From positions 62,001 to 126,000 of the forward strand of contig JAHBVR010000001.1 in assembly GCA_019637395.1 (NCBI GenBank): a stretch of 64,000 bases of DNA. The letters are read 5' to 3'. Made by a program: the position numbers and the translations under genes. Numbering within the stretch: the stretch's first letter is position 1; each line of letters opens with the position of its first letter. The DNA is from Vulcanimicrobiota bacterium. GTDB lineage: Bacteria; Vulcanimicrobiota; Xenobia; Xenobiales; JADMJV01. Below the pieces are notes generated by a model. The model saw only the letters and a list, made by a program, of their open reading frames with translations, did no database searches and had not been told where the DNA came from. Below are positions 1 through 64,000 of this stretch, piece after piece.

Positions 1-30
1 TTGCGCAGAGTTGCAGCGAGTGGGCCTGAG

Positions 31-798
31 TTAAAGATCAAACCTCAGCAGAGAGTAACCGATCCCGCCCATCTCCATGAAAAACTTGGAGAGCCGGGTT
101 ACTTCGCCGGCCACCGGTAAGTAGCGGCCCAGCAGGCCGCCGAGAAAGTCGTAGCTGGGCAGCACTTGCGGGCTGATGTCCTCGCTGGCCGTCAGTTGCA
201 GGTCGACCTCGGCGGCCAGCGCCCGATACTCCGGGATCTCGATGGCCGTGTGCCGCCCCCAGAGCATTTCGGTGGTGTGATCATAGGATCCGGGCGGAGT
301 CCCCTCGGGCACCACAAAGTCACAAAGGGTCAGGTTGCCACCGGGGCGCAGCACACGGCGCGCATGCTCGAAAAAAGCCCGCCGGCTGGGAAAGTGGAAG
401 ATACATTCCACCGCCAGCACACGGTCGAAGGATGCGTCCGGGAAAGGCATCGCGCAAGCGTCTCCCTGGACGAAATCAACTCCCGGGCAGCGGCGGCGGG
501 CCACCTCCAGTTGGCGCGGGTCGATGTTCAGCCCGGTCAAGGCATTGGCAGGAAACTGCTCCTTCAGGCTCATCAGGGTGCCCCCGAAGCCGCAACCCAC
601 GTCGAGCACGGCCTCGCCGGGCTGGATTTCGGCCAGATCGATCAACAACTGGGTCAACTGCTCCATAGCTTCGGCCGGGCTCTCGTTGCCGAAGTAGGCG
701 CCAAAGTGCACATGACGGTGAAAAGCCTCGACGAACTCCGGATCGCCGCTCTCGAGGCGTGCCAGGATGATGTCAAAGTAGGGCAGTTGGATCTGCAT
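31..798 (-). CDS. SAM-dependent methyltransferase (class I)
   Basis: A 255-residue class I methyltransferase. Motif I (VLDVGCGFGG, residues 64-73) forms the SAM-binding loop. NID at 91-93 and QGDA at 111-114 fit the acidic ribose-binding and adenine-binding motifs, and the segment around 130-136 fits motif IV. This pattern matches the small-molecule methyltransferase 11/25 group (tocopherol-, sterol- or macrolide-O-methyltransferase-like), but the substrate cannot be read from the sequence. The ATG at 798 follows a GGGAGG ribosome site at short spacing. A strong minus-strand terminator lies just upstream, so it is probably transcribed separately from the upstream operon. Family call firm; substrate unknown. 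Confidence 0.85.
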   Translation of the reverse strand: MQIQLPYFDIILARLESGDPEFVEAFHRHVHFGAYFGNESPAEAMEQLTQLLIDLAEIQPGEAVLDVGCGFGGTLMSLKEQFPANALTGLNIDPRQLEVARRRCPGVDFVQGDACAMPFPDASFDRVLAVECIFHFPSRRAFFEHARRVLRPGGNLTLCDFVVPEGTPPGSYDHTTEMLWGRHTAIEIPEYRALAAEVDLQLTASEDISPQVLPSYDFLGGLLGRYLPVAGEVTRLSKFFMEMGGIGYSLLRFDL

Positions 799-806
799 AG
801 GCCTCC

Positions 807-842
807 CGGAAAGAGAACAGGCCGGAGTTTCCTCCGGCCTGT
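807..842 (-). terminator. Rho-independent terminator
   Basis: An 11-bp perfect G+C-rich stem (817-827 with 832-842) closes a TTTC loop. Read on the minus strand it is followed by the U-rich tail TTCTCTTTCC. It lies 12 bases after the stop of the acidic helical protein and just before the methyltransferase start. Confidence 0.8.
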
Positions 843-854
843 CCGATGCGCAAT

Positions 855-1439
855 TTATTCTTCGGACTCGTCTTCGTCGGCCGCTTCGGCGGCCTGAGCG
901 CGCCGGGCTTTCTCTTCCTTCTTGCGCTCGTCAATGGCTTCTTTTTCGATCTTGGCTTCTTTCTGAATATCGCGAGAAGCGTTCATGGCATCGATACAGG
1001 TCTGCAGGCCGCTATCCAGGTCGGCCTGGTCCTGGGTGTTGGGATAGTTGAGCAAGACGGTCAGGCCCTCTTTGAGGCGATGCAATTCGACCTCCAGGGC
1101 GTTGACGATCTCGTTTTGATGATCGGTGAGCTTGCCCGGCAGGTCCTTCTTGACGGTCGGAATGGCGTAGACTCTCAAAGCATTGTCGGTAATCACGTCC
1201 AGCTTGGAGACACCCTCGACGAATTGTTCCTCGGTCAACACACCGGCCTTCAAGCCGGCCACCGCCTGCTTGAGTAGAATGACGTAGGGGAGTTCGCCGG
1301 ACTCATCGACTCCCTCGCCGGAAAGACCGCCGCCGCTAACGACGTTGACCCCTTCTTCGTCTTCTTCGTCGCCCGCCTGGCTGATCGCGCTTTGAATCGC
1401 ACCACCCCACGCGGGGACTTCTTCTTCGTCCGTAGCCAT
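855..1439 (-). CDS. Unknown acidic helical protein, 194 residues
   Basis: No family recognised. The ATG at 1439 is preferred over the ORF's further upstream start because a GGAGGG ribosome site sits 8 bases before it. The N-terminus is acidic and low-complexity (1-50). A predicted helical core covers about 50-165. The charged Lys/Glu/Ala tail (165-194) looks coiled-coil or disordered. There is no signal peptide or membrane segment. Residues 55-95 follow a pattern (hydrophobic helix, then G-x-L-[TP]-x-E-x, then a second helix) that resembles segments of the 457-residue protein at 15203-16576; this is my inference by eye. It is the second gene after the 46-residue Gly-rich peptide and is followed by a strong terminator. 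Confidence 0.7.
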   Translation of the reverse strand: MATDEEEVPAWGGAIQSAISQAGDEEDEEGVNVVSGGGLSGEGVDESGELPYVILLKQAVAGLKAGVLTEEQFVEGVSKLDVITDNALRVYAIPTVKKDLPGKLTDHQNEIVNALEVELHRLKEGLTVLLNYPNTQDQADLDSGLQTCIDAMNASRDIQKEAKIEKEAIDERKKEEKARRAQAAEAADEDESEE

Positions 1440-1501
1440 GTTCAAAACCCTCCAAAAATTCAAAAAACCCGAACCGTTGCCGGCCGAGTTTTTTTGTTTG
1501 C

Positions 1502-1524
1502 TAAAGGCCTGCTTCAGGCCTCTA
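1502..1524. other. Inverted repeat between the 46-aa and 194-aa genes
   Basis: AGGCCTG and CAGGCCT arms separated by three bases form a 7-bp perfect stem. Neither strand has a clean U-tract directly after it (A-rich on the minus strand), so it is more likely an mRNA processing or attenuating hairpin than a full terminator. Confidence 0.35.
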
Positions 1525-1535
1525 TTAGGAAATCT

Positions 1536-1676
1536 TTAGCCGCCCTGACCGGTGATGGCGCTCACCAGCTTCTGGACGATTTCCATGGCACCGCCACCCG
1601 CGTCGCCTTTACCGCCACCTTTGCCACCGCCGGCAATGCCGCCGATCACTTTACCGATAATTTCACCAATGGCCAT
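1536..1676 (-). CDS. 46-residue glycine-rich peptide
   Basis: A small gene with a textbook AGGAGG ribosome site 9 bases before the ATG at 1676. The peptide has an amphipathic start (MAIGEIIGKVIGG), a Gly/Lys-rich centre (GGGKGGGKGDAGGG) and a second hydrophobic stretch (MEIVQKLVSAI), ending in Gly-Gly. It has no signal peptide. The size, GxxxG spacing and cationic glycine core resemble leaderless or class II bacteriocin-like and pore-forming peptides, but no immunity or ABC exporter gene is beside it, so that role is only a possibility. It is co-directional with the 194-residue acidic protein about 100 bases downstream, and the two are probably one transcript. Confidence 0.6.
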   Translation of the reverse strand: MAIGEIIGKVIGGIAGGGKGGGKGDAGGGAMEIVQKLVSAITGQGG

Positions 1677-1795
1677 GATTGAGGTCCTCCTGTGATTTGG
1701 TTGAGCCAATTCTCTCATAACCCGGGCCGCTTGGGAAGCTTTTCACAATCATTTAACATGCGGCCCGCTCGACTATTTGCTTATTTTCGCAATGC

Positions 1796-2695
1796 TTATC
1801 CGCGGCAATCCAGAGCATAGCGGATGGTATCCACCGGATAGCCCATCTGGGTATGCCAGCTCGACAGCGAGGCTACCGCCAGGCTGCCGTCGCCATATAC
1901 AAAACCTCCCTCTCGTCCCGCCACAGACTCGGCCGCTCCTTGCAAAAAAACCGACAGACCGCGGCCGGCAAACTCCGGCGCAATGGCTACATCATAAACG
2001 TAGAAGGTCTTTTGCCCGGCCACCGGCTCGCCCGGCTGGAGCAGTAAATAGCCGGCTCTTTTGCCGCTGGCAGCTTCCTCGATCACAAAGTAGAGGGGAC
2101 TGGTCAGGTCCAGCAGCAGATAGTTCAGCTGATAGCTCGCTTCGAGAGCCTGCAGGTCGACTTCCCGGCCGGCCGGCCGGTAGACCCTGGTGAAGGCCGC
2201 GTGGACTTCCAGGATAAACGGCAAATCATCCGGACGCGCCTGGCGGATGGGATAGTCCGCGGAAACGGTTCCGGAAAAACCAGGCGCAATGTGTTTGACC
2301 ACCCGGTGCTGCTCGGCGCGAAATCCACAGCGGTAGAACCAGAGCTGGGAACGCTGATCCTGGGCGCTCAGATCCACCACCATGTATTCATTCTCAAAGG
2401 CGCTCACGATCTTGCGCGCCCGGGCCAGCAACTTCTCCAGCGCCTCGAAGCGGAACACCGCGAAATCCAGAAGCTCCGCCTGGAGTTGATGGGTCACTCC
2501 GTGTTCTTGATCCACCAGCAGGAAGAGATAGCCGCTCGCCTGCCCCTCCTCGGTCAGCACCAATACGCGCACCTCCGGTAAATCCTGGAGACGCGGCAGC
2601 GTCTGGCGCAAACGCGTAAGGGCCCGTTCCAGGTAATCCTCTTCGTTCAGGAAGAGGGAACCGGGGTAAGGCATGGCCCGCCGTAACCGCTCCAA
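1796..2695 (-). CDS. GNAT-family N-acetyltransferase (tandem-like)
   Basis: A protein of about 300 residues whose C-terminal half carries a GNAT acetyl-CoA motif (VYDVAIAPEFAGRGL, about 233-247) and the usual flanking strands. The N-terminal half also looks GNAT-like, giving a two-domain layout. The substrate is unknown. The coordinates use the TTG at 2695. The frame continues upstream to a CTG at 2734 and would add the residues LKVRPARAEDLPQ, a classic GNAT first strand (KxRxAxxEDLP), so the real start may be the CTG that overlaps the scpB stop. Last gene of the M50-scpA-scpB chain. Confidence 0.8.
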   Translation of the reverse strand: MERLRRAMPYPGSLFLNEEDYLERALTRLRQTLPRLQDLPEVRVLVLTEEGQASGYLFLLVDQEHGVTHQLQAELLDFAVFRFEALEKLLARARKIVSAFENEYMVVDLSAQDQRSQLWFYRCGFRAEQHRVVKHIAPGFSGTVSADYPIRQARPDDLPFILEVHAAFTRVYRPAGREVDLQALEASYQLNYLLLDLTSPLYFVIEEAASGKRAGYLLLQPGEPVAGQKTFYVYDVAIAPEFAGRGLSVFLQGAAESVAGREGGFVYGDGSLAVASLSSWHTQMGYPVDTIRYALDCRG

Positions 2696-2730
2696 CTGGG
2701 GCAGGTCTTCCGCCCGCGCCGGCCTGACTT

Positions 2731-3522
2731 TCAGCTGGCTTCTTCCACACGCGCTTTGGCGGGGCTGCGGCCGCGAATCTTATCCAGCAGCTTGCGCAGG
2801 CTCTTGGTGGTGCCCGAGGCGGCCTCCTCGGCGATCGGTGCCATGGCCTGAAGAATGGGGGCTTGAGCTACAGCCGCGGGCGATGGCTCGGGCACGGGCA
2901 CGGCCGGAGTTTCGGCCGGGGAGTCCCAACTGGTTTCGCCACGAGCGCTGGAATTCCACAAGGCCTGGGAAGCCGAGATGCCTTCAACAGGCTGGCGCTT
3001 GAGTTCGCCCATATCGGGGAGATTTTCCAGCTTATCGATACCAAAATAACGTAGAAACTCGACCGTGGTAGCATAGATATAGGGCCGTCCCGGCAATTCA
3101 GCCCGTCCCGCCTCGCGAATCAAACGTAAATCGCTCAGTTGAGCCAGCAGGCGTTCGCAGTTGACGCCGCGATAAGCTTCCACCTGGGCGCGCGTAACCG
3201 GCTGGCGATAGGCCACCACCGCCAGCGTCTCCAGTTGGGAGCGCGACAAACGGCGGCGCGTCTGTACGCCGATCAGACGCTCCACATGCTCGGACAGCTC
3301 GGCTTTGGTAACCAGCCGGTAGGCACCCGCCACTCGCTGCAACTCCAGGCCGTGATCCAAATACCGGCCGCTCACCTGGCGCAGGTCGCGCTCGATCATT
3401 CCCTCTGTCCAACCGGTGGCCTCAGCCAGCTCGCTCAAACGCACGGGCGTGGGGCTCACGAAAATCATCGACTCCAGGATGCGGAATCGTTCATCAGGGG
3501 ACGGGTAGTCGTTACGGCTCAT
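2731..3522 (-). CDS. scpB: Segregation and condensation protein B
   Basis: 263 residues. The first 170 are the ScpB tandem winged-helix core, with the conserved run ETLAVVAYRQPVTRAQVE (about 102-119) and the later GRPYIYATT segment. ScpB dimers bind the kleisin ScpA and, with SMC, form the chromosome-organising condensin that acts on replicated origins. The C-terminal 90 residues are Pro/Ala-rich with a short basic end (SLRKLLDKIRGR), a lineage-specific extension. The start codon overlaps the scpA stop by four bases (ATGA), indicating translational coupling. The SMC gene itself is not in the window. Confidence 0.95.
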   Translation of the reverse strand: MSRNDYPSPDERFRILESMIFVSPTPVRLSELAEATGWTEGMIERDLRQVSGRYLDHGLELQRVAGAYRLVTKAELSEHVERLIGVQTRRRLSRSQLETLAVVAYRQPVTRAQVEAYRGVNCERLLAQLSDLRLIREAGRAELPGRPYIYATTVEFLRYFGIDKLENLPDMGELKRQPVEGISASQALWNSSARGETSWDSPAETPAVPVPEPSPAAVAQAPILQAMAPIAEEAASGTTKSLRKLLDKIRGRSPAKARVEEAS

Positions 3523-4337
3523 CGATACTCCTCAGCGGTTTCGGGGGCACCCAGGTCTTGGGCGCCTTCATAGGGACTCAAAACGATATCGTCATCCACC
3601 GACTCCTGCACGGCGGTCACACGGCTGCGGCGCACCAGCTCGAGCACGGCCAGGAAGCTGACGATGATAAAGGCGCGGTTCCAGTCGCCATTCAGAATCT
3701 CATGGAAGAAGGTGCGCGGATTGCGGCGGATCATGTCCCACATCTGCTTGACCCTGTCCGGCACCGACAGCACCACCCGCTTCAGCTCGACCGGACGCCG
3801 AGGAGCTTCATACTTGCGATCCATGCGCACCCAGGTGGCCGCCAACGCTTCTAAGGACACGTCCAGTTCGGGACAGTCTACTTCCAATATACCGGCCGGA
3901 CGCGTATATTGGGCCAGGCTGCGCGTCTCGCGATGGTAGAGCCAGTCAGCGGCATCTTTGACCAGCCGGTAGGCCTGCAACTGGTCAAGCAGCTCGTTGG
4001 GCGCGTCTTCCACATAGTCGTCACCGCCCATGGCCGGGCAGAAGTCTTCCTCATACATGTCCATGGGCGTGGGCTCGGGCGGCAACAGCAACTTGGACTT
4101 GAGTTCCAGCAATTGAGCAAAGACGACGATGTAGGAACTCTCGATCTCCACATTCAGCTCTTCCAAGGTCTTGAGGTAGTCCTGGTACTGGCGGGCCACC
4201 GCCGCCAGCGAGATCTCATTAAGGGGCAGCTTCTCGTCGTCGACCAGATGCAGCAACAGGTCCAGCGGGCCCTCGAACTGAGGCAGCGAGACCTGGTAGT
4301 TGCTCTTGACAGCGTGTTGCTGGAACCCTGGTGCCAT
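3519..4337 (-). CDS. scpA: Segregation and condensation protein A (kleisin)
   Basis: 272 residues from the ATG at 4337, which shares one base with the stop of the upstream M50 protease gene (TGATG). The diagnostic N-terminal kleisin motif FEGPLDLLLHLV (about 22-33), the helix containing the LLELKSKLLLP segment and a C-terminal winged helix (about 190-260) identify ScpA. It bridges the SMC heads and recruits ScpB. The open frame runs 280 bases further upstream inside the protease gene, but that extension has no ScpA similarity and is not used. Confidence 0.95.
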   Translation of the reverse strand: MAPGFQQHAVKSNYQVSLPQFEGPLDLLLHLVDDEKLPLNEISLAAVARQYQDYLKTLEELNVEIESSYIVVFAQLLELKSKLLLPPEPTPMDMYEEDFCPAMGGDDYVEDAPNELLDQLQAYRLVKDAADWLYHRETRSLAQYTRPAGILEVDCPELDVSLEALAATWVRMDRKYEAPRRPVELKRVVLSVPDRVKQMWDMIRRNPRTFFHEILNGDWNRAFIIVSFLAVLELVRRSRVTAVQESVDDDIVLSPYEGAQDLGAPETAEEYR

Positions 4338-4960
4338 CAGTTGGGGAATCTCAGCAGGAAGTACATCGTGTAAGCGACGGCCGGGCGGATAAAAATGCCC
4401 ATGAAAGCCATCGAGCAGAGCAAGAGAAAGACGGGAGCGAATCTGCCCAATGAGTCCTCCCAGCGCTGCATGGTGCGAGCCGCATCGCGAGGAACAAAGG
4501 CCTGCACGATCTTCCAGCCGTCCAGAGGGGGCAACGGGAACAAATTGAACAAGCCAAAACCCACGTTGGCCAGCACCAGCAAGTAGAGAAACTCCGTTCC
4601 AGGCAACCCGAAACGGCACAAAGTGGCGAAAAACATGGCCGTCAGCAAGTTGGACATCGGTCCGGCCAGGGCCACCAGGGCTCCATCAACCCAGGGATTC
4701 TTGAAGTTATCCCGGTTGAACATAACGGGCTTGGCCCAGCCCAAACACATCTGGCCCTGGCTGGTAATCATACTCACCAATAAACAAACCGACCCCACAG
4801 GATCCAGGTGAACCAGCGGATTCAGGGTCAGGCGCCCATCATACTTGGAAGTGGGATCGCCCAGTGAATAAGCAGCCTGAGCATGGGCCCATTCGTGTAC
4901 CACGAAGGCAATCAACAGTCCAACGATGGCGCCAGCCAAAAACAAAGGAGTCAGGGACAT
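4337..4960 (-). CDS. Site-2 protease-like M50 membrane metallopeptidase
   Basis: 207 residues from the ATG at 4960, placed behind a GGAGG ribosome site. It has about six hydrophobic segments, the zinc motif HEWAH (H22, E23, H26) in the first membrane helix region and the second metal-ligand motif LDG (D147) near NLFPLPPLDGW. This is the short, PDZ-less Rip/SpoIVFB-like M50 group, which cleaves proteins within the membrane. It heads the operon protease-scpA-scpB-GNAT; M50 next to scpAB is a recurrent arrangement in several phyla. Its substrate here is unknown. Confidence 0.9.
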   Translation of the reverse strand: MSLTPLFLAGAIVGLLIAFVVHEWAHAQAAYSLGDPTSKYDGRLTLNPLVHLDPVGSVCLLVSMITSQGQMCLGWAKPVMFNRDNFKNPWVDGALVALAGPMSNLLTAMFFATLCRFGLPGTEFLYLLVLANVGFGLFNLFPLPPLDGWKIVQAFVPRDAARTMQRWEDSLGRFAPVFLLLCSMAFMGIFIRPAVAYTMYFLLRFPN

Positions 4961-5178
4961 TGCACCTCCATACGCCTTAACCCACCAAGTTCCTTGAAAT
5001 TCCTTCAAAGCAAGGTGATTTTTTCGGTCCGGTGCTCAGTATAGCGCCTTCCGGGAAGACGGAAGTTACGAAATTACGACCATCGTGAACCAATCCTCTC
5101 CGCCGGTATTTCCCTCGACCTTAAGGCAGTTTGCAATTTTATGGAGGAGCGAGTAGGCCCCTTGGCCAATGCACGGCG
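4961..5178. promoter_or_regulatory. Divergent intergenic region
   Basis: About 220 bases between the M50-scpAB operon (minus) and the NarL-type regulator (plus), so promoters for both should lie here. It is A+T-richer than the genes. I see no convincing -35/-10 pair or operator. A GGAGGAG run at 5142-5148 has no well-placed in-frame start. Confidence 0.35.
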
Positions 5179-5844
5179 ATGGGGAATTCAGAAGAGCCAA
5201 TTAGACTACTGGTCGTCGAGGACCAATTGCTCTTTCGGGAGGGCCTGAAGAGCCTCCTGAAACAGCATCCAGACCTGCAGGTCATCGGCGAGGCCACCAC
5301 CGGCGCCGAAGCAGTCAATCTGGCCGTTACCCATGCACCGGATGTCATTCTCCTGGACCTCAATCTACCCGATATCGACGGCATCGAGGTCTGCAGCCGT
5401 ATCAAAGCGCTGGTTCCGGTCACCCGCATCGTCATTCTGACGGTCAACAAAGACTTGCCCCACCTGTTGCGCGCCATGAAAGCCGGCGCCTGTGGGTATC
5501 TGACCAAGGACAATCCCTCGGAAAAGGTTGCCTCCACTGTACGCCAGGTGTTCCACGAAGGCTCCAGCCTCGAGCCCCTGCTGGCCGACCGGTTGCTGGC
5601 CGAGTTCGCCAACCCCACCCATCGCAAGGACGACCTCTACGACGCCGCTCTGGCCTCCCTCAGTCCACGCGAAAAAGAAATCCTCAAGATGGTGGCCGAC
5701 GGCAAGCCCAACAAAATCATCGCCGATGAACTCGATATCAGCGAACACACCGTGCGCAACCACATCTCCAACATCTTCCAGAAGCTGCACGTCAACAACC
5801 GCACCGAAGCCACCGTCATCGCCATCAAAAAAGGTCTGATCTAG
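5179..5844 (+). CDS. NarL/FixJ-family response regulator
   Basis: 221 residues from the ATG at 5179 (a TTG at 5131 is also in frame). The receiver domain (8-125) has the acidic pocket E14/D15, the phospho-acceptor D60 in VILLDLNLPD and the conserved Lys in YLTKDN. The C-terminal LuxR-type helix-turn-helix (about 155-221) includes LSPREKEILKMVADG and the recognition-helix region SEHTVRNHISNIFQKL. No cognate kinase is adjacent, so it is an orphan regulator. It should dimerise on phosphorylation and activate or repress target promoters. Confidence 0.92.
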   Translation: MGNSEEPIRLLVVEDQLLFREGLKSLLKQHPDLQVIGEATTGAEAVNLAVTHAPDVILLDLNLPDIDGIEVCSRIKALVPVTRIVILTVNKDLPHLLRAMKAGACGYLTKDNPSEKVASTVRQVFHEGSSLEPLLADRLLAEFANPTHRKDDLYDAALASLSPREKEILKMVADGKPNKIIADELDISEHTVRNHISNIFQKLHVNNRTEATVIAIKKGLI

Positions 5845-5845
5845 T

Positions 5846-6157
5846 TCAGTCCTTTCGAAACCAGGGCAGGGCCAGCTCGAGGACCAGCACGGTCACCTGC
5901 TCGACCGCACGCTTGATATCACCTGGGGAGACAACTTTCCAATAGTAGGGCTTGCCTTTCCACAACTCCCCCAGGGTCGTGCGCTGCGGGCAGTCGGCCC
6001 AGGTTTTGCCGCCCTTACCGACCCCCACCTCGAATCGGTCCGGGCCGGGCAAAATCTCCAGAACCCACTCGTCCTTACGCAGCCGGCCGCCGCCTCCGGC
6101 AAACCCGAGTGGAGCCAGCAGCGGCCCCACTCCTTCAACAAAAACGCGCTCGCTCAA
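5846..6157 (-). CDS. Small unknown protein coupled to the sigma factor
   Basis: 103 residues from a TTG at 6157 that overlaps the sigma-factor stop (TTGA). A GTG start at 6196 inside the sigma gene is less likely. The protein has a Gly-rich loop (GFAGGGG), a KxDEWVLEILPG strand and a C-terminal hydrophobic helix ending in FRKD, and resembles small soluble alpha/beta domains of unknown function. No signal peptide. The tight coupling suggests it is made with the ECF sigma factor. Function unknown. Confidence 0.6.
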   Translation of the reverse strand: MSERVFVEGVGPLLAPLGFAGGGGRLRKDEWVLEILPGPDRFEVGVGKGGKTWADCPQRTTLGELWKGKPYYWKVVSPGDIKRAVEQVTVLVLELALPWFRKD

Positions 6158-6717
6158 TGGGCCAGCACCGGCATATGCTCGCGAAAAATCTTCCACAACT
6201 TCTGGCTCAGCGTGTTGCGCGCCCGATTTAGCCGAGAGCGCACCGTTCCCAAGGGCACCGAAAGCACCTCAGCGATTTCCTGATAGCTCAACCCCTCCAC
6301 ATCGGAAAGCAAAACCACCGCGCGCATCGGTTCGCTCAGCTCGCTGACGGCCTGGCGCACCTCGGCGCTGGGGGTATGGTCGAAAAACATTTGTTCGGAA
6401 GAAACTTCGTGCTCCAGCAGATGATCAATCAAGGAGAACTTGGGGTCGTCACCGGGGTCCAACACCTCACGGCGGTGCTGAGCGGAGCGCAGACGCATGC
6501 GGTGGCAGTTGTGCAGGATCGTGAAAAGCCAGGACTTACAGTTGGTGCCCGGTTTATATTGATGAAAGGCCCGCAAGGCCTTCTCAAAACATTCCTGAAC
6601 CAGGTCCTCGGCCGAGTCATCCTGCCCCGTCAGGCGGCGCGCAAAGCGAAACAAAGCTTCGGCATGCACCAGCGCCTCTCGATCAAACCGCTCGCGAAGT
6701 TCCGGGGAAATCGACAC
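6154..6717 (-). CDS. ECF-type RNA polymerase sigma factor
   Basis: 187 residues from a GTG directly abutting the stop of the upstream anti-sigma gene. Region sigma-2 (about 20-90) includes DLVQECFEKALRAF and the tryptophan-containing SWLFTILHN stretch. Region sigma-4 (about 130-185) contains YQEIAEVLSVPLGTVRSRL, the -35-binding helix-turn-helix. The linker between them is short, as in RpoE/SigH-type group 4 factors. It redirects RNA polymerase to stress promoters when released from its anti-sigma partner. The gene order (anti-sigma first) is the reverse of the common one. Confidence 0.93.
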   Translation of the reverse strand: MSISPELRERFDREALVHAEALFRFARRLTGQDDSAEDLVQECFEKALRAFHQYKPGTNCKSWLFTILHNCHRMRLRSAQHRREVLDPGDDPKFSLIDHLLEHEVSSEQMFFDHTPSAEVRQAVSELSEPMRAVVLLSDVEGLSYQEIAEVLSVPLGTVRSRLNRARNTLSQKLWKIFREHMPVLAH

Positions 6718-7458
6718 CTAGTGGCCCGCCAGGATCCGCCAGGGTTGCTCGCTGCCCAGGGCCGGCTGGATCCACTGCGTGACTTCATCCTTAGCGCCGG
6801 CCGCCACCAGAGCGAAAGCCCACTTAGGACTGTGCCATATGGCCACCGTTTGCGAACCCATCTGATAGGCTTCCAGGCTCTGGGGAACCTTTCCATCCGC
6901 CTCCTCTATGGGCAAGATGAATAAAGAGGCCTGCCGGCCTTTGGGATCGTGCAGCAGGAGATGCGGTCCCAGGCCCACCTCACCAAACGGACAGATACGG
7001 CGCTCTTTCTCGACAAAACCGTCCTTCAGCGGCACACGCACCTGAGGGCCGTTATGCTTTTCATTCCAATGAGCCACATCGGTGGCACATTGAGAATTGG
7101 CTGGCAGAGCCCAGCAGGCGGCGTGATGTTCGGCCAGGGCCTGACTGAGTTGAAAACCGTGCCCCTGGCTGCGCAACAACAGCGGCAGACAGGCCAGCAG
7201 CAGGCAGGCAGCCAGTCCCAGGCCGCGAAATAAACGGCCTGCCCAGCTCGTGGCCGCCCACCGGCCTCGTTCCGCAGCGGTCTCGACCCGCTCCAGGCGG
7301 GCCTTCAGACGGGCTTGAAAACCCGCCGGCAGGGTCACTTCCGATTCGGCCGAGCGCACCTTCTCCCGCAGACCCTCCCGCCACGCCAAATGCCGCCGGC
7401 ACCGTTCACATTCGCACAGGTGGGCGGGCGTTACCTCGTCAAGAGACGGACACTGCAT
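6718..7458 (-). CDS. Zinc-finger membrane anti-sigma factor
   Basis: 246 residues. The N-terminal cytoplasmic part has the H-x3-C-x2-C zinc anti-sigma signature (H13, C17, C20, plus C15). One membrane helix lies at about 77-96, followed by an extracytoplasmic domain of 150 residues containing three Cys. This is the layout of RsiW/ChrR-like anti-sigma factors that hold an ECF sigma factor at the membrane. It directly precedes the ECF gene with no gap. Release could involve intramembrane proteolysis; an M50 protease gene lies 2 kb away, though a link is inference. ATG at 7458. Confidence 0.85.
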   Translation of the reverse strand: MQCPSLDEVTPAHLCECERCRRHLAWREGLREKVRSAESEVTLPAGFQARLKARLERVETAAERGRWAATSWAGRLFRGLGLAACLLLACLPLLLRSQGHGFQLSQALAEHHAACWALPANSQCATDVAHWNEKHNGPQVRVPLKDGFVEKERRICPFGEVGLGPHLLLHDPKGRQASLFILPIEEADGKVPQSLEAYQMGSQTVAIWHSPKWAFALVAAGAKDEVTQWIQPALGSEQPWRILAGH

Positions 7459-7502
7459 GGGCGATCCAATGCAGTGTCCAGCCGGCGGGTTCCCGTTCGA
7501 AC

Positions 7503-10500
7503 TCAGCGGCGCTTGGTCTTTACGCCGGGCAGAGCCGGTAGAGTTTCCAGCGTGCGCGGGTCGTGACTATGGGCGCCCTGGGCCATCTGACTGAGCATGC
7601 GGGCCAACACGTCACCGGCAGCCAGCGTAATCACACCCCGACCCTTGATTTCCTCGAGGGCGTTGAAGTAGCGGAAAACCAGACCACCGTCCACGTTGGG
7701 GAATTCCTGATTGCTCAGAACCAGTTGCAACTGGACACGGCGCAACTCGACGGCCAAACCCTCGAGCGCAATCTGCTCCCATTTGTCGGTAACCTGCAGC
7801 GCTTTGAGCGTATTGCGCAGCCAGCTCAACTGGAAACGCTCACCCAGCGCGAAGTAGCGGGTGGCTGCCTCGGCCAGGGAAACTTTGGCCTGCAGACTGG
7901 TCTCGATCACTCCCAGACCGCTGGGCACCCACTCGAGACTGACCAGAGCGTCAGCCACTTCATCCGAGAACCCCTTGGCCTTGGCCTCCGCGGTCAAGCG
8001 GTTGAGTCGCTCGATCTGCTTGGGCGGCAGCAATCCGGCCAACTGGCCGCGTAGCTCCGAGAGCGGCGTCTTGTAGCGCTGGATAAAGTCGGTCAGCGAA
8101 CTGAGATCGGCGTCGGTCAGCAGCGTCCAGGCCACCACGTTCTCCACCGCCACCGCCAGTCGCTCCAGAGCTGAATACTGATCGGCGGCAGCCACGATAT
8201 TGTCGAGCGCATTGACCTGGCGCACGAAGTCGTAAGCGCCTACGATTTCCAGAGCCGACAGGCCGGCACGAACCACTTGAATAGGGCTGGCACCGGTATC
8301 CTGGATTTTGCGATGCACGAAAGTCATGCCCAGAATGTCGATGACCCGATTGGTGAACTGGGTGGCGATAATCTCGCGCCGCAGTGGATGGCGTTTGATC
8401 CAGTCGGGGAAGCGCTGCTGCATGGCGGTCGGGAAGTATTCCAGCAACTGATTCTGGAAGGCCGGCTCATCCGGGAAATCGGTCTCCAGAATACGCCGGA
8501 ACAAGCCCATCTTGGAGTAGGCCATCAGAATGGCCAGCTCCGGCCTGGCGAAGCCGCGACCCGAACGAATCCGCTCCTGCAGCGTGCGCGCGTCGGGCAA
8601 GAACTCCACGTCGGTGCGCAAACCGCCGCGATCCGATAGATAGTTCATCATCGAGATGAATACGTCCATGTTCTCGCGGCTGCGCTGCTCGGAAATCGAG
8701 AGCGACAGCGTCTGGTGATAATTGTCGGCCAAGACCAGTTTGTTGACCTCGTCGGTCATCTCGCCCAGCACCTGATTGCGCTGCTCGAGAGTCAACTCGC
8801 CGCGCGAAATCATCTGACCGAAGAGGATCTTGATATTGACTTCGTGGTCGCTCATATCCACGCCGGCCGAATTGTCGATGGCGTCGGTGTTGATACGCCC
8901 GCCGCCCAGGCCGTACTGGATGCGCGCCAACTGGGTGAACCCCTGATTGCCGCCTTCGCCCACCACCTTGGCGCGCAGCTCGGGGGCATCGATACGGACC
9001 GCATCGTTGCTCGAGTCCCCTACGTCCACATTGCGTTCGTCGGAGGATTTCACATAGGTGCCGATGCCGCCGTTCCAGAGCAGGTCGACCGGTGCCTTGA
9101 GGACGGCCTTGACCAGATCCTCACCGCTCATCGATTCTTCCTCGACTCCTAACGCCTGGCGAATCTCCGGGCTCAGGTCGATCGACTTGGAGGCGCGTGA
9201 GAAAACGCCGCCACCTTTGCTGATCAGCGACTTATCGTAATCCTCCCAGGTCGAGCGGGGCAGATTGAACATGCGGACCCGCTCCTGGTAGCTCTTCTTG
9301 GCGTCCGGATTGGGGTCCAGGAAGATATGCAGATGGTTGAAGGCCGCGATCAGGCGCAGGGTGTCGCAGTAGATCAATCCGTTACCGAAAACGTCGCCGG
9401 CCAGGTCGCCGATGCCCGCCACGGTAATTTCCTGCTTGTGAACATCCACGCCCATCTCGCGGAAGTGGCGGCACACGCCTTCCCAGGCGCCACGAGCAGT
9501 GATGCCTTCCTTCTTATGGTCATAACCCTGTGATCCACCCGAGGCGAAGGCATCTCCCAGCCAGAAACCGTATTCGGCCGAGACGCTGTTGGCGATGTCC
9601 GAGAACGTAGCCGTGCCTTTATCGGCCGCCACCACCAGATACGGATCATCCTCGTCATAAATAACCAATCCCTCGGGATGAGTCACCTTGCCGCCCACGT
9701 TGTTGTCGGTCAGATCGAGCAAGCCGCGAATGAACGTCTTGTACTGCTCGACTACGTATACGGCCACTTCCTGGCGGTCTTTGGGCGCGTTCTTGAGAGC
9801 GAAACCGCCTTTGGAGCCGACCGGCACGATCACGGCGTTCTTCGTCATCTGCGTTTTCATCAGACCCAGCACCTCGGTGCGAAAGTCAGGGCGATCCGAC
9901 CAGCGCAGGCCGCCACGAGCGACTTTACCGCCGCGCAGATGAATACCATCCACGCCCGGCGCTACCACCACGATTTCAAAAAGCGGCCGGGGCTCCGGCA
10001 TCTTCTTGACTTCGTGCGAATTGACTTTGTGGCTGATGTAGGGCTTATCCAGGAAGTAGTTGGTACGCAGCGAGGCCGACATCAGGTTATAGAGGTCGCG
10101 CAGAGTGCGATCGAAAGCCAGCGAAGTGACCGCGTTGAGACTGTCAAAGAAGCGGCCTTTAGCCTGCTCCATCAATTCCTCACGCCTGTCCAGGCCCGGT
10201 TTGAAGCGCGCCTCGAAGTACTCGTAAAGGAACTGAGCGCAGTGGGGATTGCCCAGCAACGAGTCAATCAGGAAGTCGCGAGCGTTAGCCGGCTGAATCT
10301 GACCCAGGTGCACCAGGTAGCTGCGCAGCAGGGCCACCTGGCGCAGGCTCAGCCTGGTGGTGAGCACCAGGCCGTTGAGGCGGTCGTTCTCGGCCCTTCC
10401 TTCCAAAAGTGCGTCCAGAGCGGCCAGGAAGCGCTCCCGATCGGTCTGAGCATCAAGCGGCTGACCGCTGCCTTTCTTTTGCACCCGGAAGACGTCCAGA

Positions 10501-12329
10501 TTGGCCTCCCGATTGGTCGCCGAGCGGACCGCGAAGCTGTTCTGAACAAGCACCTTCAGCCCCAAATTCTCCAGAATCGGAAGCACGTCACTGAGGTGAA
10601 AACTGGCCCCATAATGGGCAATGCGCAACTGCGTGCAAGGAGTGGTCAGCTGGTCTTCAGGGGCGTTGATGAAGTCGACCACAAAGTGATCGCCTTTGCT
10701 GGCGAAGAGCGTTTCCAGGTTGGCGATGTCCTTGCTGGCCACGTTGAAGGAAGTGGCCGACTTATAGGCATCATCAAAGGATTCAGCGTAGAGCTTGGCG
10801 ATGCGGGCGCCTTCCACGTCGCCCTGCACCTGGCGCAGCTTCTCGCCCAGCAGGTCGACCCAGGTGCGGGTAAGGTCGGCGACCTCCTTCTCCAATTTGC
10901 CCATGTCCAGGCCATGGAGATGGTTGTCGGTGGTGAAGAAAAAGTGGAAACGGACCTGGTCTTCCTCTTCGCCGAAAGACAACTGGTAATCCACGTGGGT
11001 GGCGCCGAAGCGCGAGGAGAGCAGCTCCTGAATGCGGTTGCGCACTTCCGTATTGAAACGGTCGCGCGGCATGATGACCATGACCTGCACACCGCGGGCC
11101 AGCGGGTCGGGGCGCAGGGTGACCCGCACCTTGTGCTGGCGCTGAATGGCCATAATCGACCGGATATCCTTATGTAGCGAGGCGGCTTCCGTCCAGAAAA
11201 GCTCCTCACGCGGCATCGAGTTAAAGATCGAAACGATCTGCTTGAAGTCGTGGCTGCCTTCCAGGACCTGATCCATCTCCAGCACGCGCTGCAATTTGCG
11301 CCGCAGAATGGGGATCTCGCGCACCGGTGTGGACAGGCCCTGGCTGGTAAAGAGACCGACAAAGCGCATTTCGCCGTGGGTTTCGTCGCCGGCCCCCCAT
11401 TTCTTCACGCCGATGTAGTCCATGCGAACAGCACGGTGGACGGTGGCTTCCGCGTTGGTTTTGGTCACGATCAGCAAGGGACCGCTGACCACCCGAGCCC
11501 GCAAGTTCTCGGAAAGCTCCGTCAGAGGAACCGGCTTCATGTAATTACTGAGCGAAGTGTTGCGCAGGATACCCAGACAACTGTTGGGATGCATCACCAG
11601 ACATTTTTGCCCACCTTCCTCGACCAGGTCGTATTCACGATAGCCCAGGAAGACAAAGTTGTTAGCGCACAGCCAATCGATAAAAGCTTCGCATTCGGCC
11701 AGATCGGCGGCCCGCGATTCGTCCGAACTGGCCTGGCGCAGTTTGGCCAGGGTTCCCTTGACCACCTGCGCCTGTTTCTTCATGTCTTTATAATCGTTGG
11801 TGGCCAGCAGCAGGTCATCGAGCACCGCGTCGAGGCGCTTTTTGACTTCCTTTTGACGGTCGTCGTCGAGCCGGTCGACAAAATAGAGTTCATAAGCTTC
11901 GCCGCGTCCGGTGGAAGCTGGTTCCAGCCGGCGTTCCAGCTTGCCGTCGCCGTCGCGGACCAGATGCAGGATGGGATGGAGCAAGTAGCTGAGGCGCAAT
12001 CCCAGGCGCTTGAGCTCGGCGCGAATGGTATCGACGATGAAGGGACGGTCGTCGAGGATGATTTCAATGACCGTGTTAGAGCAAGTCCAGCCGTCACCTT
12101 CCAGAGTCGGATTAAACACGCGAACAGTCAGGGGAGATTTCTTGCGGGCTTCGAGGGAGCGCAGGGCCCCCAGCGTCATCGCCGTCATCCCTTCGGCGTC
12201 AAACGACTCCAAGAAGTCGTCACTGGCTTTTTCAAAGAGAGCACCCGACAACTGCTTCAAGAAGTCGGCGTCCGCGCTGGGCATTTTCTGAGTGATGTGC
12301 TGCTGGAGTTTCTCCAGAGTTACGGCCAC
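7503..12329 (-). CDS. gdhB: NAD-specific glutamate dehydrogenase, large (180-kDa) type
   Basis: 1608 residues from the GTG at 12329, chosen because GGAGGA lies 7 bases upstream; the open frame extends 40 codons further but lacks a ribosome site. It converts glutamate to 2-oxoglutarate and ammonia using NAD. The N-terminal 700 residues are the regulatory ACT-like region of this family. The catalytic domain starts near residue 750, with RGGLRWSDRPDFRTEVLGL and the catalytic lysine in VGSKGGFALK. The NAD-binding half and the helical C-terminus follow. Full-length GDH-180 enzymes are 1500-1650 residues, so it is complete. It stands alone, without operon partners. Confidence 0.95.
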   Translation of the reverse strand: MAVTLEKLQQHITQKMPSADADFLKQLSGALFEKASDDFLESFDAEGMTAMTLGALRSLEARKKSPLTVRVFNPTLEGDGWTCSNTVIEIILDDRPFIVDTIRAELKRLGLRLSYLLHPILHLVRDGDGKLERRLEPASTGRGEAYELYFVDRLDDDRQKEVKKRLDAVLDDLLLATNDYKDMKKQAQVVKGTLAKLRQASSDESRAADLAECEAFIDWLCANNFVFLGYREYDLVEEGGQKCLVMHPNSCLGILRNTSLSNYMKPVPLTELSENLRARVVSGPLLIVTKTNAEATVHRAVRMDYIGVKKWGAGDETHGEMRFVGLFTSQGLSTPVREIPILRRKLQRVLEMDQVLEGSHDFKQIVSIFNSMPREELFWTEAASLHKDIRSIMAIQRQHKVRVTLRPDPLARGVQVMVIMPRDRFNTEVRNRIQELLSSRFGATHVDYQLSFGEEEDQVRFHFFFTTDNHLHGLDMGKLEKEVADLTRTWVDLLGEKLRQVQGDVEGARIAKLYAESFDDAYKSATSFNVASKDIANLETLFASKGDHFVVDFINAPEDQLTTPCTQLRIAHYGASFHLSDVLPILENLGLKVLVQNSFAVRSATNREANLDVFRVQKKGSGQPLDAQTDRERFLAALDALLEGRAENDRLNGLVLTTRLSLRQVALLRSYLVHLGQIQPANARDFLIDSLLGNPHCAQFLYEYFEARFKPGLDRREELMEQAKGRFFDSLNAVTSLAFDRTLRDLYNLMSASLRTNYFLDKPYISHKVNSHEVKKMPEPRPLFEIVVVAPGVDGIHLRGGKVARGGLRWSDRPDFRTEVLGLMKTQMTKNAVIVPVGSKGGFALKNAPKDRQEVAVYVVEQYKTFIRGLLDLTDNNVGGKVTHPEGLVIYDEDDPYLVVAADKGTATFSDIANSVSAEYGFWLGDAFASGGSQGYDHKKEGITARGAWEGVCRHFREMGVDVHKQEITVAGIGDLAGDVFGNGLIYCDTLRLIAAFNHLHIFLDPNPDAKKSYQERVRMFNLPRSTWEDYDKSLISKGGGVFSRASKSIDLSPEIRQALGVEEESMSGEDLVKAVLKAPVDLLWNGGIGTYVKSSDERNVDVGDSSNDAVRIDAPELRAKVVGEGGNQGFTQLARIQYGLGGGRINTDAIDNSAGVDMSDHEVNIKILFGQMISRGELTLEQRNQVLGEMTDEVNKLVLADNYHQTLSLSISEQRSRENMDVFISMMNYLSDRGGLRTDVEFLPDARTLQERIRSGRGFARPELAILMAYSKMGLFRRILETDFPDEPAFQNQLLEYFPTAMQQRFPDWIKRHPLRREIIATQFTNRVIDILGMTFVHRKIQDTGASPIQVVRAGLSALEIVGAYDFVRQVNALDNIVAAADQYSALERLAVAVENVVAWTLLTDADLSSLTDFIQRYKTPLSELRGQLAGLLPPKQIERLNRLTAEAKAKGFSDEVADALVSLEWVPSGLGVIETSLQAKVSLAEAATRYFALGERFQLSWLRNTLKALQVTDKWEQIALEGLAVELRRVQLQLVLSNQEFPNVDGGLVFRYFNALEEIKGRGVITLAAGDVLARMLSQMAQGAHSHDPRTLETLPALPGVKTKRR

Positions 12330-12645
12330 GAGATTGTCCTCCGTAAAGATGTCGGAGCGTGTTCGCTCAGGGCCGGGGGGGGGCCTGCTACCGCCATTCT
12401 CGCGAGCCAAGAAGAAAGAAACACGGTCAAATAGGGTAACTTTAAGCAAAATAAGAACAGATCGGCCTAAAACAAGCGTTATCCAACGCCCAATTAGAGC
12501 ACTTCTCCATGGTTTACTTCAGAGCCCGCTGGGCATAAAGGACTACTCGAAAAAGAATGCTACCGGACAGAGCCGGTAGAAAAGTAATAAACCGTTCATC
12601 CCCCAGTGGCCTTCATCGGCTATGCTATCGGTTCGGGGTCCACAA
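12330..12645. promoter_or_regulatory. Divergent intergenic region with inverted repeat
   Basis: About 315 bases between the glutamate dehydrogenase gene and the GGDEF-like gene, with A+T-rich stretches. An inverted repeat CTACCGG/CCGGTAG (12560-12566 with 12573-12579) precedes the plus-strand gene by 67 bases and could be an operator or an mRNA hairpin. I see no consensus promoter pair and no match to the c-di-GMP riboswitch core. Confidence 0.4.
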
Positions 12646-14286
12646 ATGCCACAAGACATAACAGATATACTTCAATATGACGACGAAGCCTTAGACCTGG
12701 TTTCGGCACGCTTCGCCGACCTGGTCGCCCAGGAATACCAGCAACGACTGCTGGATCAGATCGCTCGTCAACTCTTCCAGGCGGAAACGGAAGAAGATTT
12801 CGCGCAATTCTTGCTGCGCGCCGTGGCCCAGCGTTGTGGGGAGCACAGCCTGCTCTATGTGGGCCTGGACGAACCCAGCCTGGCGCCTCTGCTGGTAACT
12901 CACGGCTACGGCCAGCGGCCGGAAGTTTCACCCACACCCGCGCGCTCCTTGCTGGCCGCCGGCAGCGGCTACGTGATCGAAGGCAAGGCCGTCAGCCTGG
13001 CCCTGGGCACCCAGTTTCCCGTGGCCGCCGGATTGCGCCTGCGCAACCTCAACGCACCCACCGCCGTCATTACGCTGGACCGCCAACCCGAAGAAACCAT
13101 CGTGCTGGACTTCCTGGAACGCCTGGGCGAGCGCGCCTCGCAAGCGCTATCCAGCCTGCGCATGCGCGAAGGGCTGGAGCAAACGCGGCGCGCTCTCCAC
13201 CGCCAGCGCCAACAGGTTCAGAGACAGACGCGCCTGCTCAACCTGATGGATGATTGGTCGCAGGTCCTCAGCCGACTGGAAGATCGCTACGCTCAACTGG
13301 AGAAGCTCCTGGCTACGGCCGTGAACACCCTGGGTGGCGAAAAGGGTTCTCTTATGCTCCTGGATGAGTCCAGCGGGGAACTGGTGGTGCGGGCCACCTT
13401 CGGCCTGGAGCCGGAGGTCCAGGAACGCATCCGGCGTGGCGATCAAACCTGCCGGCGCTTGAAGCTGGGCGAGGGAGTGGCCGGCAAGGTTTGCCAGTCG
13501 CTGCAACCCATGATCGTCAATCAAGTCGACCGCGAGCCGGTGTTCCTGGAGCCGGAACTATCCCAAGTCGCTTCTATCGTGTGCCTGCCGCTGCATGTGG
13601 ACGGCCTGGCCCTCGGCGTAATGAACGTGACCAACCGGGCCCGTGGCCGGCAATTCCAGGCCGAGCACATCGAGGAAGGCATGAAATTGGCCCTGCAGGC
13701 GGCCCAGGCCATCAACAATTCGCGCCTGTATCATCTGGCCATTCTCGATCCCGTGACCGAGGTGTACTCGCGCAATCACTTGTTCCAGCGCTGTCAGGAC
13801 GAACTGACGCGGGCGCGCCGTTACCAGCGGCCCCTTTGCCTGCTGGCCATCAATCTGCAGGGACTGGAACAAGTGCGCAATCATCATGGCCACGAGCTGG
13901 GCAATCAATTGGAAATACTTTTCGCCGACGTACTGCAATTTTGCGTCCGCGAAACCGACATCGTGGCCCGGCTGGGGGACAGCAACTTCGGCGTGCTCAT
14001 GCCCGAGACCGACGCCATGGCCGGCATGTTTGCAGCCGAGCGCATCTGCCAGCAATCGCGCGAGTCCGAACTGCTGACCCGCTACTACGTGACCGCCCAC
14101 GTTGGCCTGTGCTCTTATCCGGACCGCGCCGAAAACGTCATGAAGCTGATTGCGCGCGCGGAAACGGCCATGGCCAGCGCCGCTCGCTGTTCGGATAGCC
14201 TGCCGGTGGTGCTCGCCCCCGGCGTGGGCGTGGAAATGGAAGCCCCGCCGGTCGCCCCCTGGGCCCCGGGACGCGCCGCCGTCTAA
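12646..14286 (+). CDS. GAF-GAF protein with degenerate GGDEF domain
   Basis: 546 residues from the ATG at 12646. A divergent GAF-like region (about 20-165) is followed by a short coiled coil (about 170-205), a clear GAF domain (about 210-355: GEKGSLMLLDE, GEGVAGKV, SIVCLPLHVDG) and a GGDEF-fold domain (about 365-520: DPVTEVYSRNHLFQ). The signature loop reads GDSNF where active diguanylate cyclases have GG[DE]EF, so the metal- and substrate-binding residues are missing. It is probably a sensor or GTP/c-di-GMP-responsive scaffold, not a cyclase. No membrane segment. Stop overlaps the convergent nucleotidyltransferase gene by three bases. Confidence 0.85.
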   Translation: MPQDITDILQYDDEALDLVSARFADLVAQEYQQRLLDQIARQLFQAETEEDFAQFLLRAVAQRCGEHSLLYVGLDEPSLAPLLVTHGYGQRPEVSPTPARSLLAAGSGYVIEGKAVSLALGTQFPVAAGLRLRNLNAPTAVITLDRQPEETIVLDFLERLGERASQALSSLRMREGLEQTRRALHRQRQQVQRQTRLLNLMDDWSQVLSRLEDRYAQLEKLLATAVNTLGGEKGSLMLLDESSGELVVRATFGLEPEVQERIRRGDQTCRRLKLGEGVAGKVCQSLQPMIVNQVDREPVFLEPELSQVASIVCLPLHVDGLALGVMNVTNRARGRQFQAEHIEEGMKLALQAAQAINNSRLYHLAILDPVTEVYSRNHLFQRCQDELTRARRYQRPLCLLAINLQGLEQVRNHHGHELGNQLEILFADVLQFCVRETDIVARLGDSNFGVLMPETDAMAGMFAAERICQQSRESELLTRYYVTAHVGLCSYPDRAENVMKLIARAETAMASAARCSDSLPVVLAPGVGVEMEAPPVAPWAPGRAAV

Positions 14287-14834
14287 ATCTTATCCCAGAG
14301 CGGCTTGAGTTCCAGCCGTTCCAACCAGAGTTCCAGGTAATTCATGTCGAGTCGCTCGCGGTGGAGTTGCACCAGGCCAACCACGTCGCGCCATTGGCGT
14401 TCGGAAACCTCTCCCCCCAGACGGTACCAATCCAGCTTACTGATGATCAGATCCTCCGCTGTGGCCACCCAAAGAGTCCTACCTTCACTGACAATCGGCT
14501 GGCGTCGGGCAAATTCTTCCCTCTCAAAAGGCTTGCCGCCCAGCACATAGACGTCGATCTTGAAACCGCTGCTAAACTGCACGACGTTGAACATCGACTT
14601 GCGTCGCACCGCCTCCTCGACCGCCGCTGGACTCACGTAAAAATCCTCTTGCAGACGCTCCACCAGGGCCAGTGCTTGCGCGCGGGAAAGCCGCGCCAGA
14701 ACGTCCATATCCAGGGTGCTGCGAGCGATGCCCTGCAGAGAACTGGCTACCGAGCCGACCACCATATAGTCGACCGAAAGTTCTTCGAAATGGCGGAGGA
14801 CTTCCCATCCGATGGCGATAGGAAGGTCGGTCAT
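14283..14834 (-). CDS. Nucleotidyltransferase-fold protein (DUF6036/AbiEii-like)
   Basis: 183 residues. The MNT/NTase signature is visible: VVGSVASSL (G27-S28) followed by LDMDVL with metal-binding D42 and D44, and a third acidic position in FKIDVYVL. The later WVATAEDLIISKLDWYR helix is typical of AbiEii/DUF1814/DUF6036-type proteins. Such proteins can act as toxins or antitoxins that NMPylate or otherwise modify RNA or protein. Its start overlaps the stop of the upstream 78-residue partner (ATGA), forming a coupled two-gene unit that resembles a toxin-antitoxin pair. Function by analogy only. Confidence 0.75.
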   Translation of the reverse strand: MTDLPIAIGWEVLRHFEELSVDYMVVGSVASSLQGIARSTLDMDVLARLSRAQALALVERLQEDFYVSPAAVEEAVRRKSMFNVVQFSSGFKIDVYVLGGKPFEREEFARRQPIVSEGRTLWVATAEDLIISKLDWYRLGGEVSERQWRDVVGLVQLHRERLDMNYLELWLERLELKPLWDKI

Positions 14835-15067
14835 AAGCCGGGGTAGACTTGCTCAGCCAGCTCCACACCATAATTCATGCCGACAAACTTCTTCAACACC
14901 TGGGTTTCAGTCAATTCAGGATGGGCGCGAGCCACGGCCGCCAGGGCGCGATTCCAGCTGGCCCGGGTCAGCTCACCGGCCAGACGGAGGCGCTTCTCAG
15001 GACACATGTTGCGCAGAATCTCCAACTGCACCGGGTGTAACTCCTCGTCGAGTCGTCGCTCGCTCAT
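14831..15067 (-). CDS. Small helical partner of the nucleotidyltransferase
   Basis: 78 residues from the ATG at 15067; the open frame reaches 15139 but the extension looks non-coding. Predicted all-helical, with PEKRLRLAGELTRASWNRAL and a C-terminal run ELTETQVLKKFVGMNYG, close to the small proteins often found directly beside DUF6036-type nucleotidyltransferases. No ribosome site of note. It is the first gene of the two-gene unit and a plausible antitoxin or specificity partner. Confidence 0.6.
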   Translation of the reverse strand: MSERRLDEELHPVQLEILRNMCPEKRLRLAGELTRASWNRALAAVARAHPELTETQVLKKFVGMNYGVELAEQVYPGL

Positions 15068-15202
15068 CTGAAAATCTTCGAGAGGCCCAAGGTCCAGGCC
15101 TGTCCCAAGGACTCCGTATGGGCTTCGCCCAGCGGACAACGTCCGTCCCTTTGGGCTCCTCTGTCAGGGAGGTTTTCGAGGGAGCGAGACAAACTCTCCC
15201 GC

Positions 15203-16576
15203 ATGTCGCAGACCATCAGTGATTCCATCCTTGCAACATCGCGTAAAATCTCGCAGGGCGAAGACCAGAAAGAGGCCCTGAGCGAGCTTCTTCAACAGGC
15301 CCTGCCGGCCACTCAGCAGCAGCTTGATTCCTTCCTGGAACACGCTCCCCAGAACCCTGAGTTCACCCAAGAAATGGTTGAGCAGTTCCAGGACGGCCTG
15401 CGTAACTTGAAGGCCAGCTTCGAACAGTTGGAAGCCCTGCTCGGGGAAGCTCCCGGCCCCGCCTGGAGCGAAGCCAGCGAGCATCTGCATCGCGCTATCG
15501 TGGCTATCCGTAAGGCGCAGTCGGCCCATCAAGAGCTGATCGAAGACGGAGACACCTCCCATCTTTATCTGAACCGCCTGTTGGTGCACCTGCGCGCCTG
15601 GCAACAAGGCCGCGTGCCCGGCCCCATGACGGTAAGCCTGGTGCAGGCAATGCCTCATTTTGAGCAGGACCTGCGCAGCTTCATCGACGAGTTCGAGGAC
15701 GTCGCCGTGCAGGACCGCATGAATGCCCACGTCGAGCGCCTGATGGACACTTGCCACGCGGTGGTCGAAGCGGTCCAGGCGGGGCAAGCCAGCGCGGACG
15801 AAATCAGCCACTGGATTTCTCAGATGGTGCAGTTCAGCCAGGATCTGGACCAGACGCTGGCCGAGACCGTAGAGTCCCATCTATCCCTGGGCCCCACTCC
15901 TTTCCCGGTAGTCAATCTGGTTAACGCGGCCATGGATCGCTACCTGGGCCAGTTGATCCCGGCCGAAGAACTGGCCGACACTATGGAGCAGTGCGAAGAC
16001 TGGCTGCGGGGCCAGTTGCCCGGCGACACCGACCCGTCCCTGAGTCAGGCGGCCGAAGAACTCTTCAAAGTATTGCAGGACATGCGCCAGACCACCATGG
16101 CCGGCGACGTCGACCTGCTCATCAGCCAGCGCGAATCTCTCTTCGCGGCGGCGGAAAACCTGGCGATGTTCGCGGCGGTTCTATCGCCCGATGAGGGCGT
16201 GGTCAACCTGGTCAGCGTGGAAGGGCTTTCGGGGGGCGGGGCCGCCAATGATGAGCGCCCCATGCCCGCCCTGCTGGCCACCATCATCCAGCAGGCCGAG
16301 TCCTATTTGAGCGGCAGCCAGAACTCCGAGAAGCTCGAGGAGTCGGTCCAGGCTTTGGAGCGACTGGTCACCTCCACCGAAGGCCAAATTTCGCGTTCGC
16401 GCGACAGCGTGGAAGTCAAGCAACGCACTCAGCAGGCGCTGGAACTGCTCAGTGAGGCCAGCAACCAGTTGTGGGACTTCGTGGAGAGCGCCAGCGAAGA
16501 GCGGCTCAACTCGATCGAGGACTTACTCTGCGAGGCCAGCGACGTGGTCAACACTTTGGCACCGCGCCGGCGCTAG
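15203..16576 (+). CDS. Unknown all-helical protein, 457 residues
   Basis: Starts at the ATG at 15203. No family recognised. Rich in Glu, Gln, Leu and Ala with long predicted helices and no membrane segment or signal peptide, so it is probably cytoplasmic. Three stretches (about 120-165, 235-275, 370-400) share a rough layout of hydrophobic helix, G-x-[LV], short loop and a second acidic helix. I see a similar layout in the 194-residue protein at 855-1439. A Gly-rich hinge (SGGGAANDERP, about 345-355) splits it into two halves. It stands alone between oppositely oriented genes. Confidence 0.7.
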   Translation: MSQTISDSILATSRKISQGEDQKEALSELLQQALPATQQQLDSFLEHAPQNPEFTQEMVEQFQDGLRNLKASFEQLEALLGEAPGPAWSEASEHLHRAIVAIRKAQSAHQELIEDGDTSHLYLNRLLVHLRAWQQGRVPGPMTVSLVQAMPHFEQDLRSFIDEFEDVAVQDRMNAHVERLMDTCHAVVEAVQAGQASADEISHWISQMVQFSQDLDQTLAETVESHLSLGPTPFPVVNLVNAAMDRYLGQLIPAEELADTMEQCEDWLRGQLPGDTDPSLSQAAEELFKVLQDMRQTTMAGDVDLLISQRESLFAAAENLAMFAAVLSPDEGVVNLVSVEGLSGGGAANDERPMPALLATIIQQAESYLSGSQNSEKLEESVQALERLVTSTEGQISRSRDSVEVKQRTQQALELLSEASNQLWDFVESASEERLNSIEDLLCEASDVVNTLAPRRR

Positions 16577-16682
16577 AAGTCCGCCGAAAACCTTCCCAGG
16601 TTCCGCGCAGGAGTTCCAATTCGGCCTTGAGGCGAGCCACTTCGGCTTCGGCCTGTTCAGCGCGTCTTTGCACGTTCTCCAT
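16548..16682 (-). CDS. Possible 44-residue coiled-coil peptide
   Basis: An ATG at 16682 opens a 44-codon frame whose first 26 residues are a heptad-like coiled coil (ENVQRRAEQAEAEVARLKAE). It ends in a 16-residue tail and overlaps the 3' end of the opposing helical gene by 29 bases. There is no clear ribosome site. It is downstream of and co-directional with the GNAT gene, 45 bases after its stop. The composition is gene-like, but this is a weak call. Confidence 0.3.
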   Translation of the reverse strand: MENVQRRAEQAEAEVARLKAELELLRGTWEGFRRTSSAGAVPKC

Positions 16683-16727
16683 GTGACCAACCTGGCAGCT
16701 TCCATCCGAGCACTGTTTAACTCAGCA

Positions 16728-17204
16728 TTAATCGATATCGGTGCGGCGCATCACCTGGACGCGCTCGACCTGAAAATCCAGTCCCTTCATGCCGAGCTGC
16801 AGAGTCCGATCGTTGCTGCTCGAAACCATGCCGACCAGGTACTTGAGCCCACGAGCCCTGGCCAGGGCCGAGGCCTTTTTGATCAGGCGGTGAGTGGTGA
16901 AACGCCCGCGTTTACCGGGATGTACGGCCAGATCCACGATAAAGCACTGTTTTTCACCAGTGGATGGCTCCACGTGAGAGAAATCCAGCATTAAGTAGCC
17001 GGTGATTTCCCCATGGGTCTCCTCCACCAGAATGATGAAGCCGGACTGCCTCAGCATGTCTTCCATGTCCTCATAACATTCGGCCGCATAGGCCTGCACC
17101 TGGGCGGGTGTCGCCTCCCGAGTGGCCGGGATGCCGGCGGTGATACAGATTTGGGCCAACTCACGGATGGCCGGAACGTCAGCCGCTTTGGCCATCCGGA
17201 TCAT
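16728..17204 (-). CDS. GNAT-family N-acetyltransferase
   Basis: 158 residues. The first strand MIRMAKAADVPAIREL and motif A region (FIVDLAVHPGKRGRFTTHRLI, about 95-116) mark a GNAT acetyltransferase. The pyrophosphate-binding loop reads GKRGRF where a Q/RxxGxG/A pattern is usual, so the fit is slightly imperfect. The start codon overlaps the stop of the P450 gene (ATGA), so the two are translated together; it might acetylate the P450 product, but that is inference. Substrate unknown. Confidence 0.8.
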   Translation of the reverse strand: MIRMAKAADVPAIRELAQICITAGIPATREATPAQVQAYAAECYEDMEDMLRQSGFIILVEETHGEITGYLMLDFSHVEPSTGEKQCFIVDLAVHPGKRGRFTTHRLIKKASALARARGLKYLVGMVSSSNDRTLQLGMKGLDFQVERVQVMRRTDID

Positions 17205-18424
17205 GCCAACAACTCCACTTGCAAATGTTTCAGCCGGCGAAAAGCCAGCGTTGGTATCCGCTCGGGCGGCGCCGCCAGGCGACTGTTAGGCCATTTGCGC
17301 AGAAACGTCGAGAAAACCGTGCGCGCTTCCAAACGAGCCAGAAAAGAACCCACGCAAAAGTGAATCCCCTTCCCGAAGGGAATGTGATGGCCATCCCGGC
17401 GCTCCACCTGAAACCGGTCCGGCTCGGGGAACTGGCTCGGATCCCGATTGGCCGCTCCCAAACAAAGATTGACGCTGTCGCCCGGCAACAAGGTCTTGCC
17501 GCCCACCTCCACTTCCTGCAGCACCGAACGCACCGCAATCAAGGAAGGGCTATCGTAGCGAAGGATCTCTTCCACGGCTTTGTCGACCAGTTCCGGCTGC
17601 CTGACCAGCCTGGCCGCCTCGCTAGGGTGCTGCAGCAAGGCCAGCAGCCCGTTAGCAATGAGATTGGTGGTGGTATCATGGCCGGCTCCGAAGAGCAGGA
17701 TACACATGGAGAGAATCTCCGACTCTTGCAAAGTAGAGCCCTCGTGCTGAGCCTGCAGCAGACGGGACATCAAATCATCCTCAGGCCGTTGGCGGCGCTC
17801 TTCCATGAGCCCACGAAAGTACTCAGCCATTCCCTCCAGGCTGGCCAGACTGCGCGCCACCGACTGCGGCGAAAGGTACTCGTTGCCCAGGAAGCTGGCC
17901 AGGTCGTGCGACCAACCGGCCAGTTCCCGGAAGTCTTGAGGCCGGCTTCCCAAAAAATCCGCGATCGTCATGACCGGCAGGGGGACGGCCAGATGCTCCA
18001 TCAGATCGACCACCTGGCCCGTCTGCAGAGGCTCCAACAGTCTATCGATCCGCTCCTGCACTACCGGAGCCAGCAGCTCCACGCTACGCGGCGTAAAGGC
18101 CTTCGAGATCAGTCCGCGCAGGCGCGTATGGGCGGGGGGGTCGGTAAAGAGCAGAAAACTGGCCAGCCACCGCTCGATCTCCTTGAGCTGGGCGCGCGCC
18201 TCGTCCAATCCCTGCTCCCCCTCCAGCCGCTGAGAGAATTTGCCCACCTGGGATACCGAAAGCCGATTGTCTTTCATCAGGCTGGCCACATCCTGGTAGC
18301 GGGAGACGAACCAGGACTGCCAACTGTCGCTCCAGTGAACCGGGTCGAGTTTGCGGATCACGTGGTAGGCAGGATAGGGGTTGGTCAGCAGTTGGCTGGA
18401 GAATTTAGCGAGCAGATCCTGCAT
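17201..18424 (-). CDS. Cytochrome P450 (bacterial class I type)
   Basis: 407 residues, the usual length for soluble bacterial P450s. All key motifs are present: oxygen-activating I-helix AGHDTT (247-252), ExxR at E286/R289, and the heme loop FGKGIHFCVG with the thiolate Cys at 357. TDPPAHTRLRGLISKAFTP (about 94-112) is the typical C-helix region of the CYP107/CYP109-like group. It needs ferredoxin and reductase partners, none of which is nearby. It is coupled to a GNAT gene downstream and lies outside the polyketide operon. Substrate unknown. Confidence 0.93.
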   Translation of the reverse strand: MQDLLAKFSSQLLTNPYPAYHVIRKLDPVHWSDSWQSWFVSRYQDVASLMKDNRLSVSQVGKFSQRLEGEQGLDEARAQLKEIERWLASFLLFTDPPAHTRLRGLISKAFTPRSVELLAPVVQERIDRLLEPLQTGQVVDLMEHLAVPLPVMTIADFLGSRPQDFRELAGWSHDLASFLGNEYLSPQSVARSLASLEGMAEYFRGLMEERRQRPEDDLMSRLLQAQHEGSTLQESEILSMCILLFGAGHDTTTNLIANGLLALLQHPSEAARLVRQPELVDKAVEEILRYDSPSLIAVRSVLQEVEVGGKTLLPGDSVNLCLGAANRDPSQFPEPDRFQVERRDGHHIPFGKGIHFCVGSFLARLEARTVFSTFLRKWPNSRLAAPPERIPTLAFRRLKHLQVELLA

Positions 18425-18588
18425 GGCCGCCGCTTCGCCCTGGGAGTTCGCTGGTCTTGCAACAGATTTTCAATCAATCAGAACAAATTTGTTACAAATT
18501 TTACAACATGTCCACAATTGCACGCTGGACGGCCACCTTACAGACCGATACTATCTTGGTAAGACATTCTGAAAGTGAGGACCTTATC
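18425..18588 (+). promoter_or_regulatory. Promoter region with palindrome before Gly-rich gene
   Basis: 164 bases, strongly A+T-rich at 18470-18520. A perfect 12-bp palindrome AACAAATTTGTT (18482-18493) is followed at once by a related half-site (ACAAATTTTACAA). A weak sigma-70-like pair (TGGACG at 18526-18531, TACTAT at 18549-18554, 17-base gap) is possible. The palindrome would sit upstream of it as an activator site. GAGG at 18577-18580 is the ribosome site. Confidence 0.35.
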
Positions 18589-19071
18589 ATGGGTGGAGTT
18601 AATAAAGTTAATCAGAACCAGCAGGCCGGAGCTTCGATCAGCATCGCTCTCTCGCTCAGCACCGGACTCGGCGCAGCCGCCAACGCCGGTGGCGCTCAAG
18701 CTTTTGCAGGCCCGAATGGCGCCTTCGCGCAGGCCGGTGGACCCGGCGGACTCGGATCTTTCGCTCAGGCCGGCAACTTCGGCCCCAACGGCAACGCACT
18801 CGCCGGTAACTTCGGCGGCCCCGGCTTCCCCGGCCAGGGTGGCCCCCAGAACGCCTTCCAGGCTGGCTTCCAGCAGGGGCAGATGGCCGGCAAAATGAAG
18901 AGATTGATGCGTAAAATGCACAAACTGATGCACCAGATGGGTGGCGGTTTTCCTGGTGGTCCGGGGGGCTTCGGTGGACCTGGTGCCTTCGGTGGCGGAT
19001 TCCCCGGTTCTTTCGGAGGTTTCCCCGGTGGCGGTTTCCCCGGCGGCGGCTTTCCCGGCCGGCTGTTCTAA
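18589..19071 (+). CDS. Glycine-rich protein, paralogue A (MGGVNKVN family)
   Basis: 160 residues from the ATG at 18589 (ribosome site GAGG 8 bases before). No known family recognised. Layout: conserved N-terminus MGGVNKVNQNQQAG; a small-residue hydrophobic stretch SISIALSLSTGLGA; Gly/Ala/Phe/Asn-rich segments with GGLGSFAQAG and GPNGNALAGNFGGP; a short cationic helix KMKRLMRKMHKLMHQM (about 105-120); and a Phe-Pro-Gly-rich tail. No signal peptide. Its closest visible relative is the inverted paralogue at 22695-23147. A strong terminator follows, so it is monocistronic. Low complexity with Phe/Gly spacing suggests self-assembly or phase separation; this is inference. Confidence 0.75.
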   Translation: MGGVNKVNQNQQAGASISIALSLSTGLGAAANAGGAQAFAGPNGAFAQAGGPGGLGSFAQAGNFGPNGNALAGNFGGPGFPGQGGPQNAFQAGFQQGQMAGKMKRLMRKMHKLMHQMGGGFPGGPGGFGGPGAFGGGFPGSFGGFPGGGFPGGGFPGRLF

Positions 19072-19095
19072 GAGGCCCAAACCTCCCTACGAAAG

Positions 19096-19125
19096 AGACC
19101 AGGTTCGCCTGGTCTTTTTCTTTTC
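19096..19125 (+). terminator. Rho-independent terminator
   Basis: The 8-bp perfect stem AGACCAGG/CCTGGTCT closes an ultra-stable TTCG tetraloop and is followed by TTTTCTTTTC. It lies 24 bases after the stop of Gly-rich paralogue A. Confidence 0.92.
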
Positions 19126-19163
19126 TCGAGGAATTCACCCCCCGCCGGCCAGAATCGCCCTCT

Positions 19164-20498
19164 ATGAGCGCTTTTTTGCAGCGAGCCTTCGCCAACTGGG
19201 ATTGCATCTACATTTGCCAGATGAAGGACTTCTGGCCGCGCATGCAGGCTGTGCTGACCTTCCAAAATCCTGACGAGTATACCATCACCATTGGTGAATG
19301 GCTGCTGGAAGCGCGACCGGGCCCTCAACTCCCGGCCGGAGAATCGTCGGTGCGCGCGGCCTTGCGCCAGGATCCGGATTGTCTGCTGGTAGCCCAAGCC
19401 GAGGGAGACCAGGGACCGCTGCTGCTGCAGGCGGCCCTGACCGGACACCGGGTGGTGGCCGGCTTCGCTCTAACTCCGCGTCAGGTACTGCAAAAACTTC
19501 TGGAGGAGCAGGAGGGCTTGGGTTTCACCCAGGCGCGTAGCCTCTTCTTCGAGCCGGACGGCCTCTGGATCTATTCTCCGGAGAAAGATATCTTTGAGCG
19601 CGTCAGCGCCTTTGAAGAGGGAACCTTCCGCGATCTGATCTTACCCGCGGAACCGCCGCCTCCACCTCCCCCGCCGGCGCCCGAACCCCTACAAGCGCCG
19701 GCCGAATGGGGACCCGCCTCCCCCCTGCTCCCCGAACTGGAAGCTATCTTTACGCCTCTGGCCCGGCCATGTTATGCGCCGCTCTTTAACGATGGCCCCC
19801 GGGCCGGCCAGTTCGGTGGCCGCCCGCGCCTGGCCCCATCCGAAGAATGGCCGCGCTGTGGCGCCTGTCAGGAACGCCTGCATCTGGTCTGCGAACTCGA
19901 TTTAGCTCAGCTACCCGAGAGCCGGCCCTTTCCCGCCAGCGGCTGGCTGCAGCTTTTTTACTGCACGTCAGACCACTGCGACCATCCGCAGGCCTGGGGA
20001 CCGTTCAGCCACAACGCACTGGCGCGGCGGCTCCCCGAGGGGGAGCCGGCCCTGCTGGCGCCTCCGAACTCCGCTCATCCGCAACGCAACATCACCGGCT
20101 GGCAAGCGTTGCTAGATTACCCGGGCTGGGAGGAACGCCCGCCCTTAAATGATCGACAACGCACGGCCAGTTACAATCTGGAAGAACCGGCCTTTCTGGA
20201 GCATTTTGGCCTGACGCAACCAGCGAATCGGGAAAGGGCGGCCGCCTATTTTCGCAATTATCCGGGCGACAAACTGCTCGGCTGGCCCGCCTGGACGCAA
20301 AGCGCGGACTATCCCCGATGCCCCCAATGCGCCAGGCCCATGAGCATGTTTTTCCAAATCAACAACGATGGTCAGGACTCACAAGAGCCTGGGTATACTT
20401 CTTGTCATGGCCAGATTTTCGCGGCAGACGGAAACGGCCATATCTTTGTGTGCGCGATACATCCTGATCAGTTAACCTTCAGCTGGGCCTGCGGATGA
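19164..20498 (+). CDS. DUF1963-like protein with extra N-terminal domain
   Basis: 444 residues from the ATG at 19164 (another in-frame ATG at 19221). The C-terminal 250 residues resemble DUF1963/YwqG proteins: FGGRPRLAPSEEWPRCGACQ, a middle YCTSDHCDHP segment and WPAWTQSADYPRCPQCARPM, with three CxxC or similar Cys pairs that may bind zinc. The N-terminal 150 residues contain TPRQVLQKLLEEQEG and a strand-rich section, and are joined by a poly-proline linker (about 155-165). YwqG-type proteins have no firmly known function. It ends 25 bases before the GspE-like fusion gene and is probably co-transcribed with it. Confidence 0.75.
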   Translation: MSAFLQRAFANWDCIYICQMKDFWPRMQAVLTFQNPDEYTITIGEWLLEARPGPQLPAGESSVRAALRQDPDCLLVAQAEGDQGPLLLQAALTGHRVVAGFALTPRQVLQKLLEEQEGLGFTQARSLFFEPDGLWIYSPEKDIFERVSAFEEGTFRDLILPAEPPPPPPPPAPEPLQAPAEWGPASPLLPELEAIFTPLARPCYAPLFNDGPRAGQFGGRPRLAPSEEWPRCGACQERLHLVCELDLAQLPESRPFPASGWLQLFYCTSDHCDHPQAWGPFSHNALARRLPEGEPALLAPPNSAHPQRNITGWQALLDYPGWEERPPLNDRQRTASYNLEEPAFLEHFGLTQPANRERAAAYFRNYPGDKLLGWPAWTQSADYPRCPQCARPMSMFFQINNDGQDSQEPGYTSCHGQIFAADGNGHIFVCAIHPDQLTFSWACG

Positions 20499-20523
20499 TT
20501 CGTTTTTACGGGTAGGGAGTAAC

Positions 20524-22623
20524 ATGAGTTTCAAATCGAACCTCCAACTGGTCGTGCTCGACGGGCCGGCCGCCGGACGAACCATTCCTCTGGACGCCAA
20601 GAATCTCAAATTAGGCCGGGAAATCCGTCCCGGCGGGACTCCGCCCAAAGACTCCATCTGGATTGAAGATCCCACCATTTCGCGGCTGCACATCGAGCTA
20701 AAGTGGGACAACAGCCAGAAAACCTACCTGGTGATGCATCGCTCCAAAACCAACTTGACTCGAATTAACGGCCAGTCCATCGATAAGTACCTGCTCAAAG
20801 TGGGGGACCGCATCGGCATGGGCTCCGGCCTGCTGGAAGTTCAGCGCCCCGATTCTTTTCAACCGTCCCAGAAAGCCGGCAAAGATCTGCAGCCGGGCCA
20901 ACAAAAATGTCCACGCGACCGCACCACTCTGGCGCCCACTCCGCTGCGCAACCAGGTGGTCGGCATGAGTTGCTCTTATTGCAACGGCGTCTGGCTCTCG
21001 GCGGGCGACCTGGCCCGTGTCCACGGCCACTCCCAAGATTTGGAGGACGCCATCGAGGTGGAGGCCCGGGGTCAAGGGCTTCGTTGTCCTCACTGCGACC
21101 TGGTCATGGGGGCCTGCTATTTGCCCAATTCGGGAGGGCTGGATGTGGTGCGCTGCCGCCGCTGCCAGGGAGTCTGGTTCGATACCGACGGCCTGAAACT
21201 CGCTCTGGGCGCAATTCGCCGCTCTCACGGAGCAGCCCCGCTGACCCCTCCGGTGGAGGCCCTGTTGGAACCGTCGGCCGGCCACATACCGCCATCCGGC
21301 GAGACTCCACGGGTCGACCCGGAAGGCCGCAGCGCCATGATGAAGCGGCTCAAGCGTCAGAAAGAAGAAGCCCTGGGGGGAAACGCCGCCATACCCCCCA
21401 CTCCACCTCCGGCCACGGAGATCCCGAACTCGCTGGATCTGCTATCGGCGGCGCCCACAGTCGGAGCCTCCACCATCGAATTGCTCGACGGCCTGCTCAA
21501 ACAAGCCGTGGAAACCGGAGCCAGCGACATTCACTTCGAAGGCGTGCGCGACCAACTGCGCATCCGCATGCGCGTGGACGGTCAATTACGGGTGGTCCAT
21601 TTACTGCCCAAGGCCAATCACAGTCCCCTGGTCGCTCGCCTGCAGGTTCTTTCCAACCTCAACACGGCCAATCCGTGGATCGCCCAGGACGGCCATTTCT
21701 CGACCTTCATCAACGGCCTGGCTTACGACTTCCGGGTGGCCACCGTGCCCACCGACAAAGGCACCGCCTGCGTGGTGCGCCTGCTCGACCGCCACCGCAA
21801 CGTGGCCGAACTCGACGACCTGGGCATGCACCCGCACGACCTGGAGCTCTTCCAGCAAGCCCTGGAACGCCCCCAGGGAATGATTCTGGCCACCGGCCCC
21901 AGCGGCAGCGGCAAGACCACTACCCTGTATGCGGCCATTCAGCGCCTGGCTTCGCGCAATCTCAAAGTAGTGACCATCGAGGACCCGATTGAATATCAAG
22001 TGGATCAGGTTGTGCAGGTAGCGGTCAACCACAAAGTCGGCCTGGACTTTGAAAAAGCGCTGAGAGCCGCCTTGCGCATGGATCCGGACGCCATTCTGGT
22101 AGGTGAAATCCGCGACCGCGAAACGGCCGATATTGCCGTGCAGGCCTCGCTGACCGGCCACTTGCTGCTCTCCACTCTGCATACGCGCGGCACGGTGGAA
22201 ACACTGCTGCGCCTCGTCGATATGGGTTGTGAGCCATACCTGGTCAAGGAAGTGGTCAGTTGCGCCATCGCTCAACGCCTGGTGAGGGTGCTCTGTGCCC
22301 GGTGCAAAGAAGCCTACCATCCCTATAGCGAGGAGGTCGAGGCCTTCATCAGCGACAGTTCGTCGGTGCACCAACTGACTTTCTACCGGCCGCGCGGCTG
22401 CGAGGAATGCTCCCACACCGGCTATAGAGGCCGCACCGCCGTCAGCGAATTGATGGCCAACAATGACGCCATCCGCGCCGCCACCCAGGCCCGCCTGACC
22501 GCCCGCGAGATTCGCGAAGTGGCCATCCGCTCCGGCATGCGCTCCTTCTCCGCCAACGCCTTCGACAAAGTCAGCCAGGGCTTGACCAGCCTGGAAGAAG
22601 TCAAACCCTACCTTGTTCCCTGA
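20524..22623 (+). CDS. FHA - zinc ribbon - GspE/PilB ATPase fusion
   Basis: 699 residues. Residues 1-108 look like an FHA domain (LKLGRE at 29-33, TISRLHIE at 51-58, NGQSI), which binds phosphothreonine. Residues 125-235 hold two TFIIB-type zinc-ribbon repeats (C129/C150/C153 and C188/C191/C211/C214, each ending in a GVW[LF] signature). After a Pro-rich linker, 315-699 is a secretion ATPase of the GspE/PilB family: ASDIHFE, Walker A GPSGSGKTT (458-466), Asp box IEDPIEY, Walker B ILVGEIRD, His box STLHT, and the tetracysteine CARC...CEEC. PilB/GspE normally carries an N1/N2 (T2SSE_N) domain instead. It should power pilin or pseudopilin assembly. Confidence 0.9.
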   Translation: MSFKSNLQLVVLDGPAAGRTIPLDAKNLKLGREIRPGGTPPKDSIWIEDPTISRLHIELKWDNSQKTYLVMHRSKTNLTRINGQSIDKYLLKVGDRIGMGSGLLEVQRPDSFQPSQKAGKDLQPGQQKCPRDRTTLAPTPLRNQVVGMSCSYCNGVWLSAGDLARVHGHSQDLEDAIEVEARGQGLRCPHCDLVMGACYLPNSGGLDVVRCRRCQGVWFDTDGLKLALGAIRRSHGAAPLTPPVEALLEPSAGHIPPSGETPRVDPEGRSAMMKRLKRQKEEALGGNAAIPPTPPPATEIPNSLDLLSAAPTVGASTIELLDGLLKQAVETGASDIHFEGVRDQLRIRMRVDGQLRVVHLLPKANHSPLVARLQVLSNLNTANPWIAQDGHFSTFINGLAYDFRVATVPTDKGTACVVRLLDRHRNVAELDDLGMHPHDLELFQQALERPQGMILATGPSGSGKTTTLYAAIQRLASRNLKVVTIEDPIEYQVDQVVQVAVNHKVGLDFEKALRAALRMDPDAILVGEIRDRETADIAVQASLTGHLLLSTLHTRGTVETLLRLVDMGCEPYLVKEVVSCAIAQRLVRVLCARCKEAYHPYSEEVEAFISDSSSVHQLTFYRPRGCEECSHTGYRGRTAVSELMANNDAIRAATQARLTAREIREVAIRSGMRSFSANAFDKVSQGLTSLEEVKPYLVP

Positions 22624-22650
22624 GTAACCTCTAGGCCGGGGGCCACTTGT

Positions 22651-22686
22651 AAAAGAGCCCGGCCTGATTCCAAGCCGGGCTCTTTT
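22651..22686. terminator. Bidirectional terminator
   Basis: The 13-bp perfect stem AAAAGAGCCCGGC/GCCGGGCTCTTTT around a 10-base loop provides a U-run on both strands. It ends the GspE-fusion transcript (plus) and the Gly-rich paralogue B transcript (minus). Confidence 0.93.
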
Positions 22687-22694
22687 ATAAGGAG

Positions 22695-23147
22695 CTAGAA
22701 GAGTGGGCGAGGGCCGGCGAAGCCGAAGTTCCCGGCCTGGGCGAAGGCGCCGGGCCCGCCGGCCGAGGCGAAGGCGCCGCCAGGGCCATTGAATCCACCG
22801 GGCACTCCGCCGTTCATCTGGGACATCAAGCGGTGCATTTTGCGCATCAACCTCTTCATCTTGTGGTGGGGCCCATGGTGGCCGTGCGGGCCGTGCGGGC
22901 CACCGAATCCGGGAGGGCCACCGAAGTTGCCGGCCAGCGCGTTACCGTTGGGGCCAACCGCTCCCGCCTGCGCGAAGGAACCCAGACCACCGGGTCCGCC
23001 AGCCGAAGCGAAGGCTCCGCCGGCGTTGGCGATGGCCTGCGCGCCGCCGGCGGCAGCCTGAGCGCCGAGTCCGGTGCTCAGCGACAGCGCGATGCTGACT
23101 TGAGCTCCACCGGCCTGATTGGTGTTAACCTTATTGACTCCACCCAT
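22695..23147 (-). CDS. Glycine-rich protein, paralogue B (MGGVNKVN family)
   Basis: 150 residues from the ATG at 23147 with GAGGAT upstream. By eye it aligns along most of its length with paralogue A: the same MGGVNKVN start, SIALSLSTGLGA, AGGPGGLGSFAQAG, GPNGNALAGNFGGP and a cationic KMKRLMRKMHRLM helix. It differs in a His/Pro-rich insert before the helix (GPHGPHGHHGPHHK) and in its tail, which repeats the AFASAGGPGAFAQAG block. No signal peptide or known domain. Together with paralogue A it brackets the DUF1963-like and GspE-fusion genes. Function unknown. Confidence 0.75.
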   Translation of the reverse strand: MGGVNKVNTNQAGGAQVSIALSLSTGLGAQAAAGGAQAIANAGGAFASAGGPGGLGSFAQAGAVGPNGNALAGNFGGPPGFGGPHGPHGHHGPHHKMKRLMRKMHRLMSQMNGGVPGGFNGPGGAFASAGGPGAFAQAGNFGFAGPRPLF

Positions 23148-23305
23148 TTTCGTATCCTCGTCTTTCCGTTGCTATTGAAGTCATCATAGCCCCCGGCCGG
23201 CCGTTCAGAAGCCCGAGCATGTTCCAAGCCTGAAAACTTTGTTAACGCTTTGCGTCAAATCCTGAACAGAAGGTAAACCTCCCAACAGAGAACAACAGGC
23301 CAGGC

Positions 23306-24532
23306 ATGAAAGTCCTGGTCGTTAACAGCGGCTCCTCCAGCCTCAAATTCCAACTCATCGAAACCAGCCTCGAGCACATCGAAGCCGACTCCGATCACTG
23401 TCTGGCGCGGGGAATCGTCGAACGCATCGGGGGACAGGCGCTGATCAACTTTGAAGCGGAGGGCCAATCCCCCACCAGGGGAGCCGCCCCCATCCGCGAT
23501 CACAAACAGGCGGTGGAAAGGGTCCTGCAGTGGTTTTTGAACGAAAGCAAGTTGCTTGGCTCAGCGGCCGATATCGGCGGAGTGGGCCATCGCGTTGTGC
23601 ACGGCGGCGAGAAGTTTCAGAGATCGGTAGCCCTCAGCCAGGAGGTCCTGGCGGAGATCGAAGACTGTATTCCGCTCGCGCCCCTGCATAACCCGGCCAA
23701 TCTCAAAGGCATTCGGGCCACCCAGGAGCTGTTGGGCTCCTCCGTTCCCCAGGTGGCTGTCTTCGACACGGCGTTCCACGCCAGCATGCCGCCGGCCGCC
23801 TACCTCTACGGCGTGCCCTATTCCATGTATCGCCGCCATCAAATCCGGCGCTATGGTTTCCACGGCACTTCCCACCGCTATATCGCTTATCGCTATCGAA
23901 CCCAGCAAAAGGTCGGCAAGGACCAGGTGAATATCATTTCGCTGCACCTGGGCAACGGTTGCTCGGCCTGCGCCATCAAGAACGGCCAGTCCATCAACAC
24001 TTCCATGGGCATGACTCCGGTGGAGGGCCTGCTGATGGGCACCCGTTGCGGCGACCTCGACCCTTCGGTAGTGGAAATCCTCATGCAGAACGAAGGTCTC
24101 AACGTTCACGAAGTCGACAGCCTGCTCAATAAACAATCGGGCCTGCTCGGCATCTCCGGCCTGACCGGTGACATGCGGGATCTGCTTCTCGAACGCAGAG
24201 AAAATGGGGACCGACGCGCCAGCCTGGCCATCGAAATGTTCTGCCAGCGCGTGCGCCGCTATATTGGAGCTTATCTGGCCGAAATGGGTGGTGCCCAGGC
24301 CATCGTTTTCACCGGGGGCATAGGTCAAAACGCCGGTGAAGTGCGCGCCGAAATCTGCCAGGGATTGGGCTGGTTCGGAGTCGAGTTGGATGAGCAGGCC
24401 AACCAGAATATTCAAGGTGACCAGGGCGGCCCCATCACCCGTCCCGACTGCCGTTTGCCCGTCTACGTCATCCCCACCAACGAGGAACTGTTGATCGCTC
24501 GCGACACCGTGCGGTCGATTTTGCAGGGTTAG
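23306..24532 (+). CDS. ackA: Acetate kinase
   Basis: 408 residues, full length for AckA (about 400). It has the acetate/sugar kinase signatures: VVNSGSSSLKFQ at the start, GVGHRVVHGG, AVFDTAFHASMP, RRYGFHGTSH, LHLGNGCS and the GMTPVEGLLMGTRCGD run, then FTGGIGQNA near the C-terminus. It makes acetyl phosphate and ADP from acetate and ATP (or ATP in the reverse, fermentative direction). No phosphotransacetylase gene is adjacent. The stop is followed by a 7-bp GC hairpin (24536-24556) without a U-tract. Confidence 0.97.
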   Translation: MKVLVVNSGSSSLKFQLIETSLEHIEADSDHCLARGIVERIGGQALINFEAEGQSPTRGAAPIRDHKQAVERVLQWFLNESKLLGSAADIGGVGHRVVHGGEKFQRSVALSQEVLAEIEDCIPLAPLHNPANLKGIRATQELLGSSVPQVAVFDTAFHASMPPAAYLYGVPYSMYRRHQIRRYGFHGTSHRYIAYRYRTQQKVGKDQVNIISLHLGNGCSACAIKNGQSINTSMGMTPVEGLLMGTRCGDLDPSVVEILMQNEGLNVHEVDSLLNKQSGLLGISGLTGDMRDLLLERRENGDRRASLAIEMFCQRVRRYIGAYLAEMGGAQAIVFTGGIGQNAGEVRAEICQGLGWFGVELDEQANQNIQGDQGGPITRPDCRLPVYVIPTNEELLIARDTVRSILQG

Positions 24533-24580
24533 CAGCCCCCGTCGGGAAAACGGGGGCCACGAAAAATGGAGGAATGAACC

Positions 24581-25306
24581 GTGAAACTAGTCCATCTCTT
24601 TCTCTTGAGTTCGCTGGTGCTGGCCGGCTGCCAGCCCGCCCCGCCCGCCGGCGGAGAATCGCCGGTCGCAGCAAATACGCCGGTTGCTCCTCCTCCCACC
24701 GGCGAGCCGCCGCCCCCGCCGCCGATGCCCGAGGGCGCTCCCATCTATACCAAGGGCAAACTCGAGCCCCTGCCCGGGGTCAAGGCTCCTAAACTCACCA
24801 AGGTCGTCAAAGCCAAGTTCACCACCACCCAGGGCGATCTATTCGTGGAAATTTACCCCGAGTCCGCTCCCAACGCGGCCAAACGATTCATCGAACTGAT
24901 TAAGGCGGGCTTCTATGACAATACCCCCGTCTTCCGCGTCGAACCGGGCTTTGTTTGCCAGTTCGGCATCAATTCCAAGCCGGGCAAGGTGGAGTGGAAA
25001 GACAAGAACTTCAAGGATGACCCCAGCTTCTTCCACCTGGGCACGGCCACCCTGGCCTTCGCCAAAGCCGGACCGGACACCAACAGCACCCAGGTCTTCA
25101 TCAACTATAACGACAACAGTGGATTGGTCCAGCAGGGGGGCTTTACCGCTTTTGGCAAGGTGGTCAAAGGCTACGAGAATTCCACCAAGTTCAAGCGCGT
25201 GGAAGAAGCCGGCGACCAGGGCGCCCTGTGGGCGGACACCGAAGGTTTCATCAAGAGCCTGCCCAACAAGCCGGATACCATCTTGAAGGCGGAAATCCTC
25301 AAGTGA
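24581..25306 (+). CDS. Lipoprotein cyclophilin-type peptidyl-prolyl isomerase
   Basis: 241 residues from the GTG at 24581, with GGAGGA seven bases before. The signal peptide has the lipobox LAGC (Cys near residue 17), then a Pro-rich linker to about 60. The cyclophilin domain (about 75-241) shows FTTTQGDLFVEIYPESAPNA, GFYDNTPVFRVEPGFVCQFG and the NSTQVFIN loop. The usual Gln/Phe/Arg active-site set is partly present. Predicted to fold secreted proteins from the outer face of a membrane. It is the first gene of an overlapping chain that leads into the polyketide cluster. Confidence 0.9.
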   Translation: MKLVHLFLLSSLVLAGCQPAPPAGGESPVAANTPVAPPPTGEPPPPPPMPEGAPIYTKGKLEPLPGVKAPKLTKVVKAKFTTTQGDLFVEIYPESAPNAAKRFIELIKAGFYDNTPVFRVEPGFVCQFGINSKPGKVEWKDKNFKDDPSFFHLGTATLAFAKAGPDTNSTQVFINYNDNSGLVQQGGFTAFGKVVKGYENSTKFKRVEEAGDQGALWADTEGFIKSLPNKPDTILKAEILK

Positions 25307-25923
25307 AAGCGCTCTTTCTGTCTTTCCTGTTGAGCCTGGCCGTGTGGGCTCAGCCGGCCGGCTACTTGACCCCGCTTCCCCAATACAAGGATCGGGCCCC
25401 GGCGCTGACCCAGGTAACCAAAGTGCGCTTCGTGACCACCCAGGGCAACATCCTCATGGAACTTTACCCGCAGGCCGCCCCAAACGCCGTGGCCCGCTTC
25501 ACCGAGCTGGTCCAGAAGGGATTTTACGACTTCACCCCGGTCTTTCGCGTCGTTCCGAACTTTGTGGCCCAGTTCGGGATCAACTGGCGGGGCACGTTCC
25601 CAGAGTACCAGAACAACAACTTCAAGGATGACCCCAGCTATTTTGCTCTGGGCCCGGGCACGCTGGCCTTTGCCAAAGCGGGTCCGGACACTAACAGCAC
25701 CCAGGTCTTCATCAACTACCAGGACAACTCTCGGCTGGTGCAGCAGGGCAACTTTACCGCCTTCGGCAAGGTCATCGAAGGTCTGGACGTGGCTCTGAGC
25801 TTTCCGGCCGTGGGCGACCCCAGTATGGGGCTGGATCAAGACCAACTGTGGGGCAAAGGGGACGCCTACTTGAAAAAACTCCCCCAGCAACCCGCCTACA
25901 TACTCTTTGCCGAAGTCATCTGA
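25303..25923 (+). CDS. Secreted cyclophilin-type peptidyl-prolyl isomerase
   Basis: 206 residues from a GTG overlapping the stop of the preceding gene (GTGA). A signal peptide (KALFLSFLLSLAVWA, cleavage near residue 16) without lipobox Cys predicts a periplasmic or secreted form. The cyclophilin domain is clearly paralogous to its neighbour (shared NFKDDPS, FAKAGPDTNSTQVFIN, FTAFGKV), so the pair arose by tandem duplication. Its final 17 bases overlap the type III polyketide synthase gene. Confidence 0.9.
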   Translation: MKALFLSFLLSLAVWAQPAGYLTPLPQYKDRAPALTQVTKVRFVTTQGNILMELYPQAAPNAVARFTELVQKGFYDFTPVFRVVPNFVAQFGINWRGTFPEYQNNNFKDDPSYFALGPGTLAFAKAGPDTNSTQVFINYQDNSRLVQQGNFTAFGKVIEGLDVALSFPAVGDPSMGLDQDQLWGKGDAYLKKLPQQPAYILFAEVI

Positions 25924-26971
25924 AGCCCACTGCGGATTGCTCGGTTGCGCCACCGCCCTGCCGCCGCATTACTACTCGCAAGAAGACCTCTTGCAAGGCC
26001 TGGAACAACTCTGGCGAGAGCAACACTATAATGGCCAGAGGCTGCGCCAGTTTCATCAGGCCATGGGCATCGCCGGCCGCCATCTAAGCCTGCCCCGCGA
26101 AGACTATCTGAAAGCCTCGGATTTCAGCCAGCGCAACCGCGCCTTCGCTCAGGTATCTCTGGAGCTGGCCGAGCGCGTGGTCAGCGACCTGTTGAACCAA
26201 AGTCAGGTGTGCGCCGAGCAGATCGACTTCCTGGTCTACACCAGCGTCACCGGGCTCAGCGTGCCCTCACTGGACGCGCAACTGATGAATCGCCTGCCTT
26301 TTCGTCTCGACCTGCGCCGGCTGCCTCTTTTCGGGTTGGGCTGTCTGGGCGGCGCGGCCGGCACGGCCCGTCTGGCCGATTTGCTCAAAGGGAAGCCACA
26401 AAGCCACGGCATCCTGCTCAGTGTGGAGCTTTGTTCGCTGACCCTGCAACCCCAGGATCTGTCAGCCGCCAACCTGGTAGCCAGCGGTCTTTTCGGCGAT
26501 GGGGCGGCAGCCTTGCTGATGGGGCCCGCCGCCTCGGGCCGACCCGCGGTGGTAGATACTCGCTCGGTGTTTTTTCCCAACTCTCAGGAGGTAATGGGCT
26601 GGAATATCGGCAGCCACGGATTCTCCATCGTGTTGTCCCCGCAGGTGCCGCATTATGCGCAAGAACATCTGGGCCCGGCCCTGGTTCAATTTCTCGAGGA
26701 CCATCAACTGAGCCCGGCCGACATCAAAGCCTGGGTGGCCCATCCGGGCGGCCCCAAGGTGGTGGACGCCCTTCAACAAGCTCTGGGCCTGCCCACGGAA
26801 AGCTTGCGAACCACCCGCGACTCCCTGCAAAAAGTAGGCAATCTCTCCTCCGCCTCGGTTCTCTTCATCCTGGCCGAAGTTCTGAAAAGGGACTACCGGC
26901 CCGGCGACTACGGTCTGATGCTGGCCATGGGCCCGGCTTTTTGCGCCGAGTTGGTACTGCTGAAGTGGTAA
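25907..26971 (+). CDS. Type III polyketide synthase (chalcone synthase family)
   Basis: 354 residues from a TTG inside the end of the PPIase gene. The catalytic triad is complete: Cys146 in LFGLGCLGGAAG, His279 in WVAHPGGPK and Asn312 in VGNLSSASV. Size and motifs fit the bacterial alkylpyrone/alkylresorcinol synthase branch (for example Bacillus BpsA). These enzymes extend a fatty acyl starter with malonyl-CoA and cyclise to pyrones or resorcinols. The neighbouring ICMT-type methyltransferase, FAAL-like ligase and ACP suggest that a long-chain acyl unit is the starter. The exact product is inference. Confidence 0.93.
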   Translation: MPKSSEAHCGLLGCATALPPHYYSQEDLLQGLEQLWREQHYNGQRLRQFHQAMGIAGRHLSLPREDYLKASDFSQRNRAFAQVSLELAERVVSDLLNQSQVCAEQIDFLVYTSVTGLSVPSLDAQLMNRLPFRLDLRRLPLFGLGCLGGAAGTARLADLLKGKPQSHGILLSVELCSLTLQPQDLSAANLVASGLFGDGAAALLMGPAASGRPAVVDTRSVFFPNSQEVMGWNIGSHGFSIVLSPQVPHYAQEHLGPALVQFLEDHQLSPADIKAWVAHPGGPKVVDALQQALGLPTESLRTTRDSLQKVGNLSSASVLFILAEVLKRDYRPGDYGLMLAMGPAFCAELVLLKW

Positions 26972-27465
26972 CTTTCCTGATCATCTGGGTGCTTTTAGTC
27001 TTCCAGCGTCTGGCCGAGGTCCGCCGGGCAGGCCGGAATACCCGCAAGCTGTTGAGGGAAGGAGCGCGAGAATTCGCTCCCGGCCATTACAAAGTGATGG
27101 TTCTGCTCCACCTCCTCTGGTTCGCCGGCTGGCTCTACGAGGTGGCCAGCCAGGGAGCCGGCTGGGACGGACGCTGGCTGCTGCCGGCCCTGGCCGGCCA
27201 GGCTCTGCGAGCCTGGGCCCAGCAGGTGCTGGGCTCACGCTGGACCACGCGCATCCTGGTTTTCCGCAACGAACAGCCCGTTCACCATGGTCCCTTCCGC
27301 TATCTGCGGCATCCCAATTACCTGGGCGTGGTTCTGGAACTGCTCAGCTTTCCGCTGCTGTTTGGAGCCTGGAGGACCTCTTTGCTGATCAGCCTGGCCA
27401 ACGCCATGCTGCTGCACTGGCGCATTCGTATGGAGGAACAGGCGTGGAAGACATTTGGAAGTTGA
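26965..27465 (+). CDS. ICMT-family membrane methyltransferase (BpsB-like)
   Basis: 166 residues from a GTG overlapping the end of the polyketide synthase gene by seven bases. Four or more hydrophobic helices and the C-terminal motif HGPFRYLRHPNYLGVVLELL place it in the isoprenylcysteine carboxyl methyltransferase/phospholipid methyltransferase family. Bacillus subtilis BpsB (YpbQ), encoded next to the type III PKS BpsA, O-methylates alkylpyrones, and the gene order here is the same. A role as alkylpyrone or resorcinol O-methyltransferase is therefore likely. Confidence 0.88.
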   Translation: MVTFLIIWVLLVFQRLAEVRRAGRNTRKLLREGAREFAPGHYKVMVLLHLLWFAGWLYEVASQGAGWDGRWLLPALAGQALRAWAQQVLGSRWTTRILVFRNEQPVHHGPFRYLRHPNYLGVVLELLSFPLLFGAWRTSLLISLANAMLLHWRIRMEEQAWKTFGS

Positions 27466-27695
27466 CCGAGGAGACCTTGCGCCGGCAATGCCGAGTGGCG
27501 GGTCCCATCCAGCCCTCCACCCGTTTACGCGAGGACCTGGGACTGGATTCCCTGGCTCTGCTCACGCTGGCCGTGGCCGCCGAAGACCATTTCCAATTTT
27601 GCCTCAACGAAGACCCCGAAAGTCCACCGGCCACGGTGGGTGACTTTGTCGGCCTGGTCGAGTCCCGCCTGCGCGAGCTGGGCCGCCATGCTTGA
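27444..27695 (+). CDS. Acyl carrier protein
   Basis: 83 residues from a GTG overlapping the methyltransferase gene by 22 bases. The phosphopantetheine site is Ser36 in LGLDSLALL, preceded by TRLREDLG. The protein is acidic and of ACP length. It overlaps the following ligase gene by eight bases. In context it should carry the acyl group activated by the FAAL-like enzyme and hand it to the type III synthase. A housekeeping ACP is unlikely because no fatty-acid genes are here. Confidence 0.88.
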   Translation: MEDIWKLTEETLRRQCRVAGPIQPSTRLREDLGLDSLALLTLAVAAEDHFQFCLNEDPESPPATVGDFVGLVESRLRELGRHA

Positions 27696-29145
27696 GCTGC
27701 TGCGGGCGCGCCGCCAACCGAGTCCGTGCGGCCTCTATTGCGAGCAGGCCTTTCATCCTTACGAGGAGATTCTGGCCACGGCCGCTCGCCAGGCCGCCGC
27801 CCTGACCCCGGGCACGGTGGTGGTGCTGGTGGGCGAGAATAGCCTGGAATTGGTCCAGGCTCTATTGGCGGCCTGGTGGGCGGGCTGCACTCCCGTCTGC
27901 CTGCCGCCCCCCGCCAGGCTGCAACAGGCCGGCCCCTACCAGGATTTTTTGCGCTCGTGCCTGGAGCACGTGGGAGCGACCGGTGGCTGGTGCGACGCCC
28001 GCCTGGAAAAACGCCTGCCCGGTCAGTGGCGCAGTTTACCGTTGCCCACCGCCGAAACGGAAACGGGGCCGGGACCCGAAGCAGCCTGCGCCTATATTCA
28101 GTTTTCCAGCGGCACCACCCTGGAACCGCGAGCCACCCGTCTGAGCCACGCCAACCTGGCTCACAATCTGGAGGCGATCGCCCGGCAGCTGCCCGGCGAC
28201 CGAACCCGGCACAGTTGTGTCTCCTGGCTGCCGCTCTATCACGACATGGGCCTGGTCGGCTGCCTGCTCAGCGCCCTCTACGCGCCCGGCTCGCTCAGTT
28301 TGCTGACCCCGCTCCAATTCGCGCTGCGCCCCGACAGCTGGCTGCAAACCCTCAGCCAACGGCGCGCCAGCATCTCGGTGGCCCCCAATTTCGCGCTGGA
28401 GCAGCTGTTGCAGCGGGGCACGACCCAGCATCTGGATCTTTCGTGTCTGCAAATGTTGCTGCTCGGCTCCGAGACCATTCGCCCCGAAACCCTTCGTGAG
28501 TTTCACGCCAAATATGCGGGCTGCGGATTGGCCTGGGAAGCACTACGGCCGGTCTACGGTCTGGCGGAGAACACGCTGGCCGTCACTTTCAGCGCCGGAC
28601 CGCGCTTGCTGGGATTCTGCCTGCCCGGCGAAATCGGCGGCCAGGTGACCACAGGCACGAGGCAACTCGTCAGCTTGGGCCAACCGGTGGAGGGAGTGCA
28701 GGTTTCGATTGGCGATGAGCAAGGCCAGCCGCTGCCGGCCGGCTCTTTGGGCTCTATTCAAGTAGCCGGCCCCAGCCTGGCTGCTGACTTGAATTCGCCC
28801 TACGATACCGGTGATCTGGGCTTCTTCTGGGAAGAAGAACTCTACTTTGTGACGCGGCGTAAAGACGTGCTGGTCCACCACGCCCGCAAGCACGACCCGG
28901 AGGTAGTAGAACAACTGGTGCTTCCTTTCGAAAGTGCGGCCGTGCAGCAGGAGCACGGCGCGGTCTGCCTGATCGAGCGTCCCCGGCGCGGGCCCGTTCC
29001 TAAGCTGGATGAATTGCAGCGGCGACTCAGCACGGCTCCGCTGCCGGTGCGGGCCGAACTGGTCGACAGCGGTTGGCTGCCGCGCACCAGCAGCGGCAAA
29101 ATCTCGCGCTTTCGCGCCCGGAAAAAATGGGATGTCTCTTTATAA
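27688..29145 (+). CDS. Fatty-acyl-AMP ligase-like enzyme (FAAL)
   Basis: 485 residues from the ATG at 27688. Adenylate-forming family motifs: FSSGTTLEPRATRLSHANL (P-loop A3), SWLPLYHDMGLVG (strongly characteristic of FAALs), VYGLAENTL (A5), YDTGDLGF (A7) and the catalytic lysine in SSGKISR (A10). It is shorter than typical FAALs (570-600), mainly in the C-terminal subdomain and N-terminal strand. FAALs activate fatty acids as acyl-AMP and load them on ACP; the ACP gene immediately upstream fits this. Substrate chain length unknown. Confidence 0.88.
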   Translation: MLELLRARRQPSPCGLYCEQAFHPYEEILATAARQAAALTPGTVVVLVGENSLELVQALLAAWWAGCTPVCLPPPARLQQAGPYQDFLRSCLEHVGATGGWCDARLEKRLPGQWRSLPLPTAETETGPGPEAACAYIQFSSGTTLEPRATRLSHANLAHNLEAIARQLPGDRTRHSCVSWLPLYHDMGLVGCLLSALYAPGSLSLLTPLQFALRPDSWLQTLSQRRASISVAPNFALEQLLQRGTTQHLDLSCLQMLLLGSETIRPETLREFHAKYAGCGLAWEALRPVYGLAENTLAVTFSAGPRLLGFCLPGEIGGQVTTGTRQLVSLGQPVEGVQVSIGDEQGQPLPAGSLGSIQVAGPSLAADLNSPYDTGDLGFFWEEELYFVTRRKDVLVHHARKHDPEVVEQLVLPFESAAVQQEHGAVCLIERPRRGPVPKLDELQRRLSTAPLPVRAELVDSGWLPRTSSGKISRFRARKKWDVSL

Positions 29146-29707
29146 TCTGCTGAACCGGCGGCGCATGGTCCGCGAATACGAAGACCGGCCTCTGGAAAGG
29201 GACAAGCTGGAGCGCGTGCTGGCGGCCGCCCTGCGGGGCCCGAGCGCCGGCAATTCTCAGGGCGTCAGCCTGGTGGTGGTGCAAACCTTAGAAAATCGGC
29301 AGGCCATCGCCGCTCTGGCCGGCGAACCGGACTGGCTGGCCCGGGGCTATCCCGCCTGGCTCAGTCTGGCTCCGGTGCATTTGATCCTCTGTGCCGAACC
29401 GCAGGTTTATCGGGACCGCTATGCCCAACCCGACAAAGACACGGCCGAAAAGAACTGGCCCGTCCCTTATTGGCATGTCGACGCCGGCTGCATGCTCATG
29501 ATTTTGCTGCTGGCCGCTCTCGAGGAAGGGTTGGCGGCCGGCTTCCAGGGGATTCACAACCTGCCCGGCCTGGCCGACCTGCTGCACATTCCGGCCGAGG
29601 TGGAGCCCATCGGACTGCTCACCCTGGGCTATTCTCAATCCAGCAGAAAAGGACATTCAGCCAATCGTCCCGCCCGCGCTCAGCGCGTGCACCTGGAACG
29701 ATGGTAA
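29132..29707 (+). CDS. Nitroreductase-family flavoprotein
   Basis: 191 residues from an ATG overlapping the ligase gene by 14 bases. The N-terminal RRRMVREYEDRPLERDKLERVL and GPSAGNSQG segments are the FMN-binding signature of the nitroreductase fold. The middle section (about 105-150) is full-length, and GLAAGFQGI is the conserved late FMN contact. These enzymes use NAD(P)H and FMN to reduce nitro groups, quinones or double bonds. In this operon it may reduce or oxidise the polyketide or its quinone form; that role is inference. Confidence 0.88.
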   Translation: MSLYNLLNRRRMVREYEDRPLERDKLERVLAAALRGPSAGNSQGVSLVVVQTLENRQAIAALAGEPDWLARGYPAWLSLAPVHLILCAEPQVYRDRYAQPDKDTAEKNWPVPYWHVDAGCMLMILLLAALEEGLAAGFQGIHNLPGLADLLHIPAEVEPIGLLTLGYSQSSRKGHSANRPARAQRVHLERW

Positions 29708-30849
29708 AAGAATGTTCGGTCCTTATCGTCGGCGGTGGCCCGGCCGGATTGACCGCCGCGCGCGCCCTGCTGGCCCGCGGCTTGCGACCGGTCGTTTTGG
29801 AACGGCGCCGCTGGCCGGTGGACAAGGTCTGCGGAGAAGGCATCATGCCGGTGGGCCTGGCCAGCTTGCGGCGCCTGGGGGTAGAGTCCCCGGCCGGCTG
29901 CCCGTTGCGCGGCGTCGACTACGTCGAGGGGAAGCTGCGGGCGGGCGCCGATTTTGCCGAAGGCCCGGGCCTAGTGGTGCGCCGCACCGACCTGTCCCGA
30001 GCCCTGCTCTGTCCGGCCGAACTGGTGGAGAACTGCCTGGTCCGGGAAGTACGCCGCCAGGGAGACTGGATGGAGGTGGACAGCAGCCGGGGCCGCTGGC
30101 GCTGCCACCTGCTGGTGGCGGCCGACGGCCTGCATTCCCCCATCGGCCTCATGCTGGGACTGCGCAGGGGCGGACAAAACTGGCTGCAGCGCTGGGGTTG
30201 GCGCCAGCATTTCGCCATCAAGCCCTGGAACGGGCGGGTCGAGGTGCACTACGCGCGCGACTGTGAAGCTTACCTTTCTCCGGTAGGCCCGGAAAGGCTG
30301 GGCGTGGCCGTGGTTAGCCGGACAGGATTGCGCCGCCACAACTGGCTGCAGGCCTTTCCCGAACTCCAGCAGCGGCTGCACGCGCCGGTCTCGCAACTGG
30401 CCGGCTACGGGCCGCTATGGCAGCGCAGCCGCCGAGTCCATGAACCGGGGGTGGTGCTGCTCGGCGACGCAGCCGGCTACCTGGACGCCTGCACGGGCGA
30501 AGGACTGAGTCTGGCCTTCGCCCAGGCCGAAGCCCTGGGCGAATTGTATCGAGAGGGTCCGGGGCTGACCTTTTTACCGGAATATGGGCGGCGCTACGCG
30601 GACATCGTGCGCCACTACTACACAGTCACCTGGGGAGCGCTCTGGTTGGCCCGCTGGCCCTGGCTGCGCACGGCCGTGTTGCGCACTCTGGCCGGCCAAC
30701 CCGGCCTTTTTCAGCAACTGCTCAGCGCCAACCAGGGACTGCTACCTCCGCACCGGCCCCTGCTCAAGTTGTTGCTCAAAGTGCCGCCACAGCTCTTTGC
30801 AGGTTGGCTCGGGCACTGGTTTCCAGGCGTTGGCGAAAAAACTCGGTGA
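29701..30849 (+). CDS. FAD-dependent oxidoreductase (geranylgeranyl-reductase-like)
   Basis: 382 residues from an ATG overlapping the nitroreductase stop (ATGGTAA). The Rossmann fingerprint VLIVGGGPAGLTAARALLARG (about 7-27) and the second FAD motif GDAAGYLDACTGEGLSLA place it in the geranylgeranyl reductase/UbiH-type flavoprotein group. The Cys in DKVCGEGI after the first fold is typical of geranylgeranyl-reductase-like members. Such genes recur beside type III PKS/ICMT pairs in several bacteria. Here it is the last gene of the chain and likely hydroxylates or reduces the lipid product. It overlaps the opposing HD gene by 74 bases. Confidence 0.9.
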   Translation: MVKECSVLIVGGGPAGLTAARALLARGLRPVVLERRRWPVDKVCGEGIMPVGLASLRRLGVESPAGCPLRGVDYVEGKLRAGADFAEGPGLVVRRTDLSRALLCPAELVENCLVREVRRQGDWMEVDSSRGRWRCHLLVAADGLHSPIGLMLGLRRGGQNWLQRWGWRQHFAIKPWNGRVEVHYARDCEAYLSPVGPERLGVAVVSRTGLRRHNWLQAFPELQQRLHAPVSQLAGYGPLWQRSRRVHEPGVVLLGDAAGYLDACTGEGLSLAFAQAEALGELYREGPGLTFLPEYGRRYADIVRHYYTVTWGALWLARWPWLRTAVLRTLAGQPGLFQQLLSANQGLLPPHRPLLKLLLKVPPQLFAGWLGHWFPGVGEKTR

Positions 30850-31369
30850 AATAGAGGTGAGGACGCTCCAGAAACTGGAGGAGGATCTGCTTGCGTTTAC
30901 GGCGGAACAAAAACCACGGCACCCAGGAATATTCCTGGCGCACGCCCTGTTCATACCGGTCGAAACGGGAAGGCTCGGCGCCCAGCACGGACAGGTCGAT
31001 GTCCACCATCCAGCGGCCCAGTTCGCTGGCCGGCTGCGCCGAATGCCGCGTATCCAGGATCAGTTCCACTTCGGCCCTTTCCCCCAGATCGCGCCGGCAC
31101 CAATCGGCGCTGGCCTGCTCGTTGTCGCCGCGTTTTCCGTCGTAAACCGCATCGTGGTAGAAAAGAGCCAGGCTCAACCGATCTTTTTCGTGTTCGGGCA
31201 GCGGCACCCGATCCACCCATTCGAGCACCTCTTCCAGGTGCTCCAGGTTGTGATAGCCCCGTCCCGGTTGGCTGTAGGCCTCGAGCAGCGGTGCCGAGTC
31301 CAGTTCGGGTAACAATTTTTGCCAGCGCTGGCGGAGCCGCTCGCGCCGGAGCGAATCTTGGGTGTCCAT
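30776..31369 (-). CDS. HD-domain metal-dependent phosphohydrolase
   Basis: 197 residues from the ATG at 31369. GRGYHNLEHLEEVLEWVD and LALFYHDAVYD provide the H...HD metal ligands of the COG4339 group of predicted HD hydrolases, where the H-N-x-x-H motif replaces a simple first His. A role in nucleotide or phosphate hydrolysis is likely; substrate unknown. Its start codon shares the palindrome CCATGG with the start of the divergent glycosidase, so there is no room for a promoter between the coding starts. Its 3' end overlaps the FAD reductase gene. Confidence 0.85.
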   Translation of the reverse strand: MDTQDSLRRERLRQRWQKLLPELDSAPLLEAYSQPGRGYHNLEHLEEVLEWVDRVPLPEHEKDRLSLALFYHDAVYDGKRGDNEQASADWCRRDLGERAEVELILDTRHSAQPASELGRWMVDIDLSVLGAEPSRFDRYEQGVRQEYSWVPWFLFRRKRKQILLQFLERPHLYFTEFFRQRLETSARANLQRAVAAL

Positions 31370-32711
31370 GGCCACTTCTTCGCTCTCCTTTCCAGCGGAC
31401 TTCTTCTGGGGCTGCGCCACCGCCGCCCTGCAAATCGAAGGCTCCACCCGAGCGGATGGGCGCGAGCCCAGCATTTGGGACGATTTCTGCCGCGACCATC
31501 CGGAGCGGATTCACGGCCGGGCCACCCCTGAGGTAGCCTGCGACCATTACCTTCGCTGGCAAGAAGACCTGGATTGGATCGGCCGGTTAGGCCACAATGC
31601 CTACCGCTTCTCCCTGTCCTGGCCACGCGGAGTCCGCGGCCTGGACTTCTATGATCGGCTGGTGGATGGGCTGTGCGCCCGCGGCGTGGCGCCCATGGCC
31701 ACGCTCTATCATTGGGATCTGCCGGCCCGCCTGGGCAGCTGGGAGAATCGTGAGGTGCCGGAAGCCTTCGCCGAATACGTGGAACTGGCTGCGCGCCGGC
31801 TGGGCGATCGGGTCACCCATTGGATGACCCTCAACGAACCCGCCTGGAGCATTCTGAACGGCTATGTGACCGGCCTGCATCCGCCCTGTGTGCAAGACCT
31901 GGAGCGGGCTTTTCAGGCCGGCCACCAGCTGATGCGCGCTCATCACCTGGCTTTAGAACGCCTGCGGACGGCCGGAGTGCGCGGCCAGTTGGGCATCGCT
32001 CTCAACCTGAGCCCCGTGCGTTGCGCCGGGAACAGCGCCAGGGATCGGCGGGCGGCGCGTTGGGCCGACGACTATCTGAATCGCTGGTTCCTGGAAGCGG
32101 TGGTGCACGGGCGCTATCCTCGGGAAGCCGCGCGCCGGCTACGTTTTGAAGAGGTGCTGGAAAATCCGCAAGCGGTGGATTTTCTGGGGGTCAACTACTA
32201 CTACCCCAAGTGGGTGGCCCACTCCCAACAAGCCACTCACTTTCATCTCAACACCAGCGGGCAAAGCCAGGAAAAGTGCCAGTTCTCGCTGCACGGCCGG
32301 ATGCAATTCGTGGATTCGCCGCGCTCCCAAAAGACCGAGTGGGACTGGGAGATCGATCCTCAAGGGTTGGAGGACCTGCTACTCGATCTGCACAGCAACT
32401 ATCCGGGCTTGCCGCTCATGGTCACGGAAAACGGCATCGGCCTGCGCGAAGATTGGTCTTCTCCAGAAGACCCGCAACGCATCGCCTTTGTGGAGGCTCA
32501 TCTGCGGGCGATTGCGCGCGCCATGGCCAGGGGCGCGCCGGTGCGCGGTTACTTGATGTGGGCCCTGATGGACAACTTCTCCTGGCTCAACGGCTATCAG
32601 AAGCGCTACGGACTGCTGGCCGTCCATCCCGAAACCCTGGAACGCCGGCCCAAGGCCAGCGCCGCCTGGTTTCGGGAGCTCTTTCAGAGCTCGGCCGGCT
32701 CCAAGAGCTGA
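31362..32711 (+). CDS. bglA: Glycoside hydrolase family 1 beta-glucosidase
   Basis: 449 residues from GTG at 31362 (in-frame ATG at 31368 also fits). The GH1 N-terminal signature FPADFFWGCATAALQIEG, acid/base Glu159 in TLNEP and nucleophile Glu356 in VTENGI are intact, as is the late WALMDNFSW substrate-binding motif. It hydrolyses beta-linked glucosides or galactosides. No signal peptide, so cytoplasmic. It has no adjacent sugar transporter or regulator. The 3' end overlaps the convergent DUF2071 gene by 28 bases. Confidence 0.95.
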   Translation: MSMATSSLSFPADFFWGCATAALQIEGSTRADGREPSIWDDFCRDHPERIHGRATPEVACDHYLRWQEDLDWIGRLGHNAYRFSLSWPRGVRGLDFYDRLVDGLCARGVAPMATLYHWDLPARLGSWENREVPEAFAEYVELAARRLGDRVTHWMTLNEPAWSILNGYVTGLHPPCVQDLERAFQAGHQLMRAHHLALERLRTAGVRGQLGIALNLSPVRCAGNSARDRRAARWADDYLNRWFLEAVVHGRYPREAARRLRFEEVLENPQAVDFLGVNYYYPKWVAHSQQATHFHLNTSGQSQEKCQFSLHGRMQFVDSPRSQKTEWDWEIDPQGLEDLLLDLHSNYPGLPLMVTENGIGLREDWSSPEDPQRIAFVEAHLRAIARAMARGAPVRGYLMWALMDNFSWLNGYQKRYGLLAVHPETLERRPKASAAWFRELFQSSAGSKS

Positions 32712-33379
32712 GCCGAGGTTTTCAGGCGGGCCGAGAAGAGCAGGCTGGCCGGCGGCCCGCTCAGGCGCAACCCCAGCGGAGCTTCCATGGTGTGGCCGTC
32801 CAGTTCCACCTCCGCCTGTTGCAACGGCCAGCGCTGGTGATAGACGCGGGCGCGGAAGACGCGCCCGTCGGGATGCTGAGAAAAGAGCCAGTAGCGCTCG
32901 GTGAGAAACTCCTCCAAGGAGCCGGCCTGGGAGCGAAAGACCTCACCCACCGGCCGGAAACGACCGGAGAAATGGACCCCGGGGGAGCCGCGGTGGGTGC
33001 GGCGCACCCAGTAATGGCACCAGCCGCGCTCCCAGCGCCGTTCAAAGCTGGCATCGAAATAAGGAAGGTGGAAAAAGGCGCGGGCGGCGCGCACGGCCAG
33101 GGGATGGGCGCAGTCCAGACTGAAGAACCAGACTCCGGATACGGCCCGATCGCGCACGTAGGTGCGCACGTTGAACTCGGGAAAGGCCGAGAGGCCGGGG
33201 ATGTCGGGGAAGCCGGTGGGCTTGACGCCGGTCATGGTAAAGGGCACCAGCGCCAGCCAGGCCCAGCCGTCGTAAGTATTCACCTCCAGGGCTGCGGGAA
33301 TGAAAGGGCGTAGCTCGGCCACCCGCACCGGCCAGTGCAGGAAACACAAATCCAGCCAGTTCATTTGCATGACTTTCAC
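32684..33379 (-). CDS. DUF2071 (YqjF-like) protein
   Basis: 231 residues from the GTG at 33379 (in-frame ATG at 33370). The opening MNWLDLCFLHWPV, then LRPFIPAALEVNTYDGWAWL and GVWFFSLD, are the hallmarks of the DUF2071/YqjF family, which has an acetoacetate-decarboxylase-like fold. The usual catalytic Lys of acetoacetate decarboxylase is not evident, so function is unknown. Faces the small membrane protein gene on the other strand across 35 bases. Cytoplasmic. Confidence 0.85.
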   Translation of the reverse strand: MKVMQMNWLDLCFLHWPVRVAELRPFIPAALEVNTYDGWAWLALVPFTMTGVKPTGFPDIPGLSAFPEFNVRTYVRDRAVSGVWFFSLDCAHPLAVRAARAFFHLPYFDASFERRWERGWCHYWVRRTHRGSPGVHFSGRFRPVGEVFRSQAGSLEEFLTERYWLFSQHPDGRVFRARVYHQRWPLQQAEVELDGHTMEAPLGLRLSGPPASLLFSARLKTSAQLLEPAEL

Positions 33380-33414
33380 AGGTAGCCACCTTCCCGGCGC
33401 GAATTTCCCACTCT

Positions 33415-33798
33415 ATGATTGGAATTCCCTCCGCCTCCGAAGACTCGGCGCCTCTAACCTCTCGAGCCATCTGGTCGGACTGCCTGGCTTATTGGGAGCC
33501 TCGCCGGCTGGTATACAATGGGCTGCTGGCCCTGGTGGTTCTGCTCCAATTACAACAAAACCATTGGTGGGCGGACTTCCTGACGGGGGCGTCTCTACTG
33601 CGTCTGGTCATCGCCGTGGCGCTGGCCAATCTGTGCTATACCACTGCTCACGCCATCGATCTGGCCATCCAGCATTCCGACTTTCGCAAGTTCTGGCTCG
33701 ACATGCGGGGCTGGCTCTTCGCCGCCGGCAGCGTGTTGGGCAGCGTGCTCGCCTGCGTTTTCCTACCGGTCTTCGTGTTGGGGCATCCTTGGCTATGA
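33415..33798 (+). CDS. Small membrane protein coupled to GspF/PilC
   Basis: 127 residues, no family recognised. Three hydrophobic helices (about 33-50, 60-80, 103-123) connected by short loops, with a Trp-rich first loop. The stop overlaps the start of the GspF-like gene (ATGA), so it is translated with it. It could be a small partner of the pilus platform protein; that is inference from position only. RBS not evident. Confidence 0.65.
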   Translation: MIGIPSASEDSAPLTSRAIWSDCLAYWEPRRLVYNGLLALVVLLQLQQNHWWADFLTGASLLRLVIAVALANLCYTTAHAIDLAIQHSDFRKFWLDMRGWLFAAGSVLGSVLACVFLPVFVLGHPWL

Positions 33799-34772
33799 AC
33801 GGACTCTTCGGCGGCTTTCCGCTCAAGTACAAAACCGTCTTCTTCCGCCAACTGGCCACCATGATCACCTCGGCTCTACCGTTGGATCGGGCTATCAGCA
33901 CGGCCGGCACCGGCGTGCTGCCCCAGGCCCGGGCCATCGGCCAGAGCATCCTGGCCGGCAACAGCTTTTCCAAGGCCCTGGCGGCTTACCCTTATCTGTT
34001 CAGTGAGTACGAAGTGGCCATGATCGCTACCGGCGAGACTTCGGGCACGCTCGACACCCAGCTCAACGTGCTGGCGGCGGAGCTGGAACAGACCCACCAG
34101 CTGGTGCAGAGCCTCAAGTCCAAGCTGCTCTACCCTATTTTTGTGGCCCACTTCGCGCTTTTCGTGCCCTCTCTGGTGGTCCTGGTCAAGGACGGAGTCG
34201 AGCCTTATCTGAAGATGACCCTGGGCCTGCTGATTCCTATCTACCTGATGCTGGGATTCCTCTGGACAGGCTATCGCCTGGGCACCACCACCGGCACCTT
34301 CCGCTACCTCATCGACACCACTTTAAACCTGGTGCCGGTGCTGGGCAGCGTGTTGCGGTTGCTGGCCCTGACCCGCTTCACCCGGGCCCTTTCTCATCTG
34401 GTCGAGGCCGGCACCCTGCCCTATCAGGCTTTCCAGGTGGCCGCCCGGGCCTGCGGCAACAGTTGGGTGCGCAGCCGGCTCTACACCAGCTACCGGCGCG
34501 TCGGGACCGATGGCAAACTCTCGCAAATGATGGGCCTGGCCTACCTTTTCCCCGTCACCGTCACCTCGTTGGTGGAAAGCGGCGAGGAGACCGGCCAGCT
34601 GGGACCCATGCTGGCCAAAGGCGCCGAGCTTCTGGAGATGGAGTATCGCGCCAGGGTCAACCTGGTCATGACCCTTCTGCCCGTGGTCATGCTGCTCGGC
34701 GTAGGCGGCCTGGTCGGCTTCCGCGTCTACAAACTCATGATGGCCACCTACGCCCCCATCTTCGACATGTAG
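33795..34772 (+). CDS. GspF/PilC-type inner-membrane platform protein
   Basis: 325 residues from an ATG overlapping the upstream stop. Two GspF domains (about 15-130 and 215-320). The first has FFRQLATMITSALPLDRAI and ATGETSGTLDTQLNVLA; the second has ALTRFTRALSHLVEAGTLPYQAF and VESGEETGQLGPMLAKGAELLE. Membrane helices lie at about 110-135, 150-175 and 300-320. It should be the platform protein of a type IV pilus or type II secretion assembly driven by a GspE/PilB ATPase. It is shorter than classical PilC (about 400) at the N-terminus. Confidence 0.88.
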   Translation: MNGLFGGFPLKYKTVFFRQLATMITSALPLDRAISTAGTGVLPQARAIGQSILAGNSFSKALAAYPYLFSEYEVAMIATGETSGTLDTQLNVLAAELEQTHQLVQSLKSKLLYPIFVAHFALFVPSLVVLVKDGVEPYLKMTLGLLIPIYLMLGFLWTGYRLGTTTGTFRYLIDTTLNLVPVLGSVLRLLALTRFTRALSHLVEAGTLPYQAFQVAARACGNSWVRSRLYTSYRRVGTDGKLSQMMGLAYLFPVTVTSLVESGEETGQLGPMLAKGAELLEMEYRARVNLVMTLLPVVMLLGVGGLVGFRVYKLMMATYAPIFDM

Positions 34773-34813
34773 CTCGGGGGGAGGTCGGTCCCGAGGGGCG
34801 AACGCAGGCACGC

Positions 34814-37567
34814 ATGCGTGAACATCTACTCTCATCCATGAAATGCCTGGCCTTCTCGGCCCTTCTCGGCGGCGCTCTCATCGCTCCGGCCTACGCCAAA
34901 CCCCCCGTTGCTCAAAAGCAGTCGGTCGCGCGCAAGGTCACCTCGGTGGAAGGCATCACCGAATATCTCTTGCCCAACGGACTGCGCGTTCTACTCTTCC
35001 CGGACCCTTCCTCGGCCACCATCACCACCAATATTACCTATCTGGTCGGCTCCCGCCACGAAGGCTACGGCGAGACCGGCATGGCTCACTTGCTCGAGCA
35101 CCTGATGTTCAAAGGCTCCACCAAACATCGCAAAATTCCCGAAGAACTCACCCACCACGGCGCCCGTCCCAACGGCACCACCTGGCTGGATCGCACCAAT
35201 TATTACGAGACCTTCCAGGCCTCCAGGCAAAACCTGGAGTGGTCGCTGGCGCTGGAAAGCGACCGCATGGTCAACTCCTTCATTGCCAAGAAGGACCTGG
35301 ACAGCGAAATGACGGTGGTACGCAACGAATTCGAGAGCGGCGAGAACGACCCCGGCAGCATCCTGAGTGAGCGCGTGATGTCGCGTGCCTTCCTCTGGCA
35401 TAACTACGGCAATCCCACCATCGGCGCGCGTTCCGACATCGAGAGGGTGCCCATCGAACGCCTGCAGGCTTTCTATCGCCGCTATTATCAGCCGGACAAT
35501 GCCGTATTGGTGGTGGCCGGGAAGATCAACGAAGCCGAAACCCTGGCCCTGGTGGAACAGTATTTCGCCCCCATCCCCAGGCCCAAGCGCAAGTTGATCC
35601 CCACCTACACCGAGGAACCCACCCAGGATGGCGAACGGACTGTCACCTTGCGGCGCGTGGGCGACATCCAGGCGGCCATGTCCGGCTACCACGTGCCCCC
35701 CGGGTCCCACCCCGATTTCGCCCCCGTGGAAGTGATGTGCGAAGTGCTCGGGGACACGCCCTCCGGGCGCCTGTATAAGGCCCTGGTCCCGACGGGCAAA
35801 GCCGTGGACGTCAGCGGCGGTTCCTACCAGTTGCGTGAGCCGGGCATCGCTCTTTTCTCCTGTAGTCTGCGCAAGGACGGCAACCTGGACGAAGCCACCG
35901 ACTTGATGATCAAGGTGGTCGAGGAGTTCCCCCAGACCGCTCCGAGCGCCGAAGAAGTAGAGCGAGCCAAAACGACTCTGCTCAAGTCGGTGGAACAGAC
36001 GCTGAACAAAAGCGACCGGCTGGCCCTGCAGCTTTCCGAGTGGGCGGCCATGGGCGACTGGAGGCTCTTCTTCCTTTACCGCGACCGGCTCGAGAAGGTG
36101 ACCCCCGAAGACGTGCAGCGGGTGGCCAGGGCCTATCTGATACCCTCCAATCGAACCCTGGGTAAATTTTTACCTACCGACAGCCCGGTGCGGGCCCAAG
36201 TTCCCTGGGTGGCCGACCCGGCCGCCGCCGTCAAGAATTACCAGGGTAAGCCGCCGGTGGCCCAGGGCGAGGTCTTCGTGCCAACTCCGGCCAACTGCGA
36301 CGCCCGCGACAAGCGCAGCCTGTTGCCTTCCGGCCTGAAGCTGGCCACCTTCGAGAAAAAGACCCGCGGCAACACGGTCAATTTCAACATGGCCCTGCGT
36401 TTCTCCAATCTGCCGGCCGCGCTCAATACGGGCCTGGCTCCGGGTTCGGTCGCTTCGATGTTGTTGCGCGGAACCAAACAGCACACCCGCGAGCAAATCG
36501 CCGACGCCTTCGACAAGTTGCACTCCCGGGTGTCGCTTTCCAGCGACGCCTCGACCTGCAGCGTGAGCATCGAAACGACGCGAAACAATCTCGTCCCCAC
36601 CTTGCAACTGGTGGGAGAAATCTTGCGCCAACCGGCCTGGGACCCTAAAGAATTCCAGCAAGAGAAGGAAGAAACGCTGGCGGCCGCCGAGCAGATGCGA
36701 AACGACCCGGAGACGCTGGCGGAAAATCAGTTAGGGCGCCATCTCGGTCCCTATCCGCCGAGTGACCCCCGCTACACCGATACGCCCGAAGAACTGATCG
36801 CGCAGGCCAGGTCGCTCACCCTGGAGCAGGTCAAAGCCTACTATGATAAAGTCTATGGAGCCGGCAACGGTGAGATCGCGGTGGTCGGTGACTTCGACCG
36901 GGCGGCGGTGGAAAAAACGCTCAACGAGATCCTGGACGGTTGGAAAAGCCCGCTGGCCTACGAGCGCATTCCTGGACAATACTTCGACGTGCCCGCCCTG
37001 AATCAGGAGGTAGTGGTCAAGGACAAAGCCAACGCAACTCTGGTGGGCGGCCTGAACCTGGTCATGCGCGACGACAATCCCGACTATCTACCGCTGACCC
37101 TGGGCAATTTCATGCTGGGCGGCGGCTTTCTCAACTCTCGCCTGGCCACCCGGGTGCGTCAGCAAGAAGGCCTCAGCTACGGCATCGGCAGCAGTTTCTC
37201 GGCCGGCTCTCTCGATAACGTCGGCAGCTTTGGTGTTTATGCCATCTCGGCGCCTCAGAACACCCCCAAGGTGGAGAAAGCCATTCGCGAAGAGGTGGCT
37301 CGGGCCGTCAAAGATGGTTTCACCGAAGCGGAACTCAAGAGCGCCAAAAGCTCCCTGTTGCAGCGCCGCGAAGGTTCTCGGTCCAACGACGCCGGCCTGG
37401 CTTCGACGCTGGTGCGTTACCAGCGCATCGATCGCCGCTTCACATGGGACGCCGAATTCGAGAAAAAGCTCAGCGCGGTGACCAATCAACAGGTGGTGGA
37501 GGCGATGCGCCGCCACTTCCAAATCGACAAGATGTCCATCGTCAAAGCCGGCGACTTCAAGAAATAA
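34814..37567 (+). CDS. Two-domain M16 zinc metallopeptidase, secreted
   Basis: 917 residues from the ATG at 34814; the ATG at 34838 gives a cleaner signal peptide (KCLAFSALLGGALIAPAYA). Two M16 halves in one chain (about 45-450 and 480-900). The first carries the inverted zinc motif HxxEH (HLLEH at 92-96) and the downstream Glu in VRNEFESG. The second half lacks the zinc motif and contains the typical MLGGGFLNSRLATRVRQQEGLSYGI. This is the pitrilysin-like layout of periplasmic or outer-membrane-associated peptidases that degrade peptides. A good terminator follows. Confidence 0.93.
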   Translation: MREHLLSSMKCLAFSALLGGALIAPAYAKPPVAQKQSVARKVTSVEGITEYLLPNGLRVLLFPDPSSATITTNITYLVGSRHEGYGETGMAHLLEHLMFKGSTKHRKIPEELTHHGARPNGTTWLDRTNYYETFQASRQNLEWSLALESDRMVNSFIAKKDLDSEMTVVRNEFESGENDPGSILSERVMSRAFLWHNYGNPTIGARSDIERVPIERLQAFYRRYYQPDNAVLVVAGKINEAETLALVEQYFAPIPRPKRKLIPTYTEEPTQDGERTVTLRRVGDIQAAMSGYHVPPGSHPDFAPVEVMCEVLGDTPSGRLYKALVPTGKAVDVSGGSYQLREPGIALFSCSLRKDGNLDEATDLMIKVVEEFPQTAPSAEEVERAKTTLLKSVEQTLNKSDRLALQLSEWAAMGDWRLFFLYRDRLEKVTPEDVQRVARAYLIPSNRTLGKFLPTDSPVRAQVPWVADPAAAVKNYQGKPPVAQGEVFVPTPANCDARDKRSLLPSGLKLATFEKKTRGNTVNFNMALRFSNLPAALNTGLAPGSVASMLLRGTKQHTREQIADAFDKLHSRVSLSSDASTCSVSIETTRNNLVPTLQLVGEILRQPAWDPKEFQQEKEETLAAAEQMRNDPETLAENQLGRHLGPYPPSDPRYTDTPEELIAQARSLTLEQVKAYYDKVYGAGNGEIAVVGDFDRAAVEKTLNEILDGWKSPLAYERIPGQYFDVPALNQEVVVKDKANATLVGGLNLVMRDDNPDYLPLTLGNFMLGGGFLNSRLATRVRQQEGLSYGIGSSFSAGSLDNVGSFGVYAISAPQNTPKVEKAIREEVARAVKDGFTEAELKSAKSSLLQRREGSRSNDAGLASTLVRYQRIDRRFTWDAEFEKKLSAVTNQQVVEAMRRHFQIDKMSIVKAGDFKK

Positions 37568-37573
37568 GCGAAA

Positions 37574-37623
37574 AGTCGCCGCCAGTGACGGGGGGACATA
37601 CTGGCGACGACTAGTCTTTTTAT
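37574..37623 (+). terminator. Rho-independent terminator
   Basis: A 13-base stem with one mismatch (AGTCGCCGCCAGT against ACTGGCGACGACT) around a 13-base loop, followed by AGTCTTTTTAT. It lies immediately after the M16 peptidase gene. Confidence 0.8.
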
Positions 37624-37679
37624 ACCAGCCTGTCCAATATTTGTCAATCTTTCACGAGAGGAAGCCTGGACAACAAGCC

Positions 37680-37862
37680 GTGTTGCCTACCAACCTGGGA
37701 AAACCCGACCACTGCACCAAATGCGGACAACTGCGGGCCAGTTCCGAGTTGATCTATGAGGGTCCTGACCTGGAAGCGATTTGCCTGGACTGCCTGCGCC
37801 AGTTGGATCCTGGACGGGCCGCCGTACTCGAAAAAATCAACCAGCAGCGCCGTCCCGGTTGA
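37680..37862 (+). CDS. Small zinc-ribbon-like protein
   Basis: About 60 residues from the GTG at 37680 (frame open from a TTG at 37641). Two CxxC pairs (CTKCG and CLDC) 24 residues apart fit a small zinc ribbon. The start is uncertain because there is no ribosome site at the right distance. The stop overlaps the TTG start of the downstream membrane protein (TTGA), suggesting coupled translation. Function unknown. Confidence 0.55.
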   Translation: MLPTNLGKPDHCTKCGQLRASSELIYEGPDLEAICLDCLRQLDPGRAAVLEKINQQRRPG

Positions 37863-39253
37863 TCCCAAACTGGTTGATCGGCCTGGTGCTGCTCTGGGGC
37901 TGCCTGGCCGCCTGCTATCAGCACATCCCCTCCCCCGATCTGTGGTGGCTGCTGGCCGACGGGCGCTGGATCAGCCAGACTGGCTCGATCCCCGTCACCG
38001 ATCCCTTTTCCTGGAGCGCCCAGGGCCGCCCCTGGCACAACGATCAGTGGTTGGCCGGCTGGTTTGCCTTTCAGGTCTACCGCCTGGCTGGATTGGAAGG
38101 CCTGCATCTGCTTAAAGCGCTGGTCCTGACCGCTACGCTCGGCCTTTTGCTCGACACCGGGCGCCGCTTACGCGGTGACGACCAGGTTGGCTGGCTGGCC
38201 CCGGCCCTGGCACTCACCATCTTTTCCGCCGAGGGCCGCTTCTTCTTCGATGTGCGTGCCTACCTGGCCACCTATTTCTGTCTGGCTCTGCTATGGCGCT
38301 GGCTGCAATTGCGCGAGCGACTTCACCCCGCGGCCATCTTCGGGCTTTTCCTGTTCTGGGCCAACCTGCACGGTGGGGTGAGTTCCGGCCTGCTGTTGTT
38401 AGGCTTGACGGCGGTGACGCGGCGCAGTCGCCAGTTGCTGGCCATGACCGGCTTGGGGCTGCTGGCCGCTTGCTGCAATCCCTCGGGAATCTGGCTCTTG
38501 CTACACCCGCTACGCTTGCTGGGTAGCCCGTGGGGGCTCTATCTGAACGAGTGGACCCCGGCCTGGCGGCGTCCGGATCTTTTCGTGAACCATTTTGCCG
38601 GTCTTGGCTTATGGCTGATCTGGGGGCTTGCAGCTCGCCCTCGCTGGCAGAAAAATGACGCACTCCTGCTCTTTTTCGCTCTCTTCAGCCTGACGGGCTG
38701 GCGTCATATTCCCTTGTTCGCTTTGCTGGCTTTGCCGCGCTGGTGCTACCACTTGCGCGGACCGGCCTGGGTCTGGTCTTTGACCTTGCCGGGCCTGCTG
38801 CTCTGGGCCGGCTTCAAACCGTTGCGTTTGGCCGACCCGGGGCAAAGTTTGGAGAGGCAATATTTCCCCAGGGAAGCCTGTAATCTGCTTGCCGAACATC
38901 CAGAACTGCCACGCAAACTATTTCACCCCTACGGGTTGGGCGGCTACCTGCTGTGGCGGGGCTACCAGGTGGCCATCGACGGCCGGGCCGTCCAGGTTTA
39001 TCCGTGGGAAACTTATAGGCAATATCTGAGCGTGGCCTTGCCCACCCAGCAGGAAGGCAACGCCTCCGGGCCCGCTCGTGCTCGTTTTGATGAGTTTTGC
39101 CGGCGCCACGGCGTGGAGGCGGCTTTGCTATTCACCCACCAAAAGGAAGCCGGCCTCTGGCTGGTTCAGGGGAACAAGCGCTGGAGGCCGGTCTACGCGG
39201 ATGACCTGGTAACGGTAGTGGTCACTGAGAAGGTCCAATGGTCCCGTCAATGA
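37859..39253 (+). CDS. Multipass membrane protein (mannosyltransferase-like)
   Basis: 464 residues from a TTG overlapping the small zinc-ribbon gene. About nine hydrophobic helices, with an N-terminal loop SPDLWWLLADGRWISQTG after the first helix and a soluble C-terminal domain (about 330-464). An acidic DPFSWSAQGRPWHNDQWL motif lies between helices 1 and 2. The layout resembles GT-C-type polyprenyl-phosphate sugar transferases (PMT/ArnT-like) without the exact DE motif. A glycosyltransferase gene follows on the same strand, in keeping with a role in glycan or lipid glycosylation. Function not certain. Confidence 0.7.
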   Translation: MIPNWLIGLVLLWGCLAACYQHIPSPDLWWLLADGRWISQTGSIPVTDPFSWSAQGRPWHNDQWLAGWFAFQVYRLAGLEGLHLLKALVLTATLGLLLDTGRRLRGDDQVGWLAPALALTIFSAEGRFFFDVRAYLATYFCLALLWRWLQLRERLHPAAIFGLFLFWANLHGGVSSGLLLLGLTAVTRRSRQLLAMTGLGLLAACCNPSGIWLLLHPLRLLGSPWGLYLNEWTPAWRRPDLFVNHFAGLGLWLIWGLAARPRWQKNDALLLFFALFSLTGWRHIPLFALLALPRWCYHLRGPAWVWSLTLPGLLLWAGFKPLRLADPGQSLERQYFPREACNLLAEHPELPRKLFHPYGLGGYLLWRGYQVAIDGRAVQVYPWETYRQYLSVALPTQQEGNASGPARARFDEFCRRHGVEAALLFTHQKEAGLWLVQGNKRWRPVYADDLVTVVVTEKVQWSRQ

Positions 39254-39563
39254 TGATGAAAAAGCGGGTGTCGCCCTCGGCGGCGCGAGCGGAAATCTCG
39301 GTTTTGTAGCCGGTGGTATAAATAAAGTCTACGCGGCAACGGTCGGCCTTGTCGGGCGACCAGAGAATGTCGACGTAGCGCTCGCGCAGGGCGATGTTGA
39401 CTTTCTCTTTTTTAACTTCTTCTTTGTCGGGTTCACGGATGGCGATGGACATCGCCACGTAATCCCCGTTGTAGGTGCCGGAGCGATTGTTGAGTTCGCG
39501 GCCGGCGATGGCCGGCAGCGTCATCAAGGCCAGCACAAGCAGCATACGAAACCAGGCAGACAT
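39222..39563 (-). CDS. Small secreted protein of unknown function
   Basis: 113 residues with a clear signal peptide (MSAWFRMLLVLALMTLPAIA, cleaved near residue 20). The mature part of about 92 residues is beta-rich with a basic central section (KEEVKKEKVN). No family recognised. It overlaps the 3' end of the membrane protein gene by 32 bases in convergent orientation. ATG at 39563 with AAAGGTTTTT rather than a strong ribosome site upstream. Confidence 0.7.
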   Translation of the reverse strand: MSAWFRMLLVLALMTLPAIAGRELNNRSGTYNGDYVAMSIAIREPDKEEVKKEKVNIALRERYVDILWSPDKADRCRVDFIYTTGYKTEISARAAEGDTRFFIIIDGTIGPSQ

Positions 39564-39624
39564 ATCGTGTAAAAACCTTTCTTTTCAGGGGGCCAACCGG
39601 CCCGAGGGTCCGAACAGGCTCCTC

Positions 39625-40740
39625 ATGGGCTTGAGGACTCTTCACGTTACCACAATTGACCTTACCGCCCATTGCTTCCTGCGCAGCACTTTCGATCTTT
39701 TGCGCAGGCAGGGACACGAGGTGGCTCTGGCCTGTGATTTTCAGCAGTTCCAGGCCGAACTGGCCGACCACACCGATCGCATGTTCCAGGTAAAAATCCC
39801 GCGCCAGATCCGTCCGCTGCAAGATCTGCGGGGACTGGCCCAACTGATTCGGGTCATCCGCCTCTACAAACCGCAGATTATTCACAGTCACACTTCCAAG
39901 GCCGGCTTCACGGCGCGCCTGGCGGCGTGGCTCTGCGACGTTCCCCTGATTCTGCATACCATCCATGAACTACCTCAGAACGCCACCCGTTCGCCCTTCA
40001 AAAAGTGGCTCTACCGGGCCATGGAAAGAGTGGCGGCCGGCTGGTGCGATCACCTCATCACCGTCTCGCGCGTCAACCAGGAACAGATCCTGCGCGAGGG
40101 CATCTGCCGGCCCGAAAAGCTGAGCCTGATACCGGGCGGCCTGCAGTTGCAAAGCTACCATACCCGCGGACCGGCTCCCTGGAGTTTGCCGGCCGACGCC
40201 ATCGTGATGGGCATGGCCGGCCGCCTGGAGCCAGCCAAAGGCCATGAGGATTTGCTGCGCGCCTTCGCCCGCCTGGCTCCGCCCAATCCCCGGCTACACT
40301 TGATGATTATGGGCAGTGGACCACTGCGCCGGCCTTTGGAACAGTTGCGGGACGAGCTGGGCCTGCAGGGCCGTGCTCACTTTTTGGGCTGGGTGGACGA
40401 CCTCATCAGCGCCCTGGCCGCGCTCGACCTCTTCGTGCTCTCTTCCCACTACGAGGGGCTGGGAGTGGTGCTGCTGGAAGCACTGGCTCTGGGCCGGCCG
40501 GTGGTTTCCACTCGGGTAGGGGGTACTCAGGACATCATTGAGGACGGCGTCACCGGACTCTTCGCTCCGGCCCACGACCCGGCCGGGCTGGCCCGGGCCG
40601 TGCAGCGCCTGCTGGACGACCCGGCTCTGGCCGCCCGTTTGGCCGCCGCCGGCCAGGAGAAAGTCTGGCGCGACTACTCCGCTGTCGACGCCGACCAGAA
40701 GATTCTCGACCTTTATCTCAAGCTAACGTCGCCACCATGA
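39625..40740 (+). CDS. Glycosyltransferase family 4
   Basis: 371 residues from the ATG at 39625; the open frame continues upstream but that part does not resemble the family. N-terminal GT-B half (about 1-165) with [18 protein letters not shown]-terminal half with the donor-binding [19 protein letters not shown] and the [11 protein letters not shown]...GRPVV motif (EX7E) of GT4 enzymes. It transfers a sugar from an NDP-sugar, probably in surface polysaccharide synthesis. Stop overlaps the convergent argF by 23 bases. Confidence 0.92.
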
Positions 40741-41719
40741 TGGCTTTGATGGTGTGCAGTCGGTTTTCGGCTTCGTCGAAAACCACGCTGTGCCGGGACT
40801 CGAAGACCTCCTCCGTGACCTCGAGGCCGTCCGGCATGTTGAACTTCTGGCAAACCTCATGGCCGGTCTTGGTGTCCTGGTTGTGGAAGGCGGGCAGGCA
40901 GTGGAGGAACTTCACCTCGGGATTGCCGGTCAGGTCCAGGGCTTTACGATTGACCTGAAAGGGGCGGAAGGCGTTCACGCGCTCTTCCCAGGAACTGGCC
41001 GGCATGCCCATGGAGACCCACACGTCGGTATAGAGGAAGTCAGCATCCTTCACGGCTTCGGCCACGTCCTCGCTGAGCGTGATTTGGGCGCCCGTTTCTT
41101 GAGCAATCTCGCGGCATTGGGCCACCAGCTTCTGGTCGGGGAAGTAGGCTTTGGGAGCGGCCACCCGAAAGTCCACGCCCATTTTGGCCGACCCCACGAG
41201 CAGGGAGTTGCCCATGTTATTCTTGGCGTCGCCCAGGTAAACCAGCTTCTGCTGGTTGAGCGGCTTGCGGCAGTGTTCTTGCATGGTCATGAAGTCGGCC
41301 AGGATCTGGGTGGGATGAAAGTCGTCGGTCAGGCCGTTCCACACCGGCACGCCGGCAAAAGCGGCCAGTGTTTCCACCGTTTCCTGGGCAAAGCCGCGAT
41401 ACTGGATGCCGTCATACATGCGGCCGAGCACCCGGGCCGTGTCTTTCATCGTTTCCTTGGCGCCGATGTGGCTGCCCGAAGGACCCAGGTAAGTGACGAA
41501 AGCGCCCTGATCGAAGGCGCCCACTTCAAAGGCGCAACGCGTCCGCGTCGAGTCCTTTTCGAAGATCAGGGCGATGTTTTTGCCGCGCAGGCGCTGCTGC
41601 TCGGTCCCGGTGCGCTTGGCCGTCTTCAGGCTGTGCGCCAGGTCCAAAAGATACTGAATTTCCCCGGGGGTGAAGTCGAGCAACTTTAGGAAATGGCGGT
41701 TGCGAAGATTGACGGGCAT
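40718..41719 (-). CDS. argF: Ornithine carbamoyltransferase
   Basis: 333 residues, the normal length, from the ATG at 41719 behind AGGAGG. The carbamoyl-phosphate loop STRTRC, the FHPTQ motif and the ornithine-binding HCLP are all intact. It makes citrulline from ornithine and carbamoyl phosphate in arginine synthesis; the catabolic role of arginine-deiminase OTCs cannot be excluded, but no arcA/arcC is nearby. The upstream leader contains G/C-rich hairpins that could regulate it. The open frame extends upstream to 41941 without family similarity. Confidence 0.95.
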
Positions 41720-41854
41720 AGATGCCTCCTTGAAGGGGCCTGGCCCCGAATATGAGGGGGGTCCTGGGGGGCGACGCAGTCCCCCCAAGAACCTTCTCGG
41801 TGAGGGGGAAGCTGTTCCGAGCGCGCGGAAGCGATTCCTTTTGGAGGAGGCCTC

Positions 41855-42952
41855 ATGATCACAGGCTGGAATTTGTATCGCACCACAGTGAGGTGCAAGC
41901 GGCCTTTCGCCATCGCCACCGGCACTCAGGACGAGTGCCATGGCCTGCTGGTGGAGCTCAAGAGTTCGGAAGGAGTAAGCGGTTGGGGGGAGGGAGTCCC
42001 CCTACCCTATCTCACCGGCGAAACTCTGACCGGCTGCCAGGCTGTCCTGAGCGAACTGCTGTTACCCGCCCTGCGCAATGAGAATCCACGCGCCCTTCAG
42101 GTGCTGCGAGTGAAGCTCAATCGCCTGGCGGTAAACCAGCCGGCCGCCCGTTGCGCCATCGATCTGGCCTTGATCGATCTGTGCTGCCGGCTGCACAAGA
42201 TGCCTGCCTGGGCCTGGCTGGGAGGCTCCAACCGGCCCGTGCAGACCAACTACAGCATCGGCATGACCACTCCTCAAGATGCGGCCGAACAAGCCCGCTC
42301 GCTGGTCGAGCAAGACTTCGCCTGCATCAAGCTCAAAATTGGCCAGGACCCGGACCTCGACCTCGACCGCTGCCGAGCCGTGCGGGGAGCCATTGGACCG
42401 GAGATTCCCCTGCGCGTGGACGCCAATGAAGGCTGGAGCTTCCTGCAGGCCAAACGCTTCTTGACCCGGGCCGACAGCCTGGACCTCCAGTTGATCGAGC
42501 AACCCGTCGTTCGCTCCGACTTTGAAGGCCTCAAGCGCTTGCGCGGGCTGAGTTCCACACCGATCTGCGCCGACGAATCGCTACGCGGAGTCCAGGAAGC
42601 CCGCCGTCTGGCCGAGATGGGCGCGGTGGACGTCTTTAATATCAAGCTGATGAAGTGCGGCGGGTTGCTGGAAGCGCGCGACATCGTGGCCATTGCGCGG
42701 GCCTCCGGCATCGACTTGATGATCGGTGGCATGGTGGGTGAGTCTTGCGTGGCGGTGGCGGCGGCGACCGCCCTGGCCTCCGCCTATCACTTCGAGTATG
42801 CCGATCTGGACGCGGACCTCCTGCTCAAAGCCAACTTTGGAGATGGTGGAGCCGCCCACAGCCCGGTAGGATACCGCCATCTCGACGACCGGCCGGGCTG
42901 GCCGATCGGTAAATTGAACCCGGACAGCACAACTCTCCTGGCCAGTTGTTAA
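41855..42952 (+). CDS. Dipeptide epimerase (enolase superfamily, MLE subgroup)
   Basis: 365 residues with GGAGGAGG upstream of the ATG. The active-site Lys pair is visible in CIKLKIG and at NIKLMK. Metal ligands are the Asp in RVDANEGW, Glu in LIEQP and Asp in CADES. This set, with the KxK motif, is typical of L-Ala-D/L-Glu and related dipeptide epimerases, which recycle murein peptides. The substrate-specifying loop cannot be judged from sequence alone. Muconate cycloisomerase or N-acylamino acid racemase are alternatives. Confidence 0.88.
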
Positions 42953-42953
42953 C

Positions 42954-42971
42954 AAAGTGTGAACACACTTT
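42954..42971. other. Perfect 18-base inverted repeat
   Basis: AAAGTGTG and CACACTTT arms separated by AA, one base after the stop of the dipeptide epimerase gene and about 145 bases upstream of the operon of unknown proteins. No U-run follows on either strand, so it is unlikely to be a terminator. The symmetry suggests a dimeric regulator site. A weak TTGTTA/TTTAAG pair overlaps it. Confidence 0.45.
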
Positions 42972-43117
42972 AAGAAAACCGCAATTTATTTTAGGATCCT
43001 TACAGTTGGGCGGTACGCCATGTCCCTCGGGCTTGCTATATTGAGAACAACCTCGGAATTGAAAGGAGTTGCCTCGAGCTCAACTGAAAACTTCATAGCT
43101 GATACCGGGGCATACCG

Positions 43118-43654
43118 GTGCCGGACGCCGACCTGGAGACGCAAGTGGACGAAGGCTTTGACAAACAAAAGTTAGTTCAAGACTTTGCCAACCTGCTTGC
43201 TCAAATGGAATCGGCGGTGCGCGGTGCAGGTAGCCCAGCCCCCCAGGGCGCGCCGGGAAAGTCTCCCGAGGAGCATTACTCCAAAGGGACGATCGACAGC
43301 TTCACGGATTACGAGGAGCTGAATCTCGAAGACGGCCGTATTCTAAGGCGCTACGACAGTGGTGCCGTCCGAGTGGAGAATCCGAAAAGCGGAATCATCC
43401 AGGAGGAGCGTGCGGACGGAGGCCTGATTATCTCTCTCCCCAACGGGCGAGTGATCTTCCAGGAATATCGAGGCGAACCGCTCCTGGTATACGACACCGA
43501 CCGAGGAGGTCCGCCCACGCTCGCCCGAGTTGGGTCGGCCACTTTGCCGGAGGAAACTCAAGCCCGATTCGTGTTTCACTTCCAAGATCAGGATGGCAGC
43601 CATTTGGTGGACTTGGAAACCCTGCGCTACTACAAGGTAAAACGACCTGACTAA
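43118..43654 (+). CDS. Unknown protein, first gene of the GNA-array operon
   Basis: 178 residues from the GTG at 43118. An acidic N-terminal helix (1-35), a Pro/Gly/Ser-rich linker (35-55), then a beta-rich part with short repeats of the D-G-x-I-x-R-x type (EDGRILRRYDSG, NGRVIFQEY), resembling strand-turn-strand repeats. No signal peptide or membrane segment. Fifteen bases before the next gene. Function unknown, but the operon context ties it to the array protein downstream. Confidence 0.7.
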   Translation: MPDADLETQVDEGFDKQKLVQDFANLLAQMESAVRGAGSPAPQGAPGKSPEEHYSKGTIDSFTDYEELNLEDGRILRRYDSGAVRVENPKSGIIQEERADGGLIISLPNGRVIFQEYRGEPLLVYDTDRGGPPTLARVGSATLPEETQARFVFHFQDQDGSHLVDLETLRYYKVKRPD

Positions 43655-43669
43655 CCCCTTGGAGATGTT

Positions 43670-44236
43670 GTGGATCAAGAAAAAGGCAGCGAGAAAAAGG
43701 TCAGTATCGGGGACGCGCTAGATGCGATTCGCAGCGGCAGAAATCTGCCCGCTGAGGCCAAGTCGAATGCCCCCAAGTTGCCGGCCGCCAACAATTTTGA
43801 GTATCAGCGTGTCTCTCCCGCCTACTGGCTGGACAACCTCCAGGAAGGCGTGCAGCGCAGTCGTGATCAGTTGTTCGATTCCATAGCCAAAGACCCGAAG
43901 AGTTCCAACGGAATGGCTCGCAGAGATCTGCATGCCAGCGAGTCGTTCTTCGTTCCCTCCGAATGGATGGACGAAGTCGACCTCACCAAACCGGCCCAAG
44001 AAGTCGGATTGGGGCGCTCCACTCCCGAGGAAATCACTATCGGCGGCCCAAGCATTGGAAGCGGCACCGAAACGAGCTCCGAAATTCAAGCTGAGGGTGC
44101 TCGCTTCAATTCCACTGAAAATCTTAATGTTCAGGCCTTGCAAGTTGAGGAGGTCGAGAGCGAAGATAGTGGTGAGCCGAAGATGCGTATCAACCCAATG
44201 ATCCGCGAAATCTTCAAAAAGAAAGCCGAAAGTTGA
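43670..44236 (+). CDS. Unknown protein, second gene of the GNA-array operon
   Basis: 188 residues from a GTG; GGAGATG lies upstream. Low complexity, charged and probably disordered at the ends, with a short middle helix (YWLDNLQEGVQRSRDQLFDSI) and a C-terminal basic stretch (MIREIFKKK). No recognised domain, signal or membrane segment. 89 bases separate it from the array protein, which has its own GAGGAGAG ribosome site. Possibly an assembly or scaffold partner; inference from position. Confidence 0.65.
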   Translation: MDQEKGSEKKVSIGDALDAIRSGRNLPAEAKSNAPKLPAANNFEYQRVSPAYWLDNLQEGVQRSRDQLFDSIAKDPKSSNGMARRDLHASESFFVPSEWMDEVDLTKPAQEVGLGRSTPEEITIGGPSIGSGTETSSEIQAEGARFNSTENLNVQALQVEEVESEDSGEPKMRINPMIREIFKKKAES

Positions 44237-44325
44237 TTTCGGTGGAGCGACATCCTTACAACTCAGGTCCACGGTCCCGAAAAAGTTAACTGAATTACTG
44301 ATTAAGACAGAGGAGAGAATCAAAC

Positions 44326-46506
44326 ATGGCAATCCAATTTGGCGGCGGCGTCCCGATTAACAACCTGTTCACCTCGCAGGGTGCTTTCACCACGGGGGGC
44401 GTCGGCTTCCAGCAGATAGCCCAACCGACCCTCGGGCCCGCGCAACTGATGCAGGCGCTCCAGGGCATCATGCAGGCTCTGACGATGATGCAGGGCGCCT
44501 GGGGCGGCATCGCCTCCGGCGGGTTTAACCCGGCCCAGCAGTTTCAGCAGCCGAACTTTGGCTCGATTGCTCAGCCTGGAATCTTCCAGCCTCAGTCTTA
44601 CACCCCCACCGCTTTCTCGCCCTACAGCGGCGGCGGCTACACCGGTGGCTTCAGCACCGGTGGGGCTATTCAGCAGGCTTACGGCGGCGGCGGCAACACC
44701 GGTGGCGCCGGCAGCGCTTACGGCGGCGGCGGTAATACCGGTGGTGCTGGTAGCGCCTACGGCGGTGGCGGCAACACAGGTAGCGCTGGCGGCGCATACG
44801 GCGGAGGCGCAACGGGTGGTACTGGCGGCGCTTACGGCGGCGGCGGCGGCGGAGGTTTCCAGCCGGTCTTCACCGACCGCGCCGGCTTCCAGGCCTATAT
44901 CGACGCCGTCGACCAGAACGGCAACGTCAATGCCGACAAGATCGCCAAGGGCGCCGAGAATGTGGCCGCTCAGCGCCGCCGCATCATTGAAGGCTACAGC
45001 GCCGAGTTCTACGCCGGCAAGCGCATCGAAGACGCGGGTGAGATGCAGCAGTATGCCAATATCGTAAATGCCGACCTGAGCGGCCGCAACGGCGCCAACG
45101 CCAAGAACGCAGCCACCTTCTCGCTGGTTGCCGCCTCTTTCAAGAACGCTGGCGGTAACTACGATAACGGCGACATTGCCAAAGTTCTGAAAGCTACCGG
45201 CAACGAGGACCTCGTGAAGGGCGGCGTGGGCGACAAAGACGTAGCCACCCTGGGTGCCGTCAGCCTCGCCATCAAGCGTGGCACGCTGAATCTCGGACAA
45301 CTTTTCGGTCCGGATGGTAAGGACGTCCTTGGCGGCAACTCGATCACCGCTGGCGACAAGGTCAAGTATGATGCCGCCATCGCGGCGGTCACCTCAGGCA
45401 ACCTGGGTGCCAACATTGCCGACGTCAACAACAACACCAAACCGGAAAAATTCAACTTGGGAACCTCCGGACTTAGCGGTAACGCCGGTAATGCCGGCGG
45501 CGCGGGCAACGCCGGTAACGCGGGCAATGCCGGTAACGCGGGCAATGCCGGTAATGCGGGCAACGCCGGTAATGCGGGCAATGCCGGTAACGCGGGCAAC
45601 GCCGGTAACGCGGGCAATGCCGGTAATGCGGGCAATGCCGGTAACGCGGGCAACGCCGGTAACGCAGGCAATGCCGGTAACGCGGGCAATGCGGGTAACG
45701 CGGGCAATGCCGGTAACGCGGGCAACGCCGGTAATGCGGGCAACGCCGGTAACGCAGGCAATGCCGGTAACGCGGGCAACGCCGGCAACGTCGGTGGCGC
45801 AGCGGCCTTTAACCCTTACGGCAATCCTTATGGGCAACAGCCGCAAAATCAGTTGCAGGCGATGATGATGATGATCACGCAGATCCTCAACCAGTTGCTG
45901 GCTTCGATGACCGGTGGCGCTCTCGGCGGATTCGGTCAGCAGCCGGGGCAGTTCATTCCTCAACAGAATCCCTTCGGCTACGCTCAGCCGGCTTTCGGCG
46001 GCTACTCGGGCGGTTTCCCGAGCGCCTTCTCGGCCGCCGGCTCTCTATTCGGCAACGCCGGCAATGCGGGTAACGCGGGCAATGCCGGTAACGCGGGCAA
46101 TGCCGGTAACGCGGGCAATGCCGGTAATGCGGGCAATGCCGGCAATGCCGGTAATGCGGGTAACGCGGGCAATGCCGGTAACGCGGGCAATGCCGGTAAC
46201 GCGGGCAACGCCGGTAACGCGGGCAACGCCGGTAACGCGGGCAATGCTGGTAACGCAGGCAATGCTGGTAACGCAGGCAATGCCGGTAATGCGGGCAACG
46301 CGGGTAATGCCGGTAATGCGGGCAATGCCGGTAACGCGGGCAATGCGGGTGGAGCCTACGGCGGCGGAGCCGCTGCTGGTGGTGCCGGAGCTTACGGCGG
46401 CGGGACCCCCGCTGGCGGCGGCTACGGTAACAACACCAACGTAGCTGTGGCCGTCAACGTGACGCCTCCCCCGGCCAATAACGGCGGCGCCGGCGCTTAC
46501 GGCTAA
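44326..46506 (+). CDS. Gly-Asn-Ala triplet-array protein, 726 residues
   Basis: Starts at ATG 44326 behind GAGGAGAG. Residues 1-110 are hydrophobic, Gln/Met-rich (AQLMQALQGIMQALTMMQG) without a signal peptide. 110-185: Tyr/Gly-rich repeats (AYGGGGNTGGAGS). 185-385: a helical, probably folded domain. 385-489: 35 consecutive triplets, nearly all GNA. 490-575: a second Met/Gln helix segment (MMMMITQILNQLLAS). 576-674: 33 triplets of GNA. 675-726: Tyr/Gly-rich end. Glycine at every third residue favours polyglycine-II helix bundles. A terminator follows. No known family recognised. Confidence 0.85.
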   Translation: MAIQFGGGVPINNLFTSQGAFTTGGVGFQQIAQPTLGPAQLMQALQGIMQALTMMQGAWGGIASGGFNPAQQFQQPNFGSIAQPGIFQPQSYTPTAFSPYSGGGYTGGFSTGGAIQQAYGGGGNTGGAGSAYGGGGNTGGAGSAYGGGGNTGSAGGAYGGGATGGTGGAYGGGGGGGFQPVFTDRAGFQAYIDAVDQNGNVNADKIAKGAENVAAQRRRIIEGYSAEFYAGKRIEDAGEMQQYANIVNADLSGRNGANAKNAATFSLVAASFKNAGGNYDNGDIAKVLKATGNEDLVKGGVGDKDVATLGAVSLAIKRGTLNLGQLFGPDGKDVLGGNSITAGDKVKYDAAIAAVTSGNLGANIADVNNNTKPEKFNLGTSGLSGNAGNAGGAGNAGNAGNAGNAGNAGNAGNAGNAGNAGNAGNAGNAGNAGNAGNAGNAGNAGNAGNAGNAGNAGNAGNAGNAGNAGNAGNAGNAGNAGNAGNAGNVGGAAAFNPYGNPYGQQPQNQLQAMMMMITQILNQLLASMTGGALGGFGQQPGQFIPQQNPFGYAQPAFGGYSGGFPSAFSAAGSLFGNAGNAGNAGNAGNAGNAGNAGNAGNAGNAGNAGNAGNAGNAGNAGNAGNAGNAGNAGNAGNAGNAGNAGNAGNAGNAGNAGNAGNAGNAGNAGNAGNAGGAYGGGAAAGGAGAYGGGTPAGGGYGNNTNVAVAVNVTPPPANNGGAGAYG
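45478..45792 (+). repeat. GNA array 1 (18-bp tandem unit)
   Basis: 315 bases, 35 amino-acid triplets. At DNA level the unit is 18 bases, two triplets that alternate codon use: GCC is followed by GGT and GCG by GGC (unit GGTAAYGCGGGCAAYGCC). The Asn third base varies (AAC/AAT). One triplet is GGA and the last is GNV. In-frame and multiple of three throughout. Confidence 0.95.
46051..46347 (+). repeat. GNA array 2 (18-bp tandem unit)
   Basis: 297 bases, 33 GNA triplets with the same alternating codon pattern as array 1, so both arrays derive from one 18-base unit. Separated from array 1 by a unique 258-base segment. Good substrate for slipped-strand length change. Confidence 0.95.
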
Positions 46507-46524
46507 ACCTCAGCCTTAATAGTC

Positions 46525-46557
46525 AAAAAAGACCTCGGAGTAATCCGGGGTCTTTTT
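46525..46557 (+). terminator. Rho-independent terminator
   Basis: AAAAAGACC-T-CGGA pairs with TCCG-G-GGTCTTTTT around a GTAA loop, with one mismatch inside the stem and a U-run in the 3' arm. It lies 18 bases after the array protein stop. Confidence 0.9.
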
Positions 46558-46651
46558 GTCTTGGGAAGAGGGTCTCAGCGCAGCCCAGGAGATTTCCCAG
46601 CCACCTCACACTAGTTAAATCAGACAACCACACAATCGGAGGAAGATTGCC

Positions 46652-47821
46652 TTGAATCCTTTTGAAGGTCCCCACCTGAGTCGGCGCAGTTTCATGATCG
46701 GGGCCGCTGGAGCCGTAGTCTATAGCGCTCTCGGACCGGCTTATGCCGACGGCCCCTGGCAGCCGTTTCAGAAGCCCACTACCGAACAAGGTCTGGTGCT
46801 GGTGCCGCGACTGGTGACCCTGAAGGGAAAAGTCACGCTGGTCTGGTCCGGCACGAATGCCTCGGTACGCCAGCCGGAAATCATCTACTGCAACGCGGGC
46901 GATGAAGATGAAGTCTGGGGCAAGGCGCGCGCTCCCTTCTTTGGAAACGACATGGGAAGGGTGCGTCGGCTGGCGGTAGCCACCGCCCGAGACGCCATGG
47001 CGATTGTTTTCCAGCGAGAATCCTCGCAGGGCAATGGCGCCGTGGAAGTGTATCTCACCGTTTCCTACGATAGCGGATATAGCTTCAGCACTCCCTTCGT
47101 CATGGACAGCTACGTTTTGGGACAACAGGGCGGCAGTTATCTTTCCTGCGCCGCTCGACAGGGCAAGTCGCGACCCGAGTTTGCCGCGCTCTGGGTAGCC
47201 GAAGGAGGGGTCGTTCGCGCCTGCGGGATCGATCAGCGCAGCTCTTTTCGGCCACAGGCCAAGGTGGTGGGGGAAGTGGAGAATATCAAAGGCAAGGCCG
47301 AGATCGTCGGCGCCGGCGGGGACGGCTTCTACGCCGTCTGGCCCCAGGAGGGCAATGTCAAGACGGCCCGGGTCAAGCCGCTGACGACCAGCGTCGAGGA
47401 CGCCACCACACTTTTCAAAGGCACGGTGGTGCGGAATTTTGGCGTGGCCAGCTACTACCGGGGGCCGGGCTTCATCACGACCTGTACCGAAGGCGGAGAA
47501 TTCAAGATCCACCAGGCCAAAGACGGCAAGCTGGTGGAAGTTTTTAAGAACAAATTCCCTATGACCCAGCGCGGACTCGATAGTCGCACAGCCTTGGAGA
47601 AGGAAGAGTTTCTCCACATGGCGGTGGTGGAAGGCGGCGCCAAGCCGAAACTGCACTATATCACCAATCGTTCGGGCAGCTGGAGCACTCCCGAAGTCAT
47701 CATGAATCTGGAAGCCGATGTGCCTATTTCAGGCTTTGACATCACCGTCAGCGATAGCTATGTATGGACCATCGTCAGCCAGGAGCAACTGGTGACCGTG
47801 ATGCGGAGAAAGCTCGGCTAA
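46652..47821 (+). CDS. Tat-exported beta-propeller-like protein
   Basis: 389 residues from the TTG at 46652 with AGGAAG upstream. The N-terminus has a Tat signal: S10-R11-R12-S13-F14 followed by a hydrophobic stretch and a cleavage site after AYA (about 32). The mature part has repeated strand blocks with Asp-box-like or sialidase-like spacing (for example VSYDSGYSFSTPF), suggesting a beta-propeller. No catalytic set of a sialidase is evident. Secreted as a folded protein; function unknown. Confidence 0.75.
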   Translation: MNPFEGPHLSRRSFMIGAAGAVVYSALGPAYADGPWQPFQKPTTEQGLVLVPRLVTLKGKVTLVWSGTNASVRQPEIIYCNAGDEDEVWGKARAPFFGNDMGRVRRLAVATARDAMAIVFQRESSQGNGAVEVYLTVSYDSGYSFSTPFVMDSYVLGQQGGSYLSCAARQGKSRPEFAALWVAEGGVVRACGIDQRSSFRPQAKVVGEVENIKGKAEIVGAGGDGFYAVWPQEGNVKTARVKPLTTSVEDATTLFKGTVVRNFGVASYYRGPGFITTCTEGGEFKIHQAKDGKLVEVFKNKFPMTQRGLDSRTALEKEEFLHMAVVEGGAKPKLHYITNRSGSWSTPEVIMNLEADVPISGFDITVSDSYVWTIVSQEQLVTVMRRKLG

Positions 47822-47885
47822 TTTCTAACCCGAAATTCGAACAAGCTGTCTGAGATTTTTAAGAACATCTGCCTAAGATGTTTCC

Positions 47886-49685
47886 ATGATCAGCGACGTT
47901 CTTAGAGCCAATGCCCTTCCCCAGCGTTCGACCGTAACGACGGCGGCCGCTACCACCAAAGCCCCGGTCCAACCGGCCGACGGCTTCACGGCCTCGACGG
48001 CCGAGCCGCCCAGTAACCTGCGCAAGGCTTTCGACGGAATCTTGAACTCCGGCGGCGTGGCCAAGGCTCAGTTGCTCCAAGAGAACGTGGGCGCCTGGAA
48101 TGCGCGCTGGAAGATGGTGGAGAGCGCCAGAAGCAGTATCCATACCCAGTACTTCTGCTGGGACAAAGACGCTCTGGGAATGGCCTTCATGGGCCTGATG
48201 TATAAAAAAGCCAGAAACGACAGCGTACAGATCAAGCTGATGGTCGACGCCACCGGCGACACCTTCGGAACGCGCGGCTTCAAATCCCATATTGGCGGCA
48301 AAGATTACCTGCAGGAACTGGTTATGACCGGCAACGCCGAAGCCAAGGTTTACCATCCCCACTACAAAAAGCTCATCGGCCAGTTGCTCAATCTGGGCAG
48401 CACCGCCATCTCCGCCAACAACCACGATAAGATTCTGGTGGTTGACCTGGACAAGGGCATCACCGGCGGGCGCAACATCGGCTACGAATACTTCGTTCAC
48501 CCGGATGACTTCAAAGGCGCCTGGCGCGACCAGGACATGGCTTTCCAGGGTGCCGCCACCGCAGATGCCCTGAAAGACGCGTTTGATGTCGAATACGGCG
48601 CTCCCTGGATCAACAGCAAGGTCGGTAAAGACTGGCTTGGCAACTGGGTCCCACGCGATCTGGAACTGCTCGGCGCCTACAAGATGATGGACTTGTGGCT
48701 CAAGGACAAGCCTCTCAGCGCCAAAGACAAGGAGATCCTGCGGGAATCGGAATCGAGCCGCAAGGAACAGGCCGCGGAACTGCTCGAGCTGGCTCTGTCC
48801 AAGTTACCCGAAGAAGGCATCGAGCGCACGGCCGGCAAGCGTGAGCGCAAGAACCTGCTCAAGCTGGCCGAAGAACTGGTGGGCTACACCGAAATGCGCG
48901 GCAGCTACTGGGCTCCCGAGCCCAAGGTCCACGACGCCGAAGTCAAAATCATCGACAAGACTTCGTCCGTCGGCGTGGGTAACGACGACCTGAACAACAC
49001 GCTTTGGAACCTGGCGGGCGCCGCCGAAAAGAGCATCTACATCGAAAACCCCTACGTATGCCTTTCCCAGGACATGATCGAAGGCCTGCGTGAGGCTGGC
49101 AAACGGGGGGTGCAGATCGTGCTCGGCACCAACTCTCCGGCTTCGACCGACAGCGACGTCACCCAGGCATTCTTCCTGCGCGACTGGCCTCGCCTCTCGG
49201 CCACCATCCCCAACCTGCAAATCCTGTGCGCCACCGGCGAACGCAAACTGCACGCCAAAACCGCCGTCATTGACGAGCAGGTCAGCCTGGTGACCACCTA
49301 CAACCTCGACTTCATCAGCCAGCATACCAACAGCGAAGTCGGCTCGGTGACCTGGTCCAAGGAGTTCGCCAAGGAGGCCATCGACGGTTTCATGGCCGAC
49401 GCCGCCGACCCGCGCAACGGCGTGGTGGAATACAAAATCCTGCGGGACGAAGCGGGCAAGCCAATCCGCAAAGACGGCCTGCCGGTGCTGGACGACCAGG
49501 GCAACTTGATAAACGAACCGGAGATCCTCTACGGACCGGCCAACCACCTCTCACCCGAGACGCTGACCAAGTACGCCAGCAAAGTGCACCGCTGGGATTT
49601 CCTGCGCAAATTCATCCCCCAGCTCAAGCCGGTGGATACTTTCGAAAACATCGACAGCGTTCCGTTCAAGGATCAGAACCGTTAG
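47886..49685 (+). CDS. Phospholipase D family protein with two HKD motifs
   Basis: 599 residues. Two catalytic motifs: HDKILVVD (H180, K182, D187) and HAKTAVID (H456, K458, D463), each followed by the usual glycine/asparagine segment (GGRNIG; TTYNLD). The first 45 residues are Thr/Ala-rich and disordered, with no signal peptide. The 270-residue spacing between motifs includes an inserted charged helical section (about 270-330). It is longer than typical cardiolipin synthases (about 480) and lacks their N-terminal membrane helices, so a soluble phospholipase or nuclease is likelier. Confidence 0.9.
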   Translation: MISDVLRANALPQRSTVTTAAATTKAPVQPADGFTASTAEPPSNLRKAFDGILNSGGVAKAQLLQENVGAWNARWKMVESARSSIHTQYFCWDKDALGMAFMGLMYKKARNDSVQIKLMVDATGDTFGTRGFKSHIGGKDYLQELVMTGNAEAKVYHPHYKKLIGQLLNLGSTAISANNHDKILVVDLDKGITGGRNIGYEYFVHPDDFKGAWRDQDMAFQGAATADALKDAFDVEYGAPWINSKVGKDWLGNWVPRDLELLGAYKMMDLWLKDKPLSAKDKEILRESESSRKEQAAELLELALSKLPEEGIERTAGKRERKNLLKLAEELVGYTEMRGSYWAPEPKVHDAEVKIIDKTSSVGVGNDDLNNTLWNLAGAAEKSIYIENPYVCLSQDMIEGLREAGKRGVQIVLGTNSPASTDSDVTQAFFLRDWPRLSATIPNLQILCATGERKLHAKTAVIDEQVSLVTTYNLDFISQHTNSEVGSVTWSKEFAKEAIDGFMADAADPRNGVVEYKILRDEAGKPIRKDGLPVLDDQGNLINEPEILYGPANHLSPETLTKYASKVHRWDFLRKFIPQLKPVDTFENIDSVPFKDQNR

Positions 49686-49699
49686 GTGGCCGCTACGAT

Positions 49700-50224
49700 T
49701 TAGTGGTGGACGCCGGCGGGGGAGCAGATGCCCATGGCCATCATGGTGGCCGAGAGCGAGACCACGCGGCGGGGGATGCCCTGCTTTTCGAGGTTTTCCA
49801 GGTTCTCGCTGGCTTTGGCCGGAGTATAGCCGGGGGCGAAGAGACTGGAGGCAAAGTTCAGGATGGCCTGGCTGTGCGCTTTGTCCACGCCCAACCGAGT
49901 CGACAAACGGTCGTATTCCTCCGCTTCAGCAGGCGAAAAGACCTCGTCCCGATAGGCCATGGCGGCCAGATCCAGCAGCAAACTGTAGCGCAGGTCGGTC
50001 TGACCCAGACGGTCGATGATTTCGTCCATATTTTCGGGCGGGGTGGCGGTGGCCGCCATGACCTTGCCGCGAGCTTCCGGGCCGAGCACGAACTGGAGGC
50101 TGAGTTGGCGCACCGCATAGATTTCTTCCGAGGTCACCGCCCCGTCCTGACCTGCCATCGAGGCGACCACCATCATATAGTCCGTGCGTTCCGCTTCGTT
50201 AAAGTCGGTCAGGTGAAGATTCAA
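49700..50224 (-). CDS. TerB-like domain protein
   Basis: 174 residues from the ATG at 50224. The core (about 15-140) resembles the TerB/TerB-C helical fold of the tellurite-resistance-associated family: ASMAGQDGAVTSEEI followed by helices and a second AAMAYRDEVFSPAEAEEYDRL block with Asp/Glu-rich loops that bind metals in TerB. No signal peptide. It is convergent with the phospholipase D gene and divergent from pspA. TerB proteins are linked to envelope and phage stress; that role here is by analogy. Confidence 0.78.
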   Translation of the reverse strand: MNLHLTDFNEAERTDYMMVVASMAGQDGAVTSEEIYAVRQLSLQFVLGPEARGKVMAATATPPENMDEIIDRLGQTDLRYSLLLDLAAMAYRDEVFSPAEAEEYDRLSTRLGVDKAHSQAILNFASSLFAPGYTPAKASENLENLEKQGIPRRVVSLSATMMAMGICSPAGVHH

Positions 50225-50308
50225 GATGCCCTCCAGTTTAGAATTTGCTCCGATAAGCGCCGCTTCGTTTGTCGTCCCCCCTATCCCTCCGAGCTTTTAG
50301 GGGAGGGA

Positions 50309-50374
50309 ATGATGACCATTCTGAGAAGGACGTCCTTCATCCGTTCTTTGGAGGCTCGATGTTCAGTCGTCTAG
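50309..50374 (+). CDS. Possible 21-residue leader peptide overlapping pspA start
   Basis: GGGAGGGA at 50301-50308 precedes a frame from ATG 50309 (or ATG 50312) that reads MMTILRRTSFIRSLEARCSVV and stops at 50374, overlapping the pspA start codon region. An inverted repeat (TCCCTCC/GGAGGGA) lies around 50284-50308 and would hide its ribosome site. It could couple translation to pspA. Weak evidence; may be chance. Confidence 0.3.
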   Translation: MMTILRRTSFIRSLEARCSVV

Positions 50375-51108
50375 GCAAGCTCATCAAAGGTTTCTTCAGC
50401 ATGTTCATTTCGAACCTGGAAACCGCCAATCCCAAGGCCCTGCTCGAGGCGGAGATTGCCAGCTTCCAGGAAGCGGTGGGAACCTACAATAAAAGCCTGG
50501 CGCAACAGGCCGCGCTGGTCGAGAAAATGCGCAACCAGATCGCCAAACAAAAGACTGAATTTGACAAGCTGAAGGGCAAAATCGCCATTCTGGTCAAATC
50601 CGGCAACCAGGAAGAGGCCGGTCGCCTCGCCCTCCAGGCCAAAAATCTCTCGCAGTCGCTGGCTGAAAATGAAGCGCAGTTCGCCCAGACGGACGAGATG
50701 TACAAGAACATGACCAAGCAGCGCGACGTCTACATTCGTGACGCTCAGCGCCGCATCGACACCATCAAGCAAAAGCTATCCCAGGCGGAGATCGCCGAAA
50801 GTCAGGCCAAGCTGGCCGAAATCGCCACCGCCACCTCGTTCAATATGGCCGGTTCGGGCGCCTCGCTGGAGCGTCTGGAAGAGAAGCTGGACGATCGCGT
50901 GGCCCAGGCTCAAGGCAAGGCGCGGGTCGCCTCCGACTCGATTGCCGGCGGTTCCTGGAACGTCAAGGCGGAGGAAGAAGCCGCCATGGAAGCCGCGGCC
51001 TTGCACGAATTTACCAGCATGATGGGACTCGAGCAACCCGCCGCCAAGGTCGGACAGACGCAAATGTTGCCCGCCACCGAGATGCCGCGTGAGCTGGGCG
51101 GGGGCTAG
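50359..51108 (+). CDS. pspA: PspA/IM30 (Vipp1) family envelope-stress protein
   Basis: 249 residues from the ATG at 50359 (GGAGG four bases before). The N-terminal amphipathic helix MFSRLGKLIKGFFSMFISN and the long coiled coil (about 30-190) with ANPKALLEAEIASFQEAV are the PspA/IM30 signature. Such proteins form rods or rings that support stressed membranes. The C-terminal 60 residues are extra. It is six bases from the response regulator gene downstream, so this pspA is an operon with a two-component pair; that suggests transcription under its own sensor. Confidence 0.93.
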   Translation: MFSRLGKLIKGFFSMFISNLETANPKALLEAEIASFQEAVGTYNKSLAQQAALVEKMRNQIAKQKTEFDKLKGKIAILVKSGNQEEAGRLALQAKNLSQSLAENEAQFAQTDEMYKNMTKQRDVYIRDAQRRIDTIKQKLSQAEIAESQAKLAEIATATSFNMAGSGASLERLEEKLDDRVAQAQGKARVASDSIAGGSWNVKAEEEAAMEAAALHEFTSMMGLEQPAAKVGQTQMLPATEMPRELGGG

Positions 51109-51114
51109 GAGAGC

Positions 51115-51792
51115 TTGTCTAAGACCATTCTGCTGGTAGACGACGAAGAGTCGATTCTCGACATTCTAGAAATGAATCTGGAGCGCGAGGGCTTCAAAGT
51201 TTTGCGCGCCGACTCCGGCGCCGCCGCCATCAAGGAATTGCGCGCCGGCTGCCCCGACCTGGTTTTGCTGGACGTCGGTCTGCCGGACATGAACGGCTTC
51301 GAAGTATGCCGTAAGATGCGGCAACTGGCGGAAGTCTATATTCTCATGGTAACTGCCCGCGGCCAGGATGAAGACAAAATCGCCGGTCTGGAGACCGGCG
51401 CCGACGACTACATCGTGAAACCGTTCAACCCCAAAGAGCTGGTCGCTCGCGTCAAAGCCATCCTGCGACGGGCCGACCGCTCCCCGCAAGGCCCGTTGAA
51501 TCGGCTACAGTATGAGGGACTGGATATCGACCTGCTGCGTCGCCGCGTGACCTATCAAACCAACCAGCTCGAGCTGACCCCTAAGGAATACGATTTACTG
51601 ACTTTCTTGGTGAGCCGCCCCGGCGAAGTTCTGCAGCGTGAGGAAATCCTCACCGAAGTCTGGGGGTCCGAACACCTCGACGCCCGCTCGGTGGACGTGC
51701 ACGTGCGCTACCTGCGCGAGAAGCTGGGCAAGCAAGGGGCGGCCCTGATCCGCACGGTCTGGGGCAAAGGGTATCAACTCGGCGGTAAGTAG
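51115..51792 (+). CDS. OmpR/PhoB-family response regulator
   Basis: 225 residues from a TTG (in-frame, six bases after pspA). The receiver has D9/D10 and E11 near the start, phospho-acceptor D53 in LVLLDVGLPDMNG and the conserved Lys in YIVKPF. The C-terminal winged helix (about 125-225) includes LTPKEYDLLTFLVS and DVHVRYLREKLG. The histidine kinase begins ten bases after its stop. Together they should form a two-component system controlling pspA or other envelope genes. Confidence 0.95.
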   Translation: MSKTILLVDDEESILDILEMNLEREGFKVLRADSGAAAIKELRAGCPDLVLLDVGLPDMNGFEVCRKMRQLAEVYILMVTARGQDEDKIAGLETGADDYIVKPFNPKELVARVKAILRRADRSPQGPLNRLQYEGLDIDLLRRRVTYQTNQLELTPKEYDLLTFLVSRPGEVLQREEILTEVWGSEHLDARSVDVHVRYLREKLGKQGAALIRTVWGKGYQLGGK

Positions 51793-51802
51793 GCGCCAAC
51801 CG

Positions 51803-53143
51803 TTGAAACTGCGTCCACTCATCTACGCCTGTTTGTTGCTGCCGACCGTGGCCGGCTGGATGGGCGCCGACGTCGTCCACCAGGTTTTCCTCCTGGTCGC
51901 TCTGGCCATCGTACTGGAAACCACGGTGTTGCGTCCGCTCTTCCGCCTGACCGAACGAGCCAAACGCCTGGAGGTGCACAGCGGCAGCGGCACCGTCTTC
52001 GAAGTATCCGCCCTGGACCGGGCTATCGCGCGCCTGGAGTCGCGTTTCGATCAGCGCCTCCAGGAATCGGAGCGAGAGAAACAGCAAATTCGCAACCTGC
52101 TCTCGGCCCTACCGGACCCGGTACTCTATTACGACCGCGAGGATCGTCTGCTCTTTCTCAATCCAGCCGCCGAACTCGCTTTAGAACTGCATCGCCAGGA
52201 CCTGATCGGGCGTTCGCTGGCGGCCAATTGGACCGACCTGCTGCGCCCACCCGAGTCCCCCCGCCAGCAGCAACCGCCGGTTCTCTCTTTTGAAAAGCCG
52301 GGCAAGGTGCTCATGGAGAAAGTCTTGGAAGCCCAAGAGAGCGGGCAGGACACTTTTGAAATTGGCGCCAAACGCACCTACCGCAGCCAGATCATTCCGA
52401 TGCGCTCGCAGGAGCGGGTGCTGGTGCTGCGCGACATCACCGACCTCAAACGCCTTGAAGAGGTTCGCCAGCTCTTTCTCAGCTCGATCAGCCACGAGTT
52501 GCGCACCCCGTTGACCATCATCAAGGGCTTTGCCGTGACTTTGCTCGACCACCCCGAAATCCCCGACGATTTCTGCAAGCCGCTCCAAAAGGTGGACCGC
52601 GAGGCCGACCGGCTGACCCGGCTGGTCAACGACCTGCTGGACCTATCGCAGATTCAGAGCCGCCGCCTGAGTATCGAGGTCATGCCCTTCGACGCTCGCG
52701 AACTGCTGGAGGAGACGCTCTCTTTGATGGCCCCGCTGGCCGAGCGCCGAGTCGTCGATCTACAATTTAACGGCGATAGCCAGTTACCCGATGACCTTTT
52801 CGGAGATCGTGACCGCCTCAAACAGGTGCTCATCAACCTGCTCGACAATGCCATCAAGTTCACCCCAGGCGGTGGCAAGGTCAGCGTCTCCACCGTAACC
52901 ACCGGGACCATCTGGGAGATCAATGTCACAGACACCGGGCCTGGCGTATCTGAAAGCGATCTACCAAATCTGTTCGAGCATTTCTTCCGCGGCAAGCATA
53001 GCCGCAAATTCGCCGGCTCCGGCCTGGGATTGGCCATCGTCAAAGAAATCGTGGAACTTCACCAGGGTAGCGTGGAAGCTTTTTGCCCGGCCAACTCGGG
53101 CCTGCACGTGCGCGTCCGACTACCCCGCCACCAGAGTCCTTAA
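51803..53143 (+). CDS. PhoR-like sensor histidine kinase
   Basis: 446 residues from a TTG ten bases after the regulator gene. One or two N-terminal membrane helices (about 5-45), a linker helix, a PAS-like domain (about 95-205: LLSALPDPVLYYDREDRLLFLNPAAE), then the H box with His231 in SISHELRTPLT and the ATP domain: N box NLLDNAIKF, G1 DTGPGV, G2 GSGLGLAIV. It has little or no periplasmic sensor, so it probably senses the membrane or a cytoplasmic signal. Confidence 0.95.
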   Translation: MKLRPLIYACLLLPTVAGWMGADVVHQVFLLVALAIVLETTVLRPLFRLTERAKRLEVHSGSGTVFEVSALDRAIARLESRFDQRLQESEREKQQIRNLLSALPDPVLYYDREDRLLFLNPAAELALELHRQDLIGRSLAANWTDLLRPPESPRQQQPPVLSFEKPGKVLMEKVLEAQESGQDTFEIGAKRTYRSQIIPMRSQERVLVLRDITDLKRLEEVRQLFLSSISHELRTPLTIIKGFAVTLLDHPEIPDDFCKPLQKVDREADRLTRLVNDLLDLSQIQSRRLSIEVMPFDARELLEETLSLMAPLAERRVVDLQFNGDSQLPDDLFGDRDRLKQVLINLLDNAIKFTPGGGKVSVSTVTTGTIWEINVTDTGPGVSESDLPNLFEHFFRGKHSRKFAGSGLGLAIVKEIVELHQGSVEAFCPANSGLHVRVRLPRHQSP

Positions 53144-54531
53144 TTGGGGAACCACTCGAAGCTCCAGTCAGGAGCATGCTCGCCGCGATAACAACCGAGT
53201 GCATGGCGCAGGCAACCGGCCAGGTCGGGATAGAGGAAACGGTAGCCGAGTTCCAGTGCGCGCTCGGGCACTCCAAAACAGCCCTCCAGCAAAAGCGGGG
53301 CGCGCCGCCCCAAGGCCAGCCTGGCCCAGGCTTCCGGAAGGGACAATTGAGGTCGGCCACCCAAAACCAACCCGACCTCCCGGGCGCACTCGCCCAGCGT
53401 GGTGGGTTGAGGGGCGCAACAATTGACTGGCCCCCTCCACTGCTGCTGGGCCAGAGCGGCCAGGACCATGCCCAGAGTATCTTCCAGCGAAATCCAGTTA
53501 AAGGGCTGCTTGCCGTCACCCAGACGCCAGCTCGGGCCCGCCAGACAGGACCAGTAGAGCGGAGGCAAGGCGCCGCCGCGTAACGTCAGCACCGGTGCAA
53601 TGCGCAGACAGACCCGGCGTGTGCCCACCGCCTCGATCGGCTGAGAAGCGGCTTCCCAGCGGACGCACACCTGAGCCAGGAAATCCTGGCCCGGCCCCAC
53701 CCCTTCGCTGCAGAAGCCCTCCGGCCGGTGACCATAATATCCAATGCCACTGGCAGATACAAAAACAGCCGGGGGTCGCCGCAGAGCGGCCAGAGAGCGG
53801 CACAAAGAGGCGGTGGCCAATCCTCGGCTTGAATCGATCTCGGCTCTGTGGGCCGGCCCGTAGTTGCCGTCGAGAATTCCTTTGCCAGCCAGATGGATGA
53901 AACCGTCCAGGCCTTCCAGCCGCTCCGCCAGCCGATCGCCATGCGGCTCCCAAGAAACCTCGTCGGGCGCCGCCACCGTTCGGCGCACCAAACGGATCAC
54001 TTCGTGCCCAGCCGTGCTCAAGACGGCCACCAGCGCCTGACCGAGCACGCCCGAAGCGCCGCTCACCGCGTAGCGACCGGGCCGCGAGGGCTGGGGAATG
54101 GAACGCCAGAGCCGGGTCGCCAGGTGGCGAAAGCGGAACATTCTCTCCAGCTGGCGCCGCAGCCAGGGCCCCACAAGACGCGAAGCGGGAGCCAGCGGCA
54201 ACTCGAAATCCACCTCATCGACCAGCCAGCTTCCCTGCCGATCCGCCGTCAGGAAAGAGTGCTGATGCAACCAGCGCCGCAGAGGCCCGCGCTCCTGAAA
54301 ATCCTCGAAGCCCCGGCCCGGCTGAAAATGACCATGGCGAGCCCACCAGGAGAGATACAGCGGCGTGACCTGGAGATGGCGCAGATCGCCGTCCCGCAAT
54401 CCCTGGTCACGCCCGCGCGCACGCAGAAACTCCCAAGGGGGAGTCAGCAGCGAAAGGGCGCCGGGGCGGAGGTGCCAGTCGTATAACTGCTGGGCCGTTC
54501 CCGGCTGGCGGGAACGAGCCCGGAAGCGCAC
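53140..54531 (-). CDS. SRPBCC-TIGR01777 NAD-dependent epimerase-like fusion
   Basis: 463 residues from a GTG overlapping the stop of the upstream large protein (TAGTG). The N-terminal 140 residues look like an SRPBCC (START-like) ligand-binding domain. The C-terminal part (about 150-463) is the TIGR01777/YfcH short-chain epimerase family with the NAD motif GASGVLGQAL and SASGIGYYGHRPEG. The proteins of this family have no proven substrate. The fusion is known in Actinobacteria and other groups. Its final codons overlap the histidine kinase gene by four bases. Confidence 0.88.
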   Translation of the reverse strand: MRFRARSRQPGTAQQLYDWHLRPGALSLLTPPWEFLRARGRDQGLRDGDLRHLQVTPLYLSWWARHGHFQPGRGFEDFQERGPLRRWLHQHSFLTADRQGSWLVDEVDFELPLAPASRLVGPWLRRQLERMFRFRHLATRLWRSIPQPSRPGRYAVSGASGVLGQALVAVLSTAGHEVIRLVRRTVAAPDEVSWEPHGDRLAERLEGLDGFIHLAGKGILDGNYGPAHRAEIDSSRGLATASLCRSLAALRRPPAVFVSASGIGYYGHRPEGFCSEGVGPGQDFLAQVCVRWEAASQPIEAVGTRRVCLRIAPVLTLRGGALPPLYWSCLAGPSWRLGDGKQPFNWISLEDTLGMVLAALAQQQWRGPVNCCAPQPTTLGECAREVGLVLGGRPQLSLPEAWARLALGRRAPLLLEGCFGVPERALELGYRFLYPDLAGCLRHALGCYRGEHAPDWSFEWFPN

Positions 54532-56843
54532 TAAGGGCCGAGGATTCCGGCCGTCGAGAGCGAGCCGCGGTCGAGGTAGTGCAGGATCATGAAGCGGAAA
54601 CCACCGGGAAGAGCTGCCAGGTCCGGCCGAGGCATGAAGGGCGGGTTGGCATTGCGCAGGGACAGGTCATACTTGAACTCCTGGTTCTTGTAACCGCGCC
54701 CTAGCTGATCGCCCTCCACGTCGATATACTCGCCAATCACCGACCCGTTGATAGCGATCTGGCGTTGCGGCTGGCCGGCCGCGCGTGGTGCCATCAATTC
54801 TTTCCAGCTAGCGGCGGGCTGGCGCCCGGTGTTGTCCCAATCCAGACTGACCGTGCGTTCTTTGCTGACCAGCACGGCGTCGATGGTCAGCTTCTCCTCG
54901 CCGGTGACGGGGTCTTTCGGCGTATTGTCATTCAGCAACACGAAGTTCTGTGCGAAAAGACCCAGCTGGTTTCCGGATTTCTCGTTGTACTTCACGTCAT
55001 CGGCGATGACCACGTTGCCTTCACGCTCCGTGGTGTAGCGAACCTTGTTGCCGAGCTGATCGCGCTCCACGGGAGGAGCGGGCCAGAGCAACTGTCCACT
55101 GGGCATTCCCGACTCCACCGGAGGGACGACGTCGGCGCCGAACCTGGTTCGCCCTTCGTTTAACTGGGCTATGGTATAGGGCGGCGTGGGATATCTGCCG
55201 ACGTCGGCCGGCTTCAAGCCGGTCGTAAGCACGGTCTGATCCCATTCGTTCTTGAGCGCGGTGAAGTAGCCCCGAGCCGCCTCGCTGTAAATACTGGAGT
55301 CATTGGGCGTGAAACCGTCGCGATTAGGGTCTTCACCAGCCACGATGCTCAGCTTTCCCTGGAACTTGTTGGTGGGGTCGGTTTTCACCACCACGTTGCC
55401 ACCCTGCACGTAGATCAATCCGCTCTGCAACTGGTCCTGTTTGATGGTCCGCGAGTCGGTGATGCTTCCATCCAGAGTGGACCTGGTCTGAATCTGAATC
55501 TGGTCTTTGTTGAGGACAATCTCGACGTTGGGGAAGCGCGGGCGGAAGTCAACCGGCACATTGACCGTCCTGGTGTTGCCGTCCGAGTCGGTGACCACTT
55601 CGGTGCCGTCATAGAATGGATTGGTAGGGTCGCTGGACTTGGGAGCGGCCAGGGCGCTGCCCCGAGCGCCCGGAATGGCGGCAGTGGGAATCTCGATCAG
55701 ACCCGATTGGTCGCTGTCTTTCACCACCAACTTGGCGGCCAACTTCATATCCTCCTGACGGAAGTCAGGAATGCCGATGCGCGCGGAACGCGGTACGAAT
55801 CCAGCCGTAAAGCCGGACATAGTCGAATCGGTCACGTCATCGGGATAGACGTTGGCGGGCTGGTTGATGGTCAGCTTATGGCTGAACTTCGGACCGTTTT
55901 CGGCCGAATTGGCCAGAAAACGGAGGTTACCCGCCTGCTCTTTGACGTGACGCTCGATGGAGCCAGCCGGCGAGCTGTCCACATCCTGCCCGTCAACCCG
56001 CATAGGACCCTGCTCCACGTAGTCTTTCGGAATCACCACGTAGTCGGCCAGGTCCGTCCCGTTGGCGTTGCTCGGAGTAGTGCCGGGCGTGTAACCGTTG
56101 ACGTTCCAGGTACGTCCGTTGGCGATAAAGTGAGCGTAGTCGAAGCTGGACTCTTTCACACGGGCCTCGACCACCCGGCTGGCCACGGGAGCATTGACGT
56201 TTACTTCGGCGCCGTTGGCCAGGGCATAGACGCGCGCGGTGGAGATCAGCCGGTAGTCGTGCCGTCCCTGGCCCCGAGAAAGCAGAATGGGCTCCACCAC
56301 GACATCGCAGGTAAAAGCGAGATCGGAATTCAACTGGATCAAGCGGGGCTTGAGATTCTGATCGACGATGGAAATACGGCGCAGGTCCAGCTCCAACTGG
56401 TCCTTGTCAGCCTGAGGCAAATTGGCCGGAATAAAGGCTCGTAACAAGGTATCTTGCGGGAGTTTGGTCACGATGGCGGCAATGCGCTGGTCGGGCGCGG
56501 AGGGGATTTCTTGTCCGACCGTAACGGGACCGGTTTGCTCAGCGAGCACATTATAGAAACCAAAATTCAGCGAAGGGTTGTTGCCCGGGTTGGGCCAGCG
56601 TTTCCACTCCCATATTGACTGGCCGGGAACGGTGCCCCGCCCCATGTAGGTGAGAGCGTATTCCAGTCCATAGCTGGCCGCTTGCACCGAGGTTTCTTCA
56701 TATCCGTAGGAGCGGGAGGTGCGAGCTTCGCTGAGGGACAGCGACATGAAGGCGAGGCTCAGGGTCACCAGGATGACGGTGGTCAGCAGAGCCAGTATCA
56801 GCGCCACGCCTTTGCGGCGGCGCAGTCCTTTAGGAAGCTTCAT
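54531..56843 (-). CDS. Large PilX-like pilus-associated protein
   Basis: 770 residues from the ATG at 56843. A basic start (KGLRRRKG) precedes a hydrophobic helix (VALILALLTTVILVTLSLAF, about 13-32) with the Ser/Ala pattern of PilX N-termini, where the segment becomes part of the pilus core. The extracytoplasmic remainder (about 40-770) is large and beta-rich, with no recognised domain. The canonical G/A-FTLxE prepilin site is replaced, as in many PilX proteins. It is the third gene of the PilV-PilW-PilX operon. Confidence 0.75.
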   Translation of the reverse strand: MKLPKGLRRRKGVALILALLTTVILVTLSLAFMSLSLSEARTSRSYGYEETSVQAASYGLEYALTYMGRGTVPGQSIWEWKRWPNPGNNPSLNFGFYNVLAEQTGPVTVGQEIPSAPDQRIAAIVTKLPQDTLLRAFIPANLPQADKDQLELDLRRISIVDQNLKPRLIQLNSDLAFTCDVVVEPILLSRGQGRHDYRLISTARVYALANGAEVNVNAPVASRVVEARVKESSFDYAHFIANGRTWNVNGYTPGTTPSNANGTDLADYVVIPKDYVEQGPMRVDGQDVDSSPAGSIERHVKEQAGNLRFLANSAENGPKFSHKLTINQPANVYPDDVTDSTMSGFTAGFVPRSARIGIPDFRQEDMKLAAKLVVKDSDQSGLIEIPTAAIPGARGSALAAPKSSDPTNPFYDGTEVVTDSDGNTRTVNVPVDFRPRFPNVEIVLNKDQIQIQTRSTLDGSITDSRTIKQDQLQSGLIYVQGGNVVVKTDPTNKFQGKLSIVAGEDPNRDGFTPNDSSIYSEAARGYFTALKNEWDQTVLTTGLKPADVGRYPTPPYTIAQLNEGRTRFGADVVPPVESGMPSGQLLWPAPPVERDQLGNKVRYTTEREGNVVIADDVKYNEKSGNQLGLFAQNFVLLNDNTPKDPVTGEEKLTIDAVLVSKERTVSLDWDNTGRQPAASWKELMAPRAAGQPQRQIAINGSVIGEYIDVEGDQLGRGYKNQEFKYDLSLRNANPPFMPRPDLAALPGGFRFMILHYLDRGSLSTAGILGP

Positions 56844-56863
56844 CTCTCCTCCACGCTTAGAAA

Positions 56864-57754
56864 TCAGTACCCGGACTTAATTGTAACCTGTTGTGTGAGC
56901 ACTTGCGAGCCGTAATATTTATTGTTTCCTTGAGAATCGATCATGATCGAGACGGTGATGGTGTAAAGGGCCGGCTGATAGGCCGGATCGTTAGGCAGAG
57001 GCGTGGTCCGTTGGGCGGTGGCGGCGGTATGCTCCACGCTGAACTGAAGTTGATCTTCGGGCTTGGGCAGTTCCAAAACCAGGCCGCGTTGCAATTTCTG
57101 CTCCGAGGTCAAGGCGGCGTCGATCATGTTCCCGTTGCCCAGGGGATCGCCGGGGTCCAGAACAAAAAAGGGCCCGTTGGCCACTTCGTAATTACCGGCC
57201 AAAATCAGCCCGGGAATGACGGTGGCCAGAGGGTCGGACATGACTCGGTAAGTGCGCCGGTAGAGCTTGTTCTGGGGACGGTCGGGGTTGTCCGCGCGCG
57301 GTGGCACCAGATATTCCACAAATACGTAATCCGCCAGAGAATCGCTGAAGACCCCGCTCCGTTTGCCGGGAGTACTGAAGATCAGCCGGTTGTAAGCCCG
57401 GTCGACATTGACGGTGGATCCACCCGGCAAGGTCTGCAGAACATGCTCGCGCTTGTACAAATTGCCCGTGAAGGGCAGGTTGAGAGCCGGACTGTAGTCC
57501 GGGTAAATGACCCCGCTGCGCAGCTCACCGCCATTGGGAAGCAGACCCATGCCGATCGAGGTGGACATTTCGGCGGAGATGCGATTGAGCACCTCTCGCC
57601 CCAGAGCAATGGCCTGGCGCTTGGCTTCTCCGCTGCGGTGGGAACGCACGGCCCAGCGAATGGCCTCGGCCGCCACGCCCAGAATAATCGAGATCAGAAA
57701 CAAGCCGACCATGGCTTCGGCCAGTGTGAAAGCGCGGCGCCGTTTAACGGACAT
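56864..57754 (-). CDS. PilW-like prepilin
   Basis: 296 residues from the ATG at 57754. Type IV prepilin signal: basic RRRA then FTLAE (Glu at +5 of the mature form), followed by a 20-residue hydrophobic helix. The residue before the cut is Ala where Gly is usual, but Ala is tolerated by PilD-type peptidases. The body (about 40-296) is beta-rich with a long PilW-like region (LVLELPKPEDQLQFSVEHT). It begins 11 bases inside the end of the upstream PilV-like gene. Confidence 0.82.
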   Translation of the reverse strand: MSVKRRRAFTLAEAMVGLFLISIILGVAAEAIRWAVRSHRSGEAKRQAIALGREVLNRISAEMSTSIGMGLLPNGGELRSGVIYPDYSPALNLPFTGNLYKREHVLQTLPGGSTVNVDRAYNRLIFSTPGKRSGVFSDSLADYVFVEYLVPPRADNPDRPQNKLYRRTYRVMSDPLATVIPGLILAGNYEVANGPFFVLDPGDPLGNGNMIDAALTSEQKLQRGLVLELPKPEDQLQFSVEHTAATAQRTTPLPNDPAYQPALYTITVSIMIDSQGNNKYYGSQVLTQQVTIKSGY

Positions 57755-58247
57755 CGCGATTTTCCGCCTTCCCGGAAATAACCGTAACGCTCTTTTCCGC
57801 CCCTCCCGTGTTGGAATCGTTGTAATAAGTGGTCACCTGCACCTGGGCAAAGCGACCGCCGATATCGTTGGTCACTCCGCTGGGGTCGGCGCTACCGTAA
57901 AGCGCGACCCGTATCGCCTGAGCGCGCACTTCGTAGCCGGGTGGAACGGTGCTGCGCATCTGTTCGGTGACGAAAGTCTTGATGGCGGTGGTGCCGTTGA
58001 GATCCTGGGCCAGGGCCGTCAGGTTGGGCTGAGTGCTGCTGAAACTGGGCGGGTCAAAAGGCAGAGCCAGGATCTCCGCTCCCACGGTGGAGGCGGTTTT
58101 GGCCGCGATGGTAGCCTTGGCGCTCTTGCGATTGAGCCGGTAAGCAGCCGGGTAAACGGCCGCAAAAGCCACCAGGATGACGGTCAGAAACCCGATGGCG
58201 AAAAGTATCTCGAGGAGACTCAGGGCCCGCGCCCGCCGCTTTTTCAC
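57744..58247 (-). CDS. PilV-like prepilin
   Basis: 167 residues from the GTG at 58247, which gives a short leader KKRRARA before LSLLEILFAIGF; the longer frame from 58295 lacks that pattern. The mature N-terminus has Glu at +5 (LSLLE) and the typical hydrophobic pilin helix. The residue before the cut is again Ala. The C-terminal region is small and beta-rich. First gene of the minor pilin operon, 70 bases from the end of the small secreted protein gene. Confidence 0.82.
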   Translation of the reverse strand: MKKRRARALSLLEILFAIGFLTVILVAFAAVYPAAYRLNRKSAKATIAAKTASTVGAEILALPFDPPSFSSTQPNLTALAQDLNGTTAIKTFVTEQMRSTVPPGYEVRAQAIRVALYGSADPSGVTNDIGGRFAQVQVTTYYNDSNTGGAEKSVTVISGKAENRDVR

Positions 58248-58315
58248 GCCTGACTTACTTGGCTCAAAGAGTTCAGTAGACCTGCCTGGCCGCAACTTGC
58301 CCTCCGCTGCGCGGA

Positions 58316-58804
58316 TTAGCCGCGCTCGGGACGAACCCAGACCAAATTGCGACAGACCTGCCCGAAGAGGTCCCCCGCTTCATTGCGCTGAGCGGCCGGA
58401 TAAAGCACCTCGACCACCTGCGCCTGACCACCGCGAAAACTCCAGGCGGCCAGCATCTGCCAGGGCTTGCCCGCGCGCAGTCCCGAAACCAGAACCCGGG
58501 TGGCCGGACGCCCGCCCACCACCAGACTGGACATCTCCACCTGAGCTCCTTTACCCAGGCGCTGGCGCAAGAACTTCTCCAGTTCTTTGTTGTGGGCCGC
58601 ACTGAACTTGTCGAGGTTGCCGAACTCGACTCGATAGAAGGAGAGGCCGACAGGATTGTCTTTGCGGGAAAGAAGGACGCGGGCCGGGCCGGCTTCATCA
58701 ATGGTATAAGCATCCGGTACTGAAGCTTCCATACCCAGCAAGGGAAAAGCCAACTTGCGGGCCTCGGCGGCGGGAGCCAGGCCCAACCACAGACCCAAGG
58801 CCAC
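58316..58804 (-). CDS. Small secreted protein downstream of upp
   Basis: 162 residues from the GTG at 58804. A signal peptide (ALGLWLGLAPAAEA) is followed by a region of about 145 residues, starting with KLAFPLLGMEASVPDAY and ending with NLVWVRPERG, which resembles the DUF1795/PsbP-like fold by strand pattern. It begins six bases after the upp stop, so the two are probably co-transcribed. Function unknown. Confidence 0.7.
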   Translation of the reverse strand: MALGLWLGLAPAAEARKLAFPLLGMEASVPDAYTIDEAGPARVLLSRKDNPVGLSFYRVEFGNLDKFSAAHNKELEKFLRQRLGKGAQVEMSSLVVGGRPATRVLVSGLRAGKPWQMLAAWSFRGGQAQVVEVLYPAAQRNEAGDLFGQVCRNLVWVRPERG

Positions 58805-58809
58805 TATGC

Positions 58810-59442
58810 CTACATGGTGCCGAATAGACGGTCTCCGGCGTCGCCCAGTCCGGGCAGGATGTAGCCTCGGTCGTTCAGGGCCTGGTCGATAGAGGCCGTG
58901 TAGATGTCCACCTCCGGGTCCGACTGCTGCAAAACCTCGATGCCTTGGGGAGAGCACAGCAAACAGAGAAACTTGATGTTTTTGCTACGGGCGCCGCGCT
59001 TTTTGAGAAACTCGACCGCCGCCGCCGCCGAGCCGCCGGTGGCCAGCATGGGATCAAGCAGAAAAAGGTCTCGTTCCGCCAGGTCCTCGGGCAGCTTGCA
59101 ATAGTATTCCACCGGCTGCAGGGTGGTTTCGTCACGATACAGTCCGATGTGTCCGACCTTGGCATTGGGCACCAGGCGCAGAATTCCCCCGACCATGCCC
59201 AGACCGGCGCGCAGAATGGGGATGACTCCCAGCTTCTTGCCGGCGATGGTTTTGCCATCGCAGGGTCCGAGCGGCCCTTGCACCTGGATATCCTCGAGAG
59301 CAATCGTGCGAGTCACTTCATAGGCCATCAACATGGCGATCTCTTCCAACAACTCCCGGAAATCTTTGGGCCCGGTGGTGCGATCGCGCATCAAGGTGAG
59401 CTTATGCTGGATCAGGGGATGATCGATAACGGTTACGCTCAT
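58810..59442 (-). CDS. upp: Uracil phosphoribosyltransferase
   Basis: 210 residues from the ATG at 59442 behind GGAGG. The PRPP-binding loop [10 protein letters not shown] and the C-terminal uracil-binding [16 protein letters not shown] are intact. It converts uracil and PRPP into UMP (pyrimidine salvage). It is divergent from the dihydropyrimidinase gene, which acts on reduced pyrimidines, so the intergenic region may serve both. Confidence 0.97.
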
Positions 59443-59563
59443 TGAGTACCTCCTAAGTGACGGCCGGCGCCTTCGGCCTGCCTGCCCGCCCCTCCTGGGC
59501 AGGGGAGTTTCGCGCGCAAGAGGAACGCAACACGACAACTTTCCCATTTCTAGGAGGCCTTCC
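59443..59563. promoter_or_regulatory. Divergent upp/dihydropyrimidinase promoter region
   Basis: 121 bases between upp (minus) and the dihydropyrimidinase gene (plus). An inverted repeat CCTGCCC/GGGCAGG (59481-59487 with 59497-59503) lies in its centre. No clear -35/-10 seen. AGGAGG just before the plus-strand ATG at 59564 is the ribosome site. Confidence 0.4.
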
Positions 59564-60991
59564 ATGCGTACCCTTATTCAGAATGCAGAGATTGTGACGG
59601 CCAGCGATCAGTTCCGCGGCGATCTGCTATTCCAGGACGACAAGATTCTCAGCGTCGGCTCCAACCTCGGTGACGCAACCCGAGACCAAACGATCGACGC
59701 CAATGGCAAGTACCTTCTTCCCGGCGGGCTCGATGTGCATTGCCACCTGGAAATGCCCTTCATGGGCTCGGTGAGTAAGGACGACTTCACCAGCGGCGGC
59801 AAGTGCGCCATCGCCGGCGGCACCACCACCGTGGTGGATTTCTGCATCCCCAGCAAAGGCGGCACGTTGGCCCAGGCGCTGGAAATCTGGGACGCCAAAT
59901 CCAAGCCCAAAGCCATGTGCGACTACTCCTACCATATGTGCATCGTGGATTGGAACGAAGGCATCCGCAAGGAACTCGACCTGGCCTTCGAGCGCGGCAT
60001 CACCAGCTTCAAAATCTTCACCGCCTACAAAGGCGCTCTGATGATTTCGGATGAGGAAATCTTCGACCTCATGTTGGAAGTGCGCCAACGCGGCGGTCTG
60101 GTGACAGCCCATGCCGTCAATGGCGACGTGCTCAACATTCTGGCCGCTCGTTTCGCCGCCGAAGGCAAGCTCAGCCCTCACTATCATCCTCTCTGCCAGC
60201 CTCCCGTGGCCGAGGGCGAAGCCACCGGACGCGTGTTGGAGTTGGGCAAAATGGCCGACCAACCCGCTTATATCGTGCACATGACCTGTAAGGAAGCGGT
60301 GGTCGAACTGGCCCGCGCGCGCAAGCGCGGTTGGGAATCCTACGGCGAAGTGTGCGCCCAGCACTTGATGCTGGACGCCGATCTCTATGATCTGCCCGAC
60401 TTTGAAGGCGCCAAATACGTTATGTCTCCTCCCTTGCGTAAGGCCCATGATCGGGAAGCCTTGTGGGGCGCGCTGGCCAACGGCATCATCCAGGTGGTGG
60501 GTACCGACCACTGCACCTTCGACTTCAAGGGTCAGAAGGACATGGGCAAAGACGACTTCCGCAAAATTCCCAACGGCCTCAACGGTCTGCAGGAGCGCAT
60601 GCCGGTGGTCTGGACCTACGGCGTCAACCAGAAGCGCATCTCGCTGCAGCGCCTGGTGGAGACCTGCTGCACCAATCCGGCCAAGATGTTCGGCCTCTAC
60701 CCCACCAAGGGCAGCCTGTTGCCGGGCAGTGACGCCGACCTGGTGCTTTGGGACACCAAACAGGGTTACACTATTTCGGCCAAAACCCACCAGTCCGCCT
60801 GTGACACCAACGTCTACGAGGGCACCAGGGTCGAGGTCACCGCCCACACCGTCTTTATCCGCGGCCAGAAGGTCTACGAAGCCGGCAAATTCCTGGTCGA
60901 GCCCGGCTTCGGTCAATATCAAAAACGCCCCGCCGGCCGCCCCATGAAAGTCGACTACTCCAGCCTCGGCAACCAGACCGTCGGCGTCTAA
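59564..60991 (+). CDS. hydA: Dihydropyrimidinase (D-hydantoinase)
   Basis: 475 residues, family length. The metal-binding HCH in [11 protein letters not shown], the carboxylated lysine region [10 protein letters not shown], the His in TAHAVNGD, the later HMTC and the Asp in GTDHCTFDF match the dihydropyrimidinase active site. It opens the ring of dihydrouracil or hydantoin to N-carbamoyl-beta-alanine or carbamoyl amino acid. The neighbouring upp suggests pyrimidine degradation or salvage. A preceding dihydropyrimidine dehydrogenase is not in the window. Its stop overlaps the convergent transporter gene by four bases. Confidence 0.93.
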
Positions 60992-62214
60992 GCTTCGGGA
61001 GAGGGGGGGTTGAGAGGGAGGGGATGGATGGCTTGAACCTCTTTTCCCCCCTCCCCTCCCTGCAAAGGGGCCAGGTCACGGGTGCTGGGATCGACCAGAA
61101 AGAGATCGTGAAACCAGAGGAAAAAGGCCTTGGTCATGGCGGCTAGCGGGATGCCCAGGAGCATTCCCCAGACGCCCCCCAGGAATTCACCGCCGGCGGC
61201 GGCCGCGAAGATGACGAACATCGGCGAAACACCAATGGCGTCACCCATCAATTTGGGTGTGAGCAAACGGTCGATACCAATGCTGACCACCGCCACCACG
61301 CCGCCGACCATCAGGCCGGTGGCGATGTCGCTTTCCGGCACAAATCCCAAAATCACCGCGGTGACCACGCTGGAAAGAATTCCGAAAAGCGGAATCGGGT
61401 AGGTCAGCCCGGCCACCAGACAGATCAGGTAGGCATACGGACAGGCACGGCCCGAAATCAGGGAAAACAGCGTCAGGCCGGCCAGGGCGGCCAGGGCGTT
61501 GACCAGGCTGGCGATAATGGTGGCCCGCACATAGCCGCCGAAGATCTGGTTCATCTTGGCGATCAGTTCGATAAAGTTATGCCGGTAACGGCCGGGGAAG
61601 GCCGAGACCAGCGAACCATACAGGTCCTCCCAGCCGAAGAGCAGGTAGAGGCTGATCAGCAGGGCGGAAATAAAGACCGCCGCGCCGGCCGCCATCTGCT
61701 TGAAGAAAGTGGCCAGGAAACCCAGGCCTTCCGTCAGTCCCTCCCCCACCATCAGCGTCAAATTCCCGACGCTGGCCTTGAGCCGCTCCAGCAACTCGGC
61801 CTGATATTGGACGGGCACCAGATCGACCAGCCGCTCGCCCAGGTGTTGGATGGATGCCGCCAGTTCCTGAGGATGATAGAGGGCGTGTTGCAGATCCAGC
61901 AGTCGTTCGAACTGTCCGGTGACGGCCGGGAAGGCCAGCGAGCCAATCACGAAAACAGCCGTGAGCAATAGAAAATACACGGTGCCGACAGCCAACCCGC
62001 GCGGGCACCGGCGGATGGGGCCGACTCGCTTGCCTTCAAAGAGCAGCACCGCCGGCCGGGTCAGGTAAGCAATCAACCAGGCCAGTCCAAAAATACTCAG
62101 GGTGACCTGGATGCGCGTGAGAAACCAGATACCCGCCGCCAACATGGACAGCCAGAGACCGGCTCGCACCAGCGTGGAAACTTCAGGGCTGCTTAATAGT
62201 CCAGACTGCCTCAC
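60988..62214 (-). CDS. AI-2E/PerM family membrane transporter
   Basis: 408 residues with about eight hydrophobic helices and the family's central region (VRATIIASLVNALAALAGL; PIPLFGILSSVVTAVI). AI-2E family proteins include autoinducer-2 exporters and Na+/H+ antiporters, so the cargo is not predictable. A long soluble loop (about 115-165) between helices and a Pro-rich, charged C-terminus are typical. ATG at 62214, no strong ribosome site seen. Confidence 0.9.
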   Translation of the reverse strand: MRQSGLLSSPEVSTLVRAGLWLSMLAAGIWFLTRIQVTLSIFGLAWLIAYLTRPAVLLFEGKRVGPIRRCPRGLAVGTVYFLLLTAVFVIGSLAFPAVTGQFERLLDLQHALYHPQELAASIQHLGERLVDLVPVQYQAELLERLKASVGNLTLMVGEGLTEGLGFLATFFKQMAAGAAVFISALLISLYLLFGWEDLYGSLVSAFPGRYRHNFIELIAKMNQIFGGYVRATIIASLVNALAALAGLTLFSLISGRACPYAYLICLVAGLTYPIPLFGILSSVVTAVILGFVPESDIATGLMVGGVVAVVSIGIDRLLTPKLMGDAIGVSPMFVIFAAAAGGEFLGGVWGMLLGIPLAAMTKAFFLWFHDLFLVDPSTRDLAPLQGGEGGKEVQAIHPLPLNPPSPEA

Positions 62215-62256
62215 GGCGGCCCCTTCTGCGAGACAGTTCGAACACCTGTTCCAGGG

Positions 62257-62538
62257 TTATTCCGCGAACATTTCCCCCAAACAGGCCAGCACCAGGCTCG
62301 CCTCCTGAGCCTGCAGACGACCGAGTTGGCGCACCAATCTGGTCCGGTCCACCGTTCGCAACCGATCCAGCGCAACCTTACCATCCTGTCCTTGAAAATG
62401 GACGGGCACACGCGTGGGATAGTCTTTGACGGTAAGCAAATGGCGATTCATCTCGTCCGGCGAAACCACCAGGCAGGGACGGGTCTTCTGAATCTCGCTC
62501 CCCCGAGTGGGATCGAGCGGTGGATTCACCAGCTCCAT
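62257..62538 (-). pseudogene. Decayed MazF/PemK-like toxin gene
   Basis: 93 codons from ATG 62538. DPTRGSEIQKTRPCLVVSPDEM is a near-perfect MazF-type core, and VALDRLRTVDRTRLVRQLGRL is its C-terminal part. But the section between NRHLLTV and YPTRVPV, where active family members have about 11 more residues including the catalytic Thr/Ser-bearing strand (VAP[LM]T), is missing. The N-terminus also lacks the first GEVWWVNL strand. The frame is still open. I read it as an in-frame deletion remnant that is probably inactive; a full-length antitoxin is absent. Confidence 0.6.
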
Positions 62539-62606
62539 TCTTCCACATCAAAACCGGTGAGCGAATGCTCGGGCATCAGAAGCTGATCGTCCCCCACTTC
62601 GGCCAT
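62526..62606 (-). CDS. Possible 26-residue antitoxin remnant
   Basis: ATG 62604-62606 opens 26 codons (MAEVGDDQLLMPEHSLTGFD then VEEWSW) directly before and overlapping the MazF-like frame. Too short for a working antitoxin, with no clear ribosome site. It could be the remains of the antitoxin or of the missing toxin N-terminus (VEEW), or chance. Confidence 0.25.
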   Translation of the reverse strand: MAEVGDDQLLMPEHSLTGFDVEEWSW

Positions 62607-62641
62607 CTATCAATCTTCATAACCACAACCCGTCCGGAGGT

Positions 62642-63523
62642 TTATTGAACCGGAGCTTTGATCAGCAAGCCGATTTCAAACTCCTCGGCGATGCTGCAGT
62701 AAACCTCGAGCAGATCGAGGAGTTCGGCAAACACCTGAGCGGCTGGCATGGACTCGAAATGAAGTTCCGTGCCGGACTCGTTGCTCGCTCCCCAGGTGGG
62801 ATAGCGGCCGACCAGCACATCGAACCCGATCTGTTCGCCCCGGCTGTCCTCGCCGAAAACGCCCATGTCTTCCCGCCACAAGCGGCGAAATACATAAGGG
62901 ATCGGATCCTGGCCGGCCGGCTTGACCATGATCCCGTGCCGACTCAAATAGAGCGAATAACCCTCGTTGAGAAAAATCAGGCCGGGCGGACCCTCGCCGT
63001 TCCAGGCGTAAAACTGCATGGGGCCTTCGGGAAGGGTCGCCCCCGAATCGGCGGCCTCTAACTCCTCGTCGGTGCGCGGCTCGAAATAGGGACGGCCATT
63101 CTCTTTAGGGATGGCCACCGGCCAGGTCAATTCGCCCAACTTTACACGCAAGCCCAGCAAATCCGCCAGGAAAGAGGCGGTCTGGTGAGGAGCCACCGGC
63201 GTACCGTCGCGCGGAAAGCGCGTCCACAGAGAGTCGGGAACGAGTTCGTTGAGGGCCCGGAAAAAGATGTCCAGGTTATCCACCTGGCATTTGCAGCCCT
63301 CCACTTCGGCCATGATATTGACGGGACAATCCGCGCAATAGTCAATAATGCGGGGATTGCCCTCGAGAATAAAGAGCTGGCGCAAATGCTCCCATTCGAA
63401 CTGAGGTCTCCCATCCATGTGATACTCGTAAATCGTCTCCTGGGCATGACGGCAAGGACGGAAGGTATAGTTGAAGATTTCCAGCGCCAATTCCCAGCGC
63501 TGCGTGTGCGGAGTATCAAGCAT
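62642..63523 (-). CDS. Unknown protein with clustered cysteines
   Basis: 293 residues from the ATG at 63523. No family recognised. The N-terminal third has FRPCRH (Cys24), then YCADC (near residues 62-65) and EGCKC (near 76-78), a cluster that could bind a metal or iron-sulfur cluster. The rest is a mixed alpha/beta region rich in Phe/Tyr/Trp (YAWNGEGPPGLIFLNEGYSLYL). No signal peptide. Divergent from the metallophosphoesterase gene with about 60 bases between. The 3' end lies 100 bases from the toxin remnant. Confidence 0.65.
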   Translation of the reverse strand: MLDTPHTQRWELALEIFNYTFRPCRHAQETIYEYHMDGRPQFEWEHLRQLFILEGNPRIIDYCADCPVNIMAEVEGCKCQVDNLDIFFRALNELVPDSLWTRFPRDGTPVAPHQTASFLADLLGLRVKLGELTWPVAIPKENGRPYFEPRTDEELEAADSGATLPEGPMQFYAWNGEGPPGLIFLNEGYSLYLSRHGIMVKPAGQDPIPYVFRRLWREDMGVFGEDSRGEQIGFDVLVGRYPTWGASNESGTELHFESMPAAQVFAELLDLLEVYCSIAEEFEIGLLIKAPVQ

Positions 63524-63582
63524 TGCCAGGAGGTTCGCAGCCGGCAGAAGGTGGCCCTCCCGCGCTCGACAAAGCCGCCCCC

Positions 63583-64000
63583 ATGCGCTGCTTTGCCATC
63601 AGCGACCTGCATCTGTCCTTCACCAGCAATAAGCCGATGGATCGCTTCGGCGATCACTGGCTCAAGCACTGGGAAAAGGTCGAATCGTCCTGGCGCCGGC
63701 GGATCAGCGAAGAAGATCTGGTGCTGCTGCCGGGAGACCACAGTTGGGCTCTCAAGCTCGAACACGCGGGCCCCGACCTGGAATTTATCCAGAACCTGCC
63801 CGGCCACAAAGTGCTGGTGCGCGGCAACCACGATTACTGGTGGCAGAGTCTGGGCAAGGTGCGCAAACGCTTTCCCGGCCTTCATTTCCTGCAGAACGAC
63901 GCCATCCGCATCGGCCCCGCCGCCCTGTGCGGTACCCGTGGCTGGGATCTTCCCGGCAGCCACGGCTTTGAGGATGCCGAGGACGAGAAAATTTATCGGC
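63583..64000 (+). CDS. Calcineurin-like metallophosphoesterase (3' truncated by window)
   Basis: Begins at ATG 63583 and is open to the window edge (139 codons seen). Metal-binding motifs: DLH in ISDLHLS, GD in LLPGDHSWA, and GNHD in VRGNHDYWW. The layout resembles the COG1768 group of predicted phosphohydrolases, where the second motif is usually GDISW; here it reads GDHSW. The remaining C-terminal His motifs fall outside the window. Substrate unknown. Confidence 0.85.
   Translation, partial: MRCFAISDLHLSFTSNKPMDRFGDHWLKHWEKVESSWRRRISEEDLVLLPGDHSWALKLEHAGPDLEFIQNLPGHKVLVRGNHDYWWQSLGKVRKRFPGLHFLQNDAIRIGPAALCGTRGWDLPGSHGFEDAEDEKIYR

Follow-up and report, generated by a model that had tools for sequence, protein, structure and literature searches.

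An FHA domain and tandem zinc ribbons in place of the N-terminal domain of a GspE/PilB-type ATPase from a Vulcanimicrobiota bacterium

The usual N-terminal control domain of a GspE/PilB-type secretion motor is swapped for an FHA domain and two zinc ribbons in a 699-aa protein of a Vulcanimicrobiota bacterium (20524..22623, forward strand, ATG start; coordinates refer to the window, the whole 64,000-nt stretch of contig JAHBVR010000001.1 that was analysed). Among the mechanisms that could apply to this FHA-zinc-GspE protein, phospho-gating is the best supported by its predicted features, and we put roughly even chances on a mechanism in which a partner bearing phosphothreonine recruits or gates the motor through the FHA domain that replaces MshEN.

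Results

All three domain types of the protein were matched by Pfam above their curated cut-offs. The FHA domain (residues 1-110; 20524..20853, delimited by Pfam, PDB matches and alignment) matches PF00498 over residues 30-100 (E 1.5e-10, 42 bits, cut-off 20.7). It is followed by two stretches matching Zn_ribbon_TFIIB (PF13453), the best at residues 128-165 (E 2.8e-8, 33.5 bits, cut-off 22) and the other at about 187-225, which together with the alignment place the ribbons at 20905..21021 and 21082..21198. A low-constraint linker, modelled with low confidence (residues 241-315; 21244..21468), leads to a T2SSE motor made up of N2 and C-terminal domains (21469..22620), identified by PF00437 over residues 316-693 (E 2e-115) and by Foldseek. 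Each of these parts lies on the forward strand. A sequence-only reading had placed an FHA fold at residues 1-108 and two TFIIB-like zinc ribbons within 125-235, in lieu of the usual N-terminal domain. The profile search of the head bears this out, with FHA and zf-TFIIB both matched above cut-off and the coordinates of that reading holding. MshEN/T2SSE_N (PF05157) gave no Pfam match in the protein down to E 0.1, which agrees with the replacement and rules out the head as an MshEN variant; MshEN (N1) is present in many T2SSE paralogs of relatives. The AlphaFold model of the head was uninformative, with a pLDDT below 50 and an input alignment of only nine rows.

In an alignment with about 27 relatives, the FHA domain retains the ligand residues G31 and R32, S53, R54 and H56, N77, and N82 and G83, and thus carries the GR, SxxH and N residues by which a phosphothreonine-binding FHA domain is predicted. 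The GR, SRxH and ligand asparagine also occur in most FHA relatives of the phylum. By sequence, the nearest solved structures (PDB matches) are GarA/Rv1827 and OdhI, whose ligand residues are identical to those of the head. These are small stand-alone regulators, whereas here the FHA domain heads a motor and lacks a long N-terminal extension. Ribbon 1 has only three cysteines (C129, C150 and C153), with CPRD where one CxxC would be expected and the other CxxC present, and this CPRD form is common to most stand-alone double-ribbon relatives in the phylum that align at ribbon 1. Both CxxC knuckles are complete in ribbon 2 (C188/C191 and C211/C214). Stand-alone proteins that resemble the ribbons are encoded in open frames of about 116-141 residues.

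The motor domain had been described as intact. That holds for Walker A (GPSGSGKT, 458-465), the Asp box, Walker B and GEIRD (527), the His-box TGHL at 544 and the tetracysteine zinc site (C591/C594 and C626/C629), but eight of the 84 near-invariant core positions are altered (76 retained), the changes including E414T and N555R, both of which are found in the ortholog too. The motor was modelled with high confidence and folds like PilF, PilB and EpsE (Foldseek, best E 2.4e-44), and structure alignment gives 44% identity to Vibrio cholerae EpsE. The fold and motifs are thus those of GspE (EpsE) and PilB. These carry the MshEN c-di-GMP input domain, whereas the protein described here has a different head and no MshEN. 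It scored 446 bits with the NCBIfam GspE model (equivalog cut-off 630) and 410 bits with the PilB model (cut-off 676), reaching neither. Membership of CpaF/TadA was ruled out by its TIGR03819 score, 59 bits where the cut-off is 373. In the tree, the branch leading to the core is long (1.38) and falls outside the phylum's clades of PilB, GspE and kinase-fused proteins; a position next to Escherichia coli HofB was distrusted as a long-branch join.

A relative in Candidatus Eremiobacterota has an ortholog at the equivalent place, amid the same neighbours; where the two proteins align, their identity is about 86-91%. Against this ortholog, dN/dS was 0.047 in the FHA domain and 0.040 in the ribbons; the two parts of the ATPase gave 0.040 and 0.048, and the linker 0.19. 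The ratios, estimated by NG86, are rough because dS exceeds 1. Values of 0.04-0.05 in all three domains indicate that the fusion is real and that its domains have been jointly maintained by selection. The ortholog's contig carries a frameshift that splits the gene, with dN/dS of about 0.045 on either side. Since it consists of a single C missing from a CCC run, it either arose very recently or reflects an error of assembly. Of the 149 genomes searched in the phylum, two have the full head, which rules out a widespread family. The support proposed in the sequence-only reading, an architecture shared across numerous related genomes, did not materialise, as just one other species carries the protein. 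A pattern scan, by which alone phyla beyond its own were covered, returned one GTDB contig with the full head (L039), with a frameshift identical to that of the ortholog's genome, G001, and the two are probably one genome. Among plasmids, there was no match to the full head.

Together with a partner that ends 25 bases upstream on the same strand, the gene forms a two-gene cassette, in which it comes second. The partner (19164..20498, forward strand, 444 aa) comprises a pseudo-ATPase piece and DUF1963 (PF09234, E 2.9e-12). Its N-terminal piece resembles the T2SSE stretch that spans the Asp and His boxes, with the P-loop absent and GEIRD lost; PF00437 matches it below cut-off (E 5.8e-4; 8e-5 on its ortholog, which is 69% identical), and its residues 26-100 are 33% identical to residues 478-551 of the FHA-zinc-GspE protein. 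AlphaFold gave no usable model of the partner (pLDDT 32). The cassette is flanked by genes for two Gly-rich paralogs that are 76% identical, an MGGVNKV... protein on the left (18595..19071, forward strand) and a convergent one on the right (22695..23147, reverse strand). The hairpin scan found a terminator-like hairpin between the left Gly-rich gene and the cassette (19091..19120, forward strand), of a kind no commoner in the sequence than in shuffles. An inverted repeat read from the sequence at 22651..22687, AAAAGAGCCCGGC...GCCGGGCTCTTTT, is likely a two-way terminator; it was absent from the output of the scan, which had a loop limit of 8. In G003 nothing lies in the slot between the two Gly-rich genes; in G004 it is occupied by a dCTP-deaminase defence gene (PADLOC, E 6e-145) and an ORF resembling a transposase. 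This difference in content between congeners marks the slot as variable and the cassette as accessory cargo. The neighbours are genes for the DUF1963 protein, the Gly-rich proteins, a P450 and acetate kinase; next to the FHA-zinc-GspE gene there is none for a kinase, pilin, secretin or GspF, and the nearest T2SSF gene is 11 kb off.

A domain search of the genome gave about 91 Ser/Thr kinase, 33 FHA, 43 T2SSF (GspF) and 22 T2SSE genes. Forty-three GspF/PilC-like genes is a very large number for one genome, and one such gene in the window (33300-34772) has no obvious secretion genes around it. Two T2SSF (GspF/PilC) proteins are fused to an N-terminal FHA domain (L132:1950-3479 and L133:1559-3103; G000:C34 and C3), one of the two FHA calls being just under the Pfam cut-off, and with four congeners searched, full-length relatives of this fusion are present throughout the genus (five of five genomes). 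In three overlapping gene pairs (L173:1342-4166, L174:2002-4760 and L175:1019-3629), a Ser/Thr kinase gene lies upstream and its end is overlapped by a T2SSF gene; the kinases have intact VAIK, HRD and DFG motifs, and two of the three T2SSF proteins have a GAF head. As a statistical excess, adjacency of kinase and T2SSF genes is weak (three observed genome-wide vs. 1.3 expected), but the overlapping operons themselves stand. A kinase-like N-terminal half is also fused to a PilB-type T2SSE, followed by a PilC-like T2SSF gene, at L075:3751-6951 (G000:C34). This fusion is present in eight genomes of the class (orthologs L101, L103, L104 and L108-L111), and in one of these proteins Pfam detects a GAF domain as well. 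Activity of the fused kinase was ruled out by the change of the VAIK lysine to arginine, of DFG to EFG in most copies, and by HRDLRPDS; with its lysine lost and the DFG aspartate mostly lost, the domain is probably a pseudokinase.

Discussion

The suggestion that Ser/Thr phosphorylation gates secretion here found backing in the ligand residues and in a genome rich in kinases and FHA domains, but not in the neighbourhood of the gene, where secretion genes are absent. In the mechanism we favour, a Ser/Thr kinase would phosphorylate a threonine in a protein located at the inner-membrane platform, the partner possibly being a GspF/PilC-like or kinase protein. Six FHA heads, if the motor is hexameric as its family suggests, would dock on the phosphothreonine, and the ATPase would be recruited, activated or released, the direction of control being conjectural, as is phosphothreonine binding itself. 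Once recruited, it could drive assembly of a pseudopilus or pilus, with the zinc ribbons as a putative structural or protein-binding neck. Retention of the FHA ligand residues, the abundance of kinase genes and the presence of other pilus or secretion parts that are FHA-fused or kinase-paired argue for this mechanism. It is weakened by the lack of an adjacent secretion or kinase gene, by occurrence in two species only and by the slight excess of kinase-T2SSF adjacency, as well as by the missing catalytic residues of the PilB-fused kinase, the unusual E414T and N555R changes and the low-confidence model of the head. FHA domains can also act independently of phosphorylation, which counts against it as well.

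It is conceivable, at about half the likelihood we give to phospho-gating, that the FHA domain and zinc ribbons form a docking module that works without phosphorylation, in the manner of the FHA-like folds of YscD or EssC, and ties the motor to one special platform or to the cassette partner. The head does resemble Yop-YscD_cpl in Pfam (E 1.4e-6, below cut-off), the partner gene just upstream is conserved, and zinc ribbons frequently mediate protein contacts. Phosphorylation-independent FHA-like folds often lack the canonical phosphothreonine-binding residues, however, and here those residues are kept under strong selection. Somewhat less probable is an accessory cassette that works outside standard secretion, for example in defence or surface competition, with the ATPase and its DUF1963 partner as a separate two-component device. 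Such a role would fit a slot that lacks cargo in one congener and has transposase-like and defence genes in another, the long branch of the core outside the PilB and GspE clades, and the patchy distribution. Against it, PADLOC defence models fit neither cassette protein save for a weak P-loop match, and maintenance in two species with dS above 1 is unlike rapid-turnover cargo. A decaying or spurious fusion without function, to which the frameshift on the ortholog's contig and the eight altered core positions might point, is very improbable and largely refuted by the equal constraint on both sides of the frameshift and by its nature as one lost C, an assembly error or very recent event.

The same earlier reading regarded FHA and GspE as uncommon in one chain. 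The protein described here is indeed rare, but FHA-headed secretion ATPases have been published, namely class III CpaF (FHA-IDR-CpaF), mostly of betaproteobacteria (PMC12019362), and KilF of Myxococcus xanthus, for which contact signalling was proposed (PMC8460266). The idea of an FHA-headed motor is therefore not new. Class III CpaF/TadA likewise bears an N-terminal FHA domain on a pilus-motor ATPase of the same superfamily, but it has a disordered region and a three-helix bundle where our protein has zinc ribbons. The core here is of the GspE/PilB class with a tetracysteine, unlike CpaF/TadA, and Tad genes are not adjacent. KilF resembles it in having an FHA head and a host rich in FHA proteins, but is Tad-like and part of the Kil apparatus, whereas the gene studied here belongs to an orphan two-gene cassette. 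New here are a core of the GspE/PilB class and the zinc ribbons in tandem, and MshEN is lost as a further difference. A literature search for the combination of FHA, zinc ribbon and GspE/PilB found no report, which is not proof of absence.

Several PilB/MshE motors have c-di-GMP, acting on MshEN, as their established input (PMC11656802), and this is the best-known direct input to GspE/PilB; here MshEN appears to have been naturally swapped for a predicted phosphothreonine reader, which suggests that the N1 position of these motors is a swappable input socket. Phospho-gating would also offer a testable route for control of pilus or secretion output by Ser/Thr kinases, given platform proteins that likewise bear FHA domains or overlap kinase genes. 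More tentatively, with a likelihood of about one in three, Ser/Thr phosphorylation may be built directly into the T2SS/type IV pilus machinery of this lineage (Eremiobacterota/Vulcanimicrobiota), where FHA or kinase-like domains on motor and platform, together with kinase-platform operons, would provide an alternative to input by c-di-GMP; the FHA-zinc-GspE protein would be one member of this scheme. As a separate observation, several relatives encode MshEN-T2SSE ATPases with a C-terminal double zinc ribbon and response-regulator receiver domains (L096:2912-5290, L105:2765-4879, L106:2409-4592 and L113:2696-5044).
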